64,000 nucleotides of DNA. Origin: Opitutaceae bacterium (GTDB taxonomy: Bacteria; Verrucomicrobiota; Verrucomicrobiia; Opitutales; Opitutaceae). The DNA lies in contig JAIXQE010000147.1 of assembly GCA_027485815.1 (NCBI GenBank), forward strand, positions 1 through 64,000. The letters run 5' to 3'. Under the pieces are notes generated by a model, which had not been told where the DNA came from, made no database searches, and saw only the letters and a program-made list of their open reading frames with translations. Made by a program: the position numbers and the translations under genes. Positions 1 through 64,000 of this stretch are shown piece after piece. Every line of letters begins with the position of its first letter. Positions within the stretch are counted from its first letter, which is position 1.

Positions 1-607
<607 letters not shown>

Positions 608-615
608 CGGGCGGG

Positions 616-1590
616 TCAGAGTTCGCCGGCGTGGGCCCGCAGGCAGGCATGCAGGTGTCCCGGAGTCGCCGCGCGTAGTTCCGGGCGCTCGGCGCGGCAG
701 GCGTCGGTGGCGTGTTCGCAGCGGACAGCGAACGCGCAGCCGGCGACGGGGCGCGAAAGGTCCGGGGGCAGGCCGGGGATGGTGTAGAGCGTGGAACCCT
801 TGGCCTGCAGGGCGGGGATCGAGCGCTGCAGCGCGCGGGTGTACGGATGCCGCGGCGCGTGGAAGAGGGTCCGCGTGTCGGCGGTCTCCACGATGCGGCC
901 GGCATACATCACCTGCACGCGGTCGCACAGGCCCGAGACGACGCCGAGGTCGTGCGTGATAAAGATCACGGCCATCCCGAGCTCGCGTTGCATCCGGCGG
1001 ATCAGGTCCAGGATCTGCGCCTGCACGGTGACGTCGAGGGCCGTGGTCGGTTCGTCGGCGATGAGCAGCTCCGGCCGGGTGATGAGCGCCATCGCGATCA
1101 TCACGCGCTGGCGCATCCCTCCGGAGAACTCGTGGGGGTAGAGGTCGAGGCGCCGCGGGGCGTCGTTGATGCCGACGGCCTCCAGCATCGCGAGGCCGCG
1201 GCGCCGGGCCTCCTCCCGCGGGAGTCGCTCGTGGATCAGGAGGGGCTCGATCAGCTGCTCGCCGATCCGCAGGTACGGATTCAGCGACGTCATCGGGTCC
1301 TGGAAGATCATCGCGATGCGCTTCCCCCGGATGGCTCGCGCCTCCGCCGGCCGGCAGCGCAGGAGGTCCGTGCCGGCGAACACCGCACTACCGCCCTCGA
1401 TCCGGCCCGGCGGCTGCGGAATCAGCCCGAGGATGGAGTAACACGTGACCGACTTGCCCGAACCCGATTCGCCCACGATGCCCAAGGTCTCGCCCCGCTC
1501 GAGGCTGAAGCTCACTCCGTCGACGGCCCGGGTGACGCCGGTGCGGGTGTGGAAGCTGGTCCGGAGATCGGTGACTTCGAGGAGCGGCAC
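616..1590 (-). CDS. Dipeptide/oligopeptide ABC transporter ATP-binding protein (OppD/DppD-like)
   Basis: Walker [10 protein letters not shown], signature [15 protein letters not shown], Walker [18 protein letters not shown]-terminal oligopeptide-transporter-type Cys-containing tail. Confidence 0.93.
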
Positions 1591-1611
1591 GGGGAAGGGC
1601 CTAGACGGGAA

Positions 1612-3513
1612 CTAGGCGGGGGAAATAGGCAACATCTCCCGCACGGCGGCCGCGACGGTCGCGGGGGCGAGCGCGGCGAGCTCACCACCGCCGTGCGGCG
1701 GGCAATCCGGCGGCTGCAGCACGCGGTGGGGCGTGGCGAAGACCGGGCCGGTGCGGACCGGGTTGGTGGGGCCGAAGAGTCCGAGCACGGGAACGCCGAG
1801 GGCGTTCGCGAGGTGCATCCCCCCGGTGTCATTCGTGACCAGCAGACGGCAGGCGCCGAGCGCGGCGGCCAGGCCCGGCAGATCGGTTTCGCCGGCGCGG
1901 TTACGCACCCGAACCCCTGGAAAACCCTCGGCGACGGCGGCGGCCAAGGGACGGTCACCCGGGGTGCCGAAGACCTCGAAACGCACTCCCGGCAGCGCCT
2001 CGATCAGGCCCCGCCAATGCGGGACGGGCCAGCGTTTTGCCGGGAAGTTTTCCGAACCGACGATCAGGCCGACGGGGGCGTGCGGCCCCGGCCGCGGCGC
2101 CGGCACCAGCGGGCTCAGGTCGGGGGCCTCCGCCAGCCCGAAGTGCCGCAGGAACGCCGCCCACAGCGCGAGTTGATGTTCGCGGGTCTCGTCCCACGCG
2201 GCCGGCACGCGGAACCGATGGGACAGCAGGGGGCGCGGCCGTCCCGCCCGCACGAGGCCGAAGCGCTGCCGGGCTCCGGCGCACCACGCCTCGAGGTCCC
2301 CCCGCAGGGACTGCGTGAAGAGGAGCCAAACGTCGGGGTGCTCCGCGGCCAACCGGCGGAAGCCGTTGAAGTAACCCAGCCCGCGGGCGGGCAGCGGCAC
2401 GAAGCGATCTCCGAGCCCCCAGGCGGCCAGCAGCGGTTCGAAGGCGGCGCGACCGACGAGGACCAGTTCGGCGTCGGGGCGGCCGCGACGCAGGGCGCGC
2501 AGGAGGGGGGCGAGCATCACCACGTCGCCGAGCCAGTTCGGCAGGCGGATCCAGATCCGGGTGCGCCGCGGCGGGGTGGTGAGGCCGCGAGCGCGCAGGT
2601 CGGCGGCGAGCAGGTTGCGCTTCGACTCGAGGCGGAAGCGGAGCGCGGGCTGGTCCTGATGCCGCCAGCGATCGTGAGCCCAGAGCCACGAGGCGCAGAG
2701 GTCGTCGTCCCGCGCGAGCAGTTCCTCCAGCCAGCGGTTCAGCCCGAGGGTGACGGTCTCCGAGGCTCCGTCGTGCGCCAGCTCGCTCGCCCCGATCTCG
2801 ACCCGCCAGAAGCCGTGGTAGCGGGGGTAGATCCCGTACACCCGCGCGCTGAACTTCTCGGCCAGCAGGCCGGGCAGTTCGGTGGTCGAGCAGACGCGGC
2901 CGAACAACGTCGTGAGGGCGCCCTGGAGGCCCGCGTTCTGGTCGAACAGGATGCCGACGAACCCGCGGCGGCGGAGGATCTTGAGGGCTTCGGCGAAGCC
3001 TTCCTTGCGCGAGAGCAGCCGCATCCCGAAGCGCTCGCGGGCCGCGCGTACGAAGCGGTCGGCGGCGGGCGCATCGAGCGGGCGGTAGATGATTCCGAAC
3101 TCCGGGAAGGTCCCGGGGACCGTGAGGGGCTGCGCCGTCTGCGCTTCCCAGTGCGCGAGGTGGGGCGAACAGATCAGCGTCGGCGCGGGGTCGTGCCGGT
3201 GACGTTCGTGGAGCGCGAGCAACTCGGGGCCCGCGCGGACGATGCGCCGGAGGCGCTCCGGGCCGAGGTAGGGCAGGGCGAGCGAGAGCAGTCCCGTCTC
3301 GATCAGGCGGCGGCAACTTTCGCGGCCGATCCGGCGGCGCCAGGCTTCGTCCCGCTCCGGGAACGCATGGTGCAGGTTGGCGAGGATGAGCCGGCGGCGG
3401 CGCGGCAGGAGCCGGAAGATCGCGTCGCCGAGGACGTGCGCGACCAGGCGCAGCAGGCCCTCGGGGCTGTGCGCCGCGAGGCGGCCGAGCAGTTGGAGCA
3501 GCAGGAGCAGCAC
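1612..3513 (-). CDS. Bifunctional fusion: N-terminal lipid A lauroyl/myristoyl acyltransferase-like (LpxL/HtrB family) + C-terminal glycosyltransferase family 9 (ADP-heptose:LPS heptosyltransferase-like)
   Basis: N-term [24 protein letters not shown]...[10 protein letters not shown] (LpxL-like); C-term [36 protein letters not shown]...[34 protein letters not shown] (GT9 signatures) in one 633-aa ORF. Confidence 0.87.
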
Positions 3514-3555
3514 GGGAAGGGTTCCGCCGCCGGTGGTCCGGCGGGCGGTCGCGGC

Positions 3556-5076
3556 TCAGGGCTCGCCGGCCTTGGCCGCGGCCTTCCGTTTGCCCCCCTT
3601 CGCCCGACCCGCGCCGGCGGACCGGCGGGCCTCCGCCTCGGCCTCCACCGCGCGCATGAATTCGGCCCGGCGCGCCGGATCCTGGCGCGCACGGAACACC
3701 TCGAGCAGGGGATCGCGCGTTCGGACCATCCACGCTTCGAGCATCGCGGTCAGCCGCTCCTCCGTGGCGCGGTGGGCTGGCTGGCCGATCAGGTTGCGCA
3801 GGGCGTTGGGGTCGGAGGCGTAGTGGTAGAGTTCCTCGGGGCGCCGGTGCTCGAAAAGGTCGAGGCGGGCGGCGGCCGCCGGATCGGTGCGCGCGAGCAC
3901 CTGCATCCGCCGGAAGGTATCGGTGCCCCGAGTCGCCGTCGCCATAACCCGCGTCCCGTCGGACCATGGATTGAAGAGGTAGCCATGCTCCCGCGTGATG
4001 ATCGTCCGCATCGGGTGCCGGTGGCCGCCGGAGTTCTCGTTGTATTCCGCCACGATGAAGTCGCGGCCGTCCTGGGCCTCGCCGCGCAGCACGGGGGCGA
4101 ACGAGCGGCCGTCCACTCCCGGGGGCGGCGGCAGGCCAAGCATCTCGAGCACCGTGGGCAGCAGGTCGACGCCGGAGACCAGGTGGCGGTCGTCGAGCGC
4201 GCCGGCGCGGGTGACGCCGGGCCAGCGGACCATCCACGGCGTGCGGGTGCTGTGGAAGTAGAGCTGCGTCTTGGCGAAGGGCAGGGGCATTCCGTGGTCG
4301 GAGAGGAACATCACGATGGTACGCTCCTCCTCGCCGCTTTCGCGGAGCGCCGCGAGGATGGCCCCAAGGCCGTCGTCGGCGCGTCGGACGGAGGAGTGGT
4401 AGCGGGCGAGCTCGGCCCGCACCTGCGGATCATCGAACAGGAAGCCGGGGACGGGGACCTCGGCGGGCGTGAAGATCCGGCTCGGCCGGAAGCGGGCGTC
4501 GGCGGCCGAGTCCTCCCCGAAGAACGGCTTGTGCGGGTCGGACAGGTTCAGGTTGAGGAAAAAGGGTTTGCCCGCGTTCCGGGCCTCGCTGATCCCGCGG
4601 CGCGCACTCGCGCCATAGGAGGCGGGATCCTTCGGGTGCAGCGTGGTGCCGTCCGCCTGTCGATCCAGGACGACGTGCCAGCCCGGGTAGGGCGAATAGG
4701 GCGTCGAATGATCCACCTTGTGCCGGATCCCGGTGTAATACCCGGCGGCGCGGAGGAGGTCGGACAAGTGCGGCCAGCCGGGGTCCCGCACCTGATAGAA
4801 GCCCTCAATGCGGTTGTTGTGCGGGTAGCGTCCGGAGAAGAGCACGTTGCGCGACGGCATGCAGTTGCCCACCTGCACGAAGGCGTGAGCGAAGCGCAGG
4901 CTGGTTCCGGCGAGGCGGTCCAGCTCCGGGGTGGCTCCGGGCAGCGGGCAGCCGTAGACGCCGAGCGAGTCGCAGCTCAGGTCGTCGGCGGTGATCAGGA
5001 GCAGGTTCCAGCGCGGGGTCGCGGCCAGCAGCGGCGCGGCGAGGGCGAGGAGGCAGGGCAGGAGGAAGCGGGGCAT
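3556..5076 (-). CDS. Sulfatase (heparan N-sulfatase-like), secreted
   Basis: Formylglycine motif NCMPSRNVLFSGRYPH, LLITADDLSCDSLGVYG, SDHGMPLPFAKTQLY; signal peptide MPRFLLPCLLALAAPLLA from ATG at 5076 (internal to ORF 3556..5118). Confidence 0.9.
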   Translation of the reverse strand: MPRFLLPCLLALAAPLLAATPRWNLLLITADDLSCDSLGVYGCPLPGATPELDRLAGTSLRFAHAFVQVGNCMPSRNVLFSGRYPHNNRIEGFYQVRDPGWPHLSDLLRAAGYYTGIRHKVDHSTPYSPYPGWHVVLDRQADGTTLHPKDPASYGASARRGISEARNAGKPFFLNLNLSDPHKPFFGEDSAADARFRPSRIFTPAEVPVPGFLFDDPQVRAELARYHSSVRRADDGLGAILAALRESGEEERTIVMFLSDHGMPLPFAKTQLYFHSTRTPWMVRWPGVTRAGALDDRHLVSGVDLLPTVLEMLGLPPPPGVDGRSFAPVLRGEAQDGRDFIVAEYNENSGGHRHPMRTIITREHGYLFNPWSDGTRVMATATRGTDTFRRMQVLARTDPAAAARLDLFEHRRPEELYHYASDPNALRNLIGQPAHRATEERLTAMLEAWMVRTRDPLLEVFRARQDPARRAEFMRAVEAEAEARRSAGAGRAKGGKRKAAAKAGEP

Positions 5077-5188
5077 GCGTCTCGGTTCGAGCGAGCCGGA
5101 AGGCGTCCGCCGCGTCAACCGCGCCCGCGGGCGTTTTGGGATTGAAACGCCGCCGCGAACCGGCGGACTGCCGGCAGCCCCTCACCCC

Positions 5189-6892
5189 ATGAACATCGGC
5201 GGCGCCGGCACCAACCAGCACACGTATGACGCGATCGTCGTCGGCTCCGGCATCAGCGGCGGCTGGGCCGCGAAGGAGCTGACCGAGAAGGGCCTCCGCA
5301 CGCTCCTGCTCGAGCGGGGCCGCGACGTGAAGCACGGGGATTACCCGACGGCGATGCTGGAGGCGTGGGAGTTCCCGGGCCGCAACCGGCGCTCGAACGT
5401 CGAATTGGAGCGGCAGGCGAAACAGAACCGCACCGGCTACACGACGCATCCCGCCTCGGCGCACTGGTTCGTCGATGACGTCGACAACCCCTACTCGGAG
5501 GATCAGCCGTTCGACTGGATGCGCGGCTACCACGTCGGCGGGCGCTCCCTGCTCTGGGGCCGGCAGTCCTACCGGTTCAGCGAATTGGATTTCGAGGCCA
5601 ATGCCCGCGACGGCGTGGGCGTGGACTGGCCGATCCGCTATGGCGACCTCGCCCCGTGGTACGACCATGTCGAGCGCTTTGCCGGCATCAGCGGCCAGCG
5701 GGAGGGCCTCGCGCAGCTCCCCGACGGCGAGTTCCTGCCGCCGATGGCGATGAACTGCCTCGAGCAGGACGTGCGCGGCCGGCTGGCGGAGAAGTTCAAC
5801 GGGCGGGTGATGACCATCGGGCGCGCGGCCAACCTCACCGTGCCGCACCTCGGGCGCGGCTCCTGCCAGTACCGCAACCGCTGCATCCGCGGCTGCCCCT
5901 ACGGCGGCTACTTCAGCAGCAACTCCGCCACGCTCCCGGCGGCCTACGCCACGGGGCGGCTCACCCTCCGGCCCTTCTCGATTGTGACGGAGATCATTCC
6001 CGCCGCGGACGGCAAGCGGGCGGCCGGGGTCCGCGTGATCGACGCCGAGACGCGCGAGGTCATCGAGTTCCGCGCCCGCGTCGTCTTCCTCTGCGCGTCC
6101 GCGGTGGCCTCGACCTTCATCCTCCTGAACTCGCGGTCCGACCGCTTCCCGCAGGGCTTCGGCAACGACAGCGGCGAGTTGGGGCACAACCTGATGGACC
6201 ATCATTTCAAGGTGGGCGCCGCCGGGGTCTCCGACCGTTTCGCGGACCGCTATTTCCGCGGTAACCGTCCGAACGGCATCTACATCCCCCGCTTCCGGAA
6301 CCTCGATGCCGCCACGCGCCGGAAGGACTATCTCCGCGGCTTCGGTTACCAGGGCAGCGCGAGCCGCCTCGATTGGGCGCGCCCGATCCGCGAGCTGAGT
6401 TTCGGCGCCGGCCTCAAGGCCGATCTCATCCGACCCGGTCCCTGGCGCTTCGGCATCGGCGCGTGGGGTGAGTGCCTGCCGTACCACCGCAACCGCCTCT
6501 ACCTCAACGCCGCGGTCCGCGACAAGTGGGGCCAACCCACTGTGACCTTTGATTGCGCGTGGCAGGAGAACGAGCGGGCGATGCGCAAGGACATGCAGGC
6601 GGCGGCGGTGGAGATGCTCGAGGCCGCGGGCCTGCGCGACGTGAAGGGCTTCGATGACGGCAGCGCCCCGGGGCTTTGCATCCACGAGATGGGCACCGCG
6701 CGGATGGGCCGCGACCCGCGCACTTCCGTGCTCAACGCGTGGAACCAGGTTCACGCGGCGCCGAACGTGTTCGTCACCGACGGCGCGTGCATGACGTCCA
6801 ATTCCTGCGTCAACCCCTCGCTCACCTACATGGCGCTCACCGCGCGCGCCTGTGACCACGCGGTCGCGGAGATGAAGCGGAACCACCTGTGA
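5189..6892 (+). CDS. GMC family FAD-dependent oxidoreductase
   Basis: DAIVVGSGISGGWAAKELTEKGLRTLLLERG FAD motif; CQYRNRCIRGCPYGGYFSSNSATLPAA; C-terminal VFVTDGACMTSNSCVNPSLTYMALTARACDHA. Start chosen at ATG 5189. Confidence 0.92.
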   Translation: MNIGGAGTNQHTYDAIVVGSGISGGWAAKELTEKGLRTLLLERGRDVKHGDYPTAMLEAWEFPGRNRRSNVELERQAKQNRTGYTTHPASAHWFVDDVDNPYSEDQPFDWMRGYHVGGRSLLWGRQSYRFSELDFEANARDGVGVDWPIRYGDLAPWYDHVERFAGISGQREGLAQLPDGEFLPPMAMNCLEQDVRGRLAEKFNGRVMTIGRAANLTVPHLGRGSCQYRNRCIRGCPYGGYFSSNSATLPAAYATGRLTLRPFSIVTEIIPAADGKRAAGVRVIDAETREVIEFRARVVFLCASAVASTFILLNSRSDRFPQGFGNDSGELGHNLMDHHFKVGAAGVSDRFADRYFRGNRPNGIYIPRFRNLDAATRRKDYLRGFGYQGSASRLDWARPIRELSFGAGLKADLIRPGPWRFGIGAWGECLPYHRNRLYLNAAVRDKWGQPTVTFDCAWQENERAMRKDMQAAAVEMLEAAGLRDVKGFDDGSAPGLCIHEMGTARMGRDPRTSVLNAWNQVHAAPNVFVTDGACMTSNSCVNPSLTYMALTARACDHAVAEMKRNHL

Positions 6893-7440
6893 ACCCGTCG
6901 GCCCCCGCCCCCGTTACCCGCCGCGAGGCGCTTGTCCGCGCCGCCGCCCTCGCGGGCCTGAGTCTCACGCCGGCGTGGATTGAGCGCGTCCTCGCCGCGG
7001 CGGCCGCGCCGGCAGCGAACCTCCCGCCCGGCCGGGCCGCGGTGCTGGCCGCGGCGGCGGAGCGCATCCTGCCCCGCACGGACACCCCGGGCGCCGGCGA
7101 CGTTGGCGTGCCGGCCTTCCTCGCGCGCCTGCTGGAGGGGTACGTTCCGGCGACCGACCGCGACACCGTAGTGGCGGGCCTCGATGGTTTGGACGCGGCG
7201 GCCCGTGCCGCGCACGGTCGGGGTTTCGCCGACGTGCCGCCGGGGGTGCAGGATGCCCTGATCCGCGCGGCGGCCGAGGCAGGCGGGCGTTTCTTCCCGT
7301 TGCTGCGGGAGTACACGTTGCTCGGCTATTTCACCTCCGAACGCGTCGGCCGGGAGGTGCTGCACTATGATCCCGTGCCCGGACGCTGGGAGCCCTGCGT
7401 GCCGCTCGCCGAGGTCGGCGACCGGCTTTGGACCCGCTGA
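6889..7440 (+). CDS. Gluconate 2-dehydrogenase subunit 3 family protein
   Basis: GTG start overlaps the GMC stop (gtga); twin-Arg-like leader RREALVRAAALAGLSLTP; subunit 3-like AAERILPRTDTPGAGDVGVPAFL...LLGYFTSERVGREVLHYDPVPGRWEPC. Confidence 0.85.
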   Translation: MNPSAPAPVTRREALVRAAALAGLSLTPAWIERVLAAAAAPAANLPPGRAAVLAAAAERILPRTDTPGAGDVGVPAFLARLLEGYVPATDRDTVVAGLDGLDAAARAAHGRGFADVPPGVQDALIRAAAEAGGRFFPLLREYTLLGYFTSERVGREVLHYDPVPGRWEPCVPLAEVGDRLWTR

Positions 7441-7539
7441 AGAAGGTCGGCGGCCTCGGAGCGCGATCCGGGAGGGCGTGCTCGAACCCCTTCAGGCGCG
7501 GGTGACTCGGGAGCCCTCCCGCGGCTGACGCCGCCGGAC

Positions 7540-8811
7540 TCAGAGCAGCAGCAGCGCGGGGCTTTCGAGCAGCGTCTTCAGCGCGTTGAGGTACTGCGCG
7601 CCAACGGCTCCATCGATCACCCGGTGGTCGCACGAGAGGGTGACGGTGAGCGTCTGGCCGATCTCGATGCGCTCGCCGCGCACGACGGGCTTCCGGACCA
7701 CCGTGCCGACCGCGAGGATGGCGGCGTTGGGCGGGTTGATGATCGCGCTGAAACGCGGGATGCCCATCATCCCGAGGTTGGAGACGCAGAACGTGCCGCC
7801 GGTGAATTCCGCGGGGGCGAGCTTCTTTTCCTTGGCCCGCTTGCCGAGGGCCTTCGCCTCGGTGGAGATCGCGAAGAGTGACTTGAGGTGCGCGTCGCGC
7901 ACGACGGGGGTGATCAGCCCGTCCTCGATCGCGACCGCAAAAGAGACGTGCGCGGCGGAGAAATAGCGGATCTGGTTGCCCTCCCAGGAGGCGTTCACCT
8001 GCGGCACGCGGCGCAGCGCCTCGGCGCTGGCCTTCAGGATGAAGTCGTTGACCGAGAGTTTCACCCCGTCGCCCTCAAGCGCGGCGTTGAGCTGCTCCCG
8101 CAGCGCCGTGAGCGGAGCGGCGTCGATCTCGATCTCGACGTAGAAGTGGGGGAGCTGGGTCTTGGATTCCAGCAGGCGGCGGGCGATGGCGCCGCGCATG
8201 TTGGAGACGGCGACGGCGCGCTCCTCCTGGATGGGCCCCTTGCTGAGGACGGAGCCGAGCTGGCGGGCGGCGGGGGCGGGAGCCGCGGCGGCGGCGAGCA
8301 CGTCGGCGCGGCGGATGCGGCCGCCGGGGCCGGAGCCCGTGATGCGGGCGAGATCGAGTCCCTTGGCGGCGGCGAGTTTGCGCGCCAACGGGGAAGCCTT
8401 GATCCGGCCGGCGGGGACGGGGGGGGCGACCGGAGCGGGCGGCGGCTGGGGCGCGGGAGCCGGGGCGGGGGAAGGAGCGGGGGCGCTGGCGGGGGCGCTG
8501 GCGGGGGCCGCGGCGGCCGGGGCTGCCGCCGGAGCCGTGGGGGCCTTCGGCGCGGGGGCGGGGACGGCCTCGCCGGGCTTACCGATGGCGCAGAGCGGGG
8601 CGCCGAGGGCGACCTGGGAACCGCCGGGGGCGTAAATCTTGAGGATCGTGCCGTCGAAGAAGCACTCCAGCTCCATCGTCGCCTTGTCGGTCTCGACCTC
8701 CGCGAGCATATCGCCCGCCTTCACGACGTCGCCCTCTTTCTTCAGCCACTTGGCCAGCGTGCCCACCGTCATGGTGTCGCTGAGCTTGGGCATTTCGATG
8801 ATGTTGGCCAT
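7540..8811 (-). CDS. pdhC: Pyruvate dehydrogenase complex E2, dihydrolipoamide acetyltransferase
   Basis: Lipoyl domain VETDKATMELECF, Ala/Pro linker, E3-binding domain ASPLARKLAAAKGLDLARITGSGPGGRI, catalytic DHRVIDGAVGAQYL. Confidence 0.94.
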   Translation of the reverse strand: MANIIEMPKLSDTMTVGTLAKWLKKEGDVVKAGDMLAEVETDKATMELECFFDGTILKIYAPGGSQVALGAPLCAIGKPGEAVPAPAPKAPTAPAAAPAAAAPASAPASAPAPSPAPAPAPQPPPAPVAPPVPAGRIKASPLARKLAAAKGLDLARITGSGPGGRIRRADVLAAAAAPAPAARQLGSVLSKGPIQEERAVAVSNMRGAIARRLLESKTQLPHFYVEIEIDAAPLTALREQLNAALEGDGVKLSVNDFILKASAEALRRVPQVNASWEGNQIRYFSAAHVSFAVAIEDGLITPVVRDAHLKSLFAISTEAKALGKRAKEKKLAPAEFTGGTFCVSNLGMMGIPRFSAIINPPNAAILAVGTVVRKPVVRGERIEIGQTLTVTLSCDHRVIDGAVGAQYLNALKTLLESPALLLL

Positions 8812-8831
8812 GGCGGTGCAGGAAGTGGGGT

Positions 8832-9809
8832 TCAGGCGAGCGTCTCGAGGGCGGCCTGGAGGACGCGGCGCGGGTTGGGCAGCTGTTCGATTTCCACCGG
8901 CGGGCTGTAGATCGCCGGGGCGTCGACCGTGGCCAGGCGATGAATGGGCGCGTCCAGCTCATCAAAGGCTTCGCGCTGGATCATGTAAGCGAGCTGCGAG
9001 CCGACGGAGGCAAAGGGCTTCTGCTCCTCCACGATCAGCACCCGGTGGGTCTTGGCGACGGAACGCAGGACGCTGTCGATGTCGAGCGGGCGGATCGTGC
9101 GCAGGTCGAGCACCTCGGCGGAGACCTTGTGTTCGCGTTCCAGCACCTCGGCCGCGGCGAGCGAGTGCAGCACCGAGCGGCCGTAAGTGACGATCGTCAG
9201 GTCGGTGCCGGGGCGCTTCACGTCGGCGAGGCCGAGCGGCACCACGTGCTCCCCGGCGGGCACCTCGCCCTTCTCGCCGTACAGCATCGTGTTCTCGAGG
9301 AAGAAGACCGGGTCGTTGTCGCGGATCGCGGACTTGAGCAGGCCCTTGGCGTCCGCCGGGGTGGACGGCACGACGACCTTTACGCCGGGGTGGTTGGCGA
9401 GGACGTTCTCCGGGGTGTGCGAGTGCGTGGCGCCGACATTCGTCCCGCCGTTGGCGGGGCCGCGGATGACGATCGGGCAATGGATCTGCCCGCCGCTCAT
9501 GTAGCGGACGTTGGCGGCGTTATTCAGGATCTGGTCGAAGGCGACGGAGTAGAACGACCAGAACATCAGCTCCATCACGGGACGGATGCCGAGCATCGAG
9601 GCACCGATGCCGACGCCGATGAATCCGGCCTCGCTGATCGGGGTGTCGACGATGCGCTGGGGGCCGAAGCGGGCGAGCAGGCCCTCGGTGACCTTGTAGG
9701 CGCCGTTGAACTGGGCGACCTCCTCGCCCATGACGACGACGTTAGGATCGCGCTCCAGTTCCTCGGCAAGGGCGTGGCGGACGGCTTCGCGGTAGGTGAT
9801 GACAGGCAC
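8832..9809 (-). CDS. pdhB: Pyruvate dehydrogenase E1 component subunit beta
   Basis: VITYREAVRHALAEELERDPNVVVMGEEVAQFNGAYKVTEGLLARFGPQRIVDTPISEAGFIGVGIGASM; GTG start at 9809 internal to ORF 8832..10250. Confidence 0.92.
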   Translation of the reverse strand: MPVITYREAVRHALAEELERDPNVVVMGEEVAQFNGAYKVTEGLLARFGPQRIVDTPISEAGFIGVGIGASMLGIRPVMELMFWSFYSVAFDQILNNAANVRYMSGGQIHCPIVIRGPANGGTNVGATHSHTPENVLANHPGVKVVVPSTPADAKGLLKSAIRDNDPVFFLENTMLYGEKGEVPAGEHVVPLGLADVKRPGTDLTIVTYGRSVLHSLAAAEVLEREHKVSAEVLDLRTIRPLDIDSVLRSVAKTHRVLIVEEQKPFASVGSQLAYMIQREAFDELDAPIHRLATVDAPAIYSPPVEIEQLPNPRRVLQAALETLA

Positions 9810-9835
9810 GGTGGAAGGGGGCTGCGGCGGTCCGT

Positions 9836-10921
9836 TCAGGTGAAGAAAAGGCGGCCCTGCGAACGGCGGTCCGCGGGGTTGTCCGCCTCCCAGTAGACGT
9901 CGGTCTGAATGTCCGCCGGGGTGGGGAAGGGGCTGGCCTCCGAGAAGTCGGCGGCGAGGTCGGCCTCGGCGCGCGCCTCGGCGTCGATCTGCTCCGCGAG
10001 GGCGGCGGTGAGCACGCCCTCGGCGAGCAGCTTGTCCTGGAACAGCTGGATCGGGTCGCGGGTGCGGCGGTACTCCTCGATCTCCTGCTTGCTGCGGTAG
10101 GTGTTGTCGGGATCGGCGACCGAGTGCCCGCGGTAGCGGTAGGTGTGGATTTCCACGGTGCTGGGGCGGCCGTTCTCGCGCGCGAGGGTGAGGAACTTGT
10201 CCATCATCGCGCGGACCTCGTACACGTCGTGGCCGCTGCACTGGCCCCACTGCATGTCATAACCGGCGGCGCGCTGGGCGAGTTCGCCGGCCGAGGAACG
10301 GGCCTGGCTGGTGCCCATGGAGTAGCCGTTGTTCTCGATCACGAAGACCACGGGCAGGTTCCAGAGGGAGGCGAGGTTGTAGGCCTCGTGCACGGCGCCC
10401 TGGTTCACGGCGCCATCGCCCATGAAGGCCATCGCGGCGCCCTTGAGGCCCTTGTACTTGAGGGCGTAGGCGAGGCCGGCGCCGAGGGGGATCTGGCCGC
10501 CGACGATGCCGTGGCCGCCCCAGAAATTACGCGAGGGGTCGAAGTAGTGCATCGAGCCGCCCTTGCCCTTGGAGCAGCCGGTGGCCTTGCCGTAGAGCTC
10601 CGCCATCAGCGGCTTGGTGTCCATCCCGACGGCGATCGCGTGCCCGTGGTCGCGGTAGGCGGTGATGACGTGGTCGTTCGGCCCCATCAGCGAGCAGCAG
10701 CCGACGGCCACCGCTTCCTGTCCGATGTAGAGGTGCAGGAACCCCCCGATCTTCTTGGCCTGGTACGCGCGGAGGCTGCGTTCCTCGAACCGGCGGATCC
10801 GCACCATCTTGCGGAAGAGTTCGATCCGCTCCTCCGGGGAGAGGCGGGCGTTCACCGGCGCCTGCGCGTGATCGGTGGCAGTGGGGGGCGTTGCTTCCTT
10901 GGCGGTCGGTTTCTTGCTCAC
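9836..10921 (-). CDS. pdhA: Pyruvate dehydrogenase E1 component subunit alpha
   Basis: ThDP-binding GDGAVNQGAVHEAYNLASLWNLPVVFVIENN; SMHYFDPSRNFWGGHGIVGGQIPLGAGLAYA; GTG start at 10921. Confidence 0.92.
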   Translation of the reverse strand: MSKKPTAKEATPPTATDHAQAPVNARLSPEERIELFRKMVRIRRFEERSLRAYQAKKIGGFLHLYIGQEAVAVGCCSLMGPNDHVITAYRDHGHAIAVGMDTKPLMAELYGKATGCSKGKGGSMHYFDPSRNFWGGHGIVGGQIPLGAGLAYALKYKGLKGAAMAFMGDGAVNQGAVHEAYNLASLWNLPVVFVIENNGYSMGTSQARSSAGELAQRAAGYDMQWGQCSGHDVYEVRAMMDKFLTLARENGRPSTVEIHTYRYRGHSVADPDNTYRSKQEIEEYRRTRDPIQLFQDKLLAEGVLTAALAEQIDAEARAEADLAADFSEASPFPTPADIQTDVYWEADNPADRRSQGRLFFT

Positions 10922-10967
10922 GGAGGACAAAGGGAAAGGCTCAAGCTGCGGGTGCCGCTCCGGCGAA

Positions 10968-11498
10968 TCAAGCGTGGAGATTGCCGCCGGGGGCAGGCAG
11001 GACCTCCTCGAGCTCGATCCGCAAAGGCTGGCCCGGGGCGCAATCCGCCCGGAGGGCGACGAAGCCGTCGCGGTGCCGGTCATAGATCGGCCAGAGCGCC
11101 TGCCGGTCGGTGTCGGGGATCGGGAGGGCGTCGATCGCGGCGCGGGAGAAGAAGGCGAAGCGGCCCTCGTCGATCGGCGGCGGGAGGGCGCGCAGCGGCA
11201 CCCGGCAGCGGAAGAGGAACATCAGCCAGTGGGCGTGGCCCTCGTAGGCCTTTTCCGCGATCATCGCGAACAGGTGGAAATCCCCCGTCGCGACCCGGTG
11301 GCCGGTTTCCTCGAAGGTTTCGCGGACCGCGCATTCAAAGGGGGATTCCCCGCGGGCGGTCTCGAGCTTGCCGCCGATCGGACTCCACACGCCGAGGTTC
11401 GGCGCCTTGGCCCGCAGCATCAGCAGCAGTTCCCCGGCCTCATTCTCGAGGAAGACCAGGACGGCGAGTTTGTGGGCCAGCGGGGCGGGAGAGGTCAT
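10968..11498 (-). CDS. NUDIX hydrolase
   Basis: Nudix box GGKLETARGESPFECAVRETFEETGH; ATG at 11498 internal to the track ORF. Confidence 0.88.
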   Translation of the reverse strand: MTSPAPLAHKLAVLVFLENEAGELLLMLRAKAPNLGVWSPIGGKLETARGESPFECAVRETFEETGHRVATGDFHLFAMIAEKAYEGHAHWLMFLFRCRVPLRALPPPIDEGRFAFFSRAAIDALPIPDTDRQALWPIYDRHRDGFVALRADCAPGQPLRIELEEVLPAPGGNLHA

Positions 11499-12156
11499 GA
11501 GCCGGGGAAAGTTTGAGCGTGACCCCGGGAAGGGAGCGCTCAACTTTTTTCCGGTGCTCCGCCTCGCCTGCGTTCTCGCCCTGACCGTCGCGCTCCCGTG
11601 GGCGGCGGCCGCTCCGGGCCCTGCGCCGGTGGTCGAGGTGGCTAATCTGCGCACGAACCAGGTGCGTCCGGGCAGCGGCGGCCCCGCCTGGCTCGAGACC
11701 ACGCTCGCGCTCAATGTGCGGCCGGCCGGCGGTGGTCCCTCGCCGGTGGTTTCGGCGGTCCGGGTCGCCCTCCTGATGGCCTTCGAGCTCCCGGGGCCGG
11801 CCGGCGGCGCCCGCCGCACCCAGGTCTACGCGGCCGCGGTGGAGTGCGTGGCCCTCGAACCGGGGCGGGCGGAGGTCCGTTTCTACCTGCCCCCGGAAAT
11901 CCTGAAGCGGGACCAGATTCGGGGAGACCCCAAGTTTTGGGGGGTGGAACTCACCGCGGCGGGGGAGGCGTTGCCCGCCGCGCGCACGGCCTATTCCGCC
12001 AACCTCGGCCCGCCCGCCGCGCGCGCGGAGTTTCAGCGCCGCTGGGCCGCGGCGGCCGCCGCCAACGACGGGATCCTCCAACCGCAGCACCTCACTCCGT
12101 TCGCCCTGGAGTACCCGCGGTCCACGCCCTCCGTGGTCCGTCGCGAGGCGCGCTGA
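11497..12156 (+). CDS. Secreted protein, candidate Amuc_1102-like pilus-associated protein (alternative GTG start at 11554)
   Basis: Signal peptide-like LRLACVLALTVALPWAAAA; beta-rich VVEVANLRTNQVRP...TTLALNVRP; first gene of the pilus-like operon by position. Assignment rests mainly on synteny. Confidence 0.6.
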   Translation: MSRGKFERDPGKGALNFFPVLRLACVLALTVALPWAAAAPGPAPVVEVANLRTNQVRPGSGGPAWLETTLALNVRPAGGGPSPVVSAVRVALLMAFELPGPAGGARRTQVYAAAVECVALEPGRAEVRFYLPPEILKRDQIRGDPKFWGVELTAAGEALPAARTAYSANLGPPAARAEFQRRWAAAAAANDGILQPQHLTPFALEYPRSTPSVVRREAR

Positions 12157-12230
12157 AGGTTCGCCGTAACCATAATACGCTTGCCGCGTCTCGCCCCATT
12201 TGAAATCGCCTTACTCCTTCTTGCCCAATT

Positions 12231-13973
12231 ATGCGCCCCCCCCGCATTCTCGCCGTTGACGTCGGCGCCGGCCATGTCGCCTGCGGGGTGTTTTCCGTCG
12301 GCGCGTCGGGCCGGCTGGTGCTGCAGCAGTTCGCGCTCGAACCGCACAGCCCCGACCCCGCCCACGACAGCCGCTGGTCGTTGGAAGTGGCGCAGTCGCT
12401 CGGCGCAATCGTGGCCCGTCGCCGCCTCGGGGGCCTCGCTGCCCTGGCGGTCCCTGGCCACCTCGCGCTGACCAAGTTCATCAAGACCCCCTCCGTCGCC
12501 AAGGAGAAGCGGGCCCGGATCGTGGCCTTCGAGGCCGCGGAGAACATACCCCACGCCCTCGAGGAGGTCGTGTGGGACCACGCCGTGATCGCGGATGACG
12601 GGTTTGACCTCGAGGTGCTCCTCACCGCGGTGAAGTTCGAGGCGATGCAGGCCCTCTGCTCGGCCGCCGATGCCGCCGGCTTTCCGGTCGAGCGGGCCAC
12701 CCCGGCCGGGGTCGCTCTCTACCACGCCTTCCGCCACACGCATCCGCAGCAGGCGGAGCCGGTCATCGTCGCCAACATCGGCGCGCGCACGACCACGCTG
12801 CTCTTCGCGGAAGGCGAGCGGTACTCCCTCCGCAGCCTGGGGCTGGCGGGCAACGCGGTGACGCAGGCGATCGCCGACGAGCTGCGGATCGACTTCGCCT
12901 CCGCGGAGACGCTCAAGCTGCAGGTGCTCACCGGCCAGGCCGACCTGCCGGCCGCCTCGCCCTCGCGGGCCGCGGTCCACCGCGCCACGGCCGCCTTCTG
13001 CGCGCGGCTGCAGCTTGAGATCACCCGCTCGGCGGTGAACCACCGCCGGCATACGGGCGCCAGCCCCGCGGTCGCGGTCTACCTGACCGGCGGCGGTTCG
13101 CTCCTGGCGGACCTGCCCGCGGTGCTCGCGGAGAAGCTTCGGTTACCCGTCGAGCGCCTCGAGGTGCTGCGCCAGGTCGACGTGGCCGCGGATGCCCGCG
13201 CGGGCGGGGCCGAGGCGGCGTCCGCCGTGCTCGCCGATCTGGTCGGGCTCGCCACGCGGCTGGTCAATCCCCGCGAGGAGGAGCCCAGCCTGCTGCCCCC
13301 GGCGCTCACCCGGGCGCTCGCCTTCCGGAAGCGCCAGCCGATGCTGCTCGCCGCGGCCGCCGCCGCGACCCTCGCGTTCGCACCGCCCGCCTATTACTTC
13401 CACCACGTCACCCGCGGCCTGCAGGAGCAGGTCTCCCGCTACGACGGCCAGCTGATGCCGCTGCGTTCGGTGCAAAATCGGAACGAGGGCAACCTCCGGC
13501 AGATCACCGAGGCCGGGCGGCAAATCGCCGCCCTCAAGGGAGCCTACGAGACGAAGGCCAACTGGGTGAACTTCCTCGCCGGGCTCCAGGAGCGACTCGT
13601 TCAGGTCGAGGACGTTTGGCTCGACCGCCTGCAGGTGCAGCGTCCACCCGTCGAGGAGACGGTCGCGGCCGACGTGCCCCCGCCCCCCGAGGAGCCGACG
13701 CCGGACGGCCAGGCCCCCGCTCCCGCGGCCGAGCCTCCGCCCGCACCCAAGGGTCCGCCCGTGCGCCTCGCCCTGAGCGGCCGGCTGCTCGACGTGAAGA
13801 ACCCGCAGTCGAAGGTCAGCCCGGAGTCGATCGAGCGCGTGAAGCGGCTGCTGGCGGGCTTCGCCGGTTCGCCGTTCGTGACCGCGGTGGAGAACGAGCG
13901 CTTCGACACCAGCCAGAACGGCATCCTGCGCTTTGATTTCACGCTGGTGATCAACCCGCGGCAGACCCTCTGA
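12231..13973 (+). CDS. PilM-like actin-fold protein with C-terminal TM and PilN-like periplasmic region (Amuc_1101-like)
   Basis: ILAVDVGAGHVACGVF, FIKTPSVAKEKRARIVAFEAAENIPHALEEVVWDH (PilM-like), then hydrophobic PMLLAAAAAATLAFAPPAYYF and PilN-like ANWVNFLAGLQERLVQVEDVWLDRLQV...VTAVENERFDTSQNGILRFDFTLVI. Confidence 0.85.
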   Translation: MRPPRILAVDVGAGHVACGVFSVGASGRLVLQQFALEPHSPDPAHDSRWSLEVAQSLGAIVARRRLGGLAALAVPGHLALTKFIKTPSVAKEKRARIVAFEAAENIPHALEEVVWDHAVIADDGFDLEVLLTAVKFEAMQALCSAADAAGFPVERATPAGVALYHAFRHTHPQQAEPVIVANIGARTTTLLFAEGERYSLRSLGLAGNAVTQAIADELRIDFASAETLKLQVLTGQADLPAASPSRAAVHRATAAFCARLQLEITRSAVNHRRHTGASPAVAVYLTGGGSLLADLPAVLAEKLRLPVERLEVLRQVDVAADARAGGAEAASAVLADLVGLATRLVNPREEEPSLLPPALTRALAFRKRQPMLLAAAAAATLAFAPPAYYFHHVTRGLQEQVSRYDGQLMPLRSVQNRNEGNLRQITEAGRQIAALKGAYETKANWVNFLAGLQERLVQVEDVWLDRLQVQRPPVEETVAADVPPPPEEPTPDGQAPAPAAEPPPAPKGPPVRLALSGRLLDVKNPQSKVSPESIERVKRLLAGFAGSPFVTAVENERFDTSQNGILRFDFTLVINPRQTL

Positions 13974-13984
13974 GCGCTCTCCCG

Positions 13985-15013
13985 ATGAACTGGTACCGTC
14001 ACTATCCGGGATTCGCGATCGGCCTCACCCTCTGCGGGCTGGTCGCTGCGGGGGAGATTGCGCTGGGCGTGGAGCGCTGGATGGCCTCCCGGGCGGAAAC
14101 CGTCCGGCTGCAGCAGCGCCGCGCCGAGCTCGAGGGGATGGGCCAGCTGAATCCCGCGCCCACCCGCGAGGTGGCGGCCGCGATCGAGGCCGACCTCGCC
14201 CGCGCCCAGGCCTCCCTGGCGGCGATGAAGGCGGAGCTTTCCGGCCAGCCGGCCGCCGGCGAGAAGTTGCGCGCGGCCAAGGTGCCCGCCGCCCGCACGG
14301 ACGCATTTTTCGACCTCGCGACCTACGTCGAGCGGGTGAAGGAGGCCGCCGCGAAGGCCGGCGTGCAGCTCCGTCCCGAGGCCGCCCGGGCCGGTTTCGC
14401 CCAGTACGCGAACGAGGGCCCCGAGACCGACCGCATCGAGCCCGTCTTCCGCCAGCGCCAGTTGGCGGAGCACTTGGTGACGCTGCTCCTCGAAGCCCGC
14501 CCCGAAGCGATCCTCGCGGTCCGGCGGGAGCGTCCCCGCACCAAGGCCGAGCGCGAGGCTGAGGCGCAGGCGATCGCCAATGGCCAGCCGCCGCCGGCGC
14601 CGGAGGGGGGCGACGGCCCGGACTTCTTCGCGCTGGATCCGCGGGGCAGCGCGCGGGTGCCGGGATTCGTGGAGACCACTGCCTTCCGCCTCACGTTTCA
14701 GGGCGAGACCGCGGCGCTGCGCCTCTTCCTCAACCGGCTGGCGGCCTTCGAACTGCCGTTCCTCGTGCGCGAGATCGAGGTGGAACCCGTGAGTGCGGAG
14801 GATGCGGCGGCGGACGCCCCCGGGGCGGCCCCGGCTCCGGTGGTGGCTTTGCCGAACGCCGCGCCGGCGATCCGCGAGGCCGCGCCAGCCAAGGCGCCCG
14901 CGCAGACCCCGCTCGTTCCGCGCTCCACCTCCCGCTTTACCGTCACGGTCGAGCACCTCGAGCTCCTCACGCCGCCGCCCGCCGAGGGCGCCGTCGAGGC
15001 GACCAACCCCTGA
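13985..15013 (+). CDS. Amuc_1100-like pilus-like protein (single N-terminal TM, coiled-coil, periplasmic domain)
   Basis: N-terminal TM FAIGLTLCGLVAAGEIALGVERW, then coiled coil; position between PilM/N-like gene and the Amuc_1099/secretin-like genes. Confidence 0.72.
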   Translation: MNWYRHYPGFAIGLTLCGLVAAGEIALGVERWMASRAETVRLQQRRAELEGMGQLNPAPTREVAAAIEADLARAQASLAAMKAELSGQPAAGEKLRAAKVPAARTDAFFDLATYVERVKEAAAKAGVQLRPEAARAGFAQYANEGPETDRIEPVFRQRQLAEHLVTLLLEARPEAILAVRRERPRTKAEREAEAQAIANGQPPPAPEGGDGPDFFALDPRGSARVPGFVETTAFRLTFQGETAALRLFLNRLAAFELPFLVREIEVEPVSAEDAAADAPGAAPAPVVALPNAAPAIREAAPAKAPAQTPLVPRSTSRFTVTVEHLELLTPPPAEGAVEATNP

Positions 15014-15030
15014 CCCGGAATCCCCTCCGC

Positions 15031-15903
15031 ATGGCCGCCCTCCCCAGCGAAAAGACTTACCTCGGCCTCGCCCTGCTCGTTGTCGCCGGCTCCGCGGCCG
15101 GTTTCGGTTCCCTGGTTCTCCGGCAGGAGCACGCGGACGCGGTACCCTTGCCGGCCGTGCAGTTGAGCGAGGAGCCCTACGCGCCGAAGGCCGTCGCCGC
15201 GGCGCCCGTGAAGGTCGAGGCTTGGCCGGCCCCGGCCCCGCAGTCCCGGGGACGCGAGTGGGTCTATGACGCGTTTTCGCCCCCGGAGATCTACTACAAC
15301 GGCCGCTCGCGCCAGTTCTCGGTCAAGCCGCCCGCCAGCTTGGTGGAAGGCGATGCCGCCGAGCCCTTCGGCTTGGAACTGGTCGCCGTGCGCCCGGAGC
15401 CCTTCCGGTTGCAGCTGATCGGCTACGTCGGCGCCGCGGGCAATTGGCGGGGCACGTTCCAGAACACACGCACCGGCGAGGTCTTTCTGGCCGCGGCCGG
15501 GCGCCGGCTGCCGACCCTAGGGCTCACCATCCGGAGTCTGGACGTCGGGACCCAGCCGGTCACGGTGGCCGAGAGCATGACCACCCGCCAGCGGGTCGCC
15601 ACCGCCGTGGTGCGCGATGAGCAGGCCGGGCGCGACGTCACGCTCACGCACCGCGAGCGCGTCTACACGGGCACCCTCTTCGCCTTCGTGGCGGCGCCCG
15701 GGCAGTCCGCGACCCGCGAGGTCCGCGTGGGCGACTCCTTCAAGCAGGGGGAGGCGAGTTACCGGATCGAGAAGATCGAGTCGACCCCGCCCTCAGTCGA
15801 GGTGGTGAAGGAGGCGGCCACGCTGCCCCAGCCTGACCGCCGGATTCTGCTGCCGCGTGAAGCCGAGACCCCCGAGGAGGGGACGCCCGCGCCGACCTCC
15901 TGA
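15031..15903 (+). CDS. Amuc_1099-like pilus-like system protein (periplasmic)
   Basis: N-terminal TM LGLALLVVAGSAAGFGSLVL, REWVYDAFSPPEIYYNG; position upstream of secretin gene. Confidence 0.72.
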   Translation: MAALPSEKTYLGLALLVVAGSAAGFGSLVLRQEHADAVPLPAVQLSEEPYAPKAVAAAPVKVEAWPAPAPQSRGREWVYDAFSPPEIYYNGRSRQFSVKPPASLVEGDAAEPFGLELVAVRPEPFRLQLIGYVGAAGNWRGTFQNTRTGEVFLAAAGRRLPTLGLTIRSLDVGTQPVTVAESMTTRQRVATAVVRDEQAGRDVTLTHRERVYTGTLFAFVAAPGQSATREVRVGDSFKQGEASYRIEKIESTPPSVEVVKEAATLPQPDRRILLPREAETPEEGTPAPTS

Positions 15904-15931
15904 AATGCCCCGCCGCCCCTTTCCTTTCGCA

Positions 15932-18700
15932 ATGAATACCCGCCCCGTCCCCGTGTCCCTGTTCGTCGCGCTGGCCGCCGCCCTCTGCTGCTCGGCCCCC
16001 GTCGCGCGCGATGTCCGGGCGCAAACCCCCACGGACACGAAGATCCGCCTGATGGCCGAGGCGCTCCGCGCGCGTGACGCGGGGGACCTGACCGCCGCCC
16101 AGGAGGCCCTGACGCGGCTCGCGGCGCTCAGCCCCGACGACCGCGCGGTGCAACGACTCCGGGCGGAGGTCGAGGCGCAGGCTCGCGCCCGTCCGTCCGC
16201 CGCCGCGGCCCCGGCGCCCGCCCGGCCGGCCCCGGCGATGGTGGAGGTGCGGATCCCGGACCCCGCCCAGCCGGCGGCGCCGGCCGCTCCGAGTGCCGAG
16301 CAGGAAGCGGAGGCCCTGGCCCGCGCGGAGACCGCCCGGCTGGAACAACTCGTCGCCACCGCCCAGACCCAGCTTTCCACCGCCCGGACGCAGGCCCGCG
16401 GCGGCCGCTACGAGGAGGCGATCACCACCGTGGATGCCGCGCTCGCGGCGCTGCCCGCCAATCCGGTCACGCAGAAGGTGGCCGGCGACCTCCGCGCCGA
16501 AAAGGCTTCCGCCCTGCTCGACCGCGCCCAGGCCCTGGTCCGCGGCGGTGACATCGCGGGCGCCCGGGCCGCGATGATTGCCCACGACCAGCTTGCGAGC
16601 CCGAACGCCCGGGCCGCCGGGATCGAACGGCAGATCGCGCGCGCCGAGACCCGGCCGCTGGCCGCCGGCGTCGATCCCGCCTTCGTTTCCGACCGCGCCG
16701 CCACCGCGCAGCTCATCGCCAAGGGCCGGGCCCAGTACGTCGCCGGCGACCTCGACGGCGCGCAGGAGACCTTCCGCGGCATCGAGGCGCAGGAGCCGGA
16801 CAACACCGTGGCGAAGGGCTTCCTCCTCCGGATCGCCGAGGAGAAGACCGAGATGGGCGCGCTCAACCGCGAGAAGACCCGCGCCCAGCTGCTCGAGGAA
16901 GTCTCGAAGAGCTGGCAGCGTCCCGGCATCTATCAGGAACGTCCCCGCGAGGCGGATCGCGCCGCCGCCGTCGGCCCGCTCGCCCAGAAGCTGTCCCAGA
17001 TCACCCTCCCGGCGGTCAGCTGGACCCGCGCCCCGATCGGTGACGTGGTTGCCGCCCTGAGCGCGATCTCCGAGGAGTTCGACAACACGGGCACCCCGGG
17101 CGCCAAGGGCGTCAACGTGGTCCTGATCGACACCAGCAACAAGAATCCCCTCGTCACGCTCACCCTCCGCAACGCCACGCTGAAGCGCGTGCTCGACTTC
17201 GTCACCGAGGCCGTCGGCTACCAGTACGAGGTTCAGGCCGACGCGGTGGTGGTCCGCCCGGGCGGCGAGACCACGACGCTGGAAACCCAGTTCTTCCCGG
17301 TCACCCGGGCCACCGTGCTCCGGATGACCGGCATCGCCGGCGCGGTTTCCGCCAGCGCCTCCCGCGAGGGTGGGGCGGCAGGTGAGGGCGAGGCCGCCGC
17401 GCCGGGCGGAGAGGCCGCCGCGATGAAGGCCTTCCTGCAGCAGGCGGGCGTGAGCTTCACCGTCGAGGGCAGTTCGCTGGCCTATGACGGCTCGGCGATC
17501 CTCGTCACGCAGACCGCGCGCAACAATGAGCGGATCCGCAACATCCTCGCCCGCTACAACGACGTCCGTCAGGTCGAGATCGAGGCCAAGTTCATGGAGG
17601 TGCAGGAAGGTGCGCTCGAGGAGCTCGGCGTCACCTGGAATCTGAACCGCCGCGGCATCGCCCGGGTCAACCCGAACACCGGTGCCCCGGTGCTCGACGT
17701 GAACGGCCGCCAGATTTTCGACCCGCAGGAGACCTACACCAGCGCCGGGGTCACCCGCCCCCTGGTCAGCGCCTTCCCCAGCACCTCGAACGCCAACGCC
17801 CTCGTGATCAAGGATCCGGCCATCTCGCTGTCGGAGACGGATCCGAACCAGACCCAAGGCCAACTGCGGGTTCCGGTGTCGCCGACGGGCGTCCCGGGCA
17901 GCGTGCAGCTGGCGGCCACGGCCAACGCGCTGGCGAACATCGTCGGCTTCGTGGGCGAGTTCGACGTCAGCGCCGCGGTCCGCGCCCTCTCGCAAAAGCA
18001 GGGCACCGACCTGCTCAGCTCGCCGAAGCTGACGGTCCTCTCGGGCAACCCGGCCAACATCACGGTCGCGCAGGAACTGCGCTATCCGCAGAGCTACGGT
18101 GAAATCCAGAGCCAGGTCGGCACCGGCGCGGTCGCCGGCGGCGCGGCCGGCGTGACGATCACCGCCGGCACGCCGCAGGAGTTCACCGCCCGCAACGTGG
18201 GCGTGGAGCTCAAGGTCACCCCGACCGTCGAGGAGGACGATTACAGCATCAGCCTGGACCTGAACCCGCGCGTCACCGAGTTCGAGGGCTTCGTCGAGTA
18301 CGGCGGGCCCAGCGTGGCGATCTCCGGCACGACCACGGTCACAGTGCCCCCGGGCTTCTACCAGCCGATCTTCTCGGTGCGCGACATCTCGACCAAGGTG
18401 ACCATCTGGGACGGCGCCACGCTCGTGATGGGCGGACTGACCCGTGAGGAAGTGAAGAAGGTCAACGACAAGATTCCCTTCTTCGGCGACCTCCCTCTCG
18501 TCGGCCGGCTCTTCCGCTCGAAGGGCGAGAGCGCGCAGAAGCGCAACCTGCTGATCTTCGTGACTGCCAACCTGGTCAGCCCGGGTGGCTCGCCCAAGAA
18601 GCAGAATCTCAAAAGCACCCCGGCGAACTCGCTCTTCCAGAACCCGACGATCGTGACCCCGGCCAGCGCCGAGCCGCGCACCCGCAGCGGCGCGAAGTAA
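15932..18700 (+). CDS. Type II/IV secretin family outer-membrane protein (Amuc_1098/PilQ-like) with N-terminal TPR-like region
   Basis: Signal peptide; TPR-like repeats; STN/N-domain NVVLIDTSNKNPLVTLTLRNATLKRVLDFVTEAVGYQYE; secretin core DLLSSPKLTVLSGNPANITVAQELRYPQSY...TLVMGGLTREEVKKVNDKIPFFGDLPLVGRLFRSKGESAQKRNLLIFVTANLV. Start could be 15905. Confidence 0.92.
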   Translation: MNTRPVPVSLFVALAAALCCSAPVARDVRAQTPTDTKIRLMAEALRARDAGDLTAAQEALTRLAALSPDDRAVQRLRAEVEAQARARPSAAAAPAPARPAPAMVEVRIPDPAQPAAPAAPSAEQEAEALARAETARLEQLVATAQTQLSTARTQARGGRYEEAITTVDAALAALPANPVTQKVAGDLRAEKASALLDRAQALVRGGDIAGARAAMIAHDQLASPNARAAGIERQIARAETRPLAAGVDPAFVSDRAATAQLIAKGRAQYVAGDLDGAQETFRGIEAQEPDNTVAKGFLLRIAEEKTEMGALNREKTRAQLLEEVSKSWQRPGIYQERPREADRAAAVGPLAQKLSQITLPAVSWTRAPIGDVVAALSAISEEFDNTGTPGAKGVNVVLIDTSNKNPLVTLTLRNATLKRVLDFVTEAVGYQYEVQADAVVVRPGGETTTLETQFFPVTRATVLRMTGIAGAVSASASREGGAAGEGEAAAPGGEAAAMKAFLQQAGVSFTVEGSSLAYDGSAILVTQTARNNERIRNILARYNDVRQVEIEAKFMEVQEGALEELGVTWNLNRRGIARVNPNTGAPVLDVNGRQIFDPQETYTSAGVTRPLVSAFPSTSNANALVIKDPAISLSETDPNQTQGQLRVPVSPTGVPGSVQLAATANALANIVGFVGEFDVSAAVRALSQKQGTDLLSSPKLTVLSGNPANITVAQELRYPQSYGEIQSQVGTGAVAGGAAGVTITAGTPQEFTARNVGVELKVTPTVEEDDYSISLDLNPRVTEFEGFVEYGGPSVAISGTTTVTVPPGFYQPIFSVRDISTKVTIWDGATLVMGGLTREEVKKVNDKIPFFGDLPLVGRLFRSKGESAQKRNLLIFVTANLVSPGGSPKKQNLKSTPANSLFQNPTIVTPASAEPRTRSGAK

Positions 18701-18718
18701 ACCGCCCCGCCGCCCGCC

Positions 18719-21700
18719 ATGCCTCCCTCCTTCCGCCGCGTCTCGTCGGTGCTGGCCGGCCTCGCCGCGCTGGCCGCCGTCCCCGGTGCGCTCGGCACGC
18801 CGACGATTTCCTTCACCCCGGGGGCCTTCCCGGCGACCGGCTCCCCGGCCGGCGTGGTCAGCACCCCGGCCGGGCTGGTCATCAGCGTCAACGCCTCGCC
18901 AACCGCCGGGGCCTCGATCGTCGGGGTCGTCGTTTCCGTGAACGGAACGAACATCGGCACCGCCACCGGCTCCTCGCCGTTCACGGTGCCCTGGTTCCCG
19001 AGCGTCGCCGGCACCTACACGATCTCCGCCACGGTGACGGATACCTCCGCCAACTCCACGGGCGCCGGAGCCTCGGTGAACAACGCGACCGCCTCCAGCA
19101 TCGTCACCCTTGGTGCCGCCCGCTCCGCCCAAGTCCTTGCCCCCGCGAGCGGTGGTTCCCTCGTGCTGGGATCGCGCGTCTTCCTGCGCTCCTCCGCGGC
19201 CCTTTCCGACGGCGTGGTGACGCAGGTGGAGTTCATCCTGGATGCCGGCACCGCCAGTGAGGCGGTCCTCGCGACGGCCCTGCAGCCGCCCTACAATGTT
19301 TCGTACCCCGTGAGCGGCCTGACTCCCGGGGCGCACACCCTGACGGCCCGCGCGACCGCCAACACCGGCGGCGGCCTCACCGTCTTTGATTCCCCGGCGG
19401 TCACGTTCAACGTCGTCTCCGCCGTCGGCTTCCCGCCCACGGTCAGCATCAGCGCTCCGGCCGCCGGTTCGTTCGTCGCCACCAGCACGGCCGTCACCCT
19501 CACCGCCACCGCGGCGGACGGGGATGGCTTCATTCCCAGTTCGACGGGCGGCGGCGTCACCTTCTTCGCCGATGGCGAGCCGGTCGGCACGGACCTCACC
19601 GCGCCGTATTCGGTCACCTGGACCCCGTCGGTGGCCAAGAGCTATTCCCTGGTTGCCCAGGCCGTGGATGATCGCGGCAACGTGGGCCAGTCCGCCTCCG
19701 TCGCCGTCAGCGCCGTCGCCTCGCTGCCCACGGTCACCGTTTCGGCGCCGGCCACGGCCACCGCCGGCACCGCTGCCACCCTCACCGCCACGGCCACGGG
19801 CAGCACGGGCGCCACGGTCACCCAGGTCCAATTCCTCGTGAACGGTGCGCCGCTCGGCGGCCCGCTGCTCGCCGCGCCCTACAGCGTGGTTTGGACCCCC
19901 GCGGTGCTGGGGACGAACGCGATCACGGCCCAGGTCACGGACAGCGCCGGCATCACGGCCACCTCCGCGCCCGCCAACGTGACCGTCTCCACCGCGAGCG
20001 GCACCGCGGTCAGCCTCCTCGCGCCGACCAACGGCGCGACGCTGCCGCAGGGCTCGCAGGTGTTCCTGCGCGCCACGGCGGCCATCGCCGGCAGCATCGT
20101 GAGCCGCGTGGATTATTACCTGGACGGGGTCGCCCTGCCGGGCGCTTCTGCGAACCAGTCCCCGTACAACTTTGCCTACTCGGTGACCGCGGCGCCCGGG
20201 GCGCACACGTTGTTCGCCCGGGCGGTGGCCAGTGACGGCGCGACCGTCGATTCGGCGACCGCGGCCTTCACGGTGGTCCCGCCGGTCGGCACGGCGCCGA
20301 CGGTCTCCCTCACCGCGCCGGTCTCCGGTACCTTCGTCGCCACCGGCAGCTCGGTCTCGCTGACCGCCGTGGCCTCCGATGCCGACGGCTTCATCTCGCC
20401 GAACGCCGGCGGCGGCGTGACGTTCTTCGCCGACGGGGATCCGATCGGCAGCGATCTGGTGGCGCCCTACGCCACGACGTGGACTCCGACGGTGGCCAAG
20501 GCCTACTCGCTGCGGGCGCAGACGGTGGACGACAAGGGGAACGTGACCCTGTCGGCCCCGGTGACGGTGACCGCGCTGGCGGCGCTGCCCACGGTGGCGC
20601 TGGCCTCGCCTCCGTCGGTCGCGACGGTGGGAGCACCGGTGAGCTTGACCGCGACGGCGAACGCCAGTCCCGGTGCCTCGGTGACCTCGGTGGTGTTCCT
20701 CGCCAACGGGGCGCCGATCGGTGCGCCGGCGCTGGTCGCTCCCTACACGGTCTCGTGGACGCCGGCCGCGACCGGCGCGATCTCGCTGACCGCCCAGGTG
20801 ACGGATTCCGCCGGAGCCGTGATCACTTCCAGTGCGTCCTCGGTGACGGTGGGCTCGGCCTCGGCCACCGTCGCCCTGATCGCGCCGGCCACCGGTTCGG
20901 TGGTCCCGCTGGGTTCCCCGATCGACGTCACCGCCACCGCGGGGGCCTCTGCGCCCGGGGCCTCCGTGGCCAGCGTGCAGTTCCTCGCCGGGAGCTCCGT
21001 CATCGGCACAGTCACCGTGCCTTCGGGGGGAGTGTACTCGGTCAAGTGGACGCCGACGGCGGGTAACACCACGCTCACCGCGCGGGTCACCGACACCCTG
21101 GGCAGCACGGTCACGTCCTCGGGTGTCACGGTCACCGGCGTCGCCCAGACTGCGGTGACCCTCACCGCCCCCGCGACCAGCGCCTCCGCCACGCTGGGGG
21201 TGCCGTTCACCCTCACCGCTTCCGCCTCCGCCACTCCCGGGACGGTCGTCACGAGGGTTGAGTTCTTCGCGGGCGCCACCTCCCTCGGGGTGGTCACGAG
21301 CGCCCCCTTCACGCTCCCGTGGACTCCCGCAGCGGTGGGTACGTTCGCCATCAAGGCGCAGGTCACCGACTCGGCCGGCACCCAGGCGGACTCCGCCGCG
21401 GTCAATGTCACCGTGGGCCAGTCCTCCTCCGCCTTTGTCGCGGTCACGAGTCCCGTTCCCGGTGCGGTGGTCACGGTGGGGGTGCCCACGGATGTGACGG
21501 CCACGGCTTCCGCGCCCACGCCGGGCGCGATTGTCAGCCAGGTCCAGTTCCTCGCTGGCACGACGGTCATCGGCACGGTGGCGACCCCGACGGCCGGCGT
21601 TTACGCGGTGAAGTGGACCCCCACGGCGGGCAACACGACGCTGACGGCCCGGGTGACCGACACCTTGGGCGCGACCGCCACCTCCTCCGGCGTGACGGTC

Positions 21701-24700
21701 ACCGGGGTCGTTGCCACCAGCGTTTCGCTGACCGCTCCCGCCAACAACGCCACCGCCGTCGTCGGCACCGCCGTCAATCTGACCGCCTCCGCCGCCGCCA
21801 CCGCGGGCGCGGTGATCACGCAGGTGGAATTCCTGGCCGGGGGCGTGTCGGTCGGCACCGTCACCGCGGCTCCATTCACCCTCCCGTGGACTCCCGCCAC
21901 GTCCGGACCGACCGCCCTTACGGCGCGGGCCACCGATTCCTTCGGCGCCGTGATCACAGCGACCGCGGTGAACGTGACGGTCAATCCGGCTCCCCCGACG
22001 ATCGTCATCACCAGCCCCACTCCCGGCAACCAGCTCAATGCGGGCTCCCCGGTGCCCGTCACGGCCACGGTGAACCCCGGCTCCGCCGGCGCCGCCATCA
22101 CGCGGGTCCAGTTTCTCGCGGGCAGCACGGTCGTCTCCACGGTCCCCGGGGATCCCACCACCACGACCTACACGGGCACGTGGACGCCGGCGTCCGCGGG
22201 CGACTTCAATCTCAGCGCGCGGGTCACCGACGCCAATGGCACCGTGGTCACCTCGGCCGTGGTCAATGTGACCGTCGTGACCGTGAGCACCCAGGTGGTC
22301 ATCACGAGCCCGGTCGCCGGTGGCGCCCAGGTTGGCACCCCGCTGGTCTTCAGCGCTAACGTGGATGCGGCACCCGGCGTGAGCATCACCCAGGTGCAGT
22401 TCCTGGCTGGCTCCACGGTGGTCGCCACGCTGCCCGGCAACGCCGCCGCCACGAGCTACAGCACCACGTGGACCCCCACCGCCGCCGGCTCCTACAGCCT
22501 CACGGTGCGGACCACGGACTCCAACGGGGTCGTGCGGAACTCGCCGGCGATCCAGGTCGTGGCCCAGGCCACCACGGTCAGCCTCTCGCTGCTGCCCAAC
22601 AACCCCAGCATCGCGGTGAACTCCTCCCGGATGATCAGCGCGAGCGCCTCCGCGCCGGCGGGGGTCGCCTCGGTGGAGTTCTACTACGTGGGCGCCTCGG
22701 GCATCACGCTGATCGGCACCGACACCGCGCCGCCCTACAACATCCTCTTCACCGCGCCTAATGAACCCGGGCGCCGCGTGCTGCGGGCCCGCGCGTACGA
22801 CATCCTGGGGGGCTCGGTCGACTCCGCGGACTTCACGATCAACCTCACCGGCCAGATCGGGGAACCCCCGGTGCTCGGCATCCTCACCCCGGTGAGCGGT
22901 TCGTTCGTCGCCGCCAACAACACCACGACCATCTCCGGTACCGCGACCGACGCCGACGGCTCGATCAGCAGCATCCAGGTGTTCGTCAACGGCACCACCG
23001 CCGGTCTCGGCGGCGCGGGCGTGACCGGCGTCACCAACGGCGTCTGGTCCGTCAGTTGGACGCCGACGTCCTCGGGGGTCGCCTCGATCTCCGCCATCGC
23101 GACCGACAACGCGGGCAACTCCGTCGCCGCGCCGGCCGTGGGCGTGAACATTTCGGACAGCACGTCCCCGCTCATCAACCTGACCCTTTCCCCGCGCACC
23201 GCCGCGGCGGCCGCCAGCACGACGCTCCCCAGCGGGGCGGTGCGCACGCTGGTGGCGGATGTGGCCGCCTCCTCCGGCCGCGCCGTGGTCCGGGTCGAGT
23301 TCTTCGTCGATGGCACCAAGGTCGGCGAGGATACCACCGCCCCCTTCACGCACCGCTACACCGCCCCGGCCCTCGCCGCGGGCGAACTCTCGCGGCCGTA
23401 CGTCCTCTCCGCCCGCGCCACCGACAACGCCGGCACCGCCCGCGACGTCCAGGTTTCCGTGCTGGTCATCTCGCCGGTCGGCGCGCCGCCCACGGTGAAC
23501 CTCCTGACGCCGGCAAACGGCGCCTCCACCACGCCAGGTTCCGCCATCAGCCTCGCGGCCACGGCCACCTCCATCGACAGCACGGTGGCGAACGTCCAGT
23601 TCTACGTGAATGGCAGCCCCGCCTCGGTCAACGGCGGCAACGGGCTCACCGGCGCGCCGTACGTCACCACGTTCGTGCCCACCTTGCCGGGCGCGTATGT
23701 GATCGATGCGATTGCAACCGACGCCCGCGGCAACACCGCGGTCTCGAACTCCGTGACGATCTCGGCCGCCCTACCGGTGCCGACGATCGTCTTCACCGCC
23801 CCCAATCCCAACGCCACGGCCCGCGCGACCCCGGGGGTGCCCCTCACGCTCGCGGCCACCCCGTCCGTCCTCGGGGGCGGCGCGCAGTTCCTCCTCGTGG
23901 AATTCCTCCTCGACGGCGTCCAGATCGGGGCGGACACGACCGCCCCGTACACCTTCTCGTGGATCCCGACCGCCGCCCAGCTCGGCGAACGCGTCCTCAC
24001 CGCGCGGGTCACGGACCTGAACGCGCAGGTGGTCACCTCGGCGCCCCTCACCGTCAACGTCGCCAACGTGGTCGGGTCGCCCCCGACCGTCACGGTGTCC
24101 GCCTCGCCCATCCCCGGCAACGGGCTCCAGACCGCCTCGACCGTGAACTTCCAGGCCACCGCGGTTGCCACTGGCACCGGCTCCACCCTCCGCAACGTCG
24201 AGATCTTCCTCAACGACGTCAGCATCGGCCTCGCGACGCGGGAGCAGACCACGAACTTCTACCGGCGGGCCTTCGATCTCAGCCAGTTCGACTTCAGCAC
24301 GATCACGCCGACCATCAACGAGAGCACCGGCGCGGTGACCTACCCGGTCCGGCTCTACGCGATCGCCCGGGACAGCAACAACAACCAGACGGTCTCGCCG
24401 ACGGTCAACCTGACCATCTTCCCGGCCACCAGTGCTCCGCCGACGATCCAGGTGCAGGCGCTGACCCCCGCGAACATCACCGCGGGCACGCAGTTCTTCC
24501 TGCAGGCGAACCTCAACGACCCGGACGGCAACGTCAGCACGGTCCAGCTCTACGCCAACGGCAGCCTGGTCGGGAATTTCCCGAATCCGCAGCAGGGCCA
24601 GCTCCTCACCTACACCGCCAACACGGCGGGTCGCTTCAACCTCTACGCGGTCGCCACCGACGAGACCGGCAACACCGCGGTCTCCAGCCCCTCGATCGTG

Positions 24701-27472
24701 ATCAACGTCACGGCCGTCACCGCGCCCACGACGGCCATCACCCGGCCCGAGGACAACACCACCGCCACGACCGTCGGCGCCCCGGTTTTCCTCGAGGGCA
24801 CGGCCGTCAATGCCGTGACGACCCAGGTGCCGACCCTCCAGTTCATCGCCACCTCGGCCGGCGGCGCGCGCCAGGTGATCACCGGCACCCGCGTCGGCAC
24901 GACCACCAGCTACCGCGCGATCTGGACCCCCGCCAACCCGGACACGTACACCATCACGACCCAGGCCTCCGTCGGCAACGTTCAGGGCACGAGCACGACC
25001 TCGCGCCGGGTCGTCGTGAGCGACGTCGTGGGCCTCGCCCCGACGATCACGCTGACCCGCTCGCCGGGTGTGCTAGGCTATCCGACCTCGGCGCAGACTG
25101 CCTCGTCCGCGGACTTCGCCGCCACCGCCCAGGACCCCGATGGTGCGGTCGTCGCCGTCGAGTTCTTCCTCAATCGCTTCAGCATCGGTCAGGCCCGCCG
25201 GGATCCCCAGGGCAACACGTGGCGCCTGCAGGCCGCATTTGCCGGGCTCCAGCCCGGGGCCACCGAAGTGGTCGCCCTCGGGCGCGACAGCTCCGGCAAC
25301 GTCGTCGCTTCGGCCACGGGTTCCATCAACGTGACCGCCGCCGCCAGCATCGCTCCCTCGATCACGATCACCCCCTCGACAACCAATCCCGCGTTCAATC
25401 GTCAGGTGCAGCTCCGCGCCAACGCCCGGGACACCGACGGCACGGTGACGAACGTCCAGTACTTCGCCAACGCCCTGCCCATCACCTCCTCGACCAACTC
25501 GGGGTCCCTTTTCCTCTCGAATTGGACGCCCGCGGCTGAGGGCAAGTACCTCCTCTGGGCGCTGGCCACCGACAGTTCTGGCATCACCACGGTTTCGCCC
25601 ACCGTCGAGCTCAACGTCCGCCGCAACAATCCCGTCCTCGAGAACGCGGCCTTCATCCTGCAAACCTACCAGGACATCGCGAACACGACCAACATCAACC
25701 CGCTGGTGTTTGACGACCTCGACGAGCGGCTCGGGTCCGGCGCGCTCACCCGCGCCGACTTCGTCGCCTCGCTCCTCGACCAGCCCGGGTTTCTCGCCCC
25801 GGTCCAGTTCCTCGCGACCTACCAGGTCCTGATGGGGCGCTGGCCGACGCCGCAGGACTACACGAACTTCCTCGCCGTCGCCCGTGGCGGCCTGGGCAAC
25901 GCCGTCGGCGCGGTCCTCGCTGCCAACGATTACTTCGCCAAGTACGGGACCGTGCCCACCAACGCGCTGCTCAACAGCCCGACGAGCGCCATCCCGGCAC
26001 GCACCTTCCTCGATCGCCTTTGGGCCAACGCCGCCTCCAGCCCGTCGACCAACCGGGAGACCGATTTGGTCCGTTTCATGAGCAACAACGTGCTCAGCAC
26101 GAACATCGGTCGCGGCTACAATGTGATCGGCCTCAACCAGGCCATCGCCGAGTTCGTGGTGAACACGAATGCGGCGAACACCGCCCTCTGGAACCGGGCC
26201 CGGGCCGCGGCGATCTTCTATCAGCTCGCCCGCCCGCCCGTGACCGTGACCTACGAGGAGATCACGGCCCGCGTCGATGCCCTGCTGCGCTTGCCCGACA
26301 CCAAGGCGATCGTCGACGCCGTCCTGAAGGACGAGCTCTACGGCTACCGCTACGTCACCATTACCAAGCACCCGCAGTCGCTGGTGGTGGCGCCGCGCTC
26401 CGGCGCGATCTTCTCGGTCGAGGCCCAGGGTGCTCCCCCGCTGGTTTACCAGTGGCTCCTCAACGGTGCCCCGATCCCCGGCGCCACCAGCCCCGTGCTC
26501 AGCCTCACCAACGTCGACACCAGCCGCGTCGGCACCTACACGGCGGTCATCACCTCCGCCGCGGGGGTCGCGACTTCGGACCCCGCGACGCTCACGCTGT
26601 CCAACGTCACCACCCGACTCGCGAACATCTCGACCCGCGGCCAGACCTCGGCGGGGGCGAACGTGCTCATCGGCGGCTTCGTGGTGAACGCCCCGGCTGG
26701 CCAGACCCGCCAGATGCTGATCCGGGTGGTCGGCCCGACGCTCTCCGGCGCGCCCTTCAACCTGGCGAACACCCTGAACAACCCGGCGCTCGCCCTCTAT
26801 GTCGGCACCAACCAGAGCCCGGTGCTGACGAACGACGACTGGGGTACGCAGGCCGCCGGCGCCGCGCAGGTGCAGGCGATCCAGCAGGCGACCACCCGCG
26901 CTGCCGCGTTCGCCCTCCAGCCCAATTCCCGCGACGCCGCGATCCTCGCCACGCTCCCCGCCGGCCCGTACACGGTGCAGGCCCAGATCGGCCCGGGTTC
27001 CACCAACGCCGCCGGGCTCGTGCTGATCGAGGTCTACGACGTCACCCAAGGCGGCCCCGCGGCCCCCAAGGCGATCAATGTCTCCACCCGCGGCGCCGTC
27101 GGCACGGGGGCCAATTCCCTCATCGCCGGCTTCGTGGTCACGGGCCAGGTCTCCCGGCGGATGCTGATCCGCGGCGCGGGTCCGACCCTCGCCAACCTCG
27201 GGGTCCCCGGCGTGCTGGCCGATCCGATCCTGACGCTCTCCGCGCAATCCACCGGCCAGGTCCTCCGGACCAACGATAACTGGGGAACGGGTGACGAAGC
27301 GTCCATCATCGCCAGCGCGGCCTCCGCCGCGGGCGCCTTCCCGTTCCCGGCCGGCAGCCGCGACGCGGCGATGATCGTGATGCTGCCCCCCGGGGCCTAC
27401 ACCGTCCAACTGGCCGGCGTAGGCGGCGGCACTGGGGTCGGCATCGTCGAAGTCTACGACGTCGATCCCTGA
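18719..27472 (+). CDS. Giant secreted Ig-like repeat protein (2917 aa): about 23 bacterial Ig-like repeats, DUF4214-like helical region, one Ig domain, two C-terminal ISTRG/GGFVV repeats
   Basis: Signal peptide-like N-terminus; repeated VxFxxxGxxxG...Y.vxWTP...a.vtDs.G units; helical DUF4214-like region; HPQSLVVAPRSGAIFSVEAQGAPPLVYQWLLNGAPIPGATSPVLSLTNV Ig domain; duplicated ANISTRGQTSAGANVLIGGFVV / INVSTRGAVGTGANSLIAGFVV. Confidence 0.93.
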   Translation: MPPSFRRVSSVLAGLAALAAVPGALGTPTISFTPGAFPATGSPAGVVSTPAGLVISVNASPTAGASIVGVVVSVNGTNIGTATGSSPFTVPWFPSVAGTYTISATVTDTSANSTGAGASVNNATASSIVTLGAARSAQVLAPASGGSLVLGSRVFLRSSAALSDGVVTQVEFILDAGTASEAVLATALQPPYNVSYPVSGLTPGAHTLTARATANTGGGLTVFDSPAVTFNVVSAVGFPPTVSISAPAAGSFVATSTAVTLTATAADGDGFIPSSTGGGVTFFADGEPVGTDLTAPYSVTWTPSVAKSYSLVAQAVDDRGNVGQSASVAVSAVASLPTVTVSAPATATAGTAATLTATATGSTGATVTQVQFLVNGAPLGGPLLAAPYSVVWTPAVLGTNAITAQVTDSAGITATSAPANVTVSTASGTAVSLLAPTNGATLPQGSQVFLRATAAIAGSIVSRVDYYLDGVALPGASANQSPYNFAYSVTAAPGAHTLFARAVASDGATVDSATAAFTVVPPVGTAPTVSLTAPVSGTFVATGSSVSLTAVASDADGFISPNAGGGVTFFADGDPIGSDLVAPYATTWTPTVAKAYSLRAQTVDDKGNVTLSAPVTVTALAALPTVALASPPSVATVGAPVSLTATANASPGASVTSVVFLANGAPIGAPALVAPYTVSWTPAATGAISLTAQVTDSAGAVITSSASSVTVGSASATVALIAPATGSVVPLGSPIDVTATAGASAPGASVASVQFLAGSSVIGTVTVPSGGVYSVKWTPTAGNTTLTARVTDTLGSTVTSSGVTVTGVAQTAVTLTAPATSASATLGVPFTLTASASATPGTVVTRVEFFAGATSLGVVTSAPFTLPWTPAAVGTFAIKAQVTDSAGTQADSAAVNVTVGQSSSAFVAVTSPVPGAVVTVGVPTDVTATASAPTPGAIVSQVQFLAGTTVIGTVATPTAGVYAVKWTPTAGNTTLTARVTDTLGATATSSGVTVTGVVATSVSLTAPANNATAVVGTAVNLTASAAATAGAVITQVEFLAGGVSVGTVTAAPFTLPWTPATSGPTALTARATDSFGAVITATAVNVTVNPAPPTIVITSPTPGNQLNAGSPVPVTATVNPGSAGAAITRVQFLAGSTVVSTVPGDPTTTTYTGTWTPASAGDFNLSARVTDANGTVVTSAVVNVTVVTVSTQVVITSPVAGGAQVGTPLVFSANVDAAPGVSITQVQFLAGSTVVATLPGNAAATSYSTTWTPTAAGSYSLTVRTTDSNGVVRNSPAIQVVAQATTVSLSLLPNNPSIAVNSSRMISASASAPAGVASVEFYYVGASGITLIGTDTAPPYNILFTAPNEPGRRVLRARAYDILGGSVDSADFTINLTGQIGEPPVLGILTPVSGSFVAANNTTTISGTATDADGSISSIQVFVNGTTAGLGGAGVTGVTNGVWSVSWTPTSSGVASISAIATDNAGNSVAAPAVGVNISDSTSPLINLTLSPRTAAAAASTTLPSGAVRTLVADVAASSGRAVVRVEFFVDGTKVGEDTTAPFTHRYTAPALAAGELSRPYVLSARATDNAGTARDVQVSVLVISPVGAPPTVNLLTPANGASTTPGSAISLAATATSIDSTVANVQFYVNGSPASVNGGNGLTGAPYVTTFVPTLPGAYVIDAIATDARGNTAVSNSVTISAALPVPTIVFTAPNPNATARATPGVPLTLAATPSVLGGGAQFLLVEFLLDGVQIGADTTAPYTFSWIPTAAQLGERVLTARVTDLNAQVVTSAPLTVNVANVVGSPPTVTVSASPIPGNGLQTASTVNFQATAVATGTGSTLRNVEIFLNDVSIGLATREQTTNFYRRAFDLSQFDFSTITPTINESTGAVTYPVRLYAIARDSNNNQTVSPTVNLTIFPATSAPPTIQVQALTPANITAGTQFFLQANLNDPDGNVSTVQLYANGSLVGNFPNPQQGQLLTYTANTAGRFNLYAVATDETGNTAVSSPSIVINVTAVTAPTTAITRPEDNTTATTVGAPVFLEGTAVNAVTTQVPTLQFIATSAGGARQVITGTRVGTTTSYRAIWTPANPDTYTITTQASVGNVQGTSTTSRRVVVSDVVGLAPTITLTRSPGVLGYPTSAQTASSADFAATAQDPDGAVVAVEFFLNRFSIGQARRDPQGNTWRLQAAFAGLQPGATEVVALGRDSSGNVVASATGSINVTAAASIAPSITITPSTTNPAFNRQVQLRANARDTDGTVTNVQYFANALPITSSTNSGSLFLSNWTPAAEGKYLLWALATDSSGITTVSPTVELNVRRNNPVLENAAFILQTYQDIANTTNINPLVFDDLDERLGSGALTRADFVASLLDQPGFLAPVQFLATYQVLMGRWPTPQDYTNFLAVARGGLGNAVGAVLAANDYFAKYGTVPTNALLNSPTSAIPARTFLDRLWANAASSPSTNRETDLVRFMSNNVLSTNIGRGYNVIGLNQAIAEFVVNTNAANTALWNRARAAAIFYQLARPPVTVTYEEITARVDALLRLPDTKAIVDAVLKDELYGYRYVTITKHPQSLVVAPRSGAIFSVEAQGAPPLVYQWLLNGAPIPGATSPVLSLTNVDTSRVGTYTAVITSAAGVATSDPATLTLSNVTTRLANISTRGQTSAGANVLIGGFVVNAPAGQTRQMLIRVVGPTLSGAPFNLANTLNNPALALYVGTNQSPVLTNDDWGTQAAGAAQVQAIQQATTRAAAFALQPNSRDAAILATLPAGPYTVQAQIGPGSTNAAGLVLIEVYDVTQGGPAAPKAINVSTRGAVGTGANSLIAGFVVTGQVSRRMLIRGAGPTLANLGVPGVLADPILTLSAQSTGQVLRTNDNWGTGDEASIIASAASAAGAFPFPAGSRDAAMIVMLPPGAYTVQLAGVGGGTGVGIVEVYDVDP
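19118..20863 (+). repeat. Higher-order repeat: two copies of a three-domain (A-B-C) Ig block
   Basis: 19118-19999 and 20000-20863: B units GGGVTFFADGEPVGTDLTAPYSVTWTPSVAKSYSLVAQAVDDRGNV vs GGGVTFFADGDPIGSDLVAPYATTWTPTVAKAYSLRAQTVDDKGNV; A units SRVFLRSSAA..PGAHTLTARA vs SQVFLRATAA..PGAHTLFARA. Confidence 0.88.
20864..21991 (+). repeat. Higher-order repeat: two copies of a two-domain Ig block, each 188 codons
   Basis: 20864-21427 and 21428-21991: both contain VKWTPTAGNTTLTARVTDTLG[SA]T[VA]TSSGVTVTGV followed by a unit containing APFTLPWTP. Confidence 0.88.
26620..27472 (+). repeat. Two C-terminal ISTRG...EVYDV repeat domains of the giant protein
   Basis: ISTRGQTSAGANVLIGGFVV...VVGPTL...NDDWGT...SRDAAILATLPAGPYTVQ...LIEVYDV and VSTRGAVGTGANSLIAGFVV...GAGPTL...NDNWGT...SRDAAMIVMLPPGAYTVQ...IVEVYDV. 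Confidence 0.9.
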
Positions 27473-27624
27473 TCCGGCCGCGTTTCTTCGCGGCTCGGCT
27501 GCCTTCGTCGCTCGGAGACCACCGGCCACCGGCCGCTCGTACTCTGCCCTCCGCGGATCGTTCTGCCGCGGCGGTGGCGGGTGCGGCCCGTCGGCCAGTC
27601 CGCCGCATCTCCTTCCACGGCGGT

Positions 27625-29355
27625 TTACTCCACCACCGTGAGGGCCCGGCGAAAGACGGCCGGCGAGAGTCGTTCCGGCAACACGTGGGTTTCCCACAGG
27701 ACCACGGAACTCTCGCGACGCTGGTAGCGGGTGTCATCGGCGGCACGGGCGATGCGTTCCAAGGAGGCGGGCGCCTCCACGGTGGGCAGCGCCTGGTCCG
27801 TGAACAGCGTCGCGCGCTGCAGGACGGCGAGATACAGGCCGTCGCGCCGCCGTTCCGCCTGCAGGAACCGCAGGTAGGCGTCGAGACTCCGGAGCTCCGC
27901 GGCGGGAACCGCGCGGGGGCGCCCCGTCAGTTCATCGAGCACCCGACCCGGGGCGAGGACCACCTCAAGGGTGCGCCCGGACCATTCGGGAGCGACGGGG
28001 AGCGTCACGCTCAGGTGGGCGCCCTCTCCGCGGGAGTCGCGCCACGCGAGGTCGGCGGTCAGCTCGGCGCCCGGGCTGACGCTGGCCCGGGACAGGACGA
28101 ACCGCTCCACCGTGACTCCGGGCGGATCGCGCAGGGCTTCCACTTCCAGGTGGATCGATTCGGGAAAGGTCCGGGCCAGCGGATTCTGGAGTACCGCGCC
28201 CAGCGATTGGACGATCTCCCCCAGCGCCAGCGCGAAGCCCTGGCCGCCCGCGTGCAGCAGGTTCTGCCGCCACTGCTGCCCCCCGGGGAAAGTCAGGCGG
28301 CTGGCCACGCGAAAGCCCTCGTGGAACCCCGCGTCATTCGCGCCGAGCACGGCTTGGCTGATGCCCGCGCCGACCACCAGCGGAGCCAGTTGCGGATGCC
28401 GCGCGGCGGCAAAGCGCAGGGGTGCCACGCCGCCGGGCCGCGCGATCTCCACGGGAATCATCGCCGGTCCCGGACCCAGCTCGCCCGCCACCGCGGAAAG
28501 CCGGTCCTGCCGGATCGTGCCGATCACGGGTCCGATGTTCGCGACCTTCACCGACTGCATCTGCGAAGGCAGGATGGTCAGCACCTCGGCGTGGCACAGC
28601 GGCAGCGCCACCTCGCCCAAGCCGAGCAGGGGATGGCCGAAGGCCACGACCTCGCGGCCGCGGACCAGGGACACGGTGCCGGTGGCCGCCAGCGTGATGT
28701 CGCCGGTCGCCAGCGCCACCGCCACCGCGCCCCCGGGCGCCAGTCGCGGCTCCCCGTCGGCATTGCGGCCTTGGACCGAACTTGCGACGCCTCCCGGCAG
28801 GACCGGACCGATGCCGTGCTCCGCCAGCAGAGGGGCCAGCGCCGCGGCCGCGACCGGGGACAGCCCGGCGAGGCTGAAGGCGGGTTGCAGCGGGGAAGCC
28901 GGGGCGAGCCCGCTGGCTCCGCCACCGAGGCGAGGCGCCGGGGAGGGCAGGGCGCGCACCTCCTCGAGATCGGCGACCGGGGTGAAGCCCGCGTGTCGCA
29001 CGGTCTCAAAGCGCTGAATCTGGTAGCTGAGTGCCCCGGCCAGCTTGCCCTCGATGTAGAGGGGACTCCCGCTCATCCCGGCGACGGCGCCCATTGGTTG
29101 CACCCGCGGGTCGGTCAGTTCGCAGACGATCAGGGATTTGCCGGGCCCGAGGCCGTTCTGGATCACTCCGGTGACCACGACGCCGAAGGGCTCCGGTTCG
29201 GTGCCACGGAACACCGTCCAGACTTCCCCGCGCTGGCCCGGCCTCAGATCCGCTAGAGCCAGCAGCGGGGCATCCGCCGGCGGGGCCGCGAGCAGCGTCG
29301 CGGTGCCGGCCAGCACGGCCGCGAGCCACCGGGAATCAAAGGCCCGCGATCGCAT
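27625..29355 (-). CDS. SpoIVB-type peptidase S55 domain protein, secreted
   Basis: [26 protein letters not shown] (S55 GMSGSP motif); signal peptide from [26 protein letters not shown] (ATG 29355); overlaps hemL 3' end by 20 nt. Confidence 0.82.
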
Positions 29356-30613
29356 CACTGAGGACCGCGCAGGCCTGATCGATGTCGCGACCCTCGTGGG
29401 CCGTGCTGAGGAAACCGGCCTCGTACGCGCTCGGCGCGAGGTAAACCCCGCGGTCCAGGCAGAAATGGAAGAGCCGCGCGAAGAGCTTGGCGTCGGAGCG
29501 CAGCGCGGAGTCGTAGTCCCGCACCGGATCCGGGTTGAAGAACAGGCTGAACATCGAGCCGCGCTGCGGGAACTGCACCGGCAGACCCTTGGCCCGCGCC
29601 GCGTCCAGCACCGCCTGGCGCAGCTGGCCGCCGAGGCGTTCCAGCCGCTGATAGGGTTCATCGGTGGCCAGCATCCGCAGGCTGGCAATGCCCGCGGCCA
29701 TCGCGAGCGGGTTGCCGCTCAAAGTGCCCGCCTGGTACACCGGACCCAGCGGCGCAAGGTGGTCCATCACGTCCGCCCGGCCGCCGAACGCGCCCACCGG
29801 CAGGCCGCCGCCGATGATCTTTCCGAGGCAGGTCAGGTCGGGCGTGATCCCCTCGAGTTCCTGGACGCCGCCGCGCGCGAGGCGGAATCCGGTCATCACC
29901 TCATCGAAGATCAGCAGCGCCCCGTGGCGGCGGGTCACCTCGCGGGTGAACGCGAGATAGCCCGGATCCGGCGCGATGAAGCCCACGTTGCCGCAGCAGG
30001 GCTCGAGGATCACCGCCGCGATCTCCCCCGGGTGCGCTGCGAAGGCGGTTTCCAGCGCCGCCGGGTCATTGTAGGGCAACACCAGCGTCTCCCGCGCGAA
30101 CGCCGCCGGGACGCCGGCGCTGTCGGGATGTCCGTGCGTGAGCGCCCCGGAGCCCGCCTTGATCAGCAGCGAATCCGAGTGGCCGTGGTAGCACCCGGAG
30201 AACTTGATGATCTTGTCGCGTCCGGTGAACCCCCGCGCGAGCCGCAGCGCCGACATCGTCGCCTCGGTGCCGCTGTTGCACATCCGCACCTTCCGGATCG
30301 ACGGCACGTAGCGCGTGATGAGCTCCGCCATCTCGACCTCCAACGGATTGGGCGTGCCGAAGGACGTCCCCGCGTCGAGGGCCTCCGCGAGCGCCGCGCG
30401 GATCACGGGATGATTGTGTCCGTGGATCGCCGGACCCCAGGTGCAGACGAAGTCGATCAGCTCGCGCCCGTCGGCGGTGACGAGCCGGGCGCCGCGCGCC
30501 GCCCGCGTGAAGAACGGGGCGCCCCCGACGGAGCGGAAGGCGCGCACGGGCGAGTTGACGCCGCCCGGAATCAGTTCCCGGGCGCGGGCGAAGAGGTCGG
30601 TGGAGGAAGTCAT
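29336..30613 (-). CDS. hemL: Glutamate-1-semialdehyde 2,1-aminomutase
   Basis: [61 protein letters not shown] (PLP lysine). Confidence 0.96.
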
Positions 30614-30620
30614 CGGGAAA

Positions 30621-32270
30621 TCAGCCGGCGTAACGGTGCACGATCGGGATGCGGCGGCCGACGCCGAAGGCCAGGGGCGTCACCTTCAGCCCCGGCGCGG
30701 CCTGCTTCCGCTTGTACTCGCTGGCGTCCACCTTGCGGGCGACGTCCCGGACCATCGCCTCCGGGAAACCGCGGTCGACGAGTTCCCGGCGGGAGAGTCC
30801 CTCCTCGACGTAGCCGGCCAGGAGCGCATCGAGCGTGTCGTAAGGGGGCAGGGAATCCTGGTCGGTCTGGCCCGGTCGCAACTCCGCGCTCGGCGGCTTC
30901 TCGATCGTGGAGCGCGGAATGATTTCCCGCTCGCGGTTGATCCAGCGCGCCAGGGCGTAGACCTGGGTCTTGTAGACGTCGCTGATCACCGCGAGGCCGC
31001 CGCACATGTCCCCGTAAAGGGTGCAGTAACCCACGGCCATCTCGCTCTTGTTGCCCGTGGTCAGCAGCAGGGCGCCGAATTTGTTCGAGAGGGCCATCAT
31101 CAGCAGGCCACGGGTCCGGGCCTGCAGGTTCTCCTCGGTCACGTCCGGGGCGCGGCCGGCGAATACCGGGGCGAGGGCGGCCTCGGCTCCCGTCACGATG
31201 CCGGCGATCGGAATGGTCTCGCAGCGGATCCCAAGGTTCGCGGCCAACTCCTGCGCATCCGTGCGGGAGTGCGCGGAGGAGATCGCGGAGGGCAGGGAGA
31301 CGCCGATGACCTGGTCCGGGCCGAAGGCTGCCGCCGCGATGACGCCGACCACGGCGGAATCGATGCCCCCCGAGAGGGCGACCAGCGCGCGGCGAAAGCC
31401 GCTCTTTTGGGCGTAGTCCCGCAATCCGAGGACCAGCGCCGCGAAGAGGTCCGCCGCGGCCTCCGCGGGGGGCGGCGCCTCCTCCGGCGCGGACAGGCCC
31501 GGCGGGGGCAGCGTCACCACCCGCAGGTCCTCCCGGAACGCGGCGAGGCTCGCGAGCGTGCGGCCCGCCGCGTCCGCCAGCAGGCTCCGGCCGTCGAAGA
31601 TGAGCTCATCGTTGCCACCCACCGCGTTCACGTAGGCCACGGGGCAGCCGAGCCGGCGCGCGGCGTCCGCGACCACGATCCGCCGCCGCACGTCTTCCTT
31701 GCCCACACACCACGGGCTGGCGGAAAGGTTCACCATCAGGTCGCAGCGCTCGGCCGCGAGATGCTCCAGCGGCAGCGGTCCGGGATAGCGCCTGGGACCG
31801 AGCTCGGGGGTGGTCCAGATGTCCTCGCAGAGCGTCACGCCGATGCGCCGGCCCGCGTGGGTGATCACCAGCGGCCTCGGCGCCGCCTCGAAGTAGCGGT
31901 CCTCGTCGAACACGTCGTAGGTCGGCAGCAGGCACTTGCGCGCCATCGCCTCGATCCGCCCGTTCCGGCAGAAGGCGGCGGCGTTGAAGTACGGCCGGCC
32001 GGCGCCCGTGGCGTTCGGCTCAACGGTCCCGACGAGGGCCGGCACGTCGCCGATCCCCGCCGCAATCTCCGTGAGGGAGGCTGCCACGTCCGGCACGAAG
32101 CCGCGGCGGAACAGGAGGTCCCGCGGCGGATAGCCGCAGGCGGCCAGCTCCGGGAACACCACCAGCTCCGCGCCCCGCGCCACGAGCGCGGCGTAAGCTT
32201 CGAGGATCAGCCGGCGGTTGCCGGCCAGGTCGCCCACGGTGGGATTGATTTGCGCGAGTCCGAGTCGCAT
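30621..32270 (-). CDS. nadE: Glutamine-dependent NAD(+) synthetase
   Basis: N-terminal nitrilase domain [18 protein letters not shown]; synthetase [26 protein letters not shown] at 32270. Confidence 0.95.
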
Positions 32271-32363
32271 CGAACGGGTCAGCTTGAGGGCTTTGCCGCG
32301 CGTGACAACCCGCAACCCGGGCTTGCAGCGTCCCGCTCCGGCGGCGTTTGCTCACGCTGTCGC

Positions 32364-33674
32364 ATGCGCTTCCCCCGCGTCCCCGCTCTCCTCCTGCTCG
32401 GCCTGCTCCGCCTCCCGCTCCCGGCCGCCGAGGGCGGGGCGCTGACGCTCGAGGAGGCGCTCGCCGCGGTCGAGCGGGTGAGCCTCACAGTGCTGCTCAG
32501 CCGCGAATCGGCGGTGCAGGCCCTTGAGGCCGCCCACCAGCAGCGCGCCGCAAACCTACCAAACCTTTCCGCCTCGCTCCAGCAGCGCCGGTCCCAAGGC
32601 GTCAGCATCGCCACGGTTGTGGTCACCTCCGGCCGGCCTGCGAACCGGTTCGACGCCCTCCTCACCGGTTCCTACGCCCTCTACAATCCCAGCCTGCGCG
32701 TCCTCGCCGAGGCCTCACGCACCGGCGCCGAGGTGGCCCGCGCCAACCAGGCGGCCGCCCTGCAGGCGGTCCTCGCCGACGTCGCGGGCGGTTACTTCCT
32801 GAATTTGCGCAACCTCCGCCGCCGCGAGGTGCTCGACGCCAACATCGCCCGCGCCCAGGCCTTGCTCGGGCTGGCGCGGAGCCAATTCGCCGCCGGCGTG
32901 GCGACCCAGATCGACGTCACCCGCGCCGAGGCCCAGCTCGCCCTCGCCGAACAGGCCCGACTGCAGCACGACACCGCCGTGCTGCAGAGCCAGTTGCTGC
33001 TCCAGCGGATTCTGGACCTGCCACCGGGCCGGCCGCTGCAGCTGGCCGGCTTCGAGGTCCGCCGCGTGCCCGGCACCCTGCAGGCCCTCGGGGAGGAGGG
33101 AACCGCTTTCGAGCGTCGCGCGGAACACCTCGCCGCCCGCCTCGCGGTCGATCAATCCCGCCTGAATGTCCGCGCCGCCGAGCGTGAACGCTGGCCCGCG
33201 CTTTCGCTCAGCGGCAACTTCGGCGTGGCCTCGCCCCGGTTCGATGACGGCGGCAAGCAGGAGCAGTGGGCCTTCGGGGTGGGCGTCGCGATGCCCGTGT
33301 TCGACGGGTTCCGCCTCAGCGCGAGCCGGCGGAGCGCTCAGTCGCGCCTGCGCTCCCAGGAAGCCCGATTGCACCATCTCGAACTGCAGATCTCCGCCGA
33401 ACTCCGGCTCGCGGCCCAGGACGCCACCTCCCGGCACGCCCAGGTGGCCGTCGCGGAGAAGGGCCTCGGACTCTCCCGGGAGGAACTCCGCCTCGCGCAG
33501 CAACGCTACCAGCAGGGCGTGGCGGACAACCGGGAGGTGGTCGAGGCGCAGAATCGTCTCGCCCAGGCGGAGGACAACCTGGTCGAGGCCGTCCACCAGT
33601 ATAACCTGAGCCGCGTTGAGCTCGCCCGCGCCCGCGGCGACGTCCGCACCATCCTCGCGGAACGCGCCCCGTGA
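32364..33674 (+). CDS. TolC family outer-membrane efflux protein
   Basis: Signal peptide; LTLEEALAAVERVSLTVLLSRE; two coiled-coil OEP halves: LGLARSQFAAGVATQIDVTRAEAQLALAEQ and EELRLAQQRYQQGVADNREVVEAQNRLAQAEDNLVEAVHQYNLSRVELARARG. Confidence 0.9.
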   Translation: MRFPRVPALLLLGLLRLPLPAAEGGALTLEEALAAVERVSLTVLLSRESAVQALEAAHQQRAANLPNLSASLQQRRSQGVSIATVVVTSGRPANRFDALLTGSYALYNPSLRVLAEASRTGAEVARANQAAALQAVLADVAGGYFLNLRNLRRREVLDANIARAQALLGLARSQFAAGVATQIDVTRAEAQLALAEQARLQHDTAVLQSQLLLQRILDLPPGRPLQLAGFEVRRVPGTLQALGEEGTAFERRAEHLAARLAVDQSRLNVRAAERERWPALSLSGNFGVASPRFDDGGKQEQWAFGVGVAMPVFDGFRLSASRRSAQSRLRSQEARLHHLELQISAELRLAAQDATSRHAQVAVAEKGLGLSREELRLAQQRYQQGVADNREVVEAQNRLAQAEDNLVEAVHQYNLSRVELARARGDVRTILAERAP

Positions 33675-34282
33675 CGCCGGATCCCGCCGGTCTCATCCTC
33701 GCCTCGGCCTCGCCGCGGCGGCAGGAACTGCTGGCCCGCCTCGGCCTGCCGTTCTCCGTGGTCGTCGCGGCGGTGACGGAGGACGAGACGCCGGACGCCG
33801 ATCCCCGCCGGCTCGTCGCCCACAACGCCGCCCTCAAGGCGGCGTGGGTCGCGGCCCGGTTCCCCGCGGCCACCGTCCTCGGCGCGGACACCACCGTGTG
33901 CCTCGATGGCCACGTGCTCAACAAACCGGCCGACGCGGCCGCCGCCCGCGCGATGCTCCGGCGACTCAGCGGGCGGACCCACTCGGTCCACACCGGTCTC
34001 GCGCTCCGCCGGGGGCGGGACGCCCTGACGGTCGACATCGTGGTCGACAGCGCGGTCCGCTTCCGCACCCTCGACGAGTCCACCATCGAGGCTTACCTCG
34101 CCTGCGTCCACACCCTCGACAAGGCGGGCGGGTACGCGATCCAGGAGCACCCCGAACTGATCATCGCGGGGTACGAGGGCTCCCTCACGAACATCATCGG
34201 CTTGCCGCTGTCGGAGACGAAACAGATTTTGACGCGCGCCGGCCTCGCCGCAGACTTTTCCGCTTCCGGCACGTCCCTGTGA
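33671..34282 (+). CDS. Maf family nucleotide pyrophosphatase
   Basis: LILASASPRRQELLARLGL, VLGADTTVCLDGHVLNKPADAAAARAMLRRLSGRTHSVHTGLAL; GTG start overlaps previous stop. Confidence 0.93.
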   Translation: MTPDPAGLILASASPRRQELLARLGLPFSVVVAAVTEDETPDADPRRLVAHNAALKAAWVAARFPAATVLGADTTVCLDGHVLNKPADAAAARAMLRRLSGRTHSVHTGLALRRGRDALTVDIVVDSAVRFRTLDESTIEAYLACVHTLDKAGGYAIQEHPELIIAGYEGSLTNIIGLPLSETKQILTRAGLAADFSASGTSL

Positions 34283-34289
34283 TCCGACC

Positions 34290-35414
34290 ATGACGAGCGA
34301 CACCATCCTCCGGCCCCCGCCGCTGACCGTGCTGCGGCGGGCGGTGGTCCGCGGTTGGCAGGATCCCGACACCCGCTCCGTGCTGATCGGGGTCCTCGGG
34401 GTGATCCTGATCCATCTGCTGCTTTGGCTGCTGGGGCCTGCGGTGCTGAGCTTCGAGCCAGTGCCCGTGGCGGCCCGTCCGGAGTCCACGGTGCGGGATT
34501 TTTCCATCGAACTGGAGCCGGAGGTCAAGGTGGAGCCGCAGCCCAAGCCCGCGGATCCGTTCCGCTTCGTCGAGACCAACCCGGAGGCGCCGGAGAACGT
34601 CCCGGATAAGACCAATAATTTCGCCGCCCAGAACCAGCAGGTCGCTCAGGAAAAGCCCACGCCCGAAGGTCGCAGCGACCGCCCCGCGCTCGAGGGCCGC
34701 ACCGACCTCGAGTCCACCCAGATCGTCAGCGGGAGGCTGACCCAGCCGCAGGAATTCACCCCGGCGCCGCCGCCCCCGACCGAGGCTCCGCCCGCCCCCG
34801 AGGTGGTGGCCGCGCCGCGCCGCGAACAGAACCCGCTTTCCGGTGTCGAGAAGGTCGAAGGCGATAACCGCGAGGGTTACGGGAGCAGCTTGGCCAAGCG
34901 CCTCGACCGCGCCGAGGCGGTGCCGGAACGCGTGGAGGGAACCAAGGAAGGGGAGGGCGCCACCGCCCAGCAGGCCCCGCGCCCGGCGATTGACCCCCGG
35001 CGCCCGCAGCCCCGGCCGCAGTTGGTGAAGACGATCCAGACCCGCCCGGCGATCCTCGCGGAAAACAAGTTCGGGACCACCAATATCGGCCCCACGGCGG
35101 TCGATGCGCGCTGGAGTAACTACGGCGCGTACCTCCAGCGGATGATCGACTCGGTGCAGATCCAATGGGAGCGCATCGTCATCGAGCAGAAGGCGAACCC
35201 GGTCGGCGGGAGCTCGGTCACGGTCAAGTTCGTGATGAACGACGAGGGCCGCATCGTCGACATCGGCGTCGAGAACTCCACCGCGAACGACACCGCCACC
35301 CGCGCCTGCGTGAGCGCGATCACCGACCGGATGCCGTACGGCCCGTGGACGGATGACATGAAGGCGGTCCTCGGCGACCGGCAGCAGATGACGTTCACGT
35401 TTTACTACCAGTGA
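34290..35414 (+). CDS. TonB-like energy transducer / Pro-rich membrane protein
   Basis: TM VLIGVLGVILIHLLLWLLGPAVL, long Pro/Glu-rich linker, C-terminal TonB-like SSVTVKFVMNDEGRIVDIGVENSTANDTATRACVSAI. Confidence 0.65.
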   Translation: MTSDTILRPPPLTVLRRAVVRGWQDPDTRSVLIGVLGVILIHLLLWLLGPAVLSFEPVPVAARPESTVRDFSIELEPEVKVEPQPKPADPFRFVETNPEAPENVPDKTNNFAAQNQQVAQEKPTPEGRSDRPALEGRTDLESTQIVSGRLTQPQEFTPAPPPPTEAPPAPEVVAAPRREQNPLSGVEKVEGDNREGYGSSLAKRLDRAEAVPERVEGTKEGEGATAQQAPRPAIDPRRPQPRPQLVKTIQTRPAILAENKFGTTNIGPTAVDARWSNYGAYLQRMIDSVQIQWERIVIEQKANPVGGSSVTVKFVMNDEGRIVDIGVENSTANDTATRACVSAITDRMPYGPWTDDMKAVLGDRQQMTFTFYYQ

Positions 35415-36169
35415 GCGGCACGCCGGACACCGCCGATCTTCCGTTGGGCCGCGGCGTCACGCTCGTGCACGTGGATGCGCAGGGCGTGCTCGCCTTCGCC
35501 AAGCCGGCCGGGTTGCTCTCGCATCCCAACGAGGCCGGGGACGAGCCGCGTTCCACGCTGCGGGCCCGCTATGATCTGGAGGCGGAGGCCTACGAGTGGG
35601 AGCCGTCCGCCGGCGGGCCGGTGCGCCGCTGCTGGTTGCTCAACCGGATCGACTCCGCCACCTCGGGCGTGCTCCTCGGCTGCCTGCGCGAGGATCTGGC
35701 GATCGAGATCCGGGCCCAGTTCCGCCGCAAGCAGGTGCGGAAGGTGTACTTCGCCCTCGTCTTCGGCGCCCCGCGGGTCCCGCTGGAGCTGTGGCGCGAC
35801 CTCCTGACGGTCGAGCGCCGCGAGGGCCGGTTGCGCACCTCCGCCCGCGGGGGCCACATTCCCGCGGAATGCCGGATGAGCGTCGCCCGCCGGGGCCTGC
35901 GCGAGCCCCGTGTGTCCCTGCTGCGGCTGGAGCCGCGGACCGGCCGCAGCCACCAGTTGCGGGTGCAGTGCGCGCAGCGCGGCCTGCCGATCGTCGGGGA
36001 TCAGACCTACGGGGATTTCCCGCGAAACCGCGAGTTCGCGCGCTCGGCCGGTACCCGCCGCCTCTTTCTCCACGCGGCCGAGACCAGCTTCGAGTACCAG
36101 TGGCAGGGCGCGCCCCATCCCTTCGCCGCCCGCGCGCCGGTGCCCCCCGAGTTCGAGCAGTCCCTCTGA
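35411..36169 (+). CDS. RluA-family RNA pseudouridine synthase-like protein
   Basis: LAFAKPAGLLSHP, LLNRIDSATSGVLLGCL, RKVYFALVFG, LRLEPRTGRSHQLRVQCAQRGLPIVGDQTYG. Confidence 0.88.
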   Translation: MSGTPDTADLPLGRGVTLVHVDAQGVLAFAKPAGLLSHPNEAGDEPRSTLRARYDLEAEAYEWEPSAGGPVRRCWLLNRIDSATSGVLLGCLREDLAIEIRAQFRRKQVRKVYFALVFGAPRVPLELWRDLLTVERREGRLRTSARGGHIPAECRMSVARRGLREPRVSLLRLEPRTGRSHQLRVQCAQRGLPIVGDQTYGDFPRNREFARSAGTRRLFLHAAETSFEYQWQGAPHPFAARAPVPPEFEQSL

Positions 36170-36272
36170 GTCCGGCTCCTTGACGCGGAGCGGGCACGCC
36201 CGGCGCGACGCGAGCCCGGCGCGGCAAAAATCCGGTTTGTCCTCCGGCCCCGCCCGGTGCCACGCTCCCCGC

Positions 36273-37316
36273 ATGATTCTGCCCAAGTCCAACCGCCTGA
36301 CGCCGGCGCAACTCGCCGAGGTCACCGGGATCGTCGCCGAATTCGGCTGCACCATCCAGCCGATCATCGGCGCCCTCCGCACGATCTACGCGATCGTCGG
36401 CGACGAGCGGGACGACCTGATGATCAACCGGCTCGAAGGCCTCGATTACGTCGAGCGCATCGACCGCATCCAGTCGCCGTTCAAGCTGATGGACAAGCGC
36501 TCGGACCTCGCCAGCCACCGGATCCGCATCGGGGGCGTCACCCTCGGCGAGGAGCTCTTCGTGATCGCGGGGCCCTGCACCATTGATCCGAAGAACCCGA
36601 ACTATTTCTATGAAAGCGCCGCCGCGGTGAAGGAAGCCGGCGCCCAGATGATCCGGGGCGGAGTCTGGAAGCCGCGCACCAACCCGTACTCCTTCCAGGG
36701 GGACACGCGGTCGCTGGACATCCTGTTGGAGGGCGCGCGACGCACGGGACTCCCGGTCGACACCGAGGTGATGGAGGAGGCGCACATCGGCCTCGCGCTG
36801 GAGGCCGGCGTGACTTGCCTCCAAGTGGGCGCGCGCAACGCCCTCAATTATTCGCTGCTCCGCGCCATCGGCCGCGCGGTCGCCGGCCGGGAGACGGCCG
36901 TCCTGCTGAAGCGCAGCATCCACATGGGCCCGGTGAACGAGTTCATCTCGGCCGCCGAGTACATCGCCGCCTTCGGCAACCCCAACATTTTGCTCTGCCC
37001 GCGCGGCACCGCCCCGGGACTCGACGGCTACCGCAACCATCCCGACGAGAGCATCACGCCGCTCCTCAAGGAGAAGACGTGGGCCCCCGTGGTGGTCGAT
37101 CCCTCCCATTCGGTCGGCAAGGCGGCCTACGTGCCCGCCAGCGCCCTCGCCGCCGTGGCCTACGGGGCCGACGGCCTCTGCCTTGAGGCGCACGTCAGTC
37201 CCAGCCACGGCATCGGCGACGACCCGAAGCAGGCGCTGACGCCCGAGGGTCTGTCCGACACGATCCGGCAGGCGCGCGCCCTCTGGCGGCTGCGGCGCGG
37301 CGTCAAAGCAGGCTGA
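36273..37316 (+). CDS. aroF: 3-deoxy-7-phosphoheptulonate synthase (DAHP synthase, AroF/KDPGal-type)
   Basis: FVIAGPCTIDPKNPNYFYESAAAVKEAGAQMIRGGVWKPRTNPYSFQG; VVVDPSHSVGKAAYVPASALAAVAYGADGLCLEAHVSP. Confidence 0.93.
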   Translation: MILPKSNRLTPAQLAEVTGIVAEFGCTIQPIIGALRTIYAIVGDERDDLMINRLEGLDYVERIDRIQSPFKLMDKRSDLASHRIRIGGVTLGEELFVIAGPCTIDPKNPNYFYESAAAVKEAGAQMIRGGVWKPRTNPYSFQGDTRSLDILLEGARRTGLPVDTEVMEEAHIGLALEAGVTCLQVGARNALNYSLLRAIGRAVAGRETAVLLKRSIHMGPVNEFISAAEYIAAFGNPNILLCPRGTAPGLDGYRNHPDESITPLLKEKTWAPVVVDPSHSVGKAAYVPASALAAVAYGADGLCLEAHVSPSHGIGDDPKQALTPEGLSDTIRQARALWRLRRGVKAG

Positions 37317-39864
37317 GCTGGGGATCGTCCTCCGCCGCCGCGACCCGCAGCTTGCGGCGCGGGCGCACCTCAGGGGCCGGCAACTCAACATCCGGATTCT
37401 CGCCCTCCAGGCGGCCCAGAATCGTGCGCGCCCGGGCGATCACGGTCGGCGGCAGTCCGGCCAGGCGGGCGACCTGGATGCCGTAGCTGCGGTCGGCCGC
37501 CCCGGGCACGATCCGCCGGACGAAGAGGATCTCATCGTTCCACTCCTTCACGGCCACGGAGAAGTTCCGCAGGCGCGGCAGGTGCCGCTCCAGTTGCGTC
37601 AGTTCCTGGTAATGGGTCGCGAACAGGGTCCGCGGCCCCCGCTCCGGGCCCTGGTGCAGGTGTTCGACCACCGCCCAAGCGATCGCGAGGCCATCGTAGG
37701 TCGAGGTGCCGCGCCCGATCTCATCGAGGATGATCAGCGAGCGCTCGGTCGCGTTGTTCAGGATGTTCGCGGTCTCGTTCATCTCGACCATGAAGGTCGA
37801 GTTGCCTCGCGCCAGGTCGTCGCTCGCCCCCACGCGCGAGAAGATCCGGTCGACCAGCCCGACCCGGCACCGCCGCGCCGGGACCCAGCACCCGATCTGC
37901 GCGAGCAGGGTGATCAGGGCCACCTGCCGGATGTAGGTTGATTTGCCGGCCATGTTCGGGCCGGTGAGGAGCATCAGCTGCGCCTCGTCCGCCCGCAGCT
38001 GGGTGTCATTTGGCACAAACCCCGCCGTGCCCCCGAGTGCGACGGCGGCGTCCGGGGCCCGCAGCACCTGCTCCACGACGGGGTGTCGCCCCTCCGTGAT
38101 CTCGAGCGTCTCGCCCTCATCGAGTTCAGGCCGGCAGTAATCCCATTCGCGGGCCAGCAGCGACCAACCCGCCAGCACGTCGAGCTCGGCCAGGGTCTCG
38201 GCGGTCCGCATCAGGGAGAGGGCCTCGTCCAGCACGGCCGCGACCAAGGCGGAGAACAGCTCCAGTTCCCGCGCCTGCGCCCCCTCCTCGGCGTGGAAGA
38301 TCTCCTTCTCCTTCGCCCGCAGCGCCTCGGTGACGTAGCGCTCGCCCCCCACGGTGGTCTGGCGCCGGATGTAGTCGGCCGGCACGAGGTGCAGGTTCGC
38401 CTTGGTGACCTCGATGTAATACCCGAAGTTCTGGGTGAAGCGCACCTTCAGGCTGCGGATCCCGGTGCGCTCCTGCTCCGTGCGCTCGAGGTCCGAAAGC
38501 CAGGTGCGGTTGCCGCTGGTCAACGCGCGCAGGCGGTCCAGCTCGGCATCGTGCCCGGCCCGGATGAAGTTGCCGTCGGCCAGATCATTCGGGAGCTCCT
38601 CCGCCAAGCCGCGGCGCAGCAGGTCCAGCAATGCCGGTTGCTCGGTCAGGGTCGTCGCCGCGCCGGCCAACGGGGATTCCGGACCGAAGGCCGCCAGCAC
38701 CGCCCGCAGCCCCGGCAAGCGCTCGAGCGTGTCGCGGACGCCGCCCAGTTCGCGGGGGTTGCGGAGCCGATTCTGCAGCCGGCCGAGGATGCGGGGAATG
38801 TCGCGCACCGCTTGCAGGAGCTCGTGCAGCTCGCCGAGGCGCAGTGGCTGCGTCAGCAGGTCGCCGACGATCGCCTGGCGCCGCCGGATCTCCGGCAAAT
38901 CCAGGGTGGGCGCCGCGAGCCAGCGCTCGAGGAGCCGCGCGCCGGCGGCGGTGGCGGTGCGGTTGACCGCGTGCAGGAGCGAGCCTTCGCGTGACCCGCG
39001 GCTCGAGCTGAAGATCTCGAGGTTGCGCAGGGTGGCGGGATCCAGGAGGAGCGCCCGGCCGCTGCGGTACTCCTGCAGCCGGGAGAGGTTCTCCGGGCGT
39101 GCGCGGAGATTCTCGGTCACGTACTGCACCAGCGCGCCGGCCGGCCCGAGTCCGGGGTGGTCGGCCGCGAGGCCGAACCCCTCGAGGTTGAGCACGCGTA
39201 GCGCGTCCTGCACGGCCCGGGCCCCCGCCCGCACGTCGAAGTGGTAGCCCGGGAGCTCCGAGACGAGCCGCTCTGCGGCGAAGGCGTGGAGGGCCCGCAG
39301 CCCTGCTTCCTCGGCGGGCGCCGCGGCCCAGCGCTCGCGCTCCCCCTCGATCACCAGCAACTCAGCCGGGGCGAGTGCGGTGAGCACCGGCAGCAGGTTC
39401 GCCGGCCGGGGATCGCTCGCCACGCGGAACTCGCCGGTCGAGAGGTCGAGCCACGCCGCATGCAGGCCCGTGCGGTCCGCCACCACCGCAGCGAGGTAGT
39501 GATTGCGCCCCGCCTCCAACTGGCCGGGGGCGAGGGTGGTGCCGGGGGAGAGAATGCGCGTGAGCTGGCGGCGCACCAGCTTGCCCGCCTTGGCCGGTTC
39601 CGCCTGGTCGCAGAGCGCCACCTTGCGGCCCGCGGCCAGCAGCTTGGTCACATAACCATCCACCGCATGCGCCGGCAGGCCAGCCATCGGGACGTCGTTC
39701 CGGCGGGTCAGCGTCAGGCCCAGCAGGCGCGAGGCGGCCACCGCGTCGTCGAAGAACAGCTCGAAGAAATCTCCCAGCCGGAAAAGCAGCAGGGTGTCCT
39801 TCGGGAGGCCGCGGCGCACCTCGAAGTACTGCTGCATCATGGGCGTGAGCTTCGCGTCCGACAT
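37303..39864 (-). CDS. mutS: DNA mismatch repair protein MutS
   Basis: TPMMQQYFEVRRGLPKDTLLLFRLGDFFELFFDDA; LLTGPNMAGKSTYIRQVALITLLAQIGCWVPA; STFMVEMNETANILNNATERSLIILDEIGRGTSTYDG. ATG at 39864. Confidence 0.97.
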   Translation of the reverse strand: MSDAKLTPMMQQYFEVRRGLPKDTLLLFRLGDFFELFFDDAVAASRLLGLTLTRRNDVPMAGLPAHAVDGYVTKLLAAGRKVALCDQAEPAKAGKLVRRQLTRILSPGTTLAPGQLEAGRNHYLAAVVADRTGLHAAWLDLSTGEFRVASDPRPANLLPVLTALAPAELLVIEGERERWAAAPAEEAGLRALHAFAAERLVSELPGYHFDVRAGARAVQDALRVLNLEGFGLAADHPGLGPAGALVQYVTENLRARPENLSRLQEYRSGRALLLDPATLRNLEIFSSSRGSREGSLLHAVNRTATAAGARLLERWLAAPTLDLPEIRRRQAIVGDLLTQPLRLGELHELLQAVRDIPRILGRLQNRLRNPRELGGVRDTLERLPGLRAVLAAFGPESPLAGAATTLTEQPALLDLLRRGLAEELPNDLADGNFIRAGHDAELDRLRALTSGNRTWLSDLERTEQERTGIRSLKVRFTQNFGYYIEVTKANLHLVPADYIRRQTTVGGERYVTEALRAKEKEIFHAEEGAQARELELFSALVAAVLDEALSLMRTAETLAELDVLAGWSLLAREWDYCRPELDEGETLEITEGRHPVVEQVLRAPDAAVALGGTAGFVPNDTQLRADEAQLMLLTGPNMAGKSTYIRQVALITLLAQIGCWVPARRCRVGLVDRIFSRVGASDDLARGNSTFMVEMNETANILNNATERSLIILDEIGRGTSTYDGLAIAWAVVEHLHQGPERGPRTLFATHYQELTQLERHLPRLRNFSVAVKEWNDEILFVRRIVPGAADRSYGIQVARLAGLPPTVIARARTILGRLEGENPDVELPAPEVRPRRKLRVAAAEDDPQLSLL

Positions 39865-39942
39865 CCGGGCGAGACGAAGGACGCCGCGGCGCGGAGGCAA
39901 GCTCCGGGCTACCCCGGGCCGCCCCGAAAATGTGGGCCCGCT

Positions 39943-41430
39943 TCAGCGCGACGCTGCGGGCAGGCGGAGGGGGCCAGGATCCGAGACCCAGCCGGCCGGC
40001 CGCTGGCCGCGGCCGGGGCGGTCCGTGTCCCCCAGTTCCACGCGTGCGCTTTCCGCGGCCCGCAGCAGCCGGGCCACGACCTCGGGCTGCTGGGCGTGGA
40101 GGTCCCGCGTTTCCCCCGGGTCCCGCGTTACGTCGTACAGTTGCGCCCGGCGCGGGCCGCCCGCCTTGCCGGCGGTTCCCGTCGCCCGGGCCGGGAGCGC
40201 GAGGTGCAGCTTCCATGGCCCGGAGCGCACGGCCTGCAGCTGCTCGCCCTGATAATAGAAGAAGGCTTCGTGTGGGCTGCGGGCGCCGGTTTCGCCCGCG
40301 AGCAGCGGCCAAACGTCCAGCCCGTCGATCGCCTGTGCCGGCAGGCGGCCGCCGGCAAGGCGGACGAACGTGGGCAGGACGTCCATCAGGGTGGTGAGCT
40401 CCGCGCATTCCCGCCCAGCCGGCACGCGCCCCGGCGCCCAGACGATCCCCGGGACGCGCATCCCGCCCTCGCTGGTGGTGTAGCCCCAGCCCCCGAGGGG
40501 CAGGTTGCTGCCCTGCACCGGATCACGGCGCGGCGCCCCATTGTCCGAGGTCCAGAGGACCACGGTATGCTCCGCCAGTCCCGCGGTGCGCACGGCGGCC
40601 AGGATCTGCCCGGCGGCCCAGTCGAGCTCCTCGACCGCGTCGCCCCACGCGCCGTGGCGCGAGCGACCGCGGAAGGCCGGGCTGGAATGAGGGGCCCGGG
40701 TGCTGCCCGGCATCGCGTGGGCCACGTAAAGGAAGAACGGACGGTCCCGGTGCTCGCGGATGAAGCGCACCGCCGCCTCGGCCTCACGCGCGGTGAGGTA
40801 GTCGCGGTCCACCGGGGCCTCGATCACCTCCTCGTTGCGCAGCAGCGGGAGATCTGGCCACGGCTGGCCGTCGCGCGGGGTCATGTCGTCGCTGTAGGGG
40901 ACGCCGAGGTACGACGCAAAGCCCTGCCGCGTCGGCAGAAACGGCGCCTGATCGCCGAGGTGCCACTTGCCGATCATCGCGGTGGCGTAGCCGCTTTCCC
41001 GCAGCAGTTCCGCGATGGTCTCCTCGGCCGGATGCAGCCCGATCGGCTCCACGGGTTGGAGCACGGCCCCGCCCCGCGCATTGCGATGCAGGTTCACCCG
41101 GCGGGGATAGGAGCCGGTCAGCAGGGCGGCGCGGGACGGCGTGCAAACCCCGCTCGCGGCGTAAAGGTGGGTGAGGCGCGTTCCCTCGCGCGCCATCCGG
41201 TCGAGTTCCGGGGTGCGGTGCAGGTTCGAGCCGAAGGGCCCCGTATCGCCGTAACCGAGGTTGTCGCACAACAGCACGATCAGGTTCGGCGGGCGGGGCA
41301 CCGGAGCGGTCGCGGCGGCGGCGATCGGGGTGAGCGTGGCCAGCAGGGCGGCGACCAGCGGGAGCACTCGCGCTCCCCGGCGGCCCCCGGGGGACTGGCT
41401 GCCACCGCAGGAGAGGGGCGAGAAAGGCAC
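39943..41430 (-). CDS. Arylsulfatase, secreted (start uncertain; ORF opens at 41508)
   Basis: NLIVLLCDNLGYGDTGPFGSNLHRTPELDRMAREGTRLTHLYAASGVCTPSRAALLTGSYPRR (Cys-type sulfatase motif CTPSR); TVVLWTSDNGAP. Confidence 0.92.
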   Translation of the reverse strand: MPFSPLSCGGSQSPGGRRGARVLPLVAALLATLTPIAAAATAPVPRPPNLIVLLCDNLGYGDTGPFGSNLHRTPELDRMAREGTRLTHLYAASGVCTPSRAALLTGSYPRRVNLHRNARGGAVLQPVEPIGLHPAEETIAELLRESGYATAMIGKWHLGDQAPFLPTRQGFASYLGVPYSDDMTPRDGQPWPDLPLLRNEEVIEAPVDRDYLTAREAEAAVRFIREHRDRPFFLYVAHAMPGSTRAPHSSPAFRGRSRHGAWGDAVEELDWAAGQILAAVRTAGLAEHTVVLWTSDNGAPRRDPVQGSNLPLGGWGYTTSEGGMRVPGIVWAPGRVPAGRECAELTTLMDVLPTFVRLAGGRLPAQAIDGLDVWPLLAGETGARSPHEAFFYYQGEQLQAVRSGPWKLHLALPARATGTAGKAGGPRRAQLYDVTRDPGETRDLHAQQPEVVARLLRAAESARVELGDTDRPGRGQRPAGWVSDPGPLRLPAASR

Positions 41431-41568
41431 GCGGGGAACGTGGCCGACGGCGGCCGGGCGGGTCAAGTTGCGCCCCCGGTGCCCGTTACGATTCAGCGCC
41501 GGACGCACATTACGTTGGACAGCCGGGGGCGGCCGGCTAGGTGTTCACCAGTTACTCACACCCTACCG

Positions 41569-43080
41569 ATGGAACACATGCGTGGGGCGGAAGCCCCGGT
41601 CTCGCGGTTCAAGGTCTCGGCCAAGGTGAAGACGTTCGTCCTCGATACGAACGTCCTCCTCCACGATCCCCAGTGCATCCTGAAGTTCCAGGACAACAAC
41701 CTGGCGATCCCGGTGGAAGTGCTCGAGGAACTCGACGCCATCAAGGGCGAACAGTCCACGGAGCGCGGCCGCAACGCGCGGCGCGTCCACCGGATGCTGC
41801 AGGAACTGCTGCCCGACACCCGTTCGATGCACGAGGGCGTCGAACTCGAGACCGGCGGCACGCTCTCCATCATCATCAACCCCTACCTGCTGAACCCGGG
41901 ACATTGGTCGCCGGCCATGGATCGGTTGCGGGCGATTCTGCCGGACCTCAGCAAGAAGGATAACCGCATCCTCGCCTGCGCGCTGTTCGTGCAGGAGCGC
42001 TTCCCGCCGCCGACGATCCTCGTCACGAAGGACGTCAATGTGCAGCTGAAGGCCCGCGCGGTCGGGCTCGAATCCCAGGACTACCTCAACGACAAGGTCC
42101 CGGCTTCCGACGACGAGGCCAGCTACCGCGAGGTCGCGCTCGACCAGTACGAATTGCAGCGCTTCTGCTCGGAGGGCGCCTATGCGCTGTCCGCCTCCGC
42201 CGCGGCGCCGCTGTTTCTCAACGAGTACGTCCTGCTGCGTTCGCCCGAGGGCAAGACGATGCCCGCCCGTCATTACGGGGAGGGTGTCCTCCGCCGCCTG
42301 AAACTGCCCGACTTCGTGAAGGCGCCGGGCGGCATTCCCATCCGCGCGCGCAACCTTGAGCAGCAATTCCTGATGGACGCCCTGCTCGACGAGGGGATCT
42401 CGTTGATCACCTGCTTCGGCAAGGCGGGCACGGGCAAGACGCTGCTCTCCACCGCCTGCGCGCTGCATCAGCTGCAGGACGACCACTGCCGGTACGACGG
42501 ACTCTCGATTTCCCGGCCGATCATCAGCCTGGGCAAGGACCTGGGTTTCCTGCCGGGTTCGCTGGAAGAGAAGATGCGCCCGTGGCTGCAGCCCTATCAC
42601 GATGCCCTGGAGGTCCTGATCCCCTCGAAGCCGCCCAAGGATCCGCAGTTCGCCGCCAAGAAGGTGGCGCGGCGCAAGGGAAAGCGGCCGGAGATCGTGC
42701 CGCCACCCGCGCCCGCACCGTCCGGCGCGCCGGGCGCGGCCCTCAAGCCCTACGAGCGTTTGCTGCGGAGCGGGATGGTGGAGATCGAGGCCCTCGCCTT
42801 CATCCGCGGCCGCTCGATCGCGCGCCGATTCTTCATCCTCGATGAGGCCCAGCAGCTCACGCCCCACGAGGTCAAGACGGTCATCACCCGCATCAGCGAG
42901 GGTTCCAAGATTGTGCTGATCGGCGACCCCGCCCAGATCGACAACCCTTACGTCGACGCCCGCAGCAACGGCCTAGTCTACTGCCACAACCGGATGAAGG
43001 GCCAACCCCTCGCCGCCCACGTGAAGCTCACCAAGGGCGAACGCTCCCGCCTCGCCGAACTGGCCGCCGATCTGCTCTAG
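41569..43080 (+). CDS. PIN domain + PhoH-family ATPase (PhoH2/YlaK-like)
   Basis: PIN: KTFVLDTNVLLHDPQCILKFQDNNLAIPVEVLEELDAIK; PhoH: GKAGTGKTLLSTACAL, IRGRSIARRFFILDEAQQLTPHEVKTVITRISEGSKIVLIGDPAQID. ATG at 41569. Confidence 0.94.
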   Translation: MEHMRGAEAPVSRFKVSAKVKTFVLDTNVLLHDPQCILKFQDNNLAIPVEVLEELDAIKGEQSTERGRNARRVHRMLQELLPDTRSMHEGVELETGGTLSIIINPYLLNPGHWSPAMDRLRAILPDLSKKDNRILACALFVQERFPPPTILVTKDVNVQLKARAVGLESQDYLNDKVPASDDEASYREVALDQYELQRFCSEGAYALSASAAAPLFLNEYVLLRSPEGKTMPARHYGEGVLRRLKLPDFVKAPGGIPIRARNLEQQFLMDALLDEGISLITCFGKAGTGKTLLSTACALHQLQDDHCRYDGLSISRPIISLGKDLGFLPGSLEEKMRPWLQPYHDALEVLIPSKPPKDPQFAAKKVARRKGKRPEIVPPPAPAPSGAPGAALKPYERLLRSGMVEIEALAFIRGRSIARRFFILDEAQQLTPHEVKTVITRISEGSKIVLIGDPAQIDNPYVDARSNGLVYCHNRMKGQPLAAHVKLTKGERSRLAELAADLL

Positions 43081-43097
43081 GCCCGCGGTCCTGTCCG

Positions 43098-45482
43098 TTA
43101 CGTCCGCTTGCTCCCCAGCAAGCCACGGAGGTCCGCCAGGCTCAGCTTCGCCGCCGCGGCGTCACTCGCCTCGAACACCTCGGCGAGCAGGGTCCGCTTT
43201 TCCTCCTGCAGCGCCAGCACGCGCTCCTCCACGGTCCCGGTCGCGATGAGCCTGTAGCTGGTGACCGTCCGGGTCTGACCGATCCGGTGCGCGCGATCGG
43301 TCGCCTGGGCTTCCGCCGCCGGATTCCACCACGGGTCCAGATGCACCACGGTATCCGCGGCCGTCAGGTTGAGCCCGGTCCCGCCCGCCTTCAGCGAAAG
43401 CAGGAACACCGGCACCCCGGGTTCGGACTGGAAACGGTCCACTTCCGCCTGCCGCTGCGAGGGGGACATCGTGCCGTCCAGCCGGCACCAGGGGATGCCC
43501 TGCGCCTCCAACTCCGTCCCGACGAGGTCCAGCAGGCGCGTGAACTGCGAGAAGACCAGCAGCCGGTGCCCGTCGTCGACGGCCTCCGCGAGCAGTTCGC
43601 GGAACGCCTCCAGCTTGGCGGAAACCGCGGCGTTCGAATCCTCCGGTAGGCTGGCCACCAGCCGCGGGTCGCAACAGATCTGGCGCAGGCGGAGCAGCTG
43701 GGTGAGCGCCGCGAGCCGCAACCGCGATTCGGCCGCGCCGGCCGCCGCGAGGTCGATCAGCTCCCGTTCGCTCTCCTGCTCGACCTTGCGGTAGAGAGTG
43801 GCCTGCGCCGGAGTCAGCTCCACCCAGAGGACCTGCTCGAGGCGCGGCGGTAACTCCGGAGCCACCGCCCGTTTGGTCCGTCGTAGCAGATAAGGTGCCG
43901 CCTGCCGGCGCAGCCGGTCGTCGTGCCAGGTCCGTTCCTCCGCGCTGAGACCGGCAGGCAGCCGCGGCAGGTAGCCGGGCAGCAGGAATTCAAGCAGCGA
44001 GCGCAGGTCCGCGAGCGAGTTCTCTAGCGGGGTACCGGTCAGGAGAAAACGCGTCCGCGCCCGCAGGGCCCGCAGCGCCGCCGCACTCTGCGAACGCCGG
44101 TTCTTGATGTGCTGGGCTTCGTCCGCCACCACCGCCGCGAACTCCACCCCGGCGAGCAGCTCCTGGTCCCGGGCGAGGGTACCGTAGCTGGTGATAAGCA
44201 GGTCCGTGCGCGTCAATTCGGTGGCGCGCGTCAGGCGCCCGGAACCGTGATGCACCTCCACGCGCAGCCCCGGCGTGAACCGGGCGGCTTCTCGGCGCCA
44301 ATTCTCGAGGAGGGAGGCCGGACACACCACCAGGGTGGTCCCGACGGGGCCGGACGCCGGCTGGTGCAGCGCGGCGAGGAACGCGAGGGCCTGCAGGGTC
44401 TTCCCGAGCCCCATCTCGTCCGCCAGGATCCCACCCAAACCGTGCCGGTGCAGGTGCCACAACCACGCCACCCCGAGGCGTTGGTAAGGACGAAGCAGGG
44501 CGTCGAGGGAGGCGGGCACCGGCGCGGGCTCCAGGGCGGACAGCCGTTCCACGGCTCCGGTCAGGCGCTGCCAATTGGCGGGCGGGCGGAAGCCCGGTGC
44601 GAACTCCTCCAGTAGTTCCGCGACCTCGGCTACCCGGCTCCGGGGCACCCGCTGGCGCGCCACCGGGGCCATCGCGACCCGGGGATCGCCGGCCAAGGCC
44701 TGCTGCGCCCGGACGAGACGGGCGCTGAGCTCCGGATCGATCAGCAGCACCCTTTCCTTAGCCTCCAGGTAGCCTCGACCTGCCGCGAGGGCAGCCCGCA
44801 GCTCGGCCTCCGTCACTCCCTCCGCCGCGAGACCCAACTCCACGTTGAACTGATTTCCGGCCGTCTCGACCTGCGCGGCCAGGCGCGCGGGCACGAGGTG
44901 GGCCGTCTGTCGCGTGAAGGCGGGCGTGAAGCGGGCGGCGAGCGCGCCGCGCAGGCGCTCACCGTGTCGCGCGAGGAACGAAAGCGTGCGGTGGCGGTCG
45001 CGCAGCCACCAACGTCCATTGGAAGGCTCCAGCAAAAACCCCGCCTCCTTCACCAGCGCCAACGCCTCCGTGTACTGCGGATGCTCACGCGACGGCAGGG
45101 TCAGCGCCAGGTAGTGCTCGGTGCCGTCCACCTCCAGCGGACGAGCCCCGTCCGGCACCCGGGCGCGGAGGTTCGGCCCGGACGTCACGGGCGCCGCGGG
45201 GGCCGTCGGTTCCCGCACGAGGTCATCGTGGCGCCAGACGACCGCTCGGCCATCCTCCACGAACACGCGCTGGCCCGCGACTGCCCGGCTCAATTCACCC
45301 AGTTGCCGACGCTTCAACTGCAGGACTCCCGGGGGCTGCGGTCCGCACCAGCGTTGCAACAATGCCAGCGCCGGCAGCAACTCCGCCGGCGGCGCCGCAC
45401 TGAGATCCAGCTCCACCCGCACGGCGACCGCATCCCGCGCGGCGGCGGCGACCAGGTTCGGCGGCAGGTGGATCCGGAGCAC
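43098..45482 (-). CDS. SNF2-family DEAD/DEAH helicase
   Basis: GGILADEMGLGKTLQALAFLAAL, VVADEAQHIKNRRSQSA, FLLTGTPLENSLADL, VFLLSLKAGGTGLNLTAADTVVHLDPWWNPAAEAQATDRAHRIGQ. Confidence 0.94.
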   Translation of the reverse strand: MLRIHLPPNLVAAAARDAVAVRVELDLSAAPPAELLPALALLQRWCGPQPPGVLQLKRRQLGELSRAVAGQRVFVEDGRAVVWRHDDLVREPTAPAAPVTSGPNLRARVPDGARPLEVDGTEHYLALTLPSREHPQYTEALALVKEAGFLLEPSNGRWWLRDRHRTLSFLARHGERLRGALAARFTPAFTRQTAHLVPARLAAQVETAGNQFNVELGLAAEGVTEAELRAALAAGRGYLEAKERVLLIDPELSARLVRAQQALAGDPRVAMAPVARQRVPRSRVAEVAELLEEFAPGFRPPANWQRLTGAVERLSALEPAPVPASLDALLRPYQRLGVAWLWHLHRHGLGGILADEMGLGKTLQALAFLAALHQPASGPVGTTLVVCPASLLENWRREAARFTPGLRVEVHHGSGRLTRATELTRTDLLITSYGTLARDQELLAGVEFAAVVADEAQHIKNRRSQSAAALRALRARTRFLLTGTPLENSLADLRSLLEFLLPGYLPRLPAGLSAEERTWHDDRLRRQAAPYLLRRTKRAVAPELPPRLEQVLWVELTPAQATLYRKVEQESERELIDLAAAGAAESRLRLAALTQLLRLRQICCDPRLVASLPEDSNAAVSAKLEAFRELLAEAVDDGHRLLVFSQFTRLLDLVGTELEAQGIPWCRLDGTMSPSQRQAEVDRFQSEPGVPVFLLSLKAGGTGLNLTAADTVVHLDPWWNPAAEAQATDRAHRIGQTRTVTSYRLIATGTVEERVLALQEEKRTLLAEVFEASDAAAAKLSLADLRGLLGSKRT

Positions 45483-45626
45483 TCCGCCAGCCAGCGAGCG
45501 GCGCGACCGACCCGCAAGTGCTTACTGCGCGGCGACCCTTACCGTGGGAAAAGTTCCCTCGGCGCAGCAGATAAACTTATTCACAGGATGACTCCGGCTG
45601 CTGGCCGCCGGGTCTCAGGGTGCGTT

Positions 45627-46133
45627 ATGCCCAAACTCCCACAAAGCCCCGCGTGCGCCGTTCTCCGGACCGGCTTGCGCCTGTTTGTCCTCTCGGTGCT
45701 CGTCGAAACGGTGGAGGCCTCCCCGGACCGCGCTGCGACCCTCGAGGCGATTCGCCTGATCGAGAATCCCCGCAACGTCTCCCGCCCGGGTCCCGGCGGT
45801 GAACTCGGCCCCTGGCAGTTCAAGGCCGAGACCTGGCGGATGCACTCCAGCCGGCCGTTCACCGACGCGCTCGACCGCGACGAGGCGCTGCGGGTCGCTG
45901 GCCGGCACTACGACTGGATCTGCCGCGGTCTCGCCAAGGCCAGGCTGCCCCAGGACGCGTACCACGTGGCCCTCGCGTGGAACAGCGGCCTGGGTGCGGT
46001 GATCCGCCGCCAGGCCCCCTCACGCGCCCACCGCTACGCCGAACGCGCGGCCAATCTCGCCGAGACATTGAGCAAGGGCCCTTTGATGGCGGCCCACGAT
46101 CCGTCCCCGCCCGCGCTGGCGCGCGTGCCCTAA
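45627..46133 (+). CDS. Small lysozyme/transglycosylase-like protein (tentative)
   Basis: ATLEAIRLIENPRNVSRPGPGGELGPWQFKAETWRMHS...DAYHVALAWNSGLGAVIRRQAPSRAHRYAERAANLAET resembles a lysozyme-like fold; N-terminal hydrophobic leader. ATG at 45627. Confidence 0.55.
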   Translation: MPKLPQSPACAVLRTGLRLFVLSVLVETVEASPDRAATLEAIRLIENPRNVSRPGPGGELGPWQFKAETWRMHSSRPFTDALDRDEALRVAGRHYDWICRGLAKARLPQDAYHVALAWNSGLGAVIRRQAPSRAHRYAERAANLAETLSKGPLMAAHDPSPPALARVP

Positions 46134-46141
46134 GACCGACA

Positions 46142-46179
46142 GGACCCGGCGCGACAGGCTGAACCTGAGCGCCGGGTTC
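46142..46179. terminator. Strong stem-loop between convergent genes, possible bidirectional terminator
   Basis: Perfect 9-bp arms ACCCGGCGC (46144-46152) / GCGCCGGGT (46169-46177), extendable at 46142-46143/46178-46179, with inner CAGG/CCTG; no T-tract. Confidence 0.45.
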
Positions 46180-46184
46180 CCGGG

Positions 46185-47638
<1,454 letters not shown>

Positions 47639-47642
<4 letters not shown>

Positions 47643-50104
47643 TCGCGGGTGATGGTCTCGTCGAGGTTCAGGAGGACGCGGGCGACGGCGATCCAGGCGG
47701 CGCGTTCGCGGGCCCCGGGCTCCCCGGTCTCGGCCGCGAGGCGCCGCGCGTGGAGGGCCGCGAGCCGCTCCCGTTCCAATGCGCTCGGCCGGCGGGCCGT
47801 GCTGAGGCGGAAGGCGTGTTCGAGTTGCTCCGCCAAGGGGGCGCGCGGCCGTTCGCGGAGGACGCGTTCGGCGAGGCCCTCGGCAAACTCGTAGAACTGC
47901 TGGTCATTGAGCAGCGTCAGCGCCTGCAGGGGCGTGTTGGAGCGCAACCGGCGGGTGCAGCTGCTGAAGCCGTCGGCGGCATCAAACACCGCCAATGCCG
48001 GATGCGGGGTGGCGCGCCAGAAATGGGTGTAGAGTCCACGACGGTAGCGGTCCTCGCCGGTGCTCGCCTTCCACTCGCGTTTGACCTGCCCGAGGCTCAT
48101 CACGCCGTCCGGTTGAGGCGGGTAGACCGGGGGGCCGCCGAGCCGCGGCTCCAGCCGGCCGCTCGCGGTCAGGGCGGCGTCTCGCACCAATTCAGCATCG
48201 AGCCGCAACCGCTGCTGGCGGGACAAAAGCCGGTTCAAAGGATCCACCAAGGCGAGATCCTCGCGGGCGTGGGACGATTGGCGGTAGGTGGCCGAGGTGA
48301 CGATCAGGCGATGGAGCGCCTTGAGGCTCCAACCCCGCGCGACGAACTCGCTCGCCAGCCAGTCCAGCAGCTCCGGATGCGAAGGGGGCAGGCCCTGGGA
48401 GCCGAAATCGTTCTCCGTCTCGACCAGTCCCAGGCCGAAGTACTGCTGCCAGACGCGGTTGACGATCACCCGGGCGGTCAAGGGGTGATTGGGATCGGCG
48501 GTCCAGCGCGCCAGGTCGAGGCGGTTCGGCCGCGGGCCGGCGCTCCGCAGGGGAGGCAAAATGGCGGGCGTGCCCGGTTCCACCCGCTCGCCGAGGCGCG
48601 TGAAATCCCCCTGCACAAACAGGTGGCTCGCGCGCGGCTCCGGCAGTTCTTCCATCACGAGGGTCGTGATCGCCCCCGGGACGGGCCGCTGGAGGTCGGT
48701 CAGCCGGGCGGAGAGGGTCTTGAACCCGGCGTCGCCGGGCCGCGCCAGCGGGTAGACACTGCGGCGTTGGGCGAAGGTTTGCTTCTCCCACGGGACATCC
48801 AGGGCCGCCCGCAGGCTCGCCGATCGCTGAGCCTTGCGTTGGTCCGCAGGCAAGGCTTGTCGCCACGCCTCCAGCGCTGCCGCGTGGGTCGTGAAGAGCG
48901 CCTCCAATTGCTCCTGCACCTCGGCGACGCGCGCCTCCAGACCCTCGTCGACCTTGCCGTCCGGGGAGAGGGTCAGGACCCCGGTGGAGCGGGAGCGGCG
49001 TCCGCCGTGGCCGTCGTCCACGCTGTTATTGAAGAAGGCGAACAGCTGATAGTACTCCCGGTGCGAAATCGGATCGAACTTGTGGTCATGGCATTGGGCG
49101 CACGAGACGGTCAGTCCCAGGAAGGCAGTCCCGAAGGTATTCACACGGTCGAGCACGGACTCGATGCGGAACTGCTCCGGATCAATGCCGCCCTCCTGAT
49201 TGATCTGGGTGTTTCGGTTGAAGCCGGTCGCGATGCGCTGGTCCAAGGTGGCTCCCGGCAACAGGTCGCCCGCCAGTTGTTCGATGATGAATTGATCGTA
49301 GGGCAGGTCACGGTTCAGCGCGGAGACGACCCAGTCCCGGTATTTCCAGATCTGCCGGGGCGCATCGATGCTGTAGCCGTTCGAATCGCCGTACCGGGCG
49401 ACATCGAGCCATGGACGCGCCCAGCGTTCGCCGTGGTGCGGCGAGGCCAGGAGGCGGTCGACCACCCGTTCCCAGGCGCCGGGCGCTTGGTCCGCGAGGA
49501 AAGCATCGACCTCAGCCGGCGACGGCGGCAGCCCGATGAGGTCAAAGGAGGCGCGGCGCAGAAGCGTCACCCGATCCGCTTCCGGTGCCGGCGCCAGTTT
49601 CACGGCGGCCAGGCGCTGCAGGATGAACGCGTCGATGGGATTGCCGGTCCAGCCCGCGGGCGCCGCGGAGACGACCGGGATCGGCGGCCGTGCGGGCGGG
49701 CGGTAGGCCCAGTGGTCGAAGCGGCCGGGCTCCTCCTGCTCCGGCGCCGGCGCGCCCGCCTCCACCCAGGCCTTGAGCAACGCGATCTCGGCGGCGCCCA
49801 AAGGAGGTTTCTTGTAGGGCATCGCCGGAATGTCCTCGTGGGTGTTCAGGACGACCGCCAGCAGGAGGCTCTCCCGGCCGCCAGACGTGCGGACGACCGA
49901 TCCGCTGGCCCCGCCGAGTCGCGCGTTGGCGGCTGTGTCGAGACGCAGGCCCGCCTCCTCCTTCGCCGCCCCGTGGCAGCGGACGCAGTGCTGCGTCAGG
50001 ATGGGCTTCACCTCGCGCAGATAATCGGGCGCGGCTGCGGCGGGCAGGGTCCCGATCGCCGCGGCCAGCGGGAGGAGCACACGGAGGGGCAAGGGGCGAC
50101 GCAT
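47639..50104 (-). CDS. PSCyt1/DUF1549/DUF1553 (PSD1) domain protein with c-type heme motif
   Basis: [28 protein letters not shown] (CXXCH); [88 protein letters not shown] at 50104; 4-nt overlap with DUF1501 gene. Confidence 0.93.
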
Positions 50105-50175
50105 GGCTTTCGCGAATGGTTGTCCCGCTCCGCCGGCCTTGGCAACCCGCGGATGCGCCGATGGAAAGGCCAGAC

Positions 50176-51519
50176 CTACCTTCCCGGGAATCCGCCGCGA
50201 CCGCGCATCGCCTCCATCTGGCGCAGAAACTTCTTCCCGCCGCCGCCCTTCATCATCTTCATCATTTGCTGCATCTGCTGGAACTGCTTCAGCAACTGGT
50301 TGACTTCGACGATCTTCACCCCGGAGCCGTCGGCGATCCGCTTGCGGCGGCTGCCGTTCAGGATCTCCGGCTTGCGGCGCTCCTGCTTGGTCATCGACTT
50401 GATGATCGCCTCGGTCCGCGCCATCTGCCGGTCCGCGCCCTCCGGCAGCTGCATCCCGTTCATCCCCGGGATCATCCCCATGATGCTCTGCATCGAGCCC
50501 ATCTTCTTCACCTGCTGCATCTGCGCGAGGAAGTCCTCCAGGTTGAAATCGGCCTGCCGGAGCTTCTCGGCCATCCGCTCCGCCTCCTTCTGGTCGATGT
50601 TCTCCTGCGCCTTCTCCACCAGCGAGACCACGTCGCCCATCCCGAGGATGCGCGATGCCAGCCGGTCCGGGTGGAAGGCCTCGAAGTCCTCGGCCTTCTC
50701 CCCGGTGCCGATGAATTTGATCGGGACGCCGGTGACCGCCTTGATCGACAGCGCGGCACCGCCCCGGGTGTCGCCGTCGAGCTTGGTCAGGATGAGCCCG
50801 GTCAGCTGCAGCGCCTCGTGGAACGCCTGCGCCACGTTGACCGCCTCCTGACCGAGGGCGCCGTCCGCCACGAGCAGGACCTCGTCCGGCTGCACGCGCT
50901 CCCGCAGGCGGCGGACCTCCGCGATGAGGTCCGCGTCGATCTGGAGCCGGCCCGCGGTGTCGAAGAGGATGCAATCCGCCCCCGCCGCCCGGGCCGCTTC
51001 CAGTCCGGCGGCCCCGATGGCCGGCACGTCGCGCGACTGGCGGTCGGCGTAGAAGCCCAGTTCCTCCTGGCGGGCAAGGATCTCCAGTTGGTCGATGGCG
51101 GCGGGGCGATAGATGTCCGCCCCGATGACGAACGGCTTGCTCCCGCGCCGGCGCAGCAGGCGGCCGAGCTTGGCGGTCGAGGTGGTCTTGCCGGAGCCGT
51201 GCAGGCCGACGAGCAGCACCTTCAGGGGGCGGGTGGCGGTCAGGCCGGTGGCCCCCTCGCCGAGGAGGCGGACGAGCTCGTCGTGGATCACCTTGACCAC
51301 CTGCTGCCCCGGCGCGACCCCCTTGAGGACCTCCTGGCCGACGCATTGCAGCTGCACGCGGTCGATGAAGTCCCGGACCACCCGGAAGTGCACGTCGGCC
51401 GACAGCAGGGCGGTGCGCACCTCCTGCAGGGCGGCGCCCATATTTTCCTCGGTCAGCTTGCTCGCGCCGCGGAGGTTGCGCAGCGCGCCGGTGAGTTTCT
51501 CGGTGAGGGAGGCGAACAT
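50176..51519 (-). CDS. ffh: Signal recognition particle protein Ffh
   Basis: [63 protein letters not shown]; Met-rich M domain ending [34 protein letters not shown]. Confidence 0.97.
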
Positions 51520-51628
51520 CGGAGGCGGATAGCTGGGCCGATTCCGGGCGGGTTGCAATCCGGCGCTCGCGCCCGGGGCAACTTCGTCCTCGTCAAGGGG
51601 GAGGGGATGGCCGATAACCGCCGGTCCT

Positions 51629-52117
51629 ATGAATCCAGTGCTCAAGCTCCTGATCGACGGCGGCAGCCTCACCACCGGCCAATTGGCCCAGGTGTCCGGG
51701 CTGACCGAGGCGGAGGTGAACCAGCACCTGGAGCAGCTGCGCCGGGAAGGCATCTTTCTCGGCTGGCGCCCGGTGCTCGACCTTTCCCGCGAGGCCGCCG
51801 CCGCCCTGGCCGTGCGCGCCGTGATCGAGGTGAAGGTCACCCCGGAGCGGGGCGGCGGCTTCAATCGGCTGGCCGAGCGGATCGCCCGGTTCGACGAGGT
51901 CGAGTCGTGCTATCTGGTCTCAGGCGGCTACGACCTGCTGGTGTTCGTCCGTGGGGCGACCCTGCAGCGGGTGGCCTCCTTCGTCTCGGAGAAGCTGTCC
52001 ACGATCGAGGGCGTCCTCTCGACCTCCACGCACTTCATGCTCCGTTGCTACAAGGAGCAGGGGTTCCTGCTCGGGGCGGATGATGCCCAGACGCAGCGCC
52101 TCAACGTCGCGCCCTGA
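51629..52117 (+). CDS. Lrp/AsnC family transcriptional regulator
   Basis: [57 protein letters not shown]-like C-terminal domain [55 protein letters not shown]. Confidence 0.9.
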
Positions 52118-52131
52118 ACGCCCCCTGCCGC

Positions 52132-53313
52132 ATGAGCACCGACGCGCAACGTTGGGTGGCCGGCCACGTGGCTGGTCTCCCCAAGAGCGGAATCCGCGAT
52201 TTCTTCGAACTGGTCGCGAAGATGAAGGGCCAGGACGTCATTTCCCTCGGGGTGGGGGAACCCGACTTCGTCACGCCCTGGCACGTCCGCGAGGCTGCCA
52301 TCTACGCCCTCGAACAGGGCAAGACCTACTACACCTCCAACCTGGGGATGATCGAGCTGCGGCGCGAGATCTCGACCTACGTGGAGCGGCACTTCGGGGT
52401 CACCTACCGTCCCGAGGACCAGGTGATCGTGACCGTCGGGGTCAGCGAGGCCCTGGACCTCGCCTTCCGCGCCTTCTGCAATCCGGGGGACAAGGTGATG
52501 TTCCACCAGCCCTGCTACGTGAGCTACCACCCCAGCATCTCCCTGGTGCACGGGGTGGGGATCGCGGTGCCCACCTTCGCCCAGGATAACTTCGCCCTTA
52601 CCGCCGCCGCCCTCCGCGCCGCGTGGCAACCCGGCGCCAAGATCCTGATGCTCAACCTCCCCTGCAACCCCACGGGCGGTACCTGCACCCGCGGGCAATT
52701 GGAGGAAATCGCCGCCTTCTGCCGCGAGAAGGACCTCCTGGTGCTGAGCGACGAGATCTACTCCGAGCTCACCTTCGAGGGCACCCACACCAGCATCGCC
52801 AGCCTCCCGGGCATGGCGGAACGGACCATCTTCCTCCATGGCTTTTCGAAGGCCTTCGCGATGACCGGCTGGCGCATCGGCTACGCCTGCGGCCCCGCGC
52901 CCCTGATCGACGCGATGATGAAGGTCCACCAGTACGCGATGATGTGCGCGTCCATCATCGCCCAGGAGGGCGCCCTCGAGGCCCTCAAGCACGGCTGGGA
53001 CAACGTCGTCCGGATGCGGGAGCAGTACCATCGCCGCCGCGACTTGATCGTGCGCCGGCTCAACGAGACCGGCCTGAAGTGCCACCTGCCGCGGGGCAGC
53101 TTCTACGCCTTCCCGGATATCACCGCGACCGGCCTGTCCGAGAAGGATTTCTCGGTCGGCCTCCTCCAGCAGCACAAGGTCGCGGTGGTGCCCGGCCTCG
53201 CCTTCGGCGAGAACGGCCGCGGGCACGTCCGCGCCTGCTTCGCCACGGCCTACGACCAGGTGATCGAGGCCTGCGACCGCATCGACCGCTTCGTCCAAGG
53301 GCTCCGGAAGTGA
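52132..53313 (+). CDS. Class I/II PLP-dependent aminotransferase
   Basis: DVISLGVGEPDFVTPWHVREAA, LNLPCNPTGGTCTRGQLEEIA, FLHGFSKAFAMTGWRIGYACGP (PLP Lys). Confidence 0.94.
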   Translation: MSTDAQRWVAGHVAGLPKSGIRDFFELVAKMKGQDVISLGVGEPDFVTPWHVREAAIYALEQGKTYYTSNLGMIELRREISTYVERHFGVTYRPEDQVIVTVGVSEALDLAFRAFCNPGDKVMFHQPCYVSYHPSISLVHGVGIAVPTFAQDNFALTAAALRAAWQPGAKILMLNLPCNPTGGTCTRGQLEEIAAFCREKDLLVLSDEIYSELTFEGTHTSIASLPGMAERTIFLHGFSKAFAMTGWRIGYACGPAPLIDAMMKVHQYAMMCASIIAQEGALEALKHGWDNVVRMREQYHRRRDLIVRRLNETGLKCHLPRGSFYAFPDITATGLSEKDFSVGLLQQHKVAVVPGLAFGENGRGHVRACFATAYDQVIEACDRIDRFVQGLRK

Positions 53314-53321
53314 GCCCCCCG

Positions 53322-54806
53322 ATGAACCGCATCGTGGCGATCGTGGGCCGGCCCAACGTCGGCAAGAGCCGCCTGTTCAACCGGCTGGCCGGCCGGCGCA
53401 TCTCCATCGTCCATGACCAGCCGGGCATCACCCGCGACGTCATCTCCGCCGAGGTGGCCGAGGGCGCCTACACGCTGCTCGACACCGGCGGGCTGGGTTA
53501 CGAGGGGGCGGACACGCCGGCTGCCCTGACCCGCGCGTCCGAGCGGCAGGTCGAGTTTGCCATCACCACGGCCGGGTTGATCTTGTTCGTCGTCGATGGC
53601 CTCGCCGGCATCGCGGCGCTGGATGAGCGGATCGCGGCCAAGCTCCGCCGATCCCGCCGGCAGGTCCGTCTCGTCGTGAACAAGGCCGATTTCGGGGACG
53701 AGAAGGTCGCCCTCGACGAGGCCTACCGCCTCGGCTTCGGCGAGCCGCTGCGGGTCTCTGCCGAGCACGGTCGCGGTGAAGCGGAACTGCGGGCTGCGAT
53801 CGCCGAGGCCCTTGGCCCGGTCCCCGAGGCTGCGCCGGCCCGCACGGCGGCGGACCCCCTCTGCGTCTGCTTCATCGGCCGGCCGAACGTCGGCAAATCT
53901 TCCCTCAGCAACCGCCTGCTGCAGAGCGAACGCCTGATTGTCAGCGAGGTGCCCGGCACCACCCGGGACTCGATTGAGCTGCCGTTCGAATTCCTCGGCC
54001 GTGACGGGAAGCAACACCCGTTCCGGTTGATCGACACGGCCGGCATCAAGGCCGCGACCAAGCTCGCCTCCCCGGTCGAGTACTTCTCGCGCCTGCGCTC
54101 GCTCGACGCGATCAAGCGCACGGACGTCGTCTTTCTGGTCCTTGATGCGCTCGAGGGGGTGACGCAGCAGGACAAGGCGATCGCCGGCGAGGCCGTCAAG
54201 GAGGGCAAGCCCATCGTCATCGTCGTCAACAAGTGGGATCTGGTGAAGGAGGCGTTCAAGGCCCAGGGGGGCTTCGAACCCTACAAGAGTGAACGGGATT
54301 ACCGGGAAAAGTATGAACGGGCTTTGTTCGATCGCCTGTTCTTCACCCCGGGCTCGCCCGTGATTTTCGTCTCGGCGCTGAGTGGGTATGAGGTGGACCG
54401 GATGTTGAATGCGGCGGTGAAGCTCAACCGGGCGCTGGATAAGCGCATCCCGACGGCGAAGCTAAACCAACAGTTGACGTTCCTGGCCGAACGCAACCCG
54501 CCGGCAGCGATCGCCGGCCGGCGGTTCCGGATCTATTACGCGACGCAGACGGGCAACCGCCCGTTCCGCATCCGGCTCTTCTGCAACCGTGAGGAAAAGC
54601 TTTCCGAACAGTACCGCCGTTACCTGGAGGCCGGGGTGGTGGAGGAGTTCGGCCTGCACGGCTGCCCGGTGTTCTTCGAACTGGTCGGCAAGACCCGCGA
54701 TGAGGAGCGGGCCGCCGCTCACGCCGGTGGCGCCGGCAGCGGTCGGGATGGTCCGCCCCGCCCCCGTTGGGCCGCCGCCGAGGAGCGGGGGATCGAAGAG
54801 GACTAG
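53322..54806 (+). CDS. der: Ribosome biogenesis GTPase Der (EngA)
   Basis: Two G domains: AIVGRPNVGKSRLFNRLAGRRISIVHDQPGITRDV and CFIGRPNVGKSSLSNRLLQSERLIVSEVPGTTRDS; C-terminal KH-like domain. ATG 53322 (GTG 53310 possible). Confidence 0.96.
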   Translation: MNRIVAIVGRPNVGKSRLFNRLAGRRISIVHDQPGITRDVISAEVAEGAYTLLDTGGLGYEGADTPAALTRASERQVEFAITTAGLILFVVDGLAGIAALDERIAAKLRRSRRQVRLVVNKADFGDEKVALDEAYRLGFGEPLRVSAEHGRGEAELRAAIAEALGPVPEAAPARTAADPLCVCFIGRPNVGKSSLSNRLLQSERLIVSEVPGTTRDSIELPFEFLGRDGKQHPFRLIDTAGIKAATKLASPVEYFSRLRSLDAIKRTDVVFLVLDALEGVTQQDKAIAGEAVKEGKPIVIVVNKWDLVKEAFKAQGGFEPYKSERDYREKYERALFDRLFFTPGSPVIFVSALSGYEVDRMLNAAVKLNRALDKRIPTAKLNQQLTFLAERNPPAAIAGRRFRIYYATQTGNRPFRIRLFCNREEKLSEQYRRYLEAGVVEEFGLHGCPVFFELVGKTRDEERAAAHAGGAGSGRDGPPRPRWAAAEERGIEED

Positions 54807-54824
54807 TCCCGGGCAGGCCCGGAC

Positions 54825-55802
54825 TCAGCGCCGCTGGCGCTGACGGTACTCGTCGCCGCTCATCAGGGCCCGGCGCAGGTCGCGTTCCGTCAGGCCCTTT
54901 TCGCGCATCTGGCGCTCGTAATTTGCCAGTCCCGCCGGATCCGGATCACGGCCCAGGACATCCCGGTAGGCCCGGATGATGATCTCGCGTACGTTGCGCC
55001 CGCGACCCTCCTGGCTGCGCCGGAGATCCTCCCGGATCTGCCCCTGCGTCCAGCCCTCGCGCCATTTCCCCCGGTAGTGGGCCACGCCCGCCGGGTCGGC
55101 CTCGCGCCCCAGGACTTCCCGGTACATCCGCCGGATGGCCGCCTCCGGCTGGACCGCCCGCGCCTCGGGGCTGCGTTGGAGTTGCTGGATGACCTCCTGC
55201 TGGCTCCAGCCTTCCTGCATCACCCGATCCCGGTAGGTCCGGAGTCCGGTGGGGTCGGCGGCGCGGTCCAGCACCTCCCGATAGGCGTGTTCCACCATCC
55301 GCTCGGCCGTCCGGCGGTCGATCCGCGGCCGCGGCGGCTCCACGACCACCACCCGGGGTGGGGGCGGCGGTGGAACCACGATCACGGGCCCGGGAAGCCG
55401 CTCCGGGGAGGCGGGCGCCGGCGCAACGGAGCTTGGACCGGCCACCTGGATGGAAACGATGGCCCGATCCCAGGTCTGGCCGGCCCGGGAAAGGGCAAAG
55501 AGATCCGGAACGTCAGCGGCGAGCTCCAGGCGTTCGCCGCGTAGCCCGGGGGCGCTCGCCACGGTCGCGCGCGCTGCGCCCTCGATCCGGACCGAGGAAA
55601 TGGCTCCGCGCCACGATTGCTGGTTCGCGCGGCGCAACGTCGCCAAGTCCTCGACGGTGGCACCCGCCTCCACCCGGAGAGCCTCGCCCTGGAAATTCGG
55701 CTCGGTGAAGAACACGACTGCCTCCGCCGCCCCGGCGCGCGCGAGCAGCACCAGCACCAGCAGCAGGCAGCATAGGTGGCGGAGGGGGGCGCGGAGCGGC
55801 AT
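54825..55802 (-). CDS. Secreted protein with N-terminal beta/gamma-crystallin-like region and three C-terminal DUF4214-like repeats
   Basis: [26 protein letters not shown]...[12 protein letters not shown] (crystallin Greek-key-like); [39 protein letters not shown] / [38 protein letters not shown] / [38 protein letters not shown]. Confidence 0.8.
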
Positions 55803-55805
55803 CGG

Positions 55806-56630
55806 CTAGCGGGCGAAGAAGGGGTTATGGACTTTCTCCTGATCCAGGGTCGTCAACGGTCCGTGACCGCAGGCGAGCACGGTGTCGCGGGGGAGGGACA
55901 GGATCTTCCGGCGATTGTTGCGCAGCTGGTCCTTGAAATGGGTGGCGCTGCCCCCCATCGAGCTCGCGAAGATCGAGTCGCCGACCACGGCCAGGGGCCA
56001 GCTGAGGCCCGTGACATAGAAGGTCGTCTGCCCGGGCGAGTGTCCGGAGGTCAGCAGCGTCTTCACGGCCAGGGCGCCGACGTGGAAATGGGCGTTCTCC
56101 GGAAAGGTGCGCGCCCCCGGATGCGCCACCGGCTCCAGTTCGCTGCTCCAAACCTCCGCGCCGGTGGCGCCGGCCAAGCGGGCCAGGTCGGCGACGTGGT
56201 CGGGATGCGTGTGGGTCAGGAACACGTAGCGCAGCCGCAGGCCCTCCGTGGCGATGATGTCCAGCATCGCCGTCGCGTCGGTTCCGGTATCAAAGGCCGC
56301 CGCGACCTTGGCGCGGGGATCCCAGATCAGGTAACTGTTGACCAGCATCTCCCCGTGGCGGGTGCTGAAGGCGGCGAAGCCGGTGGGGAAATCGGGGATC
56401 CGCGGGTACCAGCGCTGGTGCGCCAGCGCCTCCAGGGCGTCCGGCGACAGCCCGAGGTGCCGCGCGACGCGCCGGAGCACGGCGTCGTGGGGCGGTCCGG
56501 ATTGGAGCGCGTGCAGGTCCTCGAGGCTCACCTCGGCCCGCCGGGCCAGATCGGCGTCGCTGATCCCGAGCCCGCGCTGGGCCTTGGCGATCACGTCCTG
56601 ATGATTATCCTCCAGGGGCAGGTGCGGCAT
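55806..56630 (-). CDS. N-terminal XRE/Cro-like HTH fused to MBL-fold metallo-hydrolase
   Basis: HTH-like [34 protein letters not shown]...[22 protein letters not shown] motif [45 protein letters not shown]. Start chosen at 56630. Confidence 0.85.
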
Positions 56631-56735
56631 CCCGTGGGGATAACCGCGCGCGGGGGGGACCGGCAAGCCGGATGCGGCCCGGGTTTGCCGTTGCCTTGCG
56701 TTCGGGGCCGGCTTTGCCTCCGCGAACTTCTCATC

Positions 56736-57527
56736 ATGACCACTTCCGCGGACTATCTCGCTTCACTCTATGCGCTCACCGGCAAGGTGGCTGTCGTCAT
56801 CGGCGGCACCGGCGAACTGTGCGGTGCGATGGCCGAGGGCCTCGCGGGCGCCGGAGCCGAGGTCGTGCTGGTCGGCCGTCAGGCGGAGAAGGCGGCGCCT
56901 CGCCTCGAGCGGATTCAGGCCGCCGGCGGCCGCGGGTACTTCGTGGCGGCCGAGGCGTCCGAGAAGGCCTCCCTTGAATCCCTGCTCGCGACCGTGCGGG
57001 AACGCTCCGGCGGGATTGATATTGTCGTCAATGGCGCCGGCGTGAACTCCGCCACGCCGTTCCTCGACATCTCCGAGGACGAATTCGACCGCATCATGCG
57101 CGTGAATCTCAAGGGGGTGTTCCTCGGGTGCCAGGTCTTCGGCCGCTACCTGGTCGAACGCGCCCAAGGGGGCAGCATCATCAATCTCGGCTCAATGAGC
57201 GCCGTGGTGCCGCTCTCCCGGGTCTTCACCTATTCGGCCTCCAAGGCCGCGGTGCACAACTTGTCGAAGAACCTCGCCCGCGAATGGGCGCCGCAGCGCA
57301 TCCGCGTCAACACCCTGGTGCCCGGCTTCTTCCCGGCGGAGCAGAATCGGAAGATCCTCTCGCCCGACCGGGTTGCGAGCATCCTCGGCCACACTCCGAT
57401 GAAGCGCTTCGGCGAGGCGCGGGAACTGATCGGCGCCACGCTGCTGCTGGCCAGCGAGCGGGCCGGCGGCTTTATCACGGGCTCCGAACTCATCGTGGAC
57501 GGCGGTTATCACGCGATGACCATCTGA
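56736..57527 (+). CDS. SDR family oxidoreductase
   Basis: [102 protein letters not shown]. Confidence 0.94.
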
Positions 57528-57565
57528 GGCCTATAGCATTTTTCCGGGCCAGCATTAAACTTGAT

Positions 57566-57600
57566 ATACGCGGTGGTTGCCGCGATGGTCCCCGCGTATG
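57566..57600 (+). promoter_or_regulatory. Leader with two mutually exclusive inverted repeats overlapping the start codon (candidate autoregulatory element or operator)
   Basis: ATACGCGG (57566-57573) / CCGCGTAT (57592-57599) includes AT of the ATG; the same left arm CGCGG (57569-57573) also pairs with CCGCG (57580-57584). Confidence 0.45.
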
Positions 57601-57978
57601 TTATCTAAGAAGCTCAAGGAACTGCAGGCCGCGCGGGACCGTCTCGCCAGCCTCGAGAAGACGATGGAAGCGGAATTGGCGGCCCTGCCCGCGCAGTTCG
57701 GCTTCGAGTCCGCGCAGGCGTTCGCGGATGCCGTGGTCAAGGCCGCCGCCTCCGGCGCCCGACCCGCGCGCAAGTCCGGGCGGCCCAAGGGTGCCGCCAA
57801 GCCGAAGGGCACGCGCAAGCGGAGCGTCGTCACCGACGAACTGCGCCAGCAGGTGAAGCAGCTCGCCGAGTCGGGTCAGACCGGCCAGCAGATCAAGGCG
57901 GCCACCGGCCTCTCGCTCCCCACCATCCAACTCATCAAGAAGGCGTTCGGCCTGGTGAAGTCCCGGACCGCGGCCTGA
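57598..57978 (+). CDS. Small basic DNA-binding protein: N-terminal coiled coil, AT-hook-like GRPKG, C-terminal HTH-like
   Basis: MLSKKLKELQAARDRLASLEKTMEAELAAL coiled coil; KSGRPKGAAKPKGTRKRS AT-hook-like; GQTGQQIKAATGLSLPTIQLIKKAFGLVK HTH-like. Confidence 0.75.
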   Translation: MLSKKLKELQAARDRLASLEKTMEAELAALPAQFGFESAQAFADAVVKAAASGARPARKSGRPKGAAKPKGTRKRSVVTDELRQQVKQLAESGQTGQQIKAATGLSLPTIQLIKKAFGLVKSRTAA

Positions 57979-57997
57979 GTGTCGCCGCGTCCCTCCC

Positions 57998-58023
57998 GCC
58001 CCCGCCCGCGCGGGGGCTTTTTT
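57998..58023 (+). terminator. Intrinsic terminator
   Basis: GCCCCCG (57998-58004) - loop - CGGGGGC (58011-58017) followed immediately by a T-tract, 19 nt after the stop of the small DNA-binding protein gene. Confidence 0.9.
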
Positions 58024-58085
58024 ATGCTCTCGATGAGTCGCCGTGCCCACGGTTGCTTATATTAACCCTGTAGCCTCTCTCCTCC

Positions 58086-58991
58086 GTGCCTCCGGCGGCC
58101 TATATACAAGCCAATAGCAACGGCCGCCTGCATCCCGCGGACGCCCCGGCGATCGCGCCCCTGAACCGGGGCTATCTCTATGGAGACGCGGTCTACGAGG
58201 TCTGGCGCACCCACCACGGTGTGCTGTTCGCCTTCGCGGAGCACTGGACCCGGTTGGAGCGCTCGGCCGCGGCGCTGCACCTGCAGTTGCCCCTGACCTC
58301 CGCGCAGGTCCGGGAACAGGTTGCGCGCACCGCGGCCGCGTTCCGCGCGCACACGGGGGAGGCGGGCGACCTCTACGTCCGCCTCCAGGTCACCCGCGGC
58401 GCCGGGCCCATTGGCCTCGCTCCCGGCCTGGCGGACCAGTCGGACTGGACCCTGTTGGTCCAGCAGGCTCCGAAGCCCCCGGCCCGGAGCCTGCGGCTCG
58501 CGATCCCCCTCACGCTGCGGCGCAACCCCGCCGCCTGCCTGGATCCCGCCTGGAAGACCGGGAATTACCTCAACAACCTGCTCGGAGTGGGGGAGGCCCG
58601 CCGCCGGGGCGCCGATGATGCCCTCTTCCTCAACCTCGCCGGCCACCTGACGGAGCTCTCCGCGGCCTCGCTGATTCTGGTGGAGGGGGCGCGTTTGGTC
58701 ACCCCGCGGCTGGAGGACGGCCTGCTCGCCGGGATCACTCGCGCGCTGCTGTTGACGCACGTGGCGCCCGCGGCCGGCTTTCAGGTCGAGGAGCGCTCGA
58801 TTTTCCCGGCCGAGGTGGAACGGTGCTCCGAGGCCATGGCGCTTTCGACCACAAAGAACGTGACCCCGGTGGCGGCGATCGACGCCTGGGAGTGGACGGA
58901 CACTCCCGGCCCGGTCTCCCGGCGGTTGCAGGCCGCCTGGGAGGATTTTGTGCGGGCGTACGCGGCTCAGCACCCGGAACTCCGGGTGTGA
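58086..58991 (+). CDS. Aminotransferase class IV (aminodeoxychorismate lyase / D-amino acid or branched-chain aminotransferase-like)
   Basis: PLNRGYLYGDAVYEVWRTHHGVLFAFAEHWTRLERSA; WKTGNYLNNLLGVGEARRRGADDALFLNLAGHLTELSAASLILVEGARLVTP. GTG start at 58086 uncertain. Confidence 0.9.
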   Translation: MPPAAYIQANSNGRLHPADAPAIAPLNRGYLYGDAVYEVWRTHHGVLFAFAEHWTRLERSAAALHLQLPLTSAQVREQVARTAAAFRAHTGEAGDLYVRLQVTRGAGPIGLAPGLADQSDWTLLVQQAPKPPARSLRLAIPLTLRRNPAACLDPAWKTGNYLNNLLGVGEARRRGADDALFLNLAGHLTELSAASLILVEGARLVTPRLEDGLLAGITRALLLTHVAPAAGFQVEERSIFPAEVERCSEAMALSTTKNVTPVAAIDAWEWTDTPGPVSRRLQAAWEDFVRAYAAQHPELRV

Positions 58992-59025
58992 GCCGCGCCG
59001 TCTCCGGTGCGGAAGTCGGGCGGAC

Positions 59026-61356
<2,331 letters not shown>

Positions 61357-61460
61357 TCACGGAAAGATTCCGGTTGCGTTCGGGGAGCGCCAGCCTTTGC
61401 CTCGAACCCTTTTCCATTACGCCTGCCTCCGATGGTCGGGGCGACGGGCGGACCGAAACC

Positions 61461-62222
61461 ATGAGCCAAAAGTTCAAACTCAACGTCGCCGCCCGCGCCC
61501 AAACCGGCCGCAGCGCCTCCCGTCGTCTCCGCAAAGCCCAGCGGGTCCCCGCAGTGCTTTACGGGAAGCACACCAAGCCCGAGTCCCTCTCGATCGACGC
61601 GCCGGAGTTCGTGCGCTTCCTGAAGGCCGTCGGCGGTCGCGCCGTGTTGGTGGATCTCCAGCGGGGCGACCAGTCCGCGCCGGTGATCTCCTTCCTGCAG
61701 GAGGTCCAGCGGGATCCCATCACCGACAAGTACCTGCACATCGACCTGCAGGAGGTGAAGGCGGACGAGAAGTTCGAGATTCGCGTGCCGGTTCACCTGA
61801 GCGGTGAGTCCTTCGGCGTGAAGAACCAGAGCGGCGTGTTGGAGATGGCGACTCCCGCCCTCCGGATCCGCGTGCTCCCGAAGGATCTGCCTGAGGCCAT
61901 CGTGGTCGACGTCACCGAGCTCAAGGTCGGCGAGACGATCAAGGTGGGCAGCCTGAAGGCGATCCCCGGCGTGGACTTCCTCGATTCCAAGGGCCAGCCC
62001 GTGGTGGCCTGCGTCGAGCCGGTCGCCGAGGTGGTTCAGGCCGCCGCCGCCACGGCGGCTCCGGCCGAAGGTGCTGCTGCTGCCGCCGCTCCCGCCGAGG
62101 GTGCTGCCGCCGCTCCGGCTGCCGCCGGCGATGCCAAGGCCGCGGCTCCCGCCGCCGCCGGCGCCAAGGCTGCCGCCCCCGCCGCGGGGGCCAAGCCGGC
62201 CGCCGCCCCGGCCAAGAAGTAA
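61461..62222 (+). CDS. rplY: 50S ribosomal protein L25 (CTC family) with long Ala/Pro/Lys C-terminal tail
   Basis: MSQKFKLNVAARAQTGRSASRRLRKAQRVPAVLYGKHTKPESLSID; CTC-type C-terminal domain; tail AAPAEGAAAAAAPAEGAAAAPAAAGDAKAAAPAAAGAKAAAPAAGAKPAAAPAKK. Confidence 0.93.
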   Translation: MSQKFKLNVAARAQTGRSASRRLRKAQRVPAVLYGKHTKPESLSIDAPEFVRFLKAVGGRAVLVDLQRGDQSAPVISFLQEVQRDPITDKYLHIDLQEVKADEKFEIRVPVHLSGESFGVKNQSGVLEMATPALRIRVLPKDLPEAIVVDVTELKVGETIKVGSLKAIPGVDFLDSKGQPVVACVEPVAEVVQAAAATAAPAEGAAAAAAPAEGAAAAPAAAGDAKAAAPAAAGAKAAAPAAGAKPAAAPAKK

Positions 62223-62292
62223 GTCCCCGCTGGTTCGCGGCCGTCCCCGCCCCATCTCGGGGCCGGCCGCTTGGTTCGAAGTTCTTTGAGTC

Positions 62293-62877
62293 ATGTTCCC
62301 TTCGCTCGTCGTCGGTCTGGGCAATCCAGGCCGCGAATACCGCGACACCCGGCATAACCTGGGCTGGCAGGTGCTCGACGCCCTCGCTACCCGGGAACGC
62401 CTGGCGTGGCGCCCCGCGCCCCAATTTCGCGCGGAGGTCGCCCGCTGGGATCGTCCCGGATCGCCGGCGTGCTGGCTGGTCAAGCCGCAGACGTTCATGA
62501 ACGCGAGCGGCGAAGCCGTCGGCCCGCTGGCCCGCTACCATCGCATTCCCGCCCCGGGGATCGTGGCCGTGTACGACGACCTCACCCTCGACCTTGGCCT
62601 CATCAAGGTCTCGATCGGGGGCGGTTCGGCCGGCCACAATGGCGTCGCCAGCCTCGTCCAGCATCTGGACGGCCCCTTTGTTCGCTTCCGGCTGGGCATC
62701 GGGCCCCGCGCACCCGCGGCGATGGAACTGACCGACTTCGTCCTTGGAACCTTCACTCCCGACCAATCCATCCTCGTTTCCCAACGCCTGCCGCATTTCC
62801 TCCAAGGCCTCGACCTCCTGCTTACCCGGGGCGCCGACGCCGCCATGAACCAACTCAACCGCCGAGATCCCAAATGA
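62293..62877 (+). CDS. pth: Peptidyl-tRNA hydrolase
   Basis: LVVGLGNPGREYRDTRHNLGWQVLDAL, KPQTFMNASGEAV, VYDDLTLDLGLIKVSIGGGSAGHNGVASL. Confidence 0.96.
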   Translation: MFPSLVVGLGNPGREYRDTRHNLGWQVLDALATRERLAWRPAPQFRAEVARWDRPGSPACWLVKPQTFMNASGEAVGPLARYHRIPAPGIVAVYDDLTLDLGLIKVSIGGGSAGHNGVASLVQHLDGPFVRFRLGIGPRAPAAMELTDFVLGTFTPDQSILVSQRLPHFLQGLDLLLTRGADAAMNQLNRRDPK

Positions 62878-63170
62878 ACCCGTCCCACCGCAGCTACCAC
62901 GCCTCCTTCATCCTCGACAACCGGGGCAAGGAGGAGACCGTCGACCAGATCGTCGAAGGCATCAAGAAGGTCATCACCGAGGTCAAGGGTGAGGTCGCCA
63001 CCGTCGAGAACATCGGCCGCAAGGACTTCGTCCGCGTGACCGACCGCAAGTTCACGGGCGCCCACTACGTGCACATCGACTTCTCGGGTCCCGCCGAGGC
63101 GCCCGCCGCCCTGCGCGAGAAGCTTCGCCTCAACGGCAGCGTTTACCGCACGTTCATCCAGAGCGCCTGA
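62874..63170 (+). CDS. rpsF: 30S ribosomal protein S6
   Basis: SYHASFILDNRGKEETVDQIVEGIKKVITEVKGEVATVENIGRKDFVRVTDRKFTGAHYVHIDFSGP; ATG 62874 overlaps pth stop. Confidence 0.88.
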   Translation: MNPSHRSYHASFILDNRGKEETVDQIVEGIKKVITEVKGEVATVENIGRKDFVRVTDRKFTGAHYVHIDFSGPAEAPAALREKLRLNGSVYRTFIQSA

Positions 63171-63183
63171 GGCGCCCGCCGCC

Positions 63184-63651
63184 ATGCCCGCCCTCAACAA
63201 GGTCCTGCTGATGGGGAACCTGACCCGCGACCCCGAGTTGCGGGTCACCCCCAAGGGCACGCCGATCTGTCAGTTCGCCCTCGCGATCAACCGGCAGTTC
63301 AAGATGGAGTCCGGTGAAAGCCGCGAAGAGGTGATCTACGTGGACGTCGAGGCGTGGGGCAAGCAGGGCGAGACCATCGCCAAGTATTGCACGAAGGGCC
63401 GCCCCCTGTACGTCGAAGGCCGCCTCCGGCTCGACCAATGGGAGGACAAGAACACCAAGGAGAAGCGCAGCCGGATGAAGGTCGTGCTGGAGCAATTCCA
63501 ATTCCTGGGTGACGGACGGGGCGGCGGCGCTCCCACGGGCGCCGGGGATGCCCCCGGTGCCGCTTCCCCCGAACGCTTTTCCCCGCCACCGCGGGCTTCC
63601 TCCCCGAAGCCGGCGGCGTCGGAGAACCTCGACGAGGACGTTCCGTTCTGA
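63184..63651 (+). CDS. ssb: Single-stranded DNA-binding protein
   Basis: ALNKVLLMGNLTRDPELRVTPKGTPICQFALAINRQF; acidic C-terminal tip ENLDEDVPF. Confidence 0.97.
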   Translation: MPALNKVLLMGNLTRDPELRVTPKGTPICQFALAINRQFKMESGESREEVIYVDVEAWGKQGETIAKYCTKGRPLYVEGRLRLDQWEDKNTKEKRSRMKVVLEQFQFLGDGRGGGAPTGAGDAPGAASPERFSPPPRASSPKPAASENLDEDVPF

Positions 63652-63755
63652 ACGGCCTCGTTTCCCCCGCATCGGTGCGGACCCGTCCCCGGGTCCGTCG
63701 GCGGTGAACCCCGCCACGAAACCAAAACCTGTACCCACCTCAACCCACCACGCAT

Positions 63756-64000
63756 ATGGCCACCAAAGAAGTGCTCCTCGTCAAACCCGTCGAAGGTCTC
63801 GGCGGCGAAGGCGACCAAGTCAAAGTCCGCGCCGGCTACGCCCGCAACTATCTGCTGCCCCGCAAGATCGCGGTGTCGCTGACCACCGCCAACCGCAAGC
63901 AGGTCGACGCCCTCAAGAAGCGCCGCGCCGAGCGGGAACAGGCGGAGCTGTCCGGCGCCCAGGAGCTCGCGCGCAAGCTCGAGAAGACCTCGCTGGCCTT
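63756..64000 (+). CDS. rplI: 50S ribosomal protein L9, 3'-truncated by window edge
   Basis: MATKEVLLVKPVEGLGGEGDQVKVRAGYARNYLLPRKIAVSLTTANRKQVDALKKRRAE read directly from ATG 63756; not in ORF track because open at the edge. Confidence 0.95.
   Translation, partial: MATKEVLLVKPVEGLGGEGDQVKVRAGYARNYLLPRKIAVSLTTANRKQVDALKKRRAEREQAELSGAQELARKLEKTSLA

Follow-up and report, generated by a model that had tools for sequence, protein, structure and literature searches.

The window, a stretch of 64,000 nucleotides from contig JAIXQE010000147.1 of an Opitutaceae bacterium, carries six open reading frames (ORFs) on one strand between positions 11497 and 27472, separated in order by 74, 11, 17, 28 and 18 nt (Table 1). 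These genes, designated P1 to P4, the secretin and the giant, lie as described in the initial annotation, which had noted five same-strand genes followed, 18 nt past the secretin stop, by a giant signal-peptide protein.

Table 1. Features of the secretin-giant locus, in window coordinates.
Feature	Position	Strand	Evidence or remark
Divergent Nudix-like gene at 5' edge	10968..11498	-	Nudix assignment by eye
P1, small secreted protein, Amuc_1102 position	11497..12156	+	kept 5' of P2 in relatives
P2, PilM/PilN fusion-like (Amuc_1101-like) inner-membrane platform protein	12231..13973	+	HMM, PF11104, 3jc8
P3, Amuc_1100-like, PilO position	13985..15013	+	NF038287, Amuc_1100 structures
P4, Amuc_1099 position/PilP-like position, one N-terminal TM	15031..15903	+	hhalign
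Secretin, PilQ/GspD type, N-terminal TPRs, Amuc_1098-like	15932..18700	+	NF042912, PF00263, PDB secretins
Spacer, secretin stop to giant start, 18 nt	18701..18718	+	
Giant, 2917 aa, signal peptide, ~22 Big_7 Ig domains	18719..27472	+	
HEL domain of giant, aa 2296-2545, all-helical, DUF4214/phycobilisome-linker superfamily	25604..26353	+	
Ig_3 domain of giant	26354..26608	+	PF13927
Two tandem CTD repeats of giant, aa 2636-2917, uncatalogued beta-sandwich	26624..27469	+	

Because the divergent Nudix-like gene begins at 11498 and so overlaps the annotated P1 start, the true start of P1 probably lies some 40-60 nt further in (about 11536-11554); in relatives, too, a Nudix-like gene is repeatedly found next to the 5' end of the operon. 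For the secretin, 15932 is the most likely start, and a GTG lies upstream at 15857. Neither a terminator-like nor a promoter-like site was found in the 18-nt spacer, the promoter scan being uninformative for a GC-rich genome. An antisense open frame of 2537 aa (15740-23353, minus strand) that runs over the secretin and the giant is spurious, a by-product of the high GC content.

Identity of the operon genes

Three of the genes are recognized by family models. P2 scores 298.7 bits against Amuc_1101_fam (NCBIfam equivalog cut-off 650), also matches PilM as well as PF11104 (Pfam), and has a profile that matches the PilM of the Myxococcus pilus machine (3jc8, E 1e-16). P3 scores 77.8 bits against the Amuc_1100 family NF038287 (equivalog cut-off 180), and its profile matches the Amuc_1100 structures 6lad, 6kny and 6laf (E 6e-8 to 7e-7). 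The secretin scores 416.8 bits against the Amuc_1098 family NF042912 (equivalog cut-off 750) and 121 bits against PF00263, and matches PDB secretins. P1 and P4 found no match in the NCBIfam search. P4 is recognizable by profile comparison with position-matched genes of non-Opitutales loci, one of them Akkermansia-like (hhalign probability 98.8%); the corresponding values for P3 and P2 against position-matched genes outside Opitutales are 99.8% and 100%, and the cross-controls gave 5% and 48%.

The resemblance to the Akkermansia Amuc_1102-1101-1100-1099-1098 locus proposed in the initial annotation is thus upheld, in homology and order, for four of five genes (the counterparts of Amuc_1101, Amuc_1100, Amuc_1099 and Amuc_1098), by HMM, profile and PDB matches. 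P1 is co-linear with Amuc_1102, but the similarity is not significant (hhalign probability 1.5%). The search with the Amuc family models that it had suggested recovered P2, P3 and the secretin and left P1 and P4 unmatched; every window score lies under its curated cut-off, placing these proteins outside the Amuc_1098-1102 equivalog families. The locus nevertheless contains the secretin and PilM-N-O-P-Q alignment complex characteristic of type IVa pili, the PilO and PilP roles resting on position together with the Amuc_1100 and Amuc_1099 matches.

The remaining pilus machinery

Genome-wide family searches located eight T2SSE places and five secretins. None of the hits to the T2SSE ATPase, A24 peptidase and N_methyl pilin models fell on the window contig, in agreement with the initial annotation, which had noted the absence of PilB/PilT-type ATPase, prepilin peptidase and pilin genes from the window. 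That absence had been attributed either to an ATPase-less system or to genes elsewhere, and the latter proved correct. A PilB-PilT-PilB-PilC cluster adjoins rho on contig C63, which has no secretin; an A24 prepilin peptidase is encoded on C75; and N_methyl pilins occur on C31, C46, C101, C142 and C232, with 17 N_methyl sites in the genome. The PilB, PilT, PilC, prepilin peptidase and pilins of a type IVa system are therefore all encoded somewhere in the genome, and an ATPase-less system is rejected. Contig C31 combines a secretin with T2SSE and N_methyl genes; the window contig, by contrast, lacks the GspE and pseudopilin genes that accompany the secretin in type II secretion systems. Secretin operons that lack an ATPase could naturally draw on the C63 motor cluster, and the window operon may be one of them. 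The stretch 11497-18700 is best read as the PilM/N-O-P-Q section of a putative type IVa pilus system whose genes are split across the genome.

Coding status and domains of the giant protein

An ortholog has exactly the same length of 2917 aa, with 93% identity and a dN/dS of 0.07 (purifying selection), ruling out the giant as an ORF artefact. Its C-terminal Ig, CTD and HEL parts are under tighter constraint than the Big_7 region, and in a close relative with a 98%-identical secretin the giant is shorter by exactly 189 aa, or about two repeats, in the Ig region. Pfam recognizes 22 Big_7 stretches and the single Ig_3 domain; with a signal peptide (judged from sequence) the protein has the features of a Big_7 Ig-repeat surface protein, and its cysteine count is zero. 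The PilY1 domain PF05567 is absent from the giant, and a genome search for it gave no match, but control genomes were equally silent.

The HEL domain is predicted with confidence to adopt an all-helical fold (AF2 pLDDT 91.9), and its profile matches the ApcE linker domain (E 1.2e-6), with marginal support from Foldseek. The giant had initially been called DUF4214-like: membership of the superfamily holds, while the Pfam model (PF13946) does not match the window giant; the more distant secretin-linked giants L118 and L090 pass the DUF4214 cut-off. HEL was found on no plasmid and, in the searches made, in no other protein of this genome. An internal duplication was rejected, as a profile comparison of the HEL halves was not significant, and so was an RsaA-like LPS anchor, the fold match being non-significant (E 1.9).

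This domain could point to an S-layer- or sheath-like envelope scaffold that HEL would fix to the cell surface around the gate of the pilus. The superfamily of HEL is that of the linkers in phycobilisome scaffolds, and DUF4214 has been described, in segmented filamentous bacteria, as a domain that probably anchors proteins at the surface (PMC12780176). We nevertheless consider such a scaffold quite improbable, given that a variable repeat number would be unlike an S-layer lattice protein and that the comparison with RsaA found no significant fold match.

The two CTD repeats, which share the pattern NLSTRG...LIGGFVV...GPxL...NDNW...YTVQ...EVYD, are matched by neither Pfam nor NCBIfam. They are predicted to fold as beta-sandwiches (AF2 pLDDT 86.5) and match a ColG tandem collagen-binding domain in Foldseek (E 1.7e-7, with a poor global TM-score). 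About 45 further open frames in this genome have the same C-terminal region, and this very common domain looks like a sorting or anchoring domain. Its presence on so many proteins suggests a general export route and disfavors dedicated export of the giant by this secretin.

Conservation of the secretin-giant linkage

We surveyed about 150 distinct loci around secretin homologs, using a codon-based gene caller (start codons are approximate). Within the window's secretin clade (34 rows), a Big_7 giant is the next gene in all 31 rows with downstream DNA, so that the recurrence in relatives which the initial annotation had suggested surveying is complete here. The gap is mostly 18-26 nt by the ATG. 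Some giants are cut by contig ends; the complete ones range from 1503 to 3409 aa, with 8-28 repeats, and each contains one HEL domain and, except for L107 (no CTD), two CTDs. Distances between HEL domains are correlated with those between the secretins (Mantel r 0.70). One genome (G017) has two secretin-giant units, L101 (C24) and L079 (C3); it is listed with 7% contamination, and two strains are possible.

Outside this clade, linked giants of varying domain content are found in Opitutales at L248, L131, the L171/L175/L181/L250/L251 group, L205, L118, L121 and L090. Those of L118 (9651-13340) and L090 (9678-14081) belong to other families and end in a tryptophan-rich tail of GWIY/WxW type instead of a CTD. 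The linkage is patchy here, with at least 9 changes on the tree, gain and loss being indistinguishable, and none of 33 non-Opitutales loci, two of them of Akkermansia type (assigned by Amuc_1098 scores), has a Big_7 giant next to the secretin. In loci without the giant, the secretin is often followed by an exonuclease-like gene (MAKWLLVDGFN...); at several linked loci a gene of this type comes directly after the giant, an arrangement that looks like an insertion of the giant between secretin and exonuclease-like gene. At L088 a HEL-bearing protein of 2109 aa (11184-17513) is encoded three genes 3' of the secretin, past the exonuclease-like gene.

These comparisons bear on whether the giant has any physical link to the pilus. 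It is possible, if doubtful, that the giant leaves the cell by a general route that depends on the CTD, and that its co-transcription with the pilus genes serves shared regulation only. The abundance of CTDs genome-wide would fit this, and the CTD-less L107 giant and the different ends of linked giants from other families imply that the C-terminus is interchangeable; against it, the searches made found HEL in no other protein of this genome, and no complete giant of the clade lacks it, which points to a role specific to the system.

A second secretin-giant pair in the genome

Contig C142 (L074, G000:C142, 3323-14789) encodes a second, different PilQ-type secretin of 591 aa behind four small genes, followed after a spacer of again 18 nt by a 2316-aa Big_7 protein with two CTDs and no HEL; two pilin-like genes lie nearby on the opposite strand. 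A long open frame follows the C142-type secretin in 18 of the 19 relatives with a readable next gene; these frames bear Big_7 or resemble the N-terminus of the C142 giant, and the loci end inside the gene, short of its full length. A whole-genome search found only two Big_7 proteins, those of the window and C142, each 18 nt after a PilQ-type secretin, and the remaining three secretins (C31, C30, C32) have no Big_7 neighbor.

That secretin and giant are adjacent without functional meaning is highly improbable. The linkage is indeed missing in many Opitutales and beyond, but it is conserved throughout the window's clade, recurs at a second secretin and involves both Big_7 proteins of the genome, the chance of both pairings under random gene order being about 2e-6 (a rough estimate, which leaves aside that the two arrangements may share an ancestor). 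On the strength of the clade conservation and the recurrence at C142 we reject it.

Co-occurrence of giant and secretin

Among 95 relatives, strong HEL matches are confined to genomes with this secretin, save for an 80%-complete draft (G026). HEL is missing from G005, G006, G015 and G022, four members of the genus in which the secretin is absent as well, while two genus relatives (G002, G004) keep the secretin in the absence of giant and HEL, indicating that the giant is unneeded for the machine as such. The association has a Fisher p of 0.017 as found and 0.004 once two giants cut by contig ends are counted, the genomes being related and the tests hence not independent in either case. In nine genomes HEL and secretin are on separate contigs; the readable secretin contigs of these end inside or before the giant, and the separation most plausibly reflects assembly breaks in repeats.

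A dedicated, type II-like secretion apparatus, with the giant as cargo passing through the secretin channel, appears unlikely in this light. Such an apparatus would account for the tight linkage at two different secretins, and secretins also serve type II systems, the one in the window fitting GspD about as well as PilQ. The operon, however, comes without a dedicated ATPase or pseudopilins, the same C-terminal domains are found on many frames elsewhere, and relatives retain the secretin without the giant. Of the initial proposal that the giant is the adhesin or cargo of the apparatus, the tie to the apparatus has gained support from conservation, the second secretin and co-occurrence; export as cargo is disfavored by the common CTD and the secretin-only relatives.

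Discussion

We favor, with somewhat better than even confidence, the giant as a surface adhesin or fiber of the pilus system, co-encoded with the secretin operon. The operon (11497-18700) would provide a type IVa pilus with its gate and alignment complex; motors, platform protein, prepilin peptidase and pilins are encoded in other regions of the genome. In the window lineage the giant is a constant extra member of the operon, probably co-transcribed with the secretin. It would be exported by Sec, and combines a long stalk of Ig repeats, variable in number, with a helical domain resembling linkers and with beta-sandwich modules at the C-terminus. Being produced along with the gate, it would be displayed on cells that are building the pilus machine, where it may act in adhesion. 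The giant may be in physical contact with the secretin or the pilus, and the C63 motors may be those that serve the operon.

The Amuc_1098-1102 locus is of wide interest, as Amuc_1100 acts on the host, yet the role of the apparatus in Verrucomicrobia is poorly understood; the conserved giant tied to the gate offers a concrete, testable partner for the pilus apparatus. That a single genome has such a giant at two of its secretins points to a pairing that is general among Opitutaceae. The Opitutales are a mostly aquatic group of Verrucomicrobia, and we tentatively envisage, as a speculation more than an expectation, a class of pili in this order in which each PilQ-type secretin has its own co-encoded giant Ig fiber, a gate-plus-fiber organelle new to description, of which the window type would be HEL-attached. 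Searches of the literature available found no report of the secretin-giant linkage.

Known systems resemble different parts of the locus. The adhesins known from type IV pili, PilY1 among them, have their genes alongside those of minor pilins. SiiE and LapA-type giant adhesins, which are type I secretion substrates, resemble the giant in having a very long repeat stalk that lacks cysteine and varies in repeat number; unlike in these adhesins, its signal peptide and location in a secretin operon would point to another route. The all-helical HEL domain, with its match to the ApcE linker, is akin to the DUF4214/phycobilisome linker superfamily, yet escapes the Pfam model of DUF4214 proper. The PilMNOPQ genes of Proteobacteria and Myxococcus are paralleled in the window by PilM-like, PilO-position, PilP-position and secretin genes in the same order, with PilB, PilT and PilC elsewhere; to our knowledge those operons end with pilQ and include no giant Ig protein. 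In Akkermansia muciniphila, Amuc_1098-1102 form a pilus-associated gene cluster, and Amuc_1098 is an abundant outer-membrane PilQ (PMC5332112, PMC4960237). The window shares the order and homology of the Amuc_1101, Amuc_1100, Amuc_1099 and Amuc_1098 counterparts, although its proteins score well under the equivalog cut-offs of those families and the Akkermansia-like loci (L215, L216) have no giant after the secretin. We conclude that the apparatus itself is a divergent representative of a known type of system, and that its new part is the constant giant partner.
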